Positions 1 to 37,702 of a DNA stretch of 37,702 nucleotides are shown one piece after another. Where the stretch lies: positions 3,856,792 through 3,894,493 of the forward strand of contig NC_006370.1 in NCBI RefSeq assembly GCF_000196255.1, given 5' to 3'. Position numbers and translations under genes: made by a program. This stretch comes from Photobacterium profundum SS9 (GTDB lineage: Bacteria > Pseudomonadota > Gammaproteobacteria > Enterobacterales > Vibrionaceae). Each line of letters opens with the position of its first letter. Position 1 is the first letter of the stretch. The notes below the pieces were generated by a model. It was not told where the DNA came from. It searched no databases and was given only the letters and a program-made list of their open reading frames with translations.

Positions 1-26
1 TGAACAACATAAAAAGAGAAAGATAG

Positions 27-485
27 ATGGATATTCGTAAGATTAAAAAGCTAATTGAACTGGTTGAAGAGTCTGGTATTTCTGAATTAGAAATCTCTGA
101 AGGTGAAGAATCAGTACGCATCAGCCGTAATGTACCTACATTACCGGCACAGCAGTACATGGCTGCCCCTCAATTTGCGGCACCAGCTCAAGCAGCACCT
201 GTAGAAGCAGCGGCGGCACCTGTTGCTGCTCCTGTTGCCGCTGAACCTACGGGTCATCAAGTTCTTTCTCCAATGGTTGGTTCTTTCTACCGTGCGCCAA
301 GCCCTGAAGCAAAAGCATTTGTTGAAGTAGGCCAATCTGTAAACGTTGGTGACACGCTTTGTATCGTTGAAGCGATGAAAATGATGAACCAAATCCAATC
401 TGATAAAGCAGGTGTGGTTACTGCTATTCTTGCTGAAGACGGCGACGCTATCGAATTCGATCAGCCTCTTGTTATCATCGAGTAA
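27..485 (+). CDS. accB: Biotin carboxyl carrier protein of acetyl-CoA carboxylase
   Basis: AccB carries the biotin that shuttles carboxyl groups between biotin carboxylase (AccC) and carboxyltransferase (AccAD) in the first step of fatty acid synthesis, in the cytosol. The 152-residue protein has the N-terminal helical segment, an Ala/Pro-rich flexible linker at about residues 40-74, and a C-terminal biotinyl domain with the EAMKMMN motif. Lys118 is the expected biotinylation site. Length is close to the roughly 156 residues of the E. coli protein. accC begins 12 bases after its stop codon, so the two are almost certainly one operon. The 26 bases before the start hold only the end of the 5' leader. 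Confidence 0.97.
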
Positions 486-497
486 CAGAGGCCTATT

Positions 498-1841
498 ATG
501 TTAGATAAATTAGTTATTGCGAACCGAGGCGAAATTGCCCTTCGTATTCTACGTGCTTGTAAAGAATTAGGCATTAAGACTGTTGCGATTCACTCAACAG
601 CTGACCGCGATCTTAAGCATGTATTGCTTGCAGACGAAACTGTATGTATTGGTTCTGCAAAAAGTTCTGAAAGCTATTTGAACATTCCTCGCATCATTAG
701 TGCAGCGGAAATCACAGGGGCAGTTGCGATTCACCCTGGTTACGGTTTCTTGTCTGAAAATGCTGATTTTGCAGAACAAGTAGAGCGATCTGGCTTTATT
801 TTTGTGGGCCCTAAAGCGGAAACTATTCGCATGATGGGCGACAAAGTATCAGCGATTACCGCGATGAAAAAAGCGGGCGTTCCTTGTGTGCCTGGTTCTG
901 ATGGCCCACTTAATGACGACGAAGCAAAAAACAAATCTTTCGCTAAGCGTATTGGTTTCCCTGTCATCATTAAAGCATCTGGTGGCGGCGGTGGCCGTGG
1001 TATGCGTGTTGTTCGTTCAGAAGCTGAACTAGCAGAAGCTATTGCGATGACACGTGCAGAAGCTAAATCGTTCTTCAATAACGATGTGGTTTACATGGAG
1101 AAATACCTTGAAAACCCTCGTCATATCGAAGTTCAGATCATGGCTGATGGTCAAGGTAATGCGATTCACTTAGGTGAGCGTGACTGTTCAATGCAGCGTC
1201 GCCACCAGAAAGTCGTTGAAGAAGCACCAGCACCAGGTATCACCGAAGAGATGCGTAAGTTCATCGGTGAGCGTTGTACGCGTGCTTGTATCGAAATCGG
1301 TTACCGTGGCGCAGGTACATTTGAATTCTTGTACGAAAACGGTGAGTTCTACTTCATTGAAATGAACACCCGTATTCAGGTTGAGCACCCAGTAACCGAA
1401 ATGGTAACGGGCGTTGATCTGATCAAAGAACAGCTTCGTGTTGCTGCTGGTCAGCCACTATCATTCAGCCAATCTGATATTCAAATTCGTGGCCATGCTA
1501 TCGAATGTCGTATCAATGCTGAAGATCCTGAGCGTTTCCTACCTTGCCCAGGTAAAATCACGCGCTTCCACGCGCCTGGTGGCATGGGTATCCGTTGGGA
1601 ATCTCACATCTACTCAGGCTACACAGTGCCACCGCATTATGATTCCATGATCGGTAAGCTGATTTCATACGGTGAAAACCGCGATGTGGCAATTTCACGT
1701 ATGCGTAACGCATTAGGTGAATCAATCATCGATGGTATTAAAACCAATATCCCGCTACAGCAAGAAATTATGGCAGATGAAAACTTCCAGCATGGTGGTG
1801 CAAACATCCACTATCTAGAGAAGAAACTTGGTCTACAATAA
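498..1841 (+). CDS. accC: Biotin carboxylase subunit of acetyl-CoA carboxylase
   Basis: AccC uses ATP and bicarbonate to carboxylate the biotin on AccB. The 447-residue protein has the biotin-carboxylase N-domain ([13 protein letters not shown] at the start), the ATP-grasp domain with the glycine-rich ATP loop SGGGGGRGM at about residues 165-173, the [14 protein letters not shown] catalytic/metal segment near residue 288, and the C-terminal biotin-carboxylase domain. It has the usual family length (E. coli 449). A GAGG ribosome-binding sequence precedes the ATG. It follows accB directly and is closed by a terminator at 1872-1897. Confidence 0.98.
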
Positions 1842-1871
1842 TTTCGCGATAGACGCGTGAAGACAAATCTA

Positions 1872-1897
1872 GGCTGCCTTTGGGTAGCCTTTTTTAT
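1872..1897 (+). terminator. Rho-independent terminator of accBC
   Basis: Stem GGCTGCC (1872-1878) pairs with GGTAGCC (1883-1889) through one G-U pair, loop TTTG, followed by a run of T residues. It lies 31 bases after the accC stop. Confidence 0.85.
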
Positions 1898-2095
1898 ACA
1901 CCTTTCACCGTATTCCCCTTCGATTTCTCTGCTATTTCCACTTTCTTCAACATGATTTTCTGACAAATTGATACAGGTCAGTGGCACTGATAAATAACTT
2001 TTGCCACAATACCCCCCTTTTTTATTTGTATGAGCATTACTCTCCTTCTCTCTATTCCTTTGAAGTAGTGCCAACACAATTGGAGACAACAGCGT

Positions 2096-2377
2096 ATGAA
2101 AACACTCTCTGCGCGTTATCGTCAGGCTCATAAAGAGGCTAAATGGGCGGTAGGCTTAGCGATTGCCTATTTCATCTGGTGGTATATTTCGGCCTATGCT
2201 TTCTCATCGACAGAGATTACAACAACTCTGCCTGAGCTCTATTGGGGCTTTCCGCTGTGGTTTTTACTCGCCTGTATTATTGGTCCTATTCTCTTCACTG
2301 TACTGTGCGGCTTAATGGTCAAGTTCATCTACCAAGATATGTCTCTCGAAATTGAAAAGGACAGTGATCATGAATAG
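2096..2377 (+). CDS. yhdT: YhdT-family small membrane protein (DUF997)
   Basis: A 93-residue inner-membrane protein with two hydrophobic segments (about residues 19-37 and 50-80) and a charged C-terminus. It resembles the YhdT/DUF997 family, which is found next to panF in many gammaproteobacteria; its function is unknown and an accessory role for PanF is only suggested by the pairing. GGAGA lies 10 bases before the ATG. Its last codons overlap the panF start (ATG at 2370, yhdT stop at 2375-2377), so the two are translationally coupled. Confidence 0.85.
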   Translation: MKTLSARYRQAHKEAKWAVGLAIAYFIWWYISAYAFSSTEITTTLPELYWGFPLWFLLACIIGPILFTVLCGLMVKFIYQDMSLEIEKDSDHE

Positions 2378-3824
2378 CCAAATACTCATTCCTTTAGTGA
2401 TCTATTTGTTTGCGGTGTTTGCCTTAGCGTTTTTCACTCGAGGTAAAAGTACCTCTTCAAAAGGCTTCTTAAGCGAATACCTGATTGGCAACCGCAGCAT
2501 GGGGGGCTTTGTATTAGCAATGACATTGGCGGCCACTTACTCCAGTGCCAGCTCGTTTATTGGTGGGCCAGGAGCGGCATATAAAATGGGACTGGGCTGG
2601 GTATTGCTCGCCATGATCCAATTGCCTGCCGCGTGGTTAACCCTGGGGGTACTTGGGAAAAAATTCGCCATTGAAGCTCGACGACATAATGCCTTAACTC
2701 TTAATGATATTTTATATGCCCGCTATAAAAATAAAGCGGTCGTCATCTTAGCTTCTTTAGCGTTATTGCTCGCTTTCTTTGGCACCATGGTGGTGCAATT
2801 TGTCGGTGGCGCACGGTTATTACAAACTGTCACCGGATTACCCTATTCACAAGGGTTAATGATCTTTGCTGTGACTGTTGGCTTGTATACGACCATTGGT
2901 GGGTTTCGTGCCGTTGTAATGACCGATACGTTGCAAGGGGTTATGATGATTATTGGCACCATTGCCCTGCTAGCAGGAGTGGTGCATGTCGGTGGCGGTG
3001 TCGGTGAACTGATAACGGAATTACATCACATTGACCCATCATTGATTACCCCCTTTGGTCCTGATAATTTTCTAAGCCAGCCTTTTATGTTGAGCTTCTG
3101 GATTCTGGTTTGTTTTGGCGTTATTGGTCTTCCCCACGCAGCTGTACGCTGTATGGCATATAAAGACAGCCGTTCATTGCATAGAGGAATGGTGATAAGC
3201 ACTGCAATGGTGGCTTTCCTCATGTTAGGCATGCATTTATCCGGCGCATTAGGTCGTGCTATCGTGCCCGATATTGCCAGCCCAGATCAGATCATGCCAA
3301 CCTTGATGATGACCGTTTTATCCCCTTGGGTGGCAGGTATTTTCTTGGCGGGCCCTATGGCGGCTATTATGTCGAGCATTGACTCACAACTGATCCAAGC
3401 CTCGGCTACCTTACTGAAAGATTTATACCTCAATTACATCAATCCCAAAGCCGCTGAAGGACCTAACGCCAACAAGCACCTTTCAAAATTATCGTTGTGG
3501 GTAACAGGGATTTTTTCAATTTTGGTCTTTATTGCCGCAACTAACCCACCCGAGATGATCATCTGGTTAAATCTATTAGCCTTTGGGGGCATGCAAGCGG
3601 TGTTCTTGTGGCCGTTAGTGCTCGGGTTATACTGGGAAAAGGCATCGGCGACAGGGGCGTTAGCGTCAATGGTATCAGGATTGGTTTGCTATATTAGTTT
3701 GTCGGTGATTAAGCCAGACTTAAGTGGATTACATGCCATCGTGCCCACATTGGGCGTTAGTCTGATTGCTTTTGTGCTTGGCAGCCTCACCAAACCTGCA
3801 ATGGTAACCGCGCCACAGCATTGA
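2370..3824 (+). CDS. panF: Sodium/pantothenate symporter
   Basis: PanF imports pantothenate, the coenzyme A precursor, with sodium across the inner membrane. The 484-residue protein is hydrophobic throughout, in the pattern of the SSS (solute:sodium symporter) family, and matches the length of E. coli PanF (483). Visible family segments include GGFRAVVMTDTLQGVMM and the SSIDSQLIQASA segment. The ATG at 2370 is chosen over an in-frame one at 2352 because AAAGGA lies correctly before it and the protein then begins like the family. It overlaps yhdT by 8 bases. Confidence 0.94.
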   Translation: MNSQILIPLVIYLFAVFALAFFTRGKSTSSKGFLSEYLIGNRSMGGFVLAMTLAATYSSASSFIGGPGAAYKMGLGWVLLAMIQLPAAWLTLGVLGKKFAIEARRHNALTLNDILYARYKNKAVVILASLALLLAFFGTMVVQFVGGARLLQTVTGLPYSQGLMIFAVTVGLYTTIGGFRAVVMTDTLQGVMMIIGTIALLAGVVHVGGGVGELITELHHIDPSLITPFGPDNFLSQPFMLSFWILVCFGVIGLPHAAVRCMAYKDSRSLHRGMVISTAMVAFLMLGMHLSGALGRAIVPDIASPDQIMPTLMMTVLSPWVAGIFLAGPMAAIMSSIDSQLIQASATLLKDLYLNYINPKAAEGPNANKHLSKLSLWVTGIFSILVFIAATNPPEMIIWLNLLAFGGMQAVFLWPLVLGLYWEKASATGALASMVSGLVCYISLSVIKPDLSGLHAIVPTLGVSLIAFVLGSLTKPAMVTAPQH

Positions 3825-3850
3825 TCAGATAAGCCTCTGCTATACATCTT

Positions 3851-3881
3851 AAAGATAGCGCCTATAGTGCTATCTTTTTTT
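3851..3881 (+). terminator. Rho-independent terminator after panF
   Basis: AAAGATAGC (3851-3859) pairs perfectly with GCTATCTTT (3869-3877), followed by more T residues. It lies 26 bases after the panF stop. Confidence 0.85.
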
Positions 3882-3996
3882 ATATCAATAAAAACTGCTG
3901 ATGTGATTGACGTACTATAGGTGTGGATTGCTGAAATTTCATGCTAGAATCTCGCCCTTATGTTCAAACCGTAGCCAAATAATAAGCGAATTAACC

Positions 3997-4881
3997 ATGC
4001 CTTGGATTCAAATCAAACTAAACGCAACAGCTGAAAATGCTGAAGCGATTGGCGATATGTTAATGGAAGAAACAGGGGCTTTATCTGCCACTTTCCTTGA
4101 CGCACAAGACACACCAGTATTCGAACCAATGCCAGGTGAAACTCGCCTGTGGGGTGATACTGATGTTATTGGTTTATACGATGCTGAAGCCGACATGGAT
4201 TTCGTGCTGAACATGCTAAAGAACAGCCCTCTAATTGCTGAAGACTTTGCTTACAAAATCGAGCAATTAGAAGATAAAGATTGGGAACGTGAGTGGATGG
4301 TAAATTTCCACCCTATGCGTTTTGGTCGTCGTTTATGGATTTGCCCAAGCTGGCGTGAAGCACCTGAACCCAACGCAGTTAATGTACTACTTGACCCAGG
4401 TCTAGCATTCGGTACAGGTACTCACCCAACAACGTCATTATGTTTAGAGTGGCTTGACGGTCAAGATTTAGTCGGAAAAACCATTATCGACTTCGGTTGT
4501 GGCTCTGGCATTCTAGCCATTGCAGCACTTAAACTTGGTGCAGAGAAAGTGATTGGTATCGATATCGATCCACAAGCTATCCAAGCATCACGTGATAATG
4601 CAGAACGTAACGGTGTTTCTGATAAATTAGCGCTTTTCCTACCTCAAGATCAGCCTACCGACGTACAAGCCGATGTGGTGGTTGCAAACATTCTTGCGGG
4701 TCCATTACGTGAACTTTCACCAGTAATAAAAAGCCTGGTGAAGCCGGGCGGCAAGCTAGCAATTTCTGGTGTATTGGAAATTCAAGCTGAAGACGTGTCT
4801 ACATATTACAGCGACGAATTGGCATTAGACCCAGTTGTTGCACGTGATGAATGGTGCCGAATTTCAGGTTATAAGGCGTAA
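3997..4881 (+). CDS. prmA: Ribosomal protein L11 methyltransferase
   Basis: PrmA trimethylates ribosomal protein L11 using S-adenosylmethionine; its substrate gene rplK is in this window at 34148. The 294-residue protein begins MPWIQIKLN like E. coli PrmA. It has the N-terminal substrate-recognition domain, then the class I methyltransferase fold with motif [19 protein letters not shown] at about residues 165-182 and the NILAGPL motif. The open frame extends upstream to 3907, but the ATG at 3997 gives the family start and length (E. coli 293). The ribosome-binding site is weak. Confidence 0.96.
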
Positions 4882-4991
4882 TTTTCGCCATTAGTCATTT
4901 TAATTTACCTTTTTTATTGTGCGAAAAACATACAATTGATTGAAAAACATACGTTTTTATCAAACAAAAACTAAATGCTCAATTATTGGTC

Positions 4992-5020
4992 TTTTCAGAA
5001 AGGGAAAAAATGCGTAAAAT
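4992..5020 (+). promoter_or_regulatory. Candidate stringent promoter of dusB-fis
   Basis: -35-like TTTTCA (4992-4997), 17-base spacer and -10 TAAAAT (5015-5020), directly followed by the GC-rich discriminator GCGCGCCC. A GC-rich discriminator is typical of growth-rate and ppGpp-controlled promoters, and the E. coli dusB-fis promoter has this design. Assigned from sequence pattern only. Confidence 0.65.
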
Positions 5021-5053
5021 GCGCGCCCTTACTGGCACAGTCAGGTACAGACA

Positions 5054-6019
5054 TTGCAAATCGGTCCATATCAACTAAACAACCAGCTGATAGTCGCGCC
5101 AATGGCGGGTGTGACCGATCGGCCATTTCGTGAACTATGCCTTCGCTACGGCGCGGGAATGGCTGTTAGCGAGATGATGTCGTCGAATCCAGATTTATGG
5201 AAAACGGCTAAATCGCAGAACCGAATGGTTCATGAAGGTGAATCGGGGATTCGCTCGGTTCAAATTGCAGGAGCAGATCCAAAACTGATGGCTGAAGCTG
5301 CACAATTTAGTGTTGAAAACGGTGCGCAAATCATCGATATCAACATGGGTTGTCCAGCGAAAAAAGTTAACAAACGCTTGGCAGGTTCTGCATTACTGCA
5401 ACACCCTGCGTTAATCGAAGAGATTCTTCGTAGCGTTGTGGGTGCAGTCGATGTTCCCGTTACGCTAAAAACGCGTACGGGTTGGGATTTAGACAACCGT
5501 AACTGTGTCGACATTGCAAAAATCGCGGAACAATGTGGCATTCAAGCTTTGGCGCTTCATGGGCGAACGAAGTCTTGCATGTACAAAGGTGAAGCGGAAT
5601 ATGACTACATCAGAGCAGCTAAACAAGCGGTATCCATTCCGGTAATTGCTAACGGTGATATCGATTCACCGGAAAAGGCTCGCTTTGTACTCGATTATAC
5701 GGGTGCAGATGCTTTGATGATTGGCCGTCCTGCACAAGGACGACCGTGGATTTTTAGAGAAATCCAGCATTACTTAACAACTGGCGAATACCTGCCTGCC
5801 CCATCTATGGATGAGGTAAGTGGAATTATGTTGGGACATGTTCAAGAACTTCATCGTTTCTACGGTGAATATTTAGGGTTGCGCATTGCACGTAAACACG
5901 TGTCTTGGTACTTAAAAGAACATGCACCAGCTGGTGATTTCCGTCGGTCCTTCAACGCACTCGAGGATGCTCAAGAGCAAATCGATGCGCTGCAAGGCTA
6001 CTTCGAAAACGTTGCATAA
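5054..6019 (+). CDS. dusB: tRNA-dihydrouridine synthase B
   Basis: DusB reduces a uridine in the tRNA D-loop (U17 in E. coli) with FMN and NADPH. The 321-residue protein equals E. coli DusB in length and aligns along it. It is a TIM-barrel Dus enzyme with [11 protein letters not shown] near the N-terminus, catalytic Cys100 in [11 protein letters not shown], and HGRT near residue 170. The start is TTG at 5054; no ATG lies in a suitable place, and the TTG places the family N-terminus (QIGPYQL) exactly. AGG lies just upstream. It is the first gene of the dusB-fis operon. Confidence 0.96.
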
Positions 6020-6042
6020 ATACTAGAAGAGCTTACAGAATT

Positions 6043-6339
6043 ATGTTCGAACAAAATCTGACTTCCGAAGCGTTAACAGTAACAACTGTAACGTCACAAG
6101 ACCAAATCACACAGAAGCCACTACGTGACTCTGTTAAAGCGTCGCTAAAAAACTATCTTGCTCAGTTAAATGGTCAGGAAGTCGACGATCTGTACGAGCT
6201 AGTGCTTGCAGAGGTTGAGCAACCGCTATTAGATACAATCATGCAGTACACACGTGGTAACCAAACACGTGCAGCAACCATGATGGGTATCAACCGTGGT
6301 ACGCTTCGTAAGAAGCTAAAGAAATACGGCATGAACTAA
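6043..6339 (+). CDS. fis: DNA-binding nucleoid protein Fis
   Basis: Fis bends DNA, organises the nucleoid, activates rRNA and tRNA promoters and aids site-specific recombination. At 98 residues it equals E. coli Fis in length. The C-terminal half, including the helix-turn-helix (about residues 73-94, [20 protein letters not shown]), is nearly identical; the N-terminal beta-hairpin region is more diverged. It starts 23 bases after dusB and is closed by a strong terminator. Confidence 0.98.
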
Positions 6340-6366
6340 ATTATTTAGGTTAAGCCTTTGAAATAC

Positions 6367-6402
6367 AAGCCGTATGACACTTAGAGTCATACGGCTTTTT
6401 TA
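6367..6402 (+). terminator. Rho-independent terminator of dusB-fis
   Basis: AAGCCGTATGAC (6367-6378) pairs perfectly with GTCATACGGCTT (6386-6397), with a 7-base loop and a T run after it. Confidence 0.93.
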
Positions 6403-6698
6403 TTATATATACCCAGAGATTTTCTTGATTGAAGCAGGCCTCTTAGTAAGCAATTCACCGTGAACGCTAACGTGGCAAACTTTAAGCTCCAACAACAACG
6501 ACTGAAGCTGTGCTGGAATGGGCCGTACTATTTTATCACCCGTCTTATACCATTCTAGGTAAGTAGTTGATCATAATGTTGCGCAGGAAAAATCGCTTAT
6601 AACTAGGCGTGAATTGCAGATAACTAGTGGCTCTAATTACAAAATTCATAACGATGTTATAAGTTATTTTAACCAGCAATAATGATCATATATTTAAC
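6403..6698. other. Gene-poor stretch between fis and the insertion sequence
   Basis: No gene with a start codon and ribosome-binding site is seen here. On the minus strand an open frame of about 55 codons ends at a TAA (6403-6405); it lacks a good start and follows a TGA. Its translation (for example EWYKTGDKIVRPIPAQL) looks protein-like, so it may be the C-terminal remnant of a lost gene, but I cannot name it. Confidence 0.4.
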
Positions 6699-6713
6699 TA
6701 GAATAATGGTATG

Positions 6714-6782
6714 GACCCTCTCCCCCCAATCGGCTTCAAATGAGCCATATTGAAGTTGATGTTCAATAGCGAAGAGAGGGTC
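6714..6782 (+). promoter_or_regulatory. Inverted repeat that can mask the transposase ribosome-binding site
   Basis: GACCCTCTC (6714-6722) inside the left terminal repeat is the exact complement of GAGAGGGTC (6774-6782), which contains the transposase Shine-Dalgarno sequence just before the ATG at 6785. A transcript entering from outside would carry both arms and could hide the start site. Confidence 0.6.
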
Positions 6783-6784
6783 AC

Positions 6785-7801
6785 ATGAATAGTTTAACGA
6801 TTGGTTTAGATACTGCAAAGTCTGTCTTTCATGCCGTTGAAAAAAACAGTAGAGGGCGTGTACTGAGCAAAGCCAAACTAACACGAGCTAAGTTATTTAC
6901 TTATTTTGCGAATAAACCACCCTGTACAGTTGCTTTAGAAGCTTGCGGAGCCAGCCATTATTGGTGTCGAGTAATCTCAGCCTATGGTCATAAGGCTGTC
7001 ATGATTGCTCCCCAGTATGTTGCAAGTCATCGTAAAGGCAATAAAAATGATTTTAACGACGCGAATGCTATTGCGGATGTTGCCCAGCGGGATGATATAA
7101 GGACAGTTCCGTACAAAAGTATTGAACAGCAAGATATTCAATTACTGCATAGAGTAAGGGAACGGCTTGTAAGGCAGAGAACAGCTTTAGGTAATCAGAC
7201 TCGAGGATTATTATCAGAATATGGCATTGTTCTTCGCCAAGGGTTAGCCCATCTTCGCAAAGAATTACCGTTTATTCTGGAAGAGAGTAATAATGAGCTT
7301 ACTGAGTTAGCCCGCCGCCAGTTCTTTTTATTACATGAAGAGCTCCTTGTTTTAGATGAGAAGGTAAAGCAAGCCGATAATGAAATACAGCGAGTTGCAC
7401 TTTCACACCCTATATCACAGCGGTTAATGACAATGTCAGGTGTTGGACCGATTATCTCTACAATACTTTTGGTTGCGCTAGGTAAAGGTGAGCACTTCCG
7501 AAATGGTCGCCACTTTTCCGCTTGGTGTGGTTTAGTTCCTAAGCAACATTCTACCGGAGATAAGGCGCGTTTATTAGGGATAAGTAAGCGAGGTAATACT
7601 TACATTCGAACTCAATTGATCAATGGCGCTAGAAGTGCATTGAGAAATGCGAGTAATAAAAATGATCAAGTTAGCCGTTGGGCAGCGAGCCTGGCAGAGC
7701 GAATAGGTTTTAACAAAGCCTGTGTTGCTTTGGCGAATAAAATGGCAAGATTCGCTTGGGCGATGGTACATAATGGACAAGATTATCAGCTAAAACCTTA
7801 A
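6785..7801 (+). CDS. IS110-family (IS1111-type) DEDD transposase/recombinase
   Basis: The enzyme excises and inserts the element through a circular intermediate, guided by an element-encoded RNA in characterised relatives. The 338-residue protein has an N-terminal RuvC-like DEDD domain (candidate acidic residues Asp9 in GLDTAK, Glu52 in LEACG, and Asp89/Asp92 in KNDFNDANA). A coiled central region follows, then the Transposase_20 domain (MSGVGPIISTILL, then FSAWCGLVPKQHSTG), where the family keeps its catalytic serine. IEQQDIQLLHRVRERLV is typical of the IS1111 group. GAGAGGG precedes the ATG. No frameshift or stop interrupts it. Confidence 0.95.
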   Translation: MNSLTIGLDTAKSVFHAVEKNSRGRVLSKAKLTRAKLFTYFANKPPCTVALEACGASHYWCRVISAYGHKAVMIAPQYVASHRKGNKNDFNDANAIADVAQRDDIRTVPYKSIEQQDIQLLHRVRERLVRQRTALGNQTRGLLSEYGIVLRQGLAHLRKELPFILEESNNELTELARRQFFLLHEELLVLDEKVKQADNEIQRVALSHPISQRLMTMSGVGPIISTILLVALGKGEHFRNGRHFSAWCGLVPKQHSTGDKARLLGISKRGNTYIRTQLINGARSALRNASNKNDQVSRWAASLAERIGFNKACVALANKMARFAWAMVHNGQDYQLKP

Positions 7802-7879
7802 CCCACATAATGTAAGTTAAGGCTAAATACATCCACCCACTGAATTGCACAAGACATGATATTGATGATTAAAGGCTCA

Positions 7880-8030
7880 TAACCACCTTATAAAACTCAG
7901 GTAATACCAAAGGCTGTAAGGCCGTTAGAATGATATGAAGATAAGGTGCGAAATCCATCAGGGCTAGAGAATTCACATTCTCAACTAAGCCGAATATATG
8001 GCAGCAAACGAGTTTCATTAATCTTCATCA
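7880..8030 (+). ncRNA. Candidate bridge/seeker RNA of the insertion sequence
   Basis: Two guide-bearing internal loops can be drawn in the 3' non-coding end. Target loop: closing stem CACCTTAT (7884-7891) with ATAAGGTG (7941-7948). Its 5' side carries GTAATACC (7901-7908), complementary to the right flank GGTATTAC (8063-8070). Its 3' side carries TAGAATGAT (7926-7934), matching the left flank TAGAATAAT (6699-6707) with one change that still permits a G-T pair. Donor loop: TCCAT (7954-7958) complements the left element end ATGGA, and ATATATGG (7994-8001) equals the right end (8057-8064). Between them is a hairpin made of GGCT/AGCC and GAGAAT/ATTCTC. Exact RNA ends are not known. Confidence 0.7.
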
Positions 8031-8065
8031 TTATGCCTTGCAATGCGAGAGGGTCCATATATGGT

Positions 8066-8247
8066 ATTACTATGGCTTTTAGGCACAGTCCAAACACCTT
8101 GCTCAAAATTCCATTCAGCCCATGTAGACAGACGCACCTTCTGTGAACAGGCTCCAAAGAACTAAAATTAACCTCTAGCTCAGGCAAACCAGATTCGGAG
8201 GTGGATAGATAAATCACGAAAATCAAAGCTAGTCTGACATCGCCATT
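8066..8247. other. Non-coding stretch between the insertion sequence and a minus-strand operon
   Basis: No convincing gene. A minus-strand open frame crosses the right insertion-sequence edge but starts only at TTG or GTG without a ribosome-binding site. It may be the 3' untranslated region of the 8248-9005 operon; no clear terminator is seen. Confidence 0.4.
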
Positions 8248-8460
8248 TTAAGAAGATGGTCCGTCAAATGGCTCCTTCCTATCCTGTTCCTCCTCTTCTT
8301 TCAGCTCTTTTCGTGCTGTTTTAACGCTCTGCCAGAGTGAGTAGGCGGCCAGTGTATAGAACATGTAGTTTCTGGATTCGTACGTCGCTATATGCCAATA
8401 CCAGAGCATTGCAGAGAAAATAAAACCGATTGCAAGAATGCTCACTATCCTGTTAATCAC
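8248..8460 (-). CDS. Small two-helix membrane protein, unknown function
   Basis: Not recognised. The 70-residue protein starts with GTG (8458-8460) and begins MINRIVSILAIGF. It has two predicted membrane helices (about residues 5-22 and 33-45) and a highly charged tail (KTARKELKEEEEQDRKE). Its GTG overlaps the TGA of the upstream gene (GTGA at 8457-8460), a sign of translational coupling. The pair lies in an accessory patch beside an insertion sequence, so it may be strain-specific. No function is claimed. Confidence 0.6.
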   Translation of the reverse strand: MINRIVSILAIGFIFSAMLWYWHIATYESRNYMFYTLAAYSLWQSVKTARKELKEEEEQDRKEPFDGPSS

Positions 8461-9005
8461 TTATAAAGCCTCGACGCGTTTAATGTTGTGCGGTTGTTTT
8501 TCTCTTTGTTGGCCTTCGATAGTTCTATGGCATTAAAGATTAATGCTCCATATATGACCGCCGTAACCCACCCTCTTGTACCTAGCGAACGCTTCTTTCT
8601 CACTTGTTTGTAAAAATCGGCGGCGCTTGAAAATGATAGGCCAACACCTGCTGCGCCAGAAACCATCACTATTGCATTGTGAAACTTAATATCGGCTTCA
8701 AGCTCACTATTTGTTAATGACCAAATGCCCCACTGCGGATTAACAAATGCAGTATCTAAAGCATTATTGACTAGCTCACCAAGAAGGGCTCGCTTCTTCA
8801 CTGCGTGAAAGCTCTTCATTGCGTTCATGCGTTCAACACGATTCAAGTGGCGGTACATAATCATGTTGGCAATGGCCTCCACTTCTTTTTCCCCTCCTCC
8901 AACAAGCAAGTTATTAGGTATCCCTGCAATCTCGCCAAGCCTTTTCAGCTGCCCTTCAACTGTTGTCGGGAGCTGATAAGGCAAATCGTTTATTATTCCA
9001 CTCAT
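8457..9005 (-). CDS. Hypothetical membrane-associated protein, unknown function
   Basis: Not recognised. The 182-residue protein starts at ATG 9005 (MSGIINDLPYQL); TAGGGA just upstream supports this start over an in-frame TTG 15 bases earlier. The first 100 residues look soluble and helical. Two hydrophobic segments follow (about residues 109-131, AIVMVSGAAGVGLSF, and 146-163, GWVTAVIYGALIFNAIEL), with a basic KKR stretch between. It is coupled by a 4-base overlap to a small membrane protein gene. Operon form and location suggest an accessory module, but no toxin, immunity or defence motif is visible. Confidence 0.6.
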   Translation of the reverse strand: MSGIINDLPYQLPTTVEGQLKRLGEIAGIPNNLLVGGGEKEVEAIANMIMYRHLNRVERMNAMKSFHAVKKRALLGELVNNALDTAFVNPQWGIWSLTNSELEADIKFHNAIVMVSGAAGVGLSFSSAADFYKQVRKKRSLGTRGWVTAVIYGALIFNAIELSKANKEKNNRTTLNASRLYK

Positions 9006-9474
9006 GATTTCCCTACCCAAACACTAAATAATTATTAATGCTTATACCTTGCTGTTTGCTGGTCAACATGTAACTCAATGAGAGCTCGGCTCTTTGAGCC
9101 ACATAACACTAATGTGTGTACCTGCAACATGAATGAGTTAGGAAATGACTGATTAAGTGTGAGGTCTCGACGAATTCTTTCGAACATTGCGGTGGCTCCG
9201 ATTCCATATCCAATACTGTGGCAATTTTCCCCAACTGCCACCGAGAAGCCCATCACGGAGCGAACTGCATCAAATTGATTGATGGTTGTATTCGAAGTTT
9301 CCCAGATTGGTTCGTGAGTAACTGTCAGATCCGGTCTGAATCAGTACAAATAACATGCGTTATTATTTATCTCGCCTTTAACGCAATAACATTTTCTGGT
9401 TTTTCGTGTATTAGATTTAGCCGATCCAACCACAAATCCAGCGCTTGCCATTTTTCCGGTAAGAATAAACATAA
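9006..9474. other. Gene-poor accessory stretch
   Basis: I see no supportable gene. Short open frames on both strands lack ribosome-binding sites and protein-like composition. The part nearest 9006 should hold the promoter and leader of the minus-strand operon that starts at 9005. The rest may be decayed mobile DNA, but I recognise no specific element. Confidence 0.4.
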
Positions 9475-9501
9475 AAAAGCTTCGTAGAGACGAAGCTTTT
9501 T
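9474..9501. terminator. Bidirectional terminator, serving ppnP
   Basis: AAAAGCTTCGT (9475-9485) pairs perfectly with ACGAAGCTTTT (9490-9500) around loop AGAG; A and T runs flank it, so it can act on both strands. It lies about 50 bases beyond the ppnP stop on the minus strand. Confidence 0.88.
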
Positions 9502-9547
9502 ATGATGCGATACCAAGCATTATACTTAGTCGATATAGCACCAGAAA

Positions 9548-9829
9548 TTAAAGATAGTCACACAGATATGCCGTCGATGAGGTGATTTTTACCTCGAATG
9601 ATGAATCACCAGGTACTTCAAAATCATCCCCAGCATTAAATGTTTCCCATTCAACATGGCCAGGTCGCTTCACATCCATCGAGCCTTTAACCACAGTCAT
9701 TCGCTCGGGTGCAGCAGTACCAAACGTATATTCCCCAGCAGCCATAACACCAACACTCGTTCGATCGCCTTGAGCTTCAAAACCGATTGATTTCACTTGG
9801 CCTTCAAAATATTCATTAACATTCAACAT
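9548..9829 (-). CDS. ppnP: Pyrimidine/purine nucleoside phosphorylase (YaiE/DUF1255)
   Basis: PpnP is a small cupin-fold enzyme that phosphorolyses several nucleosides to base and ribose 1-phosphate. The 93-residue protein starts MLNVNEYFEGQVKSIGF, matching E. coli YaiE/PpnP (94 residues) along its length, including SVGVM.AGEYTF, PE.MTV, and the closing AYLCDYL. The ATG at 9829 has AGGGA just upstream and fits the family start; the in-frame codon 15 bases earlier does not. It is a single gene with its own terminator. Confidence 0.93.
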   Translation of the reverse strand: MLNVNEYFEGQVKSIGFEAQGDRTSVGVMAAGEYTFGTAAPERMTVVKGSMDVKRPGHVEWETFNAGDDFEVPGDSSFEVKITSSTAYLCDYL

Positions 9830-10000
9830 GATATTCCCTATCATTTGTTTTATTGACTGACTTTGAAGCTATCACAGTTTATATCCCTAAGCTATCCCCG
9901 GTAGAAAAGTAAGATCACGTTAATCATTAAATTTTTAGTGAAATGTTCGTCGTATTAAAATATCTTATTTAACTCATCTCACGAACCGAAAAGAGGCGAT

Positions 10001-10207
10001 ATGAAAAAGCAACTTTTGTGTATCACATTAAGCAGCGTACTTTTAATAGGATGCTCAGCTCAAGAGAAGCAAGGGATTAAAGATGGCTTCACCGAAATCG
10101 GTCATACCACCCGCGATGTCACGCGTGCAACAGGTCATTTTTTTCGTGATACCACTAAAGATGTCATCAGCAATGCCAAAGAAGCGACATCTTCCGAGGA
10201 AGAATGA
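10001..10207 (+). CDS. Small predicted lipoprotein, unknown function
   Basis: A 68-residue protein with a lipoprotein signal peptide: basic start (MKK), hydrophobic core and lipobox LIGC with Cys18 as the acylated residue. The mature part is short, charged and probably helical, with repeated TTxD/V-like segments (HTTRDVTRATGHFFRDTTKDV), and ends acidic. AAGAGG lies correctly before the ATG. Similar small lipoproteins occur in Vibrionaceae, but I cannot give it a function. It converges with zntR. Confidence 0.8.
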   Translation: MKKQLLCITLSSVLLIGCSAQEKQGIKDGFTEIGHTTRDVTRATGHFFRDTTKDVISNAKEATSSEEE

Positions 10208-10241
10208 TAGGAAAAGCCGCGCTTCGTACTCGATAATGTAT

Positions 10242-10667
10242 TTACTCTAATGTAGAGCAACAATCTCGCTCATCAAGCGCCTCAAGGATAGAGCAATGGC
10301 TGGCATCATCGTCAGCATGACCACAACAGGCATCATTGAGTTTCTTCAATGCGACTCGAATGCGCGTTAATTCTGCAATTTTCACATCAACTTCATCCAA
10401 CTTCGTTTGGGTGATGGCTTTTACCTCTGCGCAGCTATGCTGGCTAGCTTCTAGTCGAATACCCAATAACTCTCGAATTTCATCTAAGCTCAATCCAATT
10501 GCTTTCGCTCTAATAATAAAATTTATGCGCGACAAGTTTTCTTCACTGTATAAGCGATAACCGCTATTGCTACGCCCTGCGGGCTTCATTAAGCCATTTT
10601 TTTCATAAAACCGCAGTGTATCGTTACTTACCCCGCATAATTTTGCGAGCTGCCCAATCAAATACAT
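10242..10667 (-). CDS. zntR: Zinc-responsive MerR-family activator
   Basis: ZntR binds excess zinc and activates zntA, the zinc exporter gene, by distorting an over-long promoter spacer. The 141-residue protein equals E. coli ZntR in length. It has an N-terminal winged helix-turn-helix (IGQLAKLCGVSNDTLRFYEK), a dimerisation helix at about residues 78-112, and the metal-binding ligands Cys79, Cys114, Cys115 and Cys125 with nearby His117/His124. The NDACCG...CSILEALD tail is a ZntR signature. No zntA is in the window. A cadmium/lead-type relative (CadR/PbrR) is less likely given the tail. Confidence 0.9.
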   Translation of the reverse strand: MYLIGQLAKLCGVSNDTLRFYEKNGLMKPAGRSNSGYRLYSEENLSRINFIIRAKAIGLSLDEIRELLGIRLEASQHSCAEVKAITQTKLDEVDVKIAELTRIRVALKKLNDACCGHADDDASHCSILEALDERDCCSTLE

Positions 10668-10724
10668 ATATCGACTCCGCTGTGCTTCTGTGATTTTGCA
10701 AGGTTAAAGAGAGTAAACAGCCAA

Positions 10725-10740
10725 GAGCAAACGTTTGCGT
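10725..10740 (+). promoter_or_regulatory. PurR operator upstream of purH
   Basis: GAGCAAACGTTTGCGT matches the PurR consensus ACGCAAACGTTTGCGT at 14 of 16 positions, with a perfect 12-base palindrome core. It overlaps the -35 region of the purH promoter, so PurR with hypoxanthine or guanine should repress purH-purD. Confidence 0.9.
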
Positions 10741-10762
10741 CACTTCGAAATTAATGTAAAAT
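10735..10762 (+). promoter_or_regulatory. Candidate purH-purD promoter
   Basis: -35 TTGCGT (10735-10740), 16-base spacer and -10 TAAAAT (10757-10762). The PurR operator covers the -35, which fits repression by blocking RNA polymerase. Predicted transcription start is near 10769. Confidence 0.65.
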
Positions 10763-10773
10763 ACGCACAACAG

Positions 10774-10899
10774 ATGCTTCTACAGCTCAATGAAAGCTTG
10801 GCTTTTTCAATTTTAGCCGAGGATATTTCCCAAGACTACCGACATCGTGCAGTTGTTTTGGGAAATATCCTATTCACCGTGTATTTAGAGAGATGGTAG
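10774..10899 (+). other. Possible leader ORF upstream of purH
   Basis: A 41-codon open frame ([18 protein letters not shown]...) runs from an ATG near the predicted transcription start to a TAG two bases before the purH ATG at 10902. It has no clear Shine-Dalgarno sequence, and the large purH leader hairpin lies inside it. It could couple translation to purH or simply be chance. Confidence 0.3.
10820..10871 (+). promoter_or_regulatory. Large leader hairpin upstream of purH
   Basis: AGGATATTTCCCAAGAC (10820-10836) pairs with GTTTTGGGAAATATCCT (10855-10871): 17 pairs with one G-U, around an 18-base loop. No T run follows, so it is not an intrinsic terminator. It ends 30 bases before the purH start. 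Confidence 0.7.
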
Positions 10900-10901
10900 C
10901 A

Positions 10902-12527
10902 ATGGAAAACGCTCGTCCTGTTCACCGTGCGCTTATTAGCGTGTCAGACAAAACTGGTATTGTTGAATTCGCTCAAGCACTTGCTAACCGTGGCGTAGAG
11001 ATTCTTTCTACTGGTGGTACTGCTCGTCTACTTGCAGAGAAAAATATCAAAGTAACTGAAGTTTCTGAATATACTGGCTTCCCAGAAATGATGGATGGTC
11101 GCGTGAAGACCCTGCATCCTAAAATACACGGCGGTGTACTGGGTCGTCGTGGCCAAGATGATGCCGTCATGGCAGAACATGGCATTGCGCCAATCGATAT
11201 GGTTGTCGTCAATCTATACCCATTCGCTGAAACCGTGGCGAAAGCAGGTTGTACATTGGCTGATGCGGTTGAGAACATCGATATTGGTGGTCCAACAATG
11301 GTGCGTTCAGCTGCGAAGAACCACAAAGACGTCACGATCATTGTGAATGCGCACGACTACGATCGCGTATTAACCGAAATGGCAACGAACGACGGTTCAC
11401 TGACTCACGCGACCCGTTTTGATCTAGCTATTACCGCCTTCGAACATACTGCCGCTTACGACGGTATGATTGCTAACTACTTTGGTACTATGGTGCCATC
11501 GTACGGTGATCCTGCTCTTCATAAACAAGGGCAAGAAGGTGATACTCCTTCTCCTGAAAACAAGAGCAAATTCCCACGCACTTTTAATCAGCAGTTCGAG
11601 AAGAAGCAAGACATGCGCTATGGCGAAAACAGCCACCAAGCTGCTGCTTTCTATGTTGAAGCTAACCCTGAAGAAGCGTCAGTCTCTACTGCTCGCCAAA
11701 TTCAAGGTAAAGCACTTTCTTACAACAACATCGCCGATACTGACGCTGCACTTGAGTGTGTGAAAGAATTCGATGAGCCAGCATGTGTGATAGTTAAACA
11801 CGCTAACCCTTGTGGTGTAGCACTCGGTAAAGACGTTCTAGAAGCGTACAACCGTGCTTATCAAACTGACCCAACATCTGCCTTTGGTGGCATCATTGCT
11901 TTCAACCGCGAACTCGATGCGGTAACAGCAGCGGCTATCACTGAACATCAGTTCGTTGAAGTAATCATTGCGCCTTCAGTGTCAGCAGAAGCGATTGAAA
12001 TCATTGCAGCGAAGAAAAACCTTCGTCTACTTGAGTGCGGCGAATGGTCAACTAAAACCACTGGCTTTGACGTTAAGCGCGTTAATGGCGGTCTATTAGT
12101 TCAAGACCGTGACCAAGGCATGGTCTCAGCTGACGACCTTAAAGTGGTTTCTAAGCGTCAACCAACCGCTGAAGAGTTAAAAGACGCATTGTTCTGCTGG
12201 AAAGTAGCAAAATACGTAAAATCTAATGCGATTGTTTACGCTAAAGGTGACATGACTGTTGGCGTTGGTGCTGGCCAAATGAGCCGTGTTTACTCTGCTA
12301 AAATTGCAGGTATTAAAGCCGCTGACGAAGGCCTTCAAGTTGAAGGTTGTGTAATGGCATCGGATGCATTCTTCCCATTCCGTGATGGCATAGACGCCGC
12401 TGCTGAAGCTGGCATTAAATGTGTTATCCAACCGGGTGGCTCTATGCGTGATAATGAAGTTATCGAGGCCGCCGACGAACACGGCATGGCAATGCTATTT
12501 ACTGGTATGCGTCACTTCCGCCACTAA
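10902..12527 (+). CDS. purH: Bifunctional AICAR transformylase / IMP cyclohydrolase
   Basis: PurH carries out the last two steps of IMP synthesis: formylation of AICAR with 10-formyl-THF and ring closure. The protein has the N-terminal IMP cyclohydrolase domain ([25 protein letters not shown]) and the C-terminal transformylase domain ([41 protein letters not shown]). The ATG at 10902 ([11 protein letters not shown], 541 residues) fits family alignment and ribosome-binding spacing better than the ATG at 10893. A linker near residues 205-220 is longer than in E. coli (529 residues). It is transcribed with purD. Confidence 0.97.
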
Positions 12528-12545
12528 GTTGCACATAGCAAAAAA

Positions 12546-12605
12546 GGCCAGTGCATCTCGCTGGTCTGTTTAAACGAATACTATGCCTCTGATTCACATC
12601 AGGGG
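12546..12605 (+). other. Two hairpins in the purH-purD gap
   Basis: GGCCAG (12546-12551) can pair with CTGGTC (12561-12566), and CCTCTGA (12586-12592) with TCAGGGG (12599-12605). Neither is followed by a strong T run. They probably stabilise or process the purHD mRNA. Confidence 0.5.
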
Positions 12606-12649
12606 CTTCTCTATTTAGTAAGTACATTGAGTATTAGGGAAGAATTACG

Positions 12650-13939
12650 ATGAAAGTTCTTATTATTGGTAATGGTGGTCGTGAACATGCACTCGCGTGG
12701 AAAACGGCACAATCTGCAGACGTAAACACTATTTTCGTTGCTCCAGGTAACCCTGGTACTGCTCTTGAACCTAAAGTCGAAAATGTTGCTATTGGTGTTG
12801 AAGACATCGAGGCATTAGTCGCTTTTGCTAAAGAAAATACGATAGACCTAACCATTGTTGGTCCTGAAGCGCCACTCGTTATTGGTGTGGTTGATGCGTT
12901 CCGTGCGGCAGGTTTAGCTATTTTTGGTCCAACGCAAGCGGCTGCTCAGCTTGAAGGTTCAAAGGCATTTACTAAAGACTTTCTTGCTCGCCATGACATC
13001 CCTACCGCTGAATATCAGAACTTCACTGAAATTGAGCCCGCTTTAGCTTATCTACAAGAAAAAGGCGCACCCATTGTTGTTAAAGCTGATGGCTTAGCAG
13101 CAGGTAAAGGCGTTATCGTTGCGATGACATTGCAGGAGGCAGAAAACGCAGTGCGTGACATGCTTGCAGGCAATGCATTTGGCAAGGCTGGTCACCGTGT
13201 GGTGATTGAAGAATTCCTCGACGGTGAAGAAGCCAGTTTCATCGTAATGGTCGATGGTAAAAATGTGCTACCTATGGCCACCAGCCAAGATCACAAACGT
13301 GTCGGCAATGGCGATACAGGTCCTAACACTGGCGGCATGGGCGCATACTCTCCTGCCCCCGTTGTTACCCAAGCGATTCATGATCGTGTCATGAAAGAGG
13401 TTATCTACCCAACCGTACGCGGCATGGCAGCAGAAAACACGCCTTATACCGGTTTCTTATATGCTGGCTTGATGGTGATGGCCGATGGCACACCAAAAGT
13501 GATTGAGTACAACTGCCGTTTTGGTGATCCTGAAACACAACCAATCATGTTGCGCCTACAATCTGATCTAGTTGAATTATGCCTTGCTGCTATTGAGCAG
13601 AAACTGGATACCGTTGAATCAAAGTGGGATCCACGTGCTGCGATGGGCATTGTTTTAGCCGCTGGTGGTTACCCTGCCGATTACGAGAAAGGTGCAATTA
13701 TTTCAGGGCTTCCACAGCAAGACGTTGCTGGTGAAAAAGTATTCCAAGCCGGTACAGCCAGTAACAATGGCGCTATCGTGACTAACGGTGGTCGTGTTTT
13801 ATGTGCAACAGCAATGGGGGATAGCGTTTCTGACGCCCAGAAACGTGCCTACGCGCTTACTAAACAAATATCATGGGATGGCATGTTCCACCGTGATGAC
13901 ATTGGTTACCGTGCGATTGCGCGCGAGCTAGAGGCATAG
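12650..13939 (+). CDS. purD: Phosphoribosylamine-glycine ligase (GAR synthetase)
   Basis: PurD joins glycine to phosphoribosylamine with ATP, the second step of purine synthesis. The 429-residue protein equals E. coli PurD in length. It shows the N-domain MKVLIIGNGGREHALAWK, ATP-grasp segments (VVKADGLAAGKGVIVA near residue 144; EEFLDGEEASF), the signature GDTGPNTGGMGAYSP at about residue 222, and RFGDPETQ near residue 290. It lies 122 bases after purH in the same direction, with no second promoter evident. Confidence 0.97.
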   Translation: MKVLIIGNGGREHALAWKTAQSADVNTIFVAPGNPGTALEPKVENVAIGVEDIEALVAFAKENTIDLTIVGPEAPLVIGVVDAFRAAGLAIFGPTQAAAQLEGSKAFTKDFLARHDIPTAEYQNFTEIEPALAYLQEKGAPIVVKADGLAAGKGVIVAMTLQEAENAVRDMLAGNAFGKAGHRVVIEEFLDGEEASFIVMVDGKNVLPMATSQDHKRVGNGDTGPNTGGMGAYSPAPVVTQAIHDRVMKEVIYPTVRGMAAENTPYTGFLYAGLMVMADGTPKVIEYNCRFGDPETQPIMLRLQSDLVELCLAAIEQKLDTVESKWDPRAAMGIVLAAGGYPADYEKGAIISGLPQQDVAGEKVFQAGTASNNGAIVTNGGRVLCATAMGDSVSDAQKRAYALTKQISWDGMFHRDDIGYRAIARELEA

Positions 13940-14016
13940 CCATATGCCCGGTACAGAATGAAACCTGAGTGATTAGCGGTAAACATTGTAGGTCTTATTC
14001 ATATTGTACTATCAAT

Positions 14017-14048
14017 AAAAAACGCGCTGAAATGTCAGCGCGTTTTTT
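14017..14048. terminator. Bidirectional terminator between purD and the DUF1481 gene
   Basis: AAAAAACGCGCTGA (14017-14030) pairs perfectly with TCAGCGCGTTTTTT (14035-14048) around AATG. A and T runs on the two arms let it stop both convergent transcripts. Confidence 0.94.
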
Positions 14049-14076
14049 TATCTATTCTTAACCACAAATTTAAGTA

Positions 14077-14775
14077 TTACTCATCCAAGAATTTCGGAGG
14101 GTAAATACAATGCTGAGTGTTGTCTTTTAACAACAGAAGTTGTTCTGCTATCAACGCTTTCTTCTGTATTTTACCGTTCACAGCCATAAAGCCATCTTGG
14201 GACTGTGCTTGTACTTGCTTCAACATTGAATCTGACAATGTAGGCTGAAAAGCGACTTCAAACTCTCTATTGTCACCACAGCGCATAAAACGATTGCCAG
14301 CCCATCGCCCCTGAATTAATGACTTACCTTGCTTATTTTGATTCTTCACCAGCTCAATCGCAGTATTGGCTTGAATCTTTAATTCAGTAAGCTGAGCATC
14401 AGATAATGGTAATACTGTGTCTGCCACCGTATAACGCTGGAATACAGCATTACCTTCAGTGTCGTAACGCACATGCATTGTGAACGACTTTAATCCATCG
14501 TCATGTAATTGCGTGCCCTGGCGTTTCATCTCGCGCAACTTGCCTTCACGCCAACGATAATCAGATTGATATTTACTAGCATCGCCCCCGATTAACACTT
14601 CTGATAATTGAATCGCGCGCTTTTGTCGGTGAGAGTACCAATAGAGTGATGTCGTATCGCCAGTGATTTCACCACCAGAGATAGTTTGAATAGGTGCGAT
14701 AGGGTTTTCAGGAACAGAACTAGCCACACAGCCAGTTAGAAGAAGGAAAGAAAAAAGAGGAACTAAAAGCTTCAT
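14077..14775 (-). CDS. DUF1481 family lipoprotein (YjaH-like)
   Basis: Predicted lipoprotein of 232 residues. The signal peptide MKLLVPLFSFLLLTGC ends in lipobox LTGC, with Cys16 the acylated residue. The remainder is soluble and mixed alpha/beta, fitting a periplasmic domain anchored to a membrane. Length and position downstream of hupA agree with E. coli YjaH (DUF1481, about 231 residues), whose function is unknown. The ATG at 14775 is preferred over a GTG at 14787. It lies 43 bases after hupA and is probably partly cotranscribed with it through a weak terminator-like hairpin. Confidence 0.85.
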   Translation of the reverse strand: MKLLVPLFSFLLLTGCVASSVPENPIAPIQTISGGEITGDTTSLYWYSHRQKRAIQLSEVLIGGDASKYQSDYRWREGKLREMKRQGTQLHDDGLKSFTMHVRYDTEGNAVFQRYTVADTVLPLSDAQLTELKIQANTAIELVKNQNKQGKSLIQGRWAGNRFMRCGDNREFEVAFQPTLSDSMLKQVQAQSQDGFMAVNGKIQKKALIAEQLLLLKDNTQHCIYPPKFLDE

Positions 14776-14781
14776 AAAAGA

Positions 14782-14810
14782 AAACACCGCCAGATAATAT
14801 TACCTGGCGG
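14782..14810 (-). terminator. Hairpin between hupA and the DUF1481 gene
   Basis: On the minus strand CCGCCAG and CTGGCGG (804-810 and 787-793 of the 14 kb block) form a 7-pair GC-rich stem followed by TGTTTTCTTTT. It probably attenuates transcription after hupA; GGCGG in its 3' arm may also serve as the next ribosome-binding site. Confidence 0.6.
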
Positions 14811-14818
14811 AGTATAGA

Positions 14819-15091
14819 TTACTTCAGTGCATCTTTCAGTGCTTTACCGGAAACAAATGCAGGAACATTCGCTGCTGCAATTTGAATTTCTTGACCAGTC
14901 TGTGGGTTACGACCAGTACGTGCAGCACGGTGATTTACTTTAAATGTACCAAAGCCAATTAGTTGAACTTGATCGCCGTCTTTAAGCGCGTCAGTAATGC
15001 CCTCAAGAGTTGATTCCAAAGCTAGCTTAGCTTGCGCTTTTGATAGATCTGCTTTTTCTGCGATCTGGTCAATTAGTTGAGTCTTGTTCAT
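14819..15091 (-). CDS. hupA: DNA-binding protein HU-alpha
   Basis: HU is a small histone-like protein that binds and bends DNA as a dimer and helps compact the nucleoid. The 90-residue protein equals E. coli HU-alpha in length and is very similar ([62 protein letters not shown]). The DNA-binding beta arms span about residues 53-76. GAGGGG lies before the ATG. Neighbours purHD and yjaG match the enterobacterial hupA context. Confidence 0.97.
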
Positions 15092-15320
15092 TTGGTTTCC
15101 CCTCTAAGGTTTATGTTCTTCAGACGCCACAACTCTAATTCAAAATAAGCCCGTGTGGCAAAGGTTTGTCAGCTATCATGTGGCTATATGCGGACTCTTT
15201 AACCATAAACTGAGCGCAAGTTCACAAAACATTACAAATATCATTAGTGAAATAGTTGTATTTCTTCCTCTCGACACAGCTTAATATAGGTCTATCTACA
15301 TTCATCACTGACAGGTTTGC

Positions 15321-16376
15321 ATGATCCTCCTTACGATTTACATCACAATTGCTATTGGTGTTTCGTTTATTTGCTCGGTTTTAGAAGCGGTTTTGCTTAG
15401 TATTTCACCAACGTATATTGGTTCATTACGCCAGCAAAACCACCCCGCGGCACCGCGTTTAGCTGCCTTAAAAGAGAATATTGACCGTCCATTGGCCTCT
15501 ATTTTAACGCTAAATACGATTGCCCATACCGTGGGTGCAGCAACAGCAGGTGCCCAAGCAACGGTCGTATTTGGAAGTGAATGGCTCGGTGTTTTTTCTG
15601 CCGTCTTAACCCTCGGTATTCTGCTATTTTCCGAAATTATTCCGAAAACGCTCGGGGCAACCTACTGGCGTCAAATGGCACCGGCAGCCTCAACGATTCT
15701 TAACTGGATGGTATGGGCATTAACCCCCTTTGTTTGGGTATCAGAACAAATCACTCGCCGTTTAGCTCGTGGACATACACCGCCTAAATTACGTGATGAA
15801 TTATCAGCAATGGCAATGTTAGCGAGAGAATCGGGTGAACTAGCAGAAGGTGAGTCTAAAATTCTGACGAATTTACTGCAGTTTCGTGATGTGAACGTGA
15901 CCAAAATTATGACACCTCGCCCAGTGCTTTTTCGCGTGGAGGCTGAGCAATCGATCAATGCGTTTCTATCAGAACATAAAGAAATCCCGTTTTCCCGCCC
16001 ATTGGTATACAGCGAACAAAGAGACAATATTTTAGGCTTCGTGCATCGCCTAGAGTTATTTGCAGAAAGCCAAGCTGGTCATGGTAATAAAGAATTGGGT
16101 GCAATAATGCGTCCGATCCCGGTTGTAATGAACAACCAAAGCGTACCGCAAGCATTTGAACGGCTCTTGAAAGAGCATTCTCAGCTTATTCTTGTGGTTG
16201 ATGAATACGGTACTGTGCAAGGGCTAGTCACATTAGAGGATATTTTTGAAAGCTTAGTCGGTGAAGAAATTGTCGATGAAGCTGATAAAAACACCGACAT
16301 GCAACAACTGGCTTACCAGCGCTGGGAAAAATGGAAACTGCAGCACGGTGTGATTGAAAGTAAAGACGACGAATAA
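15321..16376 (+). CDS. CNNM-domain (DUF21) membrane protein with CBS domains
   Basis: A 351-residue inner-membrane protein of the CNNM/CorB family, linked to magnesium or cobalt transport in studied relatives; often mislabelled hemolysin. The first 150 residues hold the CNNM transmembrane region (helices near residues 1-20, 55-80, 88-108 and 120-140, with the family motif LFSEIIPKTLGATY). A cytosolic part with a pair of CBS domains follows (about 195-320, including IMTPRP and VVDEYGTVQGLVTLEDI). It lacks the C-terminal CorC/HlyC domain of longer relatives. The specific substrate cannot be read from sequence. Confidence 0.9.
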   Translation: MILLTIYITIAIGVSFICSVLEAVLLSISPTYIGSLRQQNHPAAPRLAALKENIDRPLASILTLNTIAHTVGAATAGAQATVVFGSEWLGVFSAVLTLGILLFSEIIPKTLGATYWRQMAPAASTILNWMVWALTPFVWVSEQITRRLARGHTPPKLRDELSAMAMLARESGELAEGESKILTNLLQFRDVNVTKIMTPRPVLFRVEAEQSINAFLSEHKEIPFSRPLVYSEQRDNILGFVHRLELFAESQAGHGNKELGAIMRPIPVVMNNQSVPQAFERLLKEHSQLILVVDEYGTVQGLVTLEDIFESLVGEEIVDEADKNTDMQQLAYQRWEKWKLQHGVIESKDDE

Positions 16377-16406
16377 CCTGCACCGTACACTTAACACTGC
16401 ACACAG

Positions 16407-16432
16407 AAGGGACCGTCAAGGTCCCTTTTTCT
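16407..16432. terminator. Terminator between the CNNM gene and brnQ
   Basis: AAGGGACC (16407-16414) pairs with GGTCCCTT (16420-16427), followed by a T run. It stops the plus-strand CNNM gene and may also serve the convergent brnQ. Confidence 0.85.
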
Positions 16433-16477
16433 TATCCGTAATACGCTATGCGTTGTCGAGAGGCTTGCCTCGTTCCG

Positions 16478-17797
16478 TTAAGCATTCACGGCAGCAGGCA
16501 CCGGCTTCTTGAGAAGACGTGTCATAACCAAGCCAGCCACCAGCATCACGACCGTAGGAACAATCCATCCTGCGTAATAATGGTACAACGGTACATGTTG
16601 CGTAAACCAAGTATCCCACGCTTGCGGCATGCTACCCAAGATATGCGCGGCATCGACACAACCAAAAATCAAGGCTACCGCCACCGTCATTAATACTGCA
16701 ATCGGTGTGATACGATGACGTAATGGTGCAATCATCAACAACGCAATGGCAATCGGGTGTAACGCGACAACGACCGGTAACGTCACTGCCAATAACTGAT
16801 CCAAACCCACATTTGCTACTAAGCCCGCCAAAATCATCGTTACCCACACACTGCGACTGTACGACACTGAAGAGAAGGTACGGCTATAAAACTCACTGCC
16901 TGCCGTAGCCACACCGATAGCGGTCGTTAAACACGCCAATATCATCACTAAACCCAGCAACATGGTGCCGAATACGCCAAAATGGTGATTAGTAAATGCC
17001 GTCAAAATCTCACCACCATTGGTGAAATCTGTTCCTAAATCAGCGCTGGTCGAACCGATGTAAGCTAGCGACAAGTAGACCGCAGCCATGGCAGTCGCAT
17101 ACATCACTGCGGCAATAAAGGTGTATTTAGCGGTGGCTTTCGGACACTCCACACCCATACTTTTGATCGCGCGGAAAATTACCCAACCAAATCCGATCGA
17201 GCCCAAGGCATCCATCGTCATATAGCCTTGGGTCAAACCTTCCGCCAACGCACCATCAACATACGGACCTTTCGCCTGCATCACTTGACCTGCAGGAAAC
17301 AAGAACGCAAAAGCCGCCATGACGGCTAGAATAGCCAATAAGGCTGGGGTTAGCCATTTGCCAATGGTGTCGACCAATTTACCCGGAAACAATGAGAACA
17401 AAATGGTGATAACACAGAACGCGATTGAGAACGGCACCAACACATCACCACCAATAAATGGCGCAAAGCTGAACTGGTACGCCACTGTGATGGCACGGGG
17501 AATAACAAATGCAGGTCCAATCACGATGAACACCATCACCCAAAAGCTAGTCGCTAACGGGCGAGGTAAAGCCGCTGTCAGGTTATCAGAACCTTTCACC
17601 AAAGCGACGATAATCAACGCCAACGCAGGCAGCCCCACCCCAGTTAGCAGGAAACCCGTCATGCCCGATAGGAAATGTTCACCGGCTTGAAACCCCAAGA
17701 ATGGCGGGAAGATCAAGTTCCCAGCCCCTAAATACATGGCAAAGGTCATGAACCCTAAGGCCGCGATATTGCGCCCGGTTAATACGTTGGTAGACAT
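16478..17797 (-). CDS. brnQ: Branched-chain amino acid:cation symporter
   Basis: BrnQ imports leucine, isoleucine and valine with sodium or protons through the inner membrane. The 439-residue protein has the length of the LIVCS family and about 12 hydrophobic segments. It opens with the family segment FAMYLGAGNLIFPPFLGFQAG and contains GPAFVIPRAITVAYQF near residue 97. GAGGA precedes the ATG. The gene has a 216-base leader region containing an apparent leucine-rich leader peptide (17913-18014) and a sequence able to mask the ribosome-binding site. Confidence 0.95.
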   Translation of the reverse strand: MSTNVLTGRNIAALGFMTFAMYLGAGNLIFPPFLGFQAGEHFLSGMTGFLLTGVGLPALALIIVALVKGSDNLTAALPRPLATSFWVMVFIVIGPAFVIPRAITVAYQFSFAPFIGGDVLVPFSIAFCVITILFSLFPGKLVDTIGKWLTPALLAILAVMAAFAFLFPAGQVMQAKGPYVDGALAEGLTQGYMTMDALGSIGFGWVIFRAIKSMGVECPKATAKYTFIAAVMYATAMAAVYLSLAYIGSTSADLGTDFTNGGEILTAFTNHHFGVFGTMLLGLVMILACLTTAIGVATAGSEFYSRTFSSVSYSRSVWVTMILAGLVANVGLDQLLAVTLPVVVALHPIAIALLMIAPLRHRITPIAVLMTVAVALIFGCVDAAHILGSMPQAWDTWFTQHVPLYHYYAGWIVPTVVMLVAGLVMTRLLKKPVPAAVNA

Positions 17798-17802
17798 AAT
17801 GT

Positions 17803-17844
17803 TCCTCGATACAGCAGTTTGTTTAAGCTTGGAGTAAACGAGGA
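17803..17844 (-). promoter_or_regulatory. Possible ribosome-binding-site masking pair upstream of brnQ
   Basis: On the minus strand TCCTCG (17839-17844) is complementary to CGAGGA (17803-17808), the Shine-Dalgarno region of brnQ. Pairing would hide the start; it is short (6 pairs) and spans a 30-base loop. Confidence 0.35.
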
Positions 17845-17912
17845 GGGAGCTTGAATGTAGAATATTACCCTGCCAGCTTCTTCACAAGCCGACAGAAAAA
17901 AGATATAGCCTG

Positions 17913-18014
17913 TCAGCCCCGAATGAGTTTCAGAGAGAGTAAGAGGAGCACGCGAATACCAACAGCAAGGTCGCTGTTGTTATTGACGGTTTTCAAAAAA
18001 GCGGATGCTTTCAT
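17913..18014 (-). CDS. Putative leucine-rich leader peptide of brnQ
   Basis: A 33-codon ORF (MKASAFLKTVNNNSDLAVGI, then RVLLLLSLKLIRG) with AGGA 7 bases before its ATG. In-frame upstream ATGs at 18020 and 18077 are possible, the latter with a strong GGAGG. Near the stop there are six leucines within nine codons, mostly the usually rare CTC codon, plus Ile and Val. That is the pattern of leu/ilv attenuation leader peptides. A hairpin (GCTGACAG with CTGTCGGC) begins at the stop codon, but I see no classical terminator with a T run right behind a stem. Regulation by leucyl-tRNA is therefore inferred. Confidence 0.6.
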   Translation of the reverse strand: MKASAFLKTVNNNSDLAVGIRVLLLLSLKLIRG

Positions 18015-18298
18015 GCTCATTCCTACACGACAAGTAATGACGTAATTAATAGTTAAGATGACAAGGCAATGCCTCATCGATTACCTCCAGTTATAAACGC
18101 CTTCACGATCACAATTCAAGTCACAATATTAAATAAGTTGATCGGAACAAAGAAGAACCAACAACTAGTCAATTAAACTGCTTTTTATGTTATTAATTGG
18201 AATATTACACTTAACTGACGATTAACAAATTTACATCAAAGCAATCTTGCCAGTATAAGTCGTCATTTATTACGCTTTATATCTGAACAATCAGACAC

Positions 18299-18326
18299 AA
18301 AAAAGGAGCCATTGGGCTCCTTTTTT
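18299..18326. terminator. Bidirectional terminator after yjaG
   Basis: AAAAAAGGAGCC (18299-18310) pairs perfectly with GGCTCCTTTTTT (18315-18326) around ATTG. It lies 38 bases after the yjaG stop on the minus strand. Confidence 0.92.
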
Positions 18327-18363
18327 AAATATTGCTTAGTCACATGTTCATGACTATCGTAAT

Positions 18364-18951
18364 TTACAACGCAATACCAATATTGCTGACTTGCTCATCA
18401 CGTAATTCTTCACGTAGGCTTTTAATCAACTCGATATCACGTCGTTCAGCTTCTTTCAGTGCTCGGAAAATAGCCCACTGGACATCCCATTCTTCACAAA
18501 CTGCTTCATTATCTTTTTGGTTTTCGTTTGTTATCTCAATACCCGTTTGAGCAAACTCAAGATCAGCAACCGTTTCTGCTGATAAGCTACTGATCTTTTC
18601 TAATGTCTCAAGCATTAGATCACGATCTAACAGGGCGTGCAGTAGATCAGCAAGTGCAACACAAGCATCAATCGCAGGGTATACCGCATAAAGATCATAA
18701 TCAGCAGCGCTTGGCACCAAATCTTCTAATCTTTCTAGCTGACCTTCAAAGTTAATTTTGGCACTCTTAACCGTCAAGATTTCCCAAATACTGTCGACGA
18801 TCACACGATATTGTTGCGCTTCTGCAAATTTTGTTTCTTCACAAAATAAAGCAAAATTCGGGTACATACGCTCACACAATGAGACCATAAAAGTCAGGTG
18901 TTGCCATGGTTCTAGTTTTTCGACGCGAAGCTGAACAGGATTCTTAAGCAT
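18364..18951 (-). CDS. yjaG: YjaG family protein (DUF416)
   Basis: A 195-residue soluble, mostly helical protein aligning along E. coli YjaG (196 residues): WQHLTFMVSLCERMYPN near the N-terminus, VYPAIDACVALADLLHALLD in the middle, ERRDIELIKSLREELRDEQVSNIGI at the end. The family (DUF416) has no established biochemical role. ATG at 18951 (MLKNPVQLRVE) is chosen over an upstream TTG because it gives the family start. In E. coli yjaG sits between nfi and hupA; here brnQ and the CNNM gene come between it and hupA. Confidence 0.9.
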   Translation of the reverse strand: MLKNPVQLRVEKLEPWQHLTFMVSLCERMYPNFALFCEETKFAEAQQYRVIVDSIWEILTVKSAKINFEGQLERLEDLVPSAADYDLYAVYPAIDACVALADLLHALLDRDLMLETLEKISSLSAETVADLEFAQTGIEITNENQKDNEAVCEEWDVQWAIFRALKEAERRDIELIKSLREELRDEQVSNIGIAL

Positions 18952-19019
18952 GGGATAATCTACGATAGTGATTTGCAAGGGAGTTTAATGCATAACTCGC
19001 CCGCACAAAAGGAAAAGCG

Positions 19020-19931
19020 ATGAACAAAGTACTGATTGTATCTCGACAACAAGCGACCTATCATCAATTAATCAAACAAGCACAATTACCACGCTTGGTA
19101 ATTACCGATGATCCCAAGCAAGCCTCGATAATACTAGCAGATCCTCCCAAGATCGCCCGACAATTAGATAGCTACCCAGCACTACGCTGGCTCCAGTCCA
19201 CTTTTGCGGGTATCGATGCGCTAATTAAACCCGAATTGCGTCAAGACTATGAATTAACCAATATTCGCGGACATTTTGGTCAACTGATTGCGGAATATGT
19301 TATCGGGTTAACGCTTAACCTCACACGTCATTTCAGCCTTTATCACGCGCAGCAACAAGTTGGTGTATGGCAGCCACAACCTTATCGCTCGCTAACCAGC
19401 CAAACCATGGTGATATTAGGCACAGGCTCTATCGGCAGCCATTTAGCTCAGGTAGCAAGTGCACTCGGCATTAAGGTGATAGGCGTTAATCGATCGGGGA
19501 TATGCGATATAACCGCGTTTGATCAGGTTTACTCTTTATCAAAGCTGACAGAAACACTGGCTATGGCAACAATTGTTGTTTCGACCTTACCTGCCACACT
19601 TAACACAGACCAACTGCTGAATGCGGGTACTTTGGCGCACTGTAATAACGTTTTGCTGTTCAATGTCGGCCGCGGCAATGCCGTGTGTGAGCATGGGTTA
19701 CTGGATGCGCTAGAGAAAAACTCAGTTCAACATGCTTTTCTGGATGTTTTCAATCAAGAGCCACTTGCACAAGATCATCTTTTCTGGAAGCATAAAAAAA
19801 TTACGGTTACCCCTCATATAGCTGCCGAAAGCTTTCCTGAACAGGTATTCGACATTTTTCAAGACAACTATTTACGTTTTATGGCCCATCAACCATTACG
19901 CTGTAAAGTTGATTTTGCTAAAGGATATTGA
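19020..19931 (+). CDS. D-2-hydroxyacid dehydrogenase family protein
   Basis: An NAD(P)-dependent oxidoreductase that should interconvert 2-ketoacids and D-2-hydroxyacids. The 303-residue protein has a split catalytic domain and a central Rossmann fold with LGTGSIGSHLAQ at residues 133-144. The expected catalytic triad is visible: Arg219 (NVGRGN), Glu247 (NQEPL) and His266 (TPHIAA). It resembles the GhrA/glyoxylate-hydroxypyruvate reductase-like branch, but the substrate cannot be read. AAAGGA precedes the ATG. It is divergent from yjaG and 10 bases ahead of a DNA-glycosylase-like gene, probably in one operon. Confidence 0.88.
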   Translation: MNKVLIVSRQQATYHQLIKQAQLPRLVITDDPKQASIILADPPKIARQLDSYPALRWLQSTFAGIDALIKPELRQDYELTNIRGHFGQLIAEYVIGLTLNLTRHFSLYHAQQQVGVWQPQPYRSLTSQTMVILGTGSIGSHLAQVASALGIKVIGVNRSGICDITAFDQVYSLSKLTETLAMATIVVSTLPATLNTDQLLNAGTLAHCNNVLLFNVGRGNAVCEHGLLDALEKNSVQHAFLDVFNQEPLAQDHLFWKHKKITVTPHIAAESFPEQVFDIFQDNYLRFMAHQPLRCKVDFAKGY

Positions 19932-19941
19932 GGTTTACAAT

Positions 19942-20535
19942 ATGGCGCAACATCTTGATAACGTGCTCGATCAAATACGCCGCTGCGAGATCTGCAAAGA
20001 TCATCTTATTGCGGGACCACGCCCGATTATTCAAGCGCATTCACAAGCAAGGCTGATGATTATTGGTCAAGCCCCTGGAACCAAAGTGCATGAAACTGGC
20101 ATTCCATGGAACGACCCAAGCGGTGAACGGTTGCGCCGCTGGCTCGATTTAGATTCAGAAACCTTCTATGATCCACAACAAATCGCCATTATGCCGATGG
20201 GCTTGTGCTACCCCGGAAAAGGCAAGTCGGGCGATTTGCCACCTCGACCAGAATGTGCCCCACAATGGCATCATCAAGTTTTACCCTTATTACCCAATAT
20301 CGGCATGACATTAGTCATTGGGCAGTACGCGCAAAACTATTATCTCAACAATAAGCCCAAGACACTCACTGAAACCGTGCGTGCTTGGCGTCAATGGGCA
20401 CCACGATACATTCCCTTGCCCCATCCTTCACCACGCAATACTCAGTGGTTAAAGAAGAACCCATGGTTTGAAGACGATGTTGTGCCATACATCAGAGAGT
20501 ATGTTCACCAGCATTTGAAAGGGACGAGGGGCTAG
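19942..20535 (+). CDS. Uracil-DNA glycosylase superfamily protein
   Basis: A 197-residue cytosolic protein of the UDG superfamily. Motif 1 is GQAPGTK (residues 42-48), in place of the GQDPYH of family-1 enzymes; the C-terminal motif is HPSPRN (161-166). Four cysteines (15, 18, 89, 105) have the C-x2-C, C-x15-C spacing seen in iron-sulfur UDG families, so a 4Fe-4S cluster is plausible. Uracil excision is likely but not certain; some members act elsewhere. The ATG at 19942 has GAGGT upstream and lies 10 bases after the dehydrogenase stop, so the two share a transcript. Confidence 0.85.
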   Translation: MAQHLDNVLDQIRRCEICKDHLIAGPRPIIQAHSQARLMIIGQAPGTKVHETGIPWNDPSGERLRRWLDLDSETFYDPQQIAIMPMGLCYPGKGKSGDLPPRPECAPQWHHQVLPLLPNIGMTLVIGQYAQNYYLNNKPKTLTETVRAWRQWAPRYIPLPHPSPRNTQWLKKNPWFEDDVVPYIREYVHQHLKGTRG

Positions 20536-20613
20536 TTTCGAGAAGCGAGAAAAAGAAATTCTATGGTTCTATCAAAAGGCACCACAAGTTAAGTGCTTTC
20601 AACGCATTTTCCA

Positions 20614-20643
20614 TAAAAAAACCCACGCAGCTAACGGCATGGG
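20614..20643 (-). terminator. Terminator of hemE
   Basis: On the minus strand CCCATGC and GCGTGGG (20637-20643 and 20622-20628) pair with one G-U, followed by a T run. It lies 50 bases beyond the hemE stop. Confidence 0.85.
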
Positions 20644-20692
20644 CTCTTAATGCTTTTCCTAGGAACAAGTCTCTAGCAACTCGAACCTACTT

Positions 20693-21760
20693 CTACTTAT
20701 GATACGGCTTAGACAGCTCATGCACCGCATCAACGAACACACCTGCATTTTCAGGCGGCACATCTAAGTGAATACCATGGCCAAGGTTAAAGACGTGGCC
20801 TGTACCTTCATCACCGTAACCTTCAAGAATCGTCGCAACTTCTTGGCGAATACGCTCTGGTTGTGCATATAGAATCGATGGATCCATATTGCCTTGAAGG
20901 GCAACTTTGTCTCCTACTCGACGATTAGCATCAGCAATATTAATCGTCCAATCAAGGCCGATTGCATCACAGCCTGTTGCTGCAATTTGCTCTAACCACA
21001 TGCCGCCATTTTTAGTGAATAGCGTAACAGGAACACGATGTCCATCGTTTTCACGGATCAGACCATCAACGATTTTATGCATATAACGTAGCGAGAACTC
21101 GTTATAGTCACTCGGCGTTAGTACGCCACCCCAAGTATCAAACACCATAACAGATTGCGCACCCGCTTTGATTTGCGCATTCAAGTATTCAACAACGCTA
21201 TCTGCTAGCTTATCAAGAAGTAAATGTAGCGTTGCAGGTTCTGCATACATCATTTTCTTGATCTTAGTGAAGGCTTTAGAGCTGCCACCTTCAACCATGT
21301 AAGTCGCTAATGTCCATGGGCTACCAGAGAAACCAATTAGTGGCACTTCACCTTGTAGATCTTTACGGATTTGGCGTACTGCATTCATTACATACTGTAA
21401 TTCGCCTTCCGGATCAGGTAGACCGATCTTGTCTACATCTGCTTTACAGGTGATCGGACGCTCAAATTTAGGCCCTTCACCCGCTTCAAAATACAGACCT
21501 AACCCCATTGCATCAGGAATAGTTAAAATATCTGAAAAAAGAATCGCTGCATCCAAAGGAAAACGACGTAGTGGTTGAAGCGTTACTTCACTCGCTAGTT
21601 CCGCGTTCTTACATAGCGACATAAAGTCACCAGCAACGCTACGTGTCGCACGGTATTCTGGCAAGTAACGGCCAGCCTGACGCATCATCCATACTGGTGT
21701 GCAATCTACCGGCTGCTTTAATAACGCACGTAGGTAGCGGTCATTCTTTAATTCGCTCAT
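20693..21760 (-). CDS. hemE: Uroporphyrinogen decarboxylase
   Basis: HemE decarboxylates the four acetate groups of uroporphyrinogen III to give coproporphyrinogen III in heme synthesis. The 355-residue protein aligns along E. coli HemE (354). It carries signature 1, [16 protein letters not shown], at about residues 22-37, [17 protein letters not shown] near residue 78, and signature [16 protein letters not shown] near residue 145. ATG at 21760 ([10 protein letters not shown]) is chosen over one 12 bases upstream because it gives the family start, with GGAG well placed. nudC lies 204 bases upstream on the same strand. Confidence 0.97.
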
Positions 21761-21964
21761 TCGAAACTCCATGGATAAATTCTGGGGCGTATTGTATCAC
21801 TCATCGACTACAACAAAAGAGCCTGATTGTTAAGCCGATCATGTTTATCACAACAAGCTTGAAACACTATTTGCGACTCAGTGTGAAACTTAAAACAAAT
21901 TCGACTCGTGAATCGTTATAATTAACGCATCGTTAATATCATTCATCGATCCGGAACCCTTGTT

Positions 21965-22765
21965 TTAAAGGTTCTGTACATGTTTAGTGGCTTTTATTAA
22001 AGCAAGAGTCTCATCGATAAGCACTCGCGCAATCGTGCCTTTAGGAGCAATTGCAGGCAGCTCTGCCGCCTTTGCCCAAATCGCATCACTCAATTCTTCA
22101 TAATCAGGGTTTATCTCACCGCTTTCATAATCAGCTAAAAATGCCATCATAATATTAGAAGGAAATGCCCAAGGCTGGCTCGAAAAATAACGAATATTTT
22201 TAACCTGAATACCTGTTTCTTCTTCAACTTCCCGCGCAACACATTGCTCTAATGTTTCGCCAGCTTCAACAAAACCGGCAATGACTGTATATATCCCCGT
22301 TTTATGTCGAGGGTGCTGTGCCAATAAGATTTGATCTTCTTTACGTACAGCAACAATGATACAAGGCGATACTCGAGGGTACTGCGCATTACTACATTGC
22401 TGGCATACCATTGCAAATTGATCATCCGCCAATACCGCCGCTCCACCACAAACAGAACAAAAGCTTTGTGTATGCAACATATGAGAAAGCTGAGTTGCCC
22501 TTCCTGCTAAATCAAACAACGCCTGATCGATACCTAATAATTCTCTTTGCGTATAAAAATCATCACTATGCAAACAATTATTGGCTTCTAGCCAGTAAAC
22601 TGGGTGATCTAAATATTCACCAATTACTCGTGCTGAGTCGGTATTAAATGTTAATTCTGACTTTTCCAATAGTGGAATCGCATTATCTAATAGATATAAT
22701 TTGCGATCATTTACCACACACCAATAAGCTAATTCTCGTTTATTTAACATCAATATTACATCCAT
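21965..22765 (-). CDS. nudC: NAD(+) diphosphatase / NAD-cap RNA decapping enzyme
   Basis: NudC hydrolyses NADH to NMNH and AMP and removes NAD caps from RNA 5' ends, exposing them to RNase E. The 266-residue protein has an N-terminal domain, a four-cysteine zinc ribbon (Cys103, 106, 121, 124), a Nudix box at about residues 164-186 (GFVEAGETLEQCVAREVEEE), and SQPWAFPSNIMMAF, the NudC-type SQPWPFPxS motif with Ala for the usual Pro. The ATG at 22765 is kept; an ATG at 22750 is also possible. It is divergent from rsd, with both promoters in the 189-base gap. Confidence 0.95.
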   Translation of the reverse strand: MDVILMLNKRELAYWCVVNDRKLYLLDNAIPLLEKSELTFNTDSARVIGEYLDHPVYWLEANNCLHSDDFYTQRELLGIDQALFDLAGRATQLSHMLHTQSFCSVCGGAAVLADDQFAMVCQQCSNAQYPRVSPCIIVAVRKEDQILLAQHPRHKTGIYTVIAGFVEAGETLEQCVAREVEEETGIQVKNIRYFSSQPWAFPSNIMMAFLADYESGEINPDYEELSDAIWAKAAELPAIAPKGTIARVLIDETLALIKATKHVQNL

Positions 22766-22954
22766 CCTTGCAGGGTATCGGTTTTACTGGCAATCTAACT
22801 ACATAACGGATTTTAAGTCCGTATAACAAGGCTCTCTTTTTAAAGAGATTCATCAGTAATAGTGCTGAGTCGCCTTTGTTTTGAAATACGTATTTTATAA
22901 TACCTATTTTTAACCAATATCGTCATAGTGCAAATAGATCATGAGGGTATGGTC

Positions 22955-23437
22955 ATGTTAAGTAAATTTGAGCAAGTTCAACAACAGTGGGGCGGTACGA
23001 GTGATGTTATCGATCACTGGCTGGTGTCCCGGCAGCAATTACTGATCGACTACTGTAAATTGGCCGGTCTACCCCCCTTCGAAAGCAATACACGCCAATT
23101 GCCTACCTCTTCACAGTTACAACTCTTTTGCCAACAAGTTGTCGATTACATTTCAGCAGGTCATTTCAAAATCTATGATATGGTCATGGAAAAGTGGAAT
23201 ACGGCAGGATATTCACCGACAGAAGACATTTCACTGCTTTACGCGAGCATCACCCAAACAACCGATCCGATTCTTAATTTCACCGATCGTTATAGCGATA
23301 TCGCCGAAGAAAATACGCTGACAGATTTAGACAAAGACCTATCTTCAATTGGTGAATTGCTAGAATTGCGATTTGGTCTTGAAGATAGCCTGATTGAATT
23401 AATTAGCGAAAGCTTAGCGTGCCCACCAGGCGCTTAA
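22955..23437 (+). CDS. rsd: Regulator of sigma-70 (anti-sigma factor Rsd)
   Basis: Rsd binds sigma-70 in stationary phase, freeing core RNA polymerase for alternative sigma factors, and in E. coli also stimulates SpoT. The 160-residue, all-helical protein has the Rsd/AlgQ family features: VIDHWLVSRQQLLIDYCKLAG, VDYISAGHFKIYDMV, and SSIGELLELRFGLEDSLIE. ATG at 22955 (MLSKFEQVQQQW) follows GAGGG and gives the family start; the GTG at 22928 does not. It converges on rpoC, placing a polymerase regulator beside the polymerase genes. Confidence 0.92.
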   Translation: MLSKFEQVQQQWGGTSDVIDHWLVSRQQLLIDYCKLAGLPPFESNTRQLPTSSQLQLFCQQVVDYISAGHFKIYDMVMEKWNTAGYSPTEDISLLYASITQTTDPILNFTDRYSDIAEENTLTDLDKDLSSIGELLELRFGLEDSLIELISESLACPPGA

Positions 23438-23648
23438 TCAAACTCTGATCTAACAGCTAAAAACTAAGAAGCAGCTTATACGCTGTTTCTTAGCATGACT
23501 TCCCCCACCAGCCCTTCATCCTTCTAAGCACTGAAATATTCGTGTTTGCCTCTTTACGCCTCAAGTAATAATGCTGCTAACTCTCAATTCCACCAATCAA
23601 ACTATTTACACTGTCATAGCGAATAATAGTTACCCATTGCACTGAAAC

Positions 23649-23678
23649 AAAAAAGGCACCCCGAAGGATGCCTTTTTT
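23649..23678. terminator. Bidirectional terminator between rsd and rpoC
   Basis: AAAAAAGGCA (23649-23658) pairs perfectly with TGCCTTTTTT (23669-23678) around a 10-base loop. It ends the long rplJ-rplL-rpoB-rpoC transcript on the minus strand and can also stop rsd. Confidence 0.93.
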
Positions 23679-23700
23679 AGCTAACACTAAACAACAATGA

Positions 23701-26700
23701 TTAATCGTCGCTTAGGCCTGCGTTAAGTAGTGCCGCTAGGTCTTGAGATGCTTGTTCAGCATCAACCTGAGGTGCTACTGGTTCTAGCTCAGCATTGCGT
23801 TGGTTCTGACGGCGCTGGTGGTAAGAGAAACCTGTACCCGCTGGAATTAGACGACCAACGATTACGTTTTCTTTCAGACCACGTAACGGATCACGCTTAC
23901 CAGAAACAGCTGCTTCTGTAAGTACGCGAGTTGTTTCCTGGAACGACGCTGCAGATATAAACGACTCAGTTGCAAGCGATGCTTTTGTGATACCTAATAG
24001 GTCACGGCTGAATGTTACGATATCTTTACCATCAGCTTCAAGCTTACGGTTCGCAATATTCACACGAGAGAACTCAACCTGTTCGCCAGGTAGGAATTCT
24101 GAATCACCAGCCTTAACGATAGTAACCTTACGTAGCATTTGACGAATGATAGTCTCAATGTGCTTATCATTAATCTTAACGCCTTGTAGACGGTATACTT
24201 CCTGAACCTCGTTTACGATGTACTCAGCAACTGCGTGGACACCACGTAGACGCAAGATATCGTGCGGAGCTTCTGGACCATCCGCGATTACATCGCCACA
24301 TTCAACTTTTTCGCCTTCGAATACGTTAAGCTGACGCCACTTGTGGATCATCTCTTCGTATGGTTGACCTTCACTTGGAGTGATAATCAAACGACGCTTA
24401 CCTTTAGTTTCTTTACCGAAAGAAACAGCACCTGTGATTTCCGCTAGGATTGCAGGCTCTTTAGGCTTACGTGCTTCGAACAAGTCAGCAACTCGTGGTA
24501 GACCACCCGTGATATCTCGAGTACCGCCTGATTCCTGAGGAATACGCGATAAGATGTCACCGATGCCAACTAGAGCACTATCTTCAAGTTGAACAATCGC
24601 TTTACCAGGTAAGAAGTATTGAGCTGGCATATCAGTACCAGGGATCATTACATCGTTACCTTTGTCGTCAACTAGCTTAACCGTTGGACGCATATCTTTA
24701 CCGGCACTAGTACGCTCTGCAGCATCTAGAATAACGATAGAAGATAGGCCTGTTAGCTCATCAGTTTGACGAGAAACAGTTACACCATCGATAAAGTCAA
24801 CGAACTGAACACGACCAGCCACTTCAGTGATGATTGGCATTGTGTGCGGGTCCCAGTTAGCTACAGTATCACCCTGTACTACTGAATCGCCGTCACCTTT
24901 GCTCAAAATCGAACCGTAAGGAAGCTTGTAGCTTTCTTTAGTACGACCGAACTCATCAATCACTGTCATTACTGACGCACGAGAAGTAATTACTAACTTG
25001 CTTTCGCTGTTAGTAACGAACTTCGCATTGTGCAGACGCATTGAACCAGTGCTCTTAACCTGGATATTGTTTTCTGCTGCTGCACGAGATGCCGCACCAC
25101 CGATGTGGAACGTACGCATCGTTAGCTGCGTACCCGGTTCACCGATTGACTGTGCAGCGACAACGCCAACTGCTTCACCAGTATTAATCAAGTGACCACG
25201 TGCTAGATCGCGACCGTAACAGAACTTACAACAACCGAAGTCATTCTCACACGTTACTACTGAACGTACTTTAACTTGGTCAACTGAGTTGTCTTCCAGC
25301 AGGTCACACCACTTCTCATCAAGAAGCGTGTTACGTGGAGCAAGAACTTCATCAGTACCAGGCTTAAGCACATCATCAGCAACAACACGACCCAGAACGC
25401 GATCACCAAGCTGCTCTTTAACATCACCACCCTCGATAAGAGGAGTCATGGTGATACCAGCGTGCGTACCACAATCATCAGCAGTGATTACAACATCTTG
25501 TGCAACATCTACTAAACGACGTGTTAGGTAACCGGAGTTAGCTGTCTTAAGTGCCGTATCCGCAAGACCCTTACGAGCACCGTGAGTAGAGATGAAGTAC
25601 TGTAGTACGTTCAGACCTTCACGGAAGTTCGCTGTGATCGGTGTTTCGATGATTGAGCCATCCGGCTTAGCCATCAAACCACGCATACCCGCTAGCTGAC
25701 GAATCTGTGCTGCAGAACCACGAGCACCAGAATCGGCCATCATGTATACGCTGTTAAACGATTTCTGCTGCTCTTCTTCACCGTCACGGTTAATAACAGT
25801 TTCGACAGACAAGTTATCCATCATCGCTTTAGCAACTTGCTCATTCGCCGTAGCCCAGATATCGATAACTTTGTTGTAGCGTTCGCCGGCAGTTACAAGA
25901 CCAGATTGGAACTGCTCTTGAATTTCTGCAACTTCTGCTTCCGCTTCTGCAATCTTGGTATACTTTTCTTTAGGGATCAACATGTCGTCGATACCAACAG
26001 AAACACCAGAAAGTGCTGCGTATGCAAAACCTGTGTACATAATTTGGTCAGCAAAGACTACTGTCTCTTTCATGCCCAATTTACGGTAACACGTGTTCAA
26101 TAGGGTAGAGATTTGCTTCTTACCTAGTGCTTCAGTGTTTACAAGGCTGTACGGAAGACCTTTAGGAACGATCTGCCATAAAATTGCACGGCCAACAGTA
26201 GTATCAATTAGCCCAGTTTCTGAAGACAAGTTACCTTGTTCATCATAAGCGTACTGAGTAATACGAACTTTAACGCGAGCATGTAACACAGCATTCTTAG
26301 TAAGGTAAGCTTTCTCTGCTTCTGCAGGTCCAGCTAGGTACATGCCTTCACCCTTCGCGTTGATTTTCTCACGCGTCATGTAGTAAAGACCCAATACAAC
26401 ATCCTGAGAAGGTACGATGATTGGATCACCGGACGCTGGAGATAGGATGTTATTGGTAGACATCATTAGTGCACGAGCTTCAAGCTGTGCTTCCAGAGTT
26501 AGAGGTACGTGTACCGCCATCTGGTCACCATCGAAGTCGGCGTTATATGCCGCACACACTAGTGGGTGAAGCTGAATCGCTTTACCTTCGATTAGTACTG
26601 GTTCAAATGCCTGAATACCCAAACGGTGCAATGTTGGTGCACGGTTTAGCATTACTGGGTGTTCGCGAATAACTTCATCTAGGATATCCCAAACAACAGC

Positions 26701-27915
26701 TTCTTCACGCTCAACCATCTTCTTAGCAGCTTTGATTGTAGTCGCAAGACCACGAGCTTCTAGCTTACCGTAGATAAATGGTTTAAATAGCTCTAGTGCC
26801 ATCTTCTTAGGAAGACCACACTGATGCAAACGCAGGTATGGACCTACGGTGATAACAGAACGACCAGAGTAGTCAACACGCTTACCAAGAAGGTTCTGAC
26901 GGAAACGACCCTGCTTACCTTTGATCATATCAGCCAAAGATTTCAAAGGACGCTTGTTAGAACCAGTGATAGCGCGGCCACGACGACCGTTATCAAGCAA
27001 TGCATCAACAGATTCCTGAAGCATACGTTTTTCGTTACGTACGATAATATCAGGAGCAGCCAGGTCTAGTAGACGCTTAAGACGGTTGTTACGGTTAATT
27101 ACGCGACGGTACAGATCATTCAGATCTGAAGTAGCGAAACGACCACCATCTAGCGGCACCAACGGACGTAGATCCGGCGGTAGAACTGGTAGTACAGACA
27201 GGATCATCCACTCTGGGTTGTTTCCTGAAAGTAAGAATGCTTCTACAAGCTTAAGGCGCTTGGTTAGTTTTTTACGCTTAGTTTCAGAATTAGTTTCTTC
27301 TAATTCTTCACGCATAAGATCGATTTCAGCATTTAGGTCCATGTTGCCTAATAGTGCTTTAACCGCTTCTGCGCCCATCTTAGCGTCAAATTCGTCGCCC
27401 CACTCTTCAAGTGCATCCAAGTACTGCTCTTCTGAAAGCAGTTGGCTACGCTCAAGATTGGTCATGCCTGGTTCAATTACTACGTAAGATTCGAAGTAAA
27501 GTACACGTTCAATATCACGTAGAGGCATGTCCATTAACAAACCGATACGAGATGGCAGTGATTTTAAGAACCAGATATGTGCAACGGGTGAAGCAAGCTC
27601 AATGTGACCCATACGCTCACGGCGCACTTTAGTCTGAGTAACTTCAACACCACATTTTTCACAAATAACACCACGGTGCTTTAGGCGTTTGTATTTACCA
27701 CAAAGACATTCGTAGTCTTTTACCGGGCCAAAAATACGTGCACAGAAAAGACCGTCACGTTCAGGCTTAAAGGTACGGTAGTTGATGGTTTCTGGCTTTT
27801 TTACTTCACCAAAAGACCATGAACGAATCATGTCAGGTGAAGCAAGACCGATTTTGATAGCATCAAATTCTTCGGTCTTATGTTGCGCTTTCAGAAACTT
27901 AAGTAAGTCTTTCAC
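23701..27915 (-). CDS. rpoC: RNA polymerase beta' subunit
   Basis: Beta' forms the clamp and most of the active centre of RNA polymerase. The 1404-residue protein aligns along E. coli RpoC (1407). It has the N-terminal zinc site (Cys70, 72, 85, 88), the [25 protein letters not shown] clamp/lid region (quoted in part: [12 protein letters not shown]), the catalytic NADFDGD near residues 458-464 and the trigger-loop segment [13 protein letters not shown] near residue 920. The start is GTG at 27915, which gives the family N-terminus ([10 protein letters not shown]); AGGAG is upstream. The C-terminal tail is acidic and differs from E. coli. Confidence 0.98.
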
Positions 27916-27944
27916 ATTCGGCTCCTGTGAGGAGTTGACCCATA

Positions 27945-27968
27945 AAGGCGCCAGTCTGCTGGCGCCTT
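27945..27968 (-). other. Intercistronic hairpin between rpoB and rpoC
   Basis: AAGGCGCCAG (27945-27954) pairs perfectly with CTGGCGCCTT (27959-27968), loop TCTG. The minus-strand 3' side continues TATGGG without a T run, so it is more likely an mRNA processing or stability element than a terminator. Confidence 0.7.
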
Positions 27969-28012
27969 CATATTCATACCGGAGTAACAAATAAGATTGG
28001 CATTACCAAGTC

Positions 28013-31000
28013 TTATTTGTCTTCCAGCTCGATGTTGATACCCAACGAGCGGATTTCTTTCAACAATACGTTGAACGATTCCGGCATACCAGGTTCCATA
28101 CGATGATCTCCGTCGACGATGTTTTTGTACATCTTCGTACGACCGTTAACGTCATCCGACTTAACAGTTAGCATTTCTTGAAGAGTAAATGCAGCACCGT
28201 ATGCTTCAAGTGCCCACACTTCCATCTCACCGAAACGCTGACCACCGAACTGAGCTTTACCGCCCAGCGGTTGCTGAGTAACAAGGCTGTAAGAACCGGT
28301 AGAACGGGCGTGCATCTTGTCATCAACCAAGTGGTTCAGTTTCAGCATGTACATGTAACCAACGGTTACAGGACGCTCAAACATATCACCGGTACGACCG
28401 TCAAACATCTTCAGCTGACCAGATTCTGGTAAGTCACCAAGCTTCAACAGTTCTTTAATCGATGATTCAGGAGCACCATCAAATACTGGAGTCGCAATTG
28501 GTAGACCATCACGTAAGTTCTGGACCAACGTATGTACTTGATCATCAGATAAAGCAGCAATATCTACATCCTGGCGAGTATCACCTAGATCGTAAACTTT
28601 CTGCAGGAAGTTACGGAACTTATGTAACTCCTGCTGTTGCTTCAACATCTCGTTAAGTTTGTCACCGATACCTTTCGCTGCAAGACCCATGTGAGTCTCC
28701 AGAATCTGGCCGATGTTCATACGAGATGGTACACCCAATGGGTTCAGTACGATTTCAACGGTCTGACCTTTTTCATCGTATGGCATGTCTTCAACAGGAC
28801 AAATCTTAGAGATTACACCCTTGTTACCATGACGACCCGCCATCTTATCACCAGGTTGAATGCGACGTTTAACAGCTAGGTAAACCTTAACAATCTTAAG
28901 GACACCAGGAGCTAAATCATCACCCTGAGTAATTTTACGACGCTTAGTTTCAAACTTCTTATCGAACTCAGCTTTTAATTCGTCATACTGTTCAGCTAGT
29001 TGTTCTAGTTGATTCTGTAGTGACTCATCATCAAGCGTAAGTGCAAATAGACGCTCGCGGTCCATTGAAGCAATTTTCTCTTCACTGTAACCGATAGAAA
29101 GAAGAAGCGTACGAACACGAGCAAGAAGACCACCCTCAAGGATCTGGAATTCTTCTGTGATATCTTTCTTCGCTTCTTTAAGCTGCATCTCTTCAATTTC
29201 AAGAGCACGCTTATCTTTTTCTACGCCATCGCGAGTAAATACTTGAACATCAATGATTGTACCAGACACACTGTTTGGTACACGTAAAGACGAATCTTTA
29301 ACGTCAGATGCTTTTTCACCGAAGATTGCACGTAGCAGTTTTTCTTCTGGAGTAAGTTGTGTTTCACCCTTAGGTGTCACTTTACCTACCAGAATGTCGC
29401 CACCTTTAACTTCAGCGCCGATGTAAACGATACCTGACTCATCCAACTTAGAAAGCGCAGCTTCACCCACATTCGGGATATCAGCAGTGATTTCTTCAGA
29501 ACCTAGTTTCGTGTCACGCGCCACACAAGAAAGCTCTTGAATGTGGATTGTTGTCAAGCGATCTTGCTGTACAACACGCTCAGAAACTAAGATGGAATCC
29601 TCAAAGTTATAACCATTCCAAGGCATGAACGCGATACGAATGTTCTGGCCAAGAGCAAGTTCACCCAGATCGGTCGAAGGACCATCTGCAAGTACGTCAC
29701 CACGAGCTACTGGCTCACCTGGCATCACTGTTGGACGCTGGTTAATACAAGTATTCTGGTTAGAACGGGTGTACTTAGTAAGGTTATAAATATCGATACC
29801 AGCTTCGCCTGGTACTAGCTCGTCTTCGTTAACTTTAACAACGATACGAGAAGCATCTACAGACTGAACTTGACCGCCACGTTTAGCTACAGCTGTTACG
29901 CCGGAGTCAACCGCTACAGAACGTTCAATACCTGTACCAACTAACGGCTTATCAGCACGTAATGTTGGAACAGCCTGACGTTGCATGTTTGCACCCATAA
30001 GTGCACGGTTAGCATCATCATGCTCTAGGAACGGGATTAGGGATGCCGCCACAGATACAACCTGGTTGGTTGCAACGTCCATGTATTGAACGTGGTCGCG
30101 TGGGTGCAAACCTGAATCGCCTTTCTGGCGAGCAGTGATTAGTTCATCGCTAAAGCTACCATCAGTTTCCAACGCAGCATTCGCCTGAGCGATAACATAC
30201 TGGCCTTCTTCGATAGCAGACAGGTAATCGATTTGGTCGGTAACTTTACTATCAACTACTTTACGGTATGGAGTTTCCAAGAAACCGTAAGAGTTACAAC
30301 GCGCATATACAGATAGCGAGTTGATTAGACCGATGTTTGGACCTTCTGGCGTTTCGATAGGACATAAACGACCGTAGTGAGTCGCGTGTACATCTCGAAC
30401 TTCAAAGCCAGCACGTTCACGAGTCAGACCACCTGGACCAAGCGCCGAAATACGACGTTTGTGAGTAACTTCTGATAGTGGGTTGTTCTGGTCCATAAAC
30501 TGAGACAATTGAGAAGAACCGAAGAACTCCTTAACTGCAGCAGAAATTGGCTTAGCATTGATCAGGTCTTGAGGCATGATTGCATCAAGATCGCCTAAAC
30601 TTAGACGCTCTTTAACAGCACGCTCAACACGAACTAGACCAACACGGAACTGGTTTTCAGCCATCTCACCAACTGAACGGATACGACGGTTACCAAGGTG
30701 GTCGATATCATCAACTTCACCACGGCCGTTACGGATCTCGATAAGCTTCTTCATCACTTCGATAATATCGCTGTGATCAAGAATGCCAGAACCAGTTGTT
30801 TCTTCACGAAGAAGAGAGCTGTTAAACTTCATACGGCCAACAGCTGATAAGTCATAGCGATCTTCAGAGAAGAATAAGCTATTAAACAGTTGTTCAGCCG
30901 CTTCACGTGTAGGTGGCTCACCAGGACGCATCATGCGGTAGATTTCGACTAACGCACTTAGACGGTCTGTCGTGCTATCAACACGTAACGTCTCAGACAT

Positions 31001-32038
31001 GTATGGTCCGTAATCTAAATCGTTCGTAAATAGAACTTCAATAGACTTGTGACCTGCCTGAGAAAGCAATGCTAATATTTCCAGGTTTAATTCCTGGTTA
31101 GCAGCTGCAATTAGTTCGCCGGTTTCTTCATTCACGTAATCACGTGAAGAGATCTTACCCACGATGTATTCAACAGGTACTTCGATCTGATCAACGCCGT
31201 CTTTGCCTAGTTGGCGAATATGACGAGCAGTGATACGACGACCTTGTTCAACGTACACTTTACCGTTAGCTTCAATATCAAAGCTTGCAGTTTCACCACG
31301 TAGACGTTCAGGCACTAATTCCATGACTAGTGACTTACCTTGAACTTCGAAAGAAACTTTATCGAAGAACATATCAAGGATTTGTTCTGTGGTGTAATCA
31401 AGTGCGCGTAAAATTACAGATGCTGCTAGCTTACGACGACGGTCGATACGTACGAATACGTTATCCTTAGGATCAAATTCGAAATCCAACCATGAACCAC
31501 GGTATGGGATTACGCGTGCATTATAAAGCACTTTACCTGAGGAGTGGGTCTTACCCTTATCGCTGTCGAAGAAGACACCCGGGCTACGGTGCAGCTGGGA
31601 TACGATAACCCTCTCGGTACCGTTAATAACGAAAGTACCGTTATCTGTCATGAGCGGAATTTCGCCCATGTATACTTCTTGTTCTTTAATGTCTTTTACG
31701 GTGCCTGCAGGTGCGTCTTTGTCATACATGACAAGACGTAGCTTCACACGTAACGGTGCGGAGTAAGTAACGCCACGAATTTGACATTCTTTAACATCGA
31801 AGACCGGCTCACCGAGACGATAGCTAACGTATTGCAGCTCGGAATTGCCATTATAGCTCTGAATTGGAAAAACAGAACGAAAGGCAGCTTCTAGACCGTA
31901 ATGCCCTTCTGGATCCTGCTCGATGAACTTTTTAAAAGAATCAAGCTGGATCGACAGCAAGTATGGAGCATCCAAAACGCGCGGACGCTTACCAAAATCC
32001 TTACGGATACGCTTTTTCTCGGTATAAGAGTAAACCAT
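28013..32038 (-). CDS. rpoB: RNA polymerase beta subunit
   Basis: Beta forms the pincer opposite beta' and contributes to the active centre; its central part is the rifampicin site. The 1341-residue protein matches E. coli RpoB (1342) from [19 protein letters not shown] to the C-terminus ([11 protein letters not shown]). The rifampicin-resistance region [20 protein letters not shown] is wild type (for example S of SSQLS, H of THKRR). [21 protein letters not shown] and [14 protein letters not shown], which binds the nascent RNA and beta', are also present. It lies 97 bases before rpoC in one operon. Confidence 0.98.
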
Positions 32039-32115
32039 AGGTTCCTCAGATCGCTGATAAGTGATCCAAACTGTCCAACTAAGGGACAGTGACTAATAAC
32101 ACTGTTTATTGTAGG

Positions 32116-32142
32116 AACAGTTTTGAAGAATCAAAAACTGTT
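32116..32142 (-). other. Hairpin in the rplL-rpoB gap, possible RNase III site
   Basis: AACAGTTTT (32116-32124) pairs perfectly with AAAACTGTT (32134-32142). E. coli has an RNase III processing site in the same gap; this AT-rich stem is a candidate for the same role. Confidence 0.45.
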
Positions 32143-32199
32143 TTTTTGCAAAAATAATGGTTACAAAACAATGTGAAAATTACCATTATCCTACAGCGC

Positions 32200-32230
32200 A
32201 AAAAGGCCGGAGGCAATTCAGCCTCCAGCC
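32200..32230 (-). terminator. Attenuator between rplL and rpoB
   Basis: On the minus strand GGCTGGAGGC and GCCTCCGGCC (32221-32230 and 32205-32214) form a 10-pair stem with one G-U, followed by five T residues. It lies just after rplL, where E. coli has the partial terminator that sets the ribosomal-protein to polymerase ratio. Confidence 0.85.
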
Positions 32231-32264
32231 ATTAGCCTTTTCAGGCTAAGAAATTAAGTAATAA

Positions 32265-32630
32265 TTACTTAATTTCAACAGAAGCGCCAACTTCTTCTAG
32301 CTGAGCTTTAAGAGCTTCAGCTTCAGCTTTGTCAACACCTTCTTTAACAGATGCTGGAGCGCTGTCAACTACTGCTTTAGCTTCTTTAAGGCCAAGACCA
32401 GTTGCGCCACGTACAGCTTTGATAACTTGTACTTTCTGTGCGCCAACAGCTGTTAGGATAACGTCAAACTCAGTTTGCTCTTCAGCAGCTTCAGCAGCAG
32501 CGCCGCCAGCAACTACAGCAGCAGCAGCAGTAACACCGAATTTTTCTTCCATAGCTTCGATAAGCTCAACAACTTGCATTACAGACATATCTGCAACTGC
32601 GTCTAGGATTTGCTCGTTTGTGATAGACAT
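32265..32630 (-). CDS. rplL: 50S ribosomal protein L7/L12
   Basis: L7/L12 forms the ribosomal stalk that recruits and activates translation GTPases such as EF-Tu and EF-G. The 121-residue protein starts [18 protein letters not shown]. It has the N-terminal dimerisation domain, an Ala-rich flexible hinge at about residues 36-52, and the C-terminal factor-binding domain (KTEFDVIL-like [34 protein letters not shown]). E. coli L7/L12 is also 121 residues. ATG at 32630 is chosen over upstream in-frame codons by family alignment. rplJ lies 60 bases upstream. Confidence 0.97.
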
Positions 32631-32690
32631 AACAATTCTCTTTGAAATCAACAATTAATTTAATATAGCGTTCAGATAAAACAAGGACAA

Positions 32691-33185
32691 TTAAGCCGCT
32701 GCTTCTTCTTTCTGATCGCGTACAGCTGCGATAGTACGTACCAGCTTGCCAGCTGAAGCTTCTTTCATGCACATCATTAGGCGTGCAATAGCTTCGTCGT
32801 AAGTTGGTAGTGTCGCAAGAACTTCTGCGTCAACAACAGCGCCTTCGAATGCGGCTGCTTTGAACTCGAAATCTTTATTCTCTTTAGCGAAGTCTTTAAA
32901 AAGACGCGCTGCAGCACCTGGGTGCTCATTAGAGAAACCGATTAGTGAAGGACCAACAAAAACGTCTTTTAGACATTCGAAATCAGTACCTTCAACTGCG
33001 CGGCGTGCTAGTGTGTTACGAACGACTTTCAGGTAAACGCCGTTTTCACGAGCTTGTTTACGAAGAGAAGTCATCGCACCAACTGCAACACCACGAGAGT
33101 CAGCAACAACTGCAGATAGGGCACCATTGGCAGCTTCGTTGACTTCAGCAACAATTGCTTTTTTGTCTTGAAGATTTAATGCCAT
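32691..33185 (-). CDS. rplJ: 50S ribosomal protein L10
   Basis: L10 anchors the L7/L12 dimers to 23S rRNA and represses its own operon by binding its mRNA leader. The 164-residue protein (E. coli 165) begins [19 protein letters not shown]; key segments are [27 protein letters not shown], and [17 protein letters not shown] at 33185 follows GGAG and matches the family start; the open frame continues upstream into the leader. It heads the rplJ-rplL-rpoB-rpoC unit. Confidence 0.97.
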
Positions 33186-33341
33186 TGGATATAGCTCCTG
33201 GATTTTTTGCTGGGTTGCCCCAGTCATTACACCACTCACTGTCAGCATGACAGGAGAGTCTTACGGCGCAGATCCAAGAAAGATAAAATCAATCATGTTC
33301 TGGCACCGTCTACGTAGGTAAATATTAAGTTTCGAAAAACA
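33186..33341 (-). promoter_or_regulatory. L10 leader: autoregulatory mRNA region before rplJ
   Basis: The 256-base gap between rplA and rplJ is long for this cluster. Near its 3' end the minus strand can form a CTGGG-GCAA-CCCAG stem-loop (33207-33220), followed by AAAAAATCCAGGAG with the rplJ ribosome-binding site. This position and motif fit the known L10(L12)4-binding leader. Boundaries are approximate. Confidence 0.6.
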
Positions 33342-33441
33342 CCTACGGTCTTTGACGAAGGCCAATTAACGAGTAATCGACCTTAGCCATGAATTTGTGA
33401 ACGCCAAATTATACACTAACCTGGCATTCTGCAAATCAGTT

Positions 33442-34143
33442 TTATATGCTAGCTTCCAGAGTACCCTGGTCTAGCGAAACACCTGCACCCATAGTGGTAG
33501 AGATGCTTATTTTCTTAATGAAAATACCTTTAGCTGAAGAAGGCTTAGATTTCTTCAGAGCAACTAGAAGAGATTCTAAGTTCTCTTTTAGTTGAGCAGC
33601 ATCAAAGTCCACTTTACCGATAGTAGTGTGGATGATGCCGTTTTTGTCGTTACGGTAACGAACCTGACCAGCTTTAGCATTTTTAACTGCTTGAGCAACG
33701 TTAGGCGTTACAGTACCAACCTTAGGGTTTGGCATAAGACCGCGAGGACCAAGGATAGTACCTAATTGACCAACAACGCGCATTGCATCTGGAGATGCGA
33801 TAACAACGTCAAAGTCCATTATGCCTTTCTTAACTTGATCAGCAAGATCGTCCATACCGATTAGGTCAGCGCCAGCTTCTTTAGCTGCTTCTGCGTTAGC
33901 ACCTTGAGTGAACACAGCAACACGGATGTCACGACCTGTACCGTGTGGTAGCACTGTAGCGCCACGAACGTTTTGGTCTGATTTACGTGCATCAATGCCA
34001 AGGTTAATAGCAACGTCAACACTTTCTACGAATTTAGCAGTCGCTAGTTCTTTAAGAAGAACAACAGCTTCGTTGATGTCGTAAGATTTAGTCGCATCAA
34101 CTTTGTCACGAATTACGCGCATGCGCTTAGTAATTTTAGCCAT
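33442..34143 (-). CDS. rplA: 50S ribosomal protein L1
   Basis: L1 forms the mobile stalk that helps eject deacylated tRNA from the E site, and it represses the rplK-rplA mRNA. The 233-residue protein (E. coli 234) begins [19 protein letters not shown]. It carries the L1 signature within [22 protein letters not shown] near residue 120. It starts 4 bases after the rplK stop, so the two are tightly coupled. Confidence 0.98.
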
Positions 34144-34147
34144 TTTC

Positions 34148-34576
34148 TTAACCCTCTACCACTAGGCCCATTGAACGAGCAGTACCTGCAATCGAACGCT
34201 TCATAGCTTCGATGTCAGCACCAGTCATATCAGCTGCTTTAGTTTCAGCAATTTCCTGAACCTGAGCGTCAGTAACAGTCCCAACTTTTTCAGTATTCGG
34301 ACGGCCAGAACCAGACTTAACGCCAGCTGCTTTCTTAAGAAGAACTGCAGCAGGTGGAGTCTTAGTGATGAACGTGAAAGAACGGTCACTGTAAACTGTG
34401 ATAACAACAGGAGTCGGAAGACCCTTCTCAACAGAATCTGTACGTGCGTTGAACGCTTTACAGAATTCCATGATGTTAACACCGTGCTGACCTAGAGCAG
34501 GACCAACTGGTGGACTTGGGTTTGCTGCACCAGCTGCAACCTGCAGCTTGATGTACGCTTCTACTTTTTTAGCCAT
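34148..34576 (-). CDS. rplK: 50S ribosomal protein L11
   Basis: L11 binds the GTPase-associated region of 23S rRNA and is needed for RelA activation. The 142-residue protein (same length as in E. coli) begins [13 protein letters not shown] and has the proline-rich [24 protein letters not shown] segment, quoted here only in part as [18 protein letters not shown], that switches between states in the linker region. The N-terminal region and lysines methylated by PrmA (encoded at 3997-4881) are kept. It is the first gene after the promoter at 34650-34678. Confidence 0.98.
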
Positions 34577-34604
34577 TGCTATATACCTAAATTTGGGTTC
34601 AAAC

Positions 34605-34634
34605 GTCTATTTCAAAAAATAGACTCCCCGTCTA
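34605..34634 (-). promoter_or_regulatory. Mutually exclusive hairpins in the rplK leader
   Basis: GTCTATTT (34605-34612) pairs with AAATAGAC (34617-34624), while TAGAC (34620-34624) can instead pair with GTCTA (34630-34634). The two stems share TAGAC. The region is where L1 binding would repress rplK-rplA; that role is inferred from position. Confidence 0.45.
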
Positions 34635-34649
34635 ACGAAAGGGCGCGAA

Positions 34650-34678
34650 ATTATAGTCTAATCTCATACCCATGACAA
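34650..34678 (-). promoter_or_regulatory. rplK-rplA promoter
   Basis: On the minus strand: -35 TTGTCA (34673-34678), 17-base spacer and perfect -10 TATAAT (34650-34655), followed by a GC-rich discriminator (TTCGCGCCC). This is a strong sigma-70 promoter corresponding to P(L11) of E. coli. Confidence 0.88.
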
Positions 34679-34699
34679 TCAAAACTGATTACAAAACGA

Positions 34700-35245
34700 T
34701 CAGTTCTTTTCTACTTGACCAAATTCCAATTCAACTGGTGTTGCACGACCGAAAATAGAAACAGAAACCTTAACACGGCTCTTATCATAATCGACATGCT
34801 CAACAACACCGTTGAAGTCTGCAAATGGACCATCAGTAACACGAACCACTTCACCTGGTTCGAAGACTGTTTTATGGACTGGAGACTCACTCGCCTGCTG
34901 AAGACGATTAAGAATCGCATCCGCCTCTTTATCAGAGATAGGAGCAGGACGGTCAGATGTACCGCCAATGAACCCCATTACACGAGGAATACTACGTACT
35001 AGGTGCCATGTTTGATCATTCATCACCATTTGTACAAGCACATAGCCTGGGAAGAACTTACGCTCACTCTTCCTACGCTGGCCAGCACGCATTTCAACCA
35101 CTTCCTCGGTTGGTACTAGTACCTCGTCAAAATAGTCTTCCATACTATGCATTTTGATGTGCTCGCGTAGTGATTGTGCTACTCGGCCTTCAAAACCAGA
35201 GAAGGCTTGCACTACATACCATCGTTTTTTTGGAGCTTCGCTCAT
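34700..35245 (-). CDS. nusG: Transcription termination/antitermination factor NusG
   Basis: NusG binds the RNA polymerase clamp, suppresses pausing, and links polymerase to Rho or to ribosomal protein S10. The 181-residue protein equals E. coli NusG in length, with an N-terminal NGN domain ([23 protein letters not shown] quoted in part: [16 protein letters not shown]) and a C-terminal KOW domain (about residues 125-181, [20 protein letters not shown]). It begins 11 bases after secE in the secE-nusG operon. Confidence 0.98.
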
Positions 35246-35256
35246 GAACTCTTACC

Positions 35257-35634
35257 TCATACACCGGTAACTAGGCGGACTAAACGGACCATAATGCCGT
35301 CGATGCCCCACAGGGCTAAAGCCATAACAACAGTGACGGCTAAAACAATAAAGGTTGTCTGCGTAGCTTCCTGCCGAGTTGGCCATACCACTTTGCGGAC
35401 TTCCATGCGCGATTCACGAGCAAACGTAATCGCGGTTTTACCTTTCGCTGTAAATATGGCGATACCACCAGCAGCAGCGACAAGAATCACTACTGACGCA
35501 GCACGCAACACTACAGAAACATCACTGTACAGGTAATTACCAACCACAGCGGCAGCTAACAAAGCAAATATGGTGACCCATTTAAGGCCATCCATACTAC
35601 TAGGGCTGTTTTGGTTTTCGGCATTCGCTTTCAT
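35257..35634 (-). CDS. secE: Preprotein translocase subunit SecE
   Basis: SecE clamps SecY in the SecYEG protein-export channel. The 125-residue protein (E. coli 127) has three membrane helices (about residues 18-36, 43-62 and 93-115). Between helices 2 and 3 lies the conserved cytosolic segment [19 protein letters not shown]. It is followed closely by nusG, the standard arrangement in bacteria. Its promoter should lie in the AT-rich stretch between 35640 and 35800, but I could not choose a clear one. Confidence 0.96.
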
Positions 35635-35805
35635 ACAACCAACCTGTAACTAGTCTCAATATAGACGAAAACAACCCCGCTATTGCGAGGTCCTAAATGA
35701 AGGAAAGGACTAAGCCTTTAATGACATTGATAAAAACTTCATTACTACGAACATTTATTCTACGCATTGTGACCAAAAAATATGCTCATCAAAATTTAAA
35801 CGCAG

Positions 35806-35833
35806 AAAAAGGGCATCAAATGATGCCCTTTTT
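35806..35833. terminator. Terminator after tuf
   Basis: AAAAAGGGCATC (35806-35817) pairs perfectly with GATGCCCTTTTT (35822-35833) around AAAT. It lies 20 bases past the tuf stop and separates the tRNA-tuf unit from secE-nusG. Confidence 0.94.
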
Positions 35834-35852
35834 GGTACCGTGTCGTCAAATC

Positions 35853-37037
35853 TTATTCAAAGATCTTGGCAACAACACCAGCACCAACTGTACGACCACC
35901 TTCACGGATCGCAAAGCGCAGACCTTCATCCATCGCGATAGGCGCAATTAGCGTAACTTTCATCTGAATGTTATCGCCAGGCATAACCATCTCAACGCCT
36001 TCTGGCAATTCAATAGTACCCGTTACATCAGTCGTACGGAAGTAGAACTGTGGACGGTAGCCTTTGAAGAAAGGAGTGTGACGACCACCTTCATCTTTAG
36101 ACAGAACGTAGATTTCTGACTCAAACGTAGTGTGCGGGGTGATTGAACCAGGCTTAGCAAGAACTTGACCACGTTCAACGTCATCACGCTTAGTACCACG
36201 TAGAAGAACACCAACGTTCTCACCAGCACGGCCTTCGTCAAGAAGCTTACGGAACATTTCAACACCAGTACATGTAGTAGTGGTAGTCTCTTTGATACCG
36301 ATGATTGCAACTTCTTCACCAATACGTACGATACCTTGCTCAACACGACCAGTTACAACAGTACCACGGCCTTGAATTGAGAAAACATCTTCGATTGGAA
36401 GGATGAATGGAAGATCAATTGCACGCTCTGGCTCTGGGATGTAGTTATCTAGAGCTTCAGCTAGTTCAATGATTTTCTCTTCCCACTGAGCTTCACCGTT
36501 AAGTGCACCTAGTGCAGAACCCATGATTACTGGGCAATCATCACCTGGGAAATCGTATTCAGATAGAAGTTCACGAACTTCCATTTCTACTAATTCTAGT
36601 AGCTCTTCATCATCAACCATGTCACATTTGTTCATGAATACGATGATGTAAGGAATACCAACCTGACGACCAAGAAGGATGTGCTCACGTGTTTGTGGCA
36701 TAGGGCCATCAGTTGCAGCAACAACTAGGATACCACCATCCATTTGAGCAGCACCAGTGATCATGTTTTTAACATAATCGGCGTGTCCAGGACAGTCAAC
36801 GTGTGCATAGTGGCGAGCAGGAGTATCATATTCTACGTGAGAAGTAGAAATTGTGATACCGCGCTCGCGCTCTTCTGGAGCGTTATCGATAGAAGCGAAG
36901 TCTTTTGCATCACCACCGTACACTTTTGCAAGTACAGTACAGATAGCAGCAGTTAGAGTTGTTTTACCGTGATCGACGTGGCCGATTGTACCAACGTTAA
37001 CATGCGGTTTTAGACGTTCAAATTTTTCTTTAGACAT
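35853..37037 (-). CDS. tuf: Elongation factor Tu
   Basis: EF-Tu delivers aminoacyl-tRNA to the ribosome with GTP. The 394-residue protein starts [20 protein letters not shown], followed by P-loop GHVDHGKT, switch [14 protein letters not shown], and NKCD; it ends in the usual EF-Tu C-terminal domain. E. coli EF-Tu is 394 residues including Met. ATG at 37037 is taken, not the upstream in-frame codon at 37061. It is the tufB-position copy, downstream of the thrU-tyrU-glyT-thrT-type tRNA cluster. A second tuf usually exists in the str operon, outside this window. Confidence 0.98.
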
Positions 37038-37140
37038 GGATAGTCCCTCTAGACACGGCATTAAGTGGCATTACGACCACACAATCAAACATAGGTTTGT
37101 AGAGTATATATCAAATGATTTGAGAGCGACTTGGAGAGAG

Positions 37141-37217
37141 TGGTGCTAATAGGCGGAGTCTAACCGTCGACCTCACCCCTTACCAAGGGTGCGCTCTACC
37201 AACTGAACTATATCAGC
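37141..37217 (-). pseudogene. Degenerate tRNA-Thr (anticodon GGT)
   Basis: The sequence matches the thrT-type tRNA in the usual place before tuf, with encoded CCA and anticodon loop TTGGTAA. It has several defects. The 3' side of the anticodon stem is GGGGTG against CACCC, one base too many, making the gene 77 nt. The T-loop reads TTAGACT, losing the nearly universal C56. The T-stem has an A-C mismatch, and D-stem and acceptor stem each have a G-T pair. The combination suggests a pseudogene; low residual activity cannot be excluded. Confidence 0.75.
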
Positions 37218-37229
37218 GCACAAGAAGTA

Positions 37230-37304
<75 letters not shown>

Positions 37305-37343
37305 AAAACTCATCACTCGAAGAGCGGTCAAACTACTTGAAAA

Positions 37344-37428
<85 letters not shown>

Positions 37429-37447
37429 AGGGGTATTACAAAAATAC

Positions 37448-37513
<66 letters not shown>

Positions 37514-37525
37514 TTAGTGCTGCGC

Positions 37526-37554
37526 ATTTTAGTGAATGATCTATAGGCTTGCAA
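37526..37554 (-). promoter_or_regulatory. Stringent promoter of the tRNA-tuf operon
   Basis: On the minus strand: -35 TTGCAA (37549-37554), 17-base spacer, -10 TAAAAT (37526-37531) and GC-rich discriminator GCGCAGC. A/T-rich sequence at about 37565-37585 could serve as an UP element. The design is that of stable-RNA promoters, which Fis usually activates. Confidence 0.85.
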
Positions 37555-37605
37555 TACCTTTAAGGCTATTTTTTAAATTTTTGCTAACGATTTTATGTTA
37601 CATAC

Positions 37606-37702
37606 TTAACGACATTTGGCGTATAGGGCTAAACCTTCCAGCACTAACTCTGAGCAATGTTGATAATGTCTCGACCATTGAACTGGGAGATGACGCATAC
37701 CT
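37606..37702 (-). CDS. C-terminal end of a partial gene, possibly type III pantothenate kinase
   Basis: An open frame enters from beyond the window edge and ends at TAA (37606-37608), giving the last 31 or so residues, GMRHLPVQWSRHYQHCSELV then LEGLALYAKCR. The ELVLEGLAL ending resembles the C-terminus of CoaX-type pantothenate kinases, which sit next to this tRNA-tufB cluster in some gammaproteobacteria. Too little is visible to be sure. The tRNA promoter lies 52-80 bases beyond its stop. Confidence 0.5.
   Translation of the reverse strand, partial: GMRHLPVQWSRHYQHCSELVLEGLALYAKCR

Follow-up and report, generated by a model that had tools for sequence, protein, structure and literature searches.

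The seekRNA of IS1111-group insertion sequences is an RNA of about 70–160 nt that is bound by the transposase. A DEDD transposase, downstream non-coding DNA and a subterminal inverted repeat (sTIR) are published marks of the group, as is the C-terminal transposase motif GL-P----S(t)G (PMC11187229). RNA-guided targeting, its natural and experimental reprogramming, donor loops and the right-end RNAs of IS1111 elements have already been published (PMC11187229, PMC11208160) and landing in attC sites and REPs is likewise known (PMC11187229). ISEc11, ISKpn4, ISPst6 and ISPa11 carry a downstream non-coding region and 7 + 3 bp extensions outside the sTIR, and their top-strand (T) guide match lies 5' of the bottom-strand (B) match; in ISEc11 the two target matches overlap (PMC11187229). 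The element described here has the same arrangement, including the overlap, but its target and guide letters are different and it is known from sequence alone. IS4321/IS5075 are reported to insert into the terminal inverted repeat of another transposon (via PMC11187229) and so does our element, although the repeat is that of the Tn21 family in the former and one common to an IS630-type element and related MITEs in the latter. Like our element, the IS1111 of Coxiella inserts repeatedly into a MITE, there QMITE2 (PMC5896051, also covered by PMC10969869), but at a GTAG REP within the MITE (PMC5896051) and not at the tip. The bridge RNA of IS621 has target and donor internal loops with two guide strands each around a core, as does the RNA below, whereas in IS110 elements the RNA mostly lies at the left end and its bottom-strand guide precedes the other (PMC11208160); here it is at the right end with the top-strand guide first.

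The element was found in a 37,702-nt stretch of the Photobacterium profundum SS9 genome (NC_006370.1, positions 3,856,792 to 3,894,493), referred to as the window; coordinates are those of the window and all features of the element lie on its forward strand. It spans 1358 bp (6704–8061) and contains a transposase gene (6785–7801) of 338 aa, within the range of roughly 330–350 aa given for the group, with an N-terminal DEDD/RuvC and a C-terminal Transposase_20 domain (Pfam PF01548, DEDD_Tnp_IS110, and PF02371, Transposase_20, both over cut-off). The NCBIfam model NF033542, 'IS110 family RNA-guided transposase', matched at 333 bits against a cut-off of 140 (E 1.5e-99), and two further NCBIfam models, one of them TIGR-Tas, matched far under their own cut-offs. 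IS621 and ISCro4 are its relatives of solved structure by sequence (PDB), and the translation contains GLVPKQHSTG, a fit to the IS1111-group motif. The sTIR is perfect over 12 bp (ATGGACCCTCTC at 6711–6722 and GAGAGGGTCCAT at 8047–8058), 11–13 bp being usual in the group. Outside it lie a 7-bp left extension, TAATGGT (6704–6710), and a 3-bp right extension, ATA (8059–8061), in the same frame as in relatives and without target duplication. The 245 nt between the transposase gene and the right sTIR (7802–8046) form the longer downstream non-coding region of the group. With its RNA at the right end and a 12-bp sTIR the element falls outside the IS110 group proper (IS621-like), in which the RNA is at the left end and the sTIR short or missing. 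We are close to certain that it is an IS1111-group insertion sequence with a seekRNA/bridge RNA and the guides named below. The sequence-only reading had proposed just such an IS1111-type element, encoding a bridge/seeker RNA at its 3' end with target and donor loops and site-specifying guides, a proposal borne out by Pfam, by the target swaps and by the leave-out covariance model.

The ends were fixed with the help of empty copies of the repeats in which the element lands. The window's copy sits in a MITE of about 165 bp, the left part of which occupies 6545–6703 and whose left tip (6545–6557; minus strand TAGAATGGTATAA) is an exact empty copy of the target. A query with the MITE flank returned at least 42 matches in the element's own genome, which was searched as three contigs totalling 6,403,280 bases (40 of 110 candidates scored). 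The tips of the MITE are also those of an IS630-type element of about 1.1 kb with two reading frames (HTH and DDE_3 domains). Empty copies of these repeats read TAGAA/TGGTATWA (the slash marks the junction) and are free of the AAT found at the occupied site. The genome contains TAGAATGGTATWA in 36 exact copies, of which 24 form 12 pairs spaced 1103–1105 bp. At up to one mismatch the count is 119 vs 24 for a backward control. Intact IS630-type ends at fetched loci read agatagcctcaattagatcatatatttaacTAGAATGGTATAA, and the occupied ones (L003 and L004) are the same through TAGAA and then continue TAATGGTATGGACC. MITE tips were inspected at 30 fetched loci, the window's own among them. The right tip was without AAT at all 29 loci besides that of the window (TAGAWTGGTAT, TAGGATGGTAT, TTAGGTTGGTAT or close variants), as was the left tip at 27 of 28 readable loci, the sole exception, L038, being a MITE occupied by copy L005. 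Because these empty MITE and IS630-type tips lack AAT, the empty site is TAGAA/TGGTATWA and the element 6704–8061, with junctions A/T at 6703/6704 and 8061/8062; the extra AAT is then, on this sequence comparison, part of the element's left end. The uninterrupted MITE at the window locus is predicted to read TAGAATGGTATTAC. No empty allele of the locus itself was found among 52 genomes of the genus, which gave only the element's own genome and one 67-base match (76%). A reading with 6 + 3 extensions (element 6706–8060) fits one copy and fails on the empty repeats.

Relatives place the core at the first base of the right target half. The comparison covered 35 elements, the window's included, whose sTIR matches at 10 or more of its 12 positions; many of these elements are closely related to one another. 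They were drawn from 48 relative loci among the matches listed (L063–L110), of which L081 was dropped as an own copy, L076 was left out at 9/12 and 12 had no sTIR by the rule. In 35/35 elements the left extension begins with the letter found at base +1 of the right flank (T in 17, G in 17, C in one) whereas base -1 is common to target and element end in 5/34, so that the core lies at base +1, here T, and not in GGT.

The search of the own genome yielded 16 matching stretches, including eight intact reading frames of the transposase, and reading of the junctions resolved these into 12 distinct insertion sites: eight two-sided (L001–L007 and L010/L011, a broken copy), L008, of which just the left end could be read, and L009, L012 and L013, each with just a right end. 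At 8/8 two-sided sites the flanks join to NAGAW/TGGTATWA, so the comparison of guides and flanks among other copies, which had been suggested as a check, turned up one and the same target. The left target half is TAGAA at six of the eight, including the window (6699–6703), and AAGAA and CAGAT at the remaining two; the right half in the window is TGGTATTAC (8062–8070). The B guide TAGAATG matches six of these sites at 7/7 letters, one at 6/7 and one at 5/7, and the T guide matches the same eight at 7 to 10 of 10. At the one-sided sites the B guide scores 5/7 (L008) and the T guide 8, 9 and 8 of 10 (L009, L012 and L013, respectively). In L007 (2846–2889; G000:C2 about 1882046–1882090) the right end carries a tandem duplication of 23 bp, which places two right subterminal repeats in tandem ahead of the target half.

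A common flank could also arise if the copies had spread mainly together with a MITE or IS630 element, by hitch-hiking or duplication, in which case it would reflect shared ancestry instead of repeated choice. L002, L003 and L004 indeed have at least 35 bp of left flank in common, L003 and L004 over 1.1 kb, and the latter two flank one IS630-type copy, one on each side. However, right flanks differ beyond the target at all eight two-sided sites, the left flanks of L001, L005 and L010 belong to separate MITE copies lying in either orientation, and those of L007 and L008 match no other copy's flank, the sole match of L007 being its own second entry, L015. We regard spread by hitch-hiking as very improbable and repeated choice of the target as the reading to follow. 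This target is, as judged from these genome matches, the terminal repeat of the IS630-type element and its MITE relatives.

The modelled part of the predicted RNA covers 7860–8003. A covariance model built from 17 relatives, with the window and its two nearest relatives (L082 and L083) left out, matched the window at 76.4 bits (E 7.5e-17, by a rough calibration), its sole match there at E values up to 10. In a search of 41 sources, the same model matched nine other loci of the own genome at 76.4–76.8 bits, L083 at 61.6, L082 at 60.2 and the truncated L013 at 36.3. The target loop is closed by an outer stem of CACCTTAT (7884–7891) with ATAAGGTG (7941–7948), the perfect 8-bp stem reported earlier from the letters, and relatives replace it by other complementary pairs. 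Across 13 elements its arms score 96 when paired with their own partner vs a mean of 59.5 and a maximum of 79 after shuffling (0/20,000). Covariation is weaker in two inner hairpins and a long-range closing helix, where 216, 8 and 96 of 20,000 shuffles did as well. For a structure of 16 pairs drawn by eye over the 17 relatives, 73.3% of cells are paired vs a shuffled mean of 59.5% (0/500) and the covariation score is 0.368 vs 0.170 (0/500); 11 pairs are changed on both sides vs 9.1 on shuffling, a count reached by 59/500 shuffles. The fold of the single sequence 7840–8015 is no more stable than that of shuffles (z 0.05; 102/200 at least as stable) and Rfam at gathering scores gave no match at the RNA region. 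RNAalifold on the 17 relatives missed the outer stem; it had the donor guide pair with a conserved stretch, GATG, instead. This GATG (7864–7867), 5' of the outer stem, is kept by 15 of the 17 relatives and could pair with CATCA of the donor guide.

Within the target loop, the T guide GGTAATACCA (7900–7909) is the complement of TGGTATTACC, target positions +1 to +10, and matches at 9/10 in the window; the B guide TAGAATG (7926–7932) equals target positions -5 to +2. The two target matches overlap at TG with the T match 5' of the B match, the order of IS1111 seekRNAs. On the corrected target the guide pair scores 16/17 letters, with guide lengths chosen after the match was seen, vs a mean of 11.3 and a maximum of 15 over 4000 random window sites. 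Targets were also swapped among 12 elements, namely that of the window and 11 relatives, hand-picked to represent different targets; an alignment of 20 elements made blind to the targets fixed the columns, and own and swapped targets alike were allowed a shift of -1 to +1. T guides matched their own targets at 91/108 letters (shuffled mean 52.1, maximum 78) and B guides at 77/96 (mean 47.1, maximum 68), neither value being reached in 20,000 shuffles. With rigid columns the values were 66/108 for T (mean 38.5) and 77/96 for B (mean 42.6), again 0/20,000 each. When a guide pair was instead searched for freely in the non-coding DNA of each element, L076 and L090 being left out, the outcome was mixed, and the fixed-column swap is the cleaner version. 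The own target exceeded all 300 letter shuffles in 14/34 elements, the window included, and every other element's target in 6/34, many having a common target; L063, L066, L068, L095, L100 and L107 did no better than about one third or more of the shuffles. Two groups of relatives, L084–L089 and L090–L110 minus L092 and L096–L098, carry corresponding guides to targets TTAAGG/TGTGAGCAACGC and TAAC/GCC. These two targets appear to be two positions in integron attC sites.

The swaps bear on the possibility that the transposase picks its target via palindrome or repeat structure, the RNA matches being relics or by-products. In favour of such recognition of structure are the nature of the targets, which are other elements' tips, and the link drawn earlier between the family and REPs and attC sites (PMC11187229). 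Relatives with different targets nevertheless have correspondingly different guides in the same columns, two relatives in other species combine a changed B guide with a changed MITE tip, and published members require the RNA (PMC11187229). Choice by structure is thus also given very little weight compared with choice by the RNA guides.

In the second loop the donor T guide TCCATCA (7954–7960) reads the left extension, at 5/7 in the window copy, and the donor B guide ATATATG (7994–8000) corresponds to the right end ATATA followed by the target core TG, at 6/7 against the element's own joined ends. In the same alignment, relatives hold a near-complement of their own left extension in the column of TCCATCA, and their own right end plus core in that of ATATATG. 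Over the 12 swap-test elements donor T scored 67/84 (mean 58.1; 18/20,000) and donor B 82/84 with the target core (mean 73.9; 169/20,000) or 77/84 with the element's own core (mean 69.0; 142/20,000). Both guides hence covary with the ends, as a loop pairing with joined ends should. The signal is weaker than that of the target loop because element ends vary little.

Several strings singled out in the sequence-only reading reappear in this arrangement, in part with another role. GTAATACC (7901–7908) is the complement of 8063–8070 and ATATATGG (7994–8001) equals 8057–8064, both as described. TAGAATGAT (7926–7934) does resemble 6699–6707, although the G-T wobble assumed there disappears, G7932 being an ordinary match in the corrected site. 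TCCAT (7954–7958) complements 6711–6715 at 5/5, but homologues use a donor register other than the one drawn from it. The same reading placed the junctions within GGT (6708–6710 and 8063–8065), with abutting guides and TAGAATAATGGTATTAC as the original target, which one copy by itself permits, given the real string matches and the direct repeat of 7 bp, ATGGTAT, that the two junctions share; we give it next to no credence, since the empty repeats lack AAT, TAATGG is constant at the left end despite differing flanks (CAGAT in L010, AAGAA in L007, ACGAA in L008), relatives' own left ends include extensions such as TAATGG, TGATGA and GAATGA, and a wobble at G7932 is required where the corrected site has a plain match. 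Empty copies, which are repeats elsewhere in the genome and not alleles of this locus, read TAGAATGGTATWA and put the junctions elsewhere than GGT, the guides overlap at TG and the core falls at base +1. CTAGAATNATGGTATWA was found at up to two mismatches in 16 places of the own genome, six of them occupied left ends and ten with a mismatch inside the site. Ends inferred from a single copy can therefore be several bases off, while, once empty repeats are brought in, sequence suffices to read where an uncharacterised RNA-guided element ends, where its core lies and what its target and guides are.

What the genomes establish at the level of sequence, namely the family, the ends, the empty repeats, the repeated choice of target and the covariation of guides with targets and of the stem, is compatible with the following mechanism, in which transcript, circle, RNP assembly and exchange are modelled on published members. 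A seekRNA/bridge RNA would be made from the 3' non-coding region of this site-specific IS1111-group element. In its first internal loop the T guide (7900–7909) would pair with the top strand of TAGAA/TGGTATTAC and the B guide (7926–7932) with the bottom strand. The second loop would pair with the element ends as joined in the excised circle, for which GAGAGGGTCCATATA/TAATGGTATGGACCCTCTC is predicted, with a circle junction ATA/TAATGGT in the context ...GGGTCCATATA/TAATGGTATGGACCC... Strand exchange by the transposase would then take place at the shared base +1. The element would land at transposon tips because its target is the IS630-type/MITE terminal repeat.

The two nearest relatives (L082 and L083, 66–67% identity), each from another genome within the family, lie in MITE tips as well. 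In their genomes GATTGGTATWA occurs 120 and 71 times vs 6 and 4 times for the control, and TTTAGTACGATTGGTATWA or ACTTAGTGTGATTGGTATWA is the sequence of most tips at the loci fetched. The T guides of the two relatives depart from that of the window in one letter of nine, whereas their B guides end CCGATTG and TCGATTG vs TAGAATG in the window, matching their own targets imperfectly at 5 and 6 of 8. The half-guide that faces the diverged part of the tip thus differs and the other half hardly does. That the B guide follows the diverged MITE tip is suggested by these two elements; such a difference between species may be a natural example of a guide that keeps up with a changing target. We tentatively propose, with doubt slightly the stronger side, an IS1111 lineage that has become a specialist for tips within a single IS630/MITE superfamily, its half-guide for TGGTATWA being fixed and the other tracking the variable tip across host species. 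If true, the element would be a tracking hyperparasite of another transposon family. The RNA-guided system itself is known, and the specialisation on IS630/MITE tips is the fresh part; a literature search, with most subscription papers outside its coverage, had no title on an IS1111 element targeting IS630 ends among those listed. Natural guide-target pairs within one clade should also be useful for design rules of programmable IS1111 recombinases. Relatives were present in at least 5000 plasmid records, all of the 5000 counted being below 60% identity.

The last 20 bp of the window's MITE ahead of the element (6684–6703) equal the IS630-type end and are unlike the right tips at the 29 other MITE loci, which suggests local conversion or a distinct subfamily. 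At L118, around position 1228 (G000:C2 about 3742927), an IS630-type tip abuts the seekRNA remnant L013 within the T guide (TAGAATGGTATAA and then TACCAAAGGCTG); here the insertion of the prey element may have hit the guide of its own parasite. Elsewhere in the window, Rfam placed a P26 sRNA (RF00630, 54 bits) at 32204–32261 on the minus strand, presumably between genes resembling rplL and rpoB, and four tRNA genes lie at 37144–37512.
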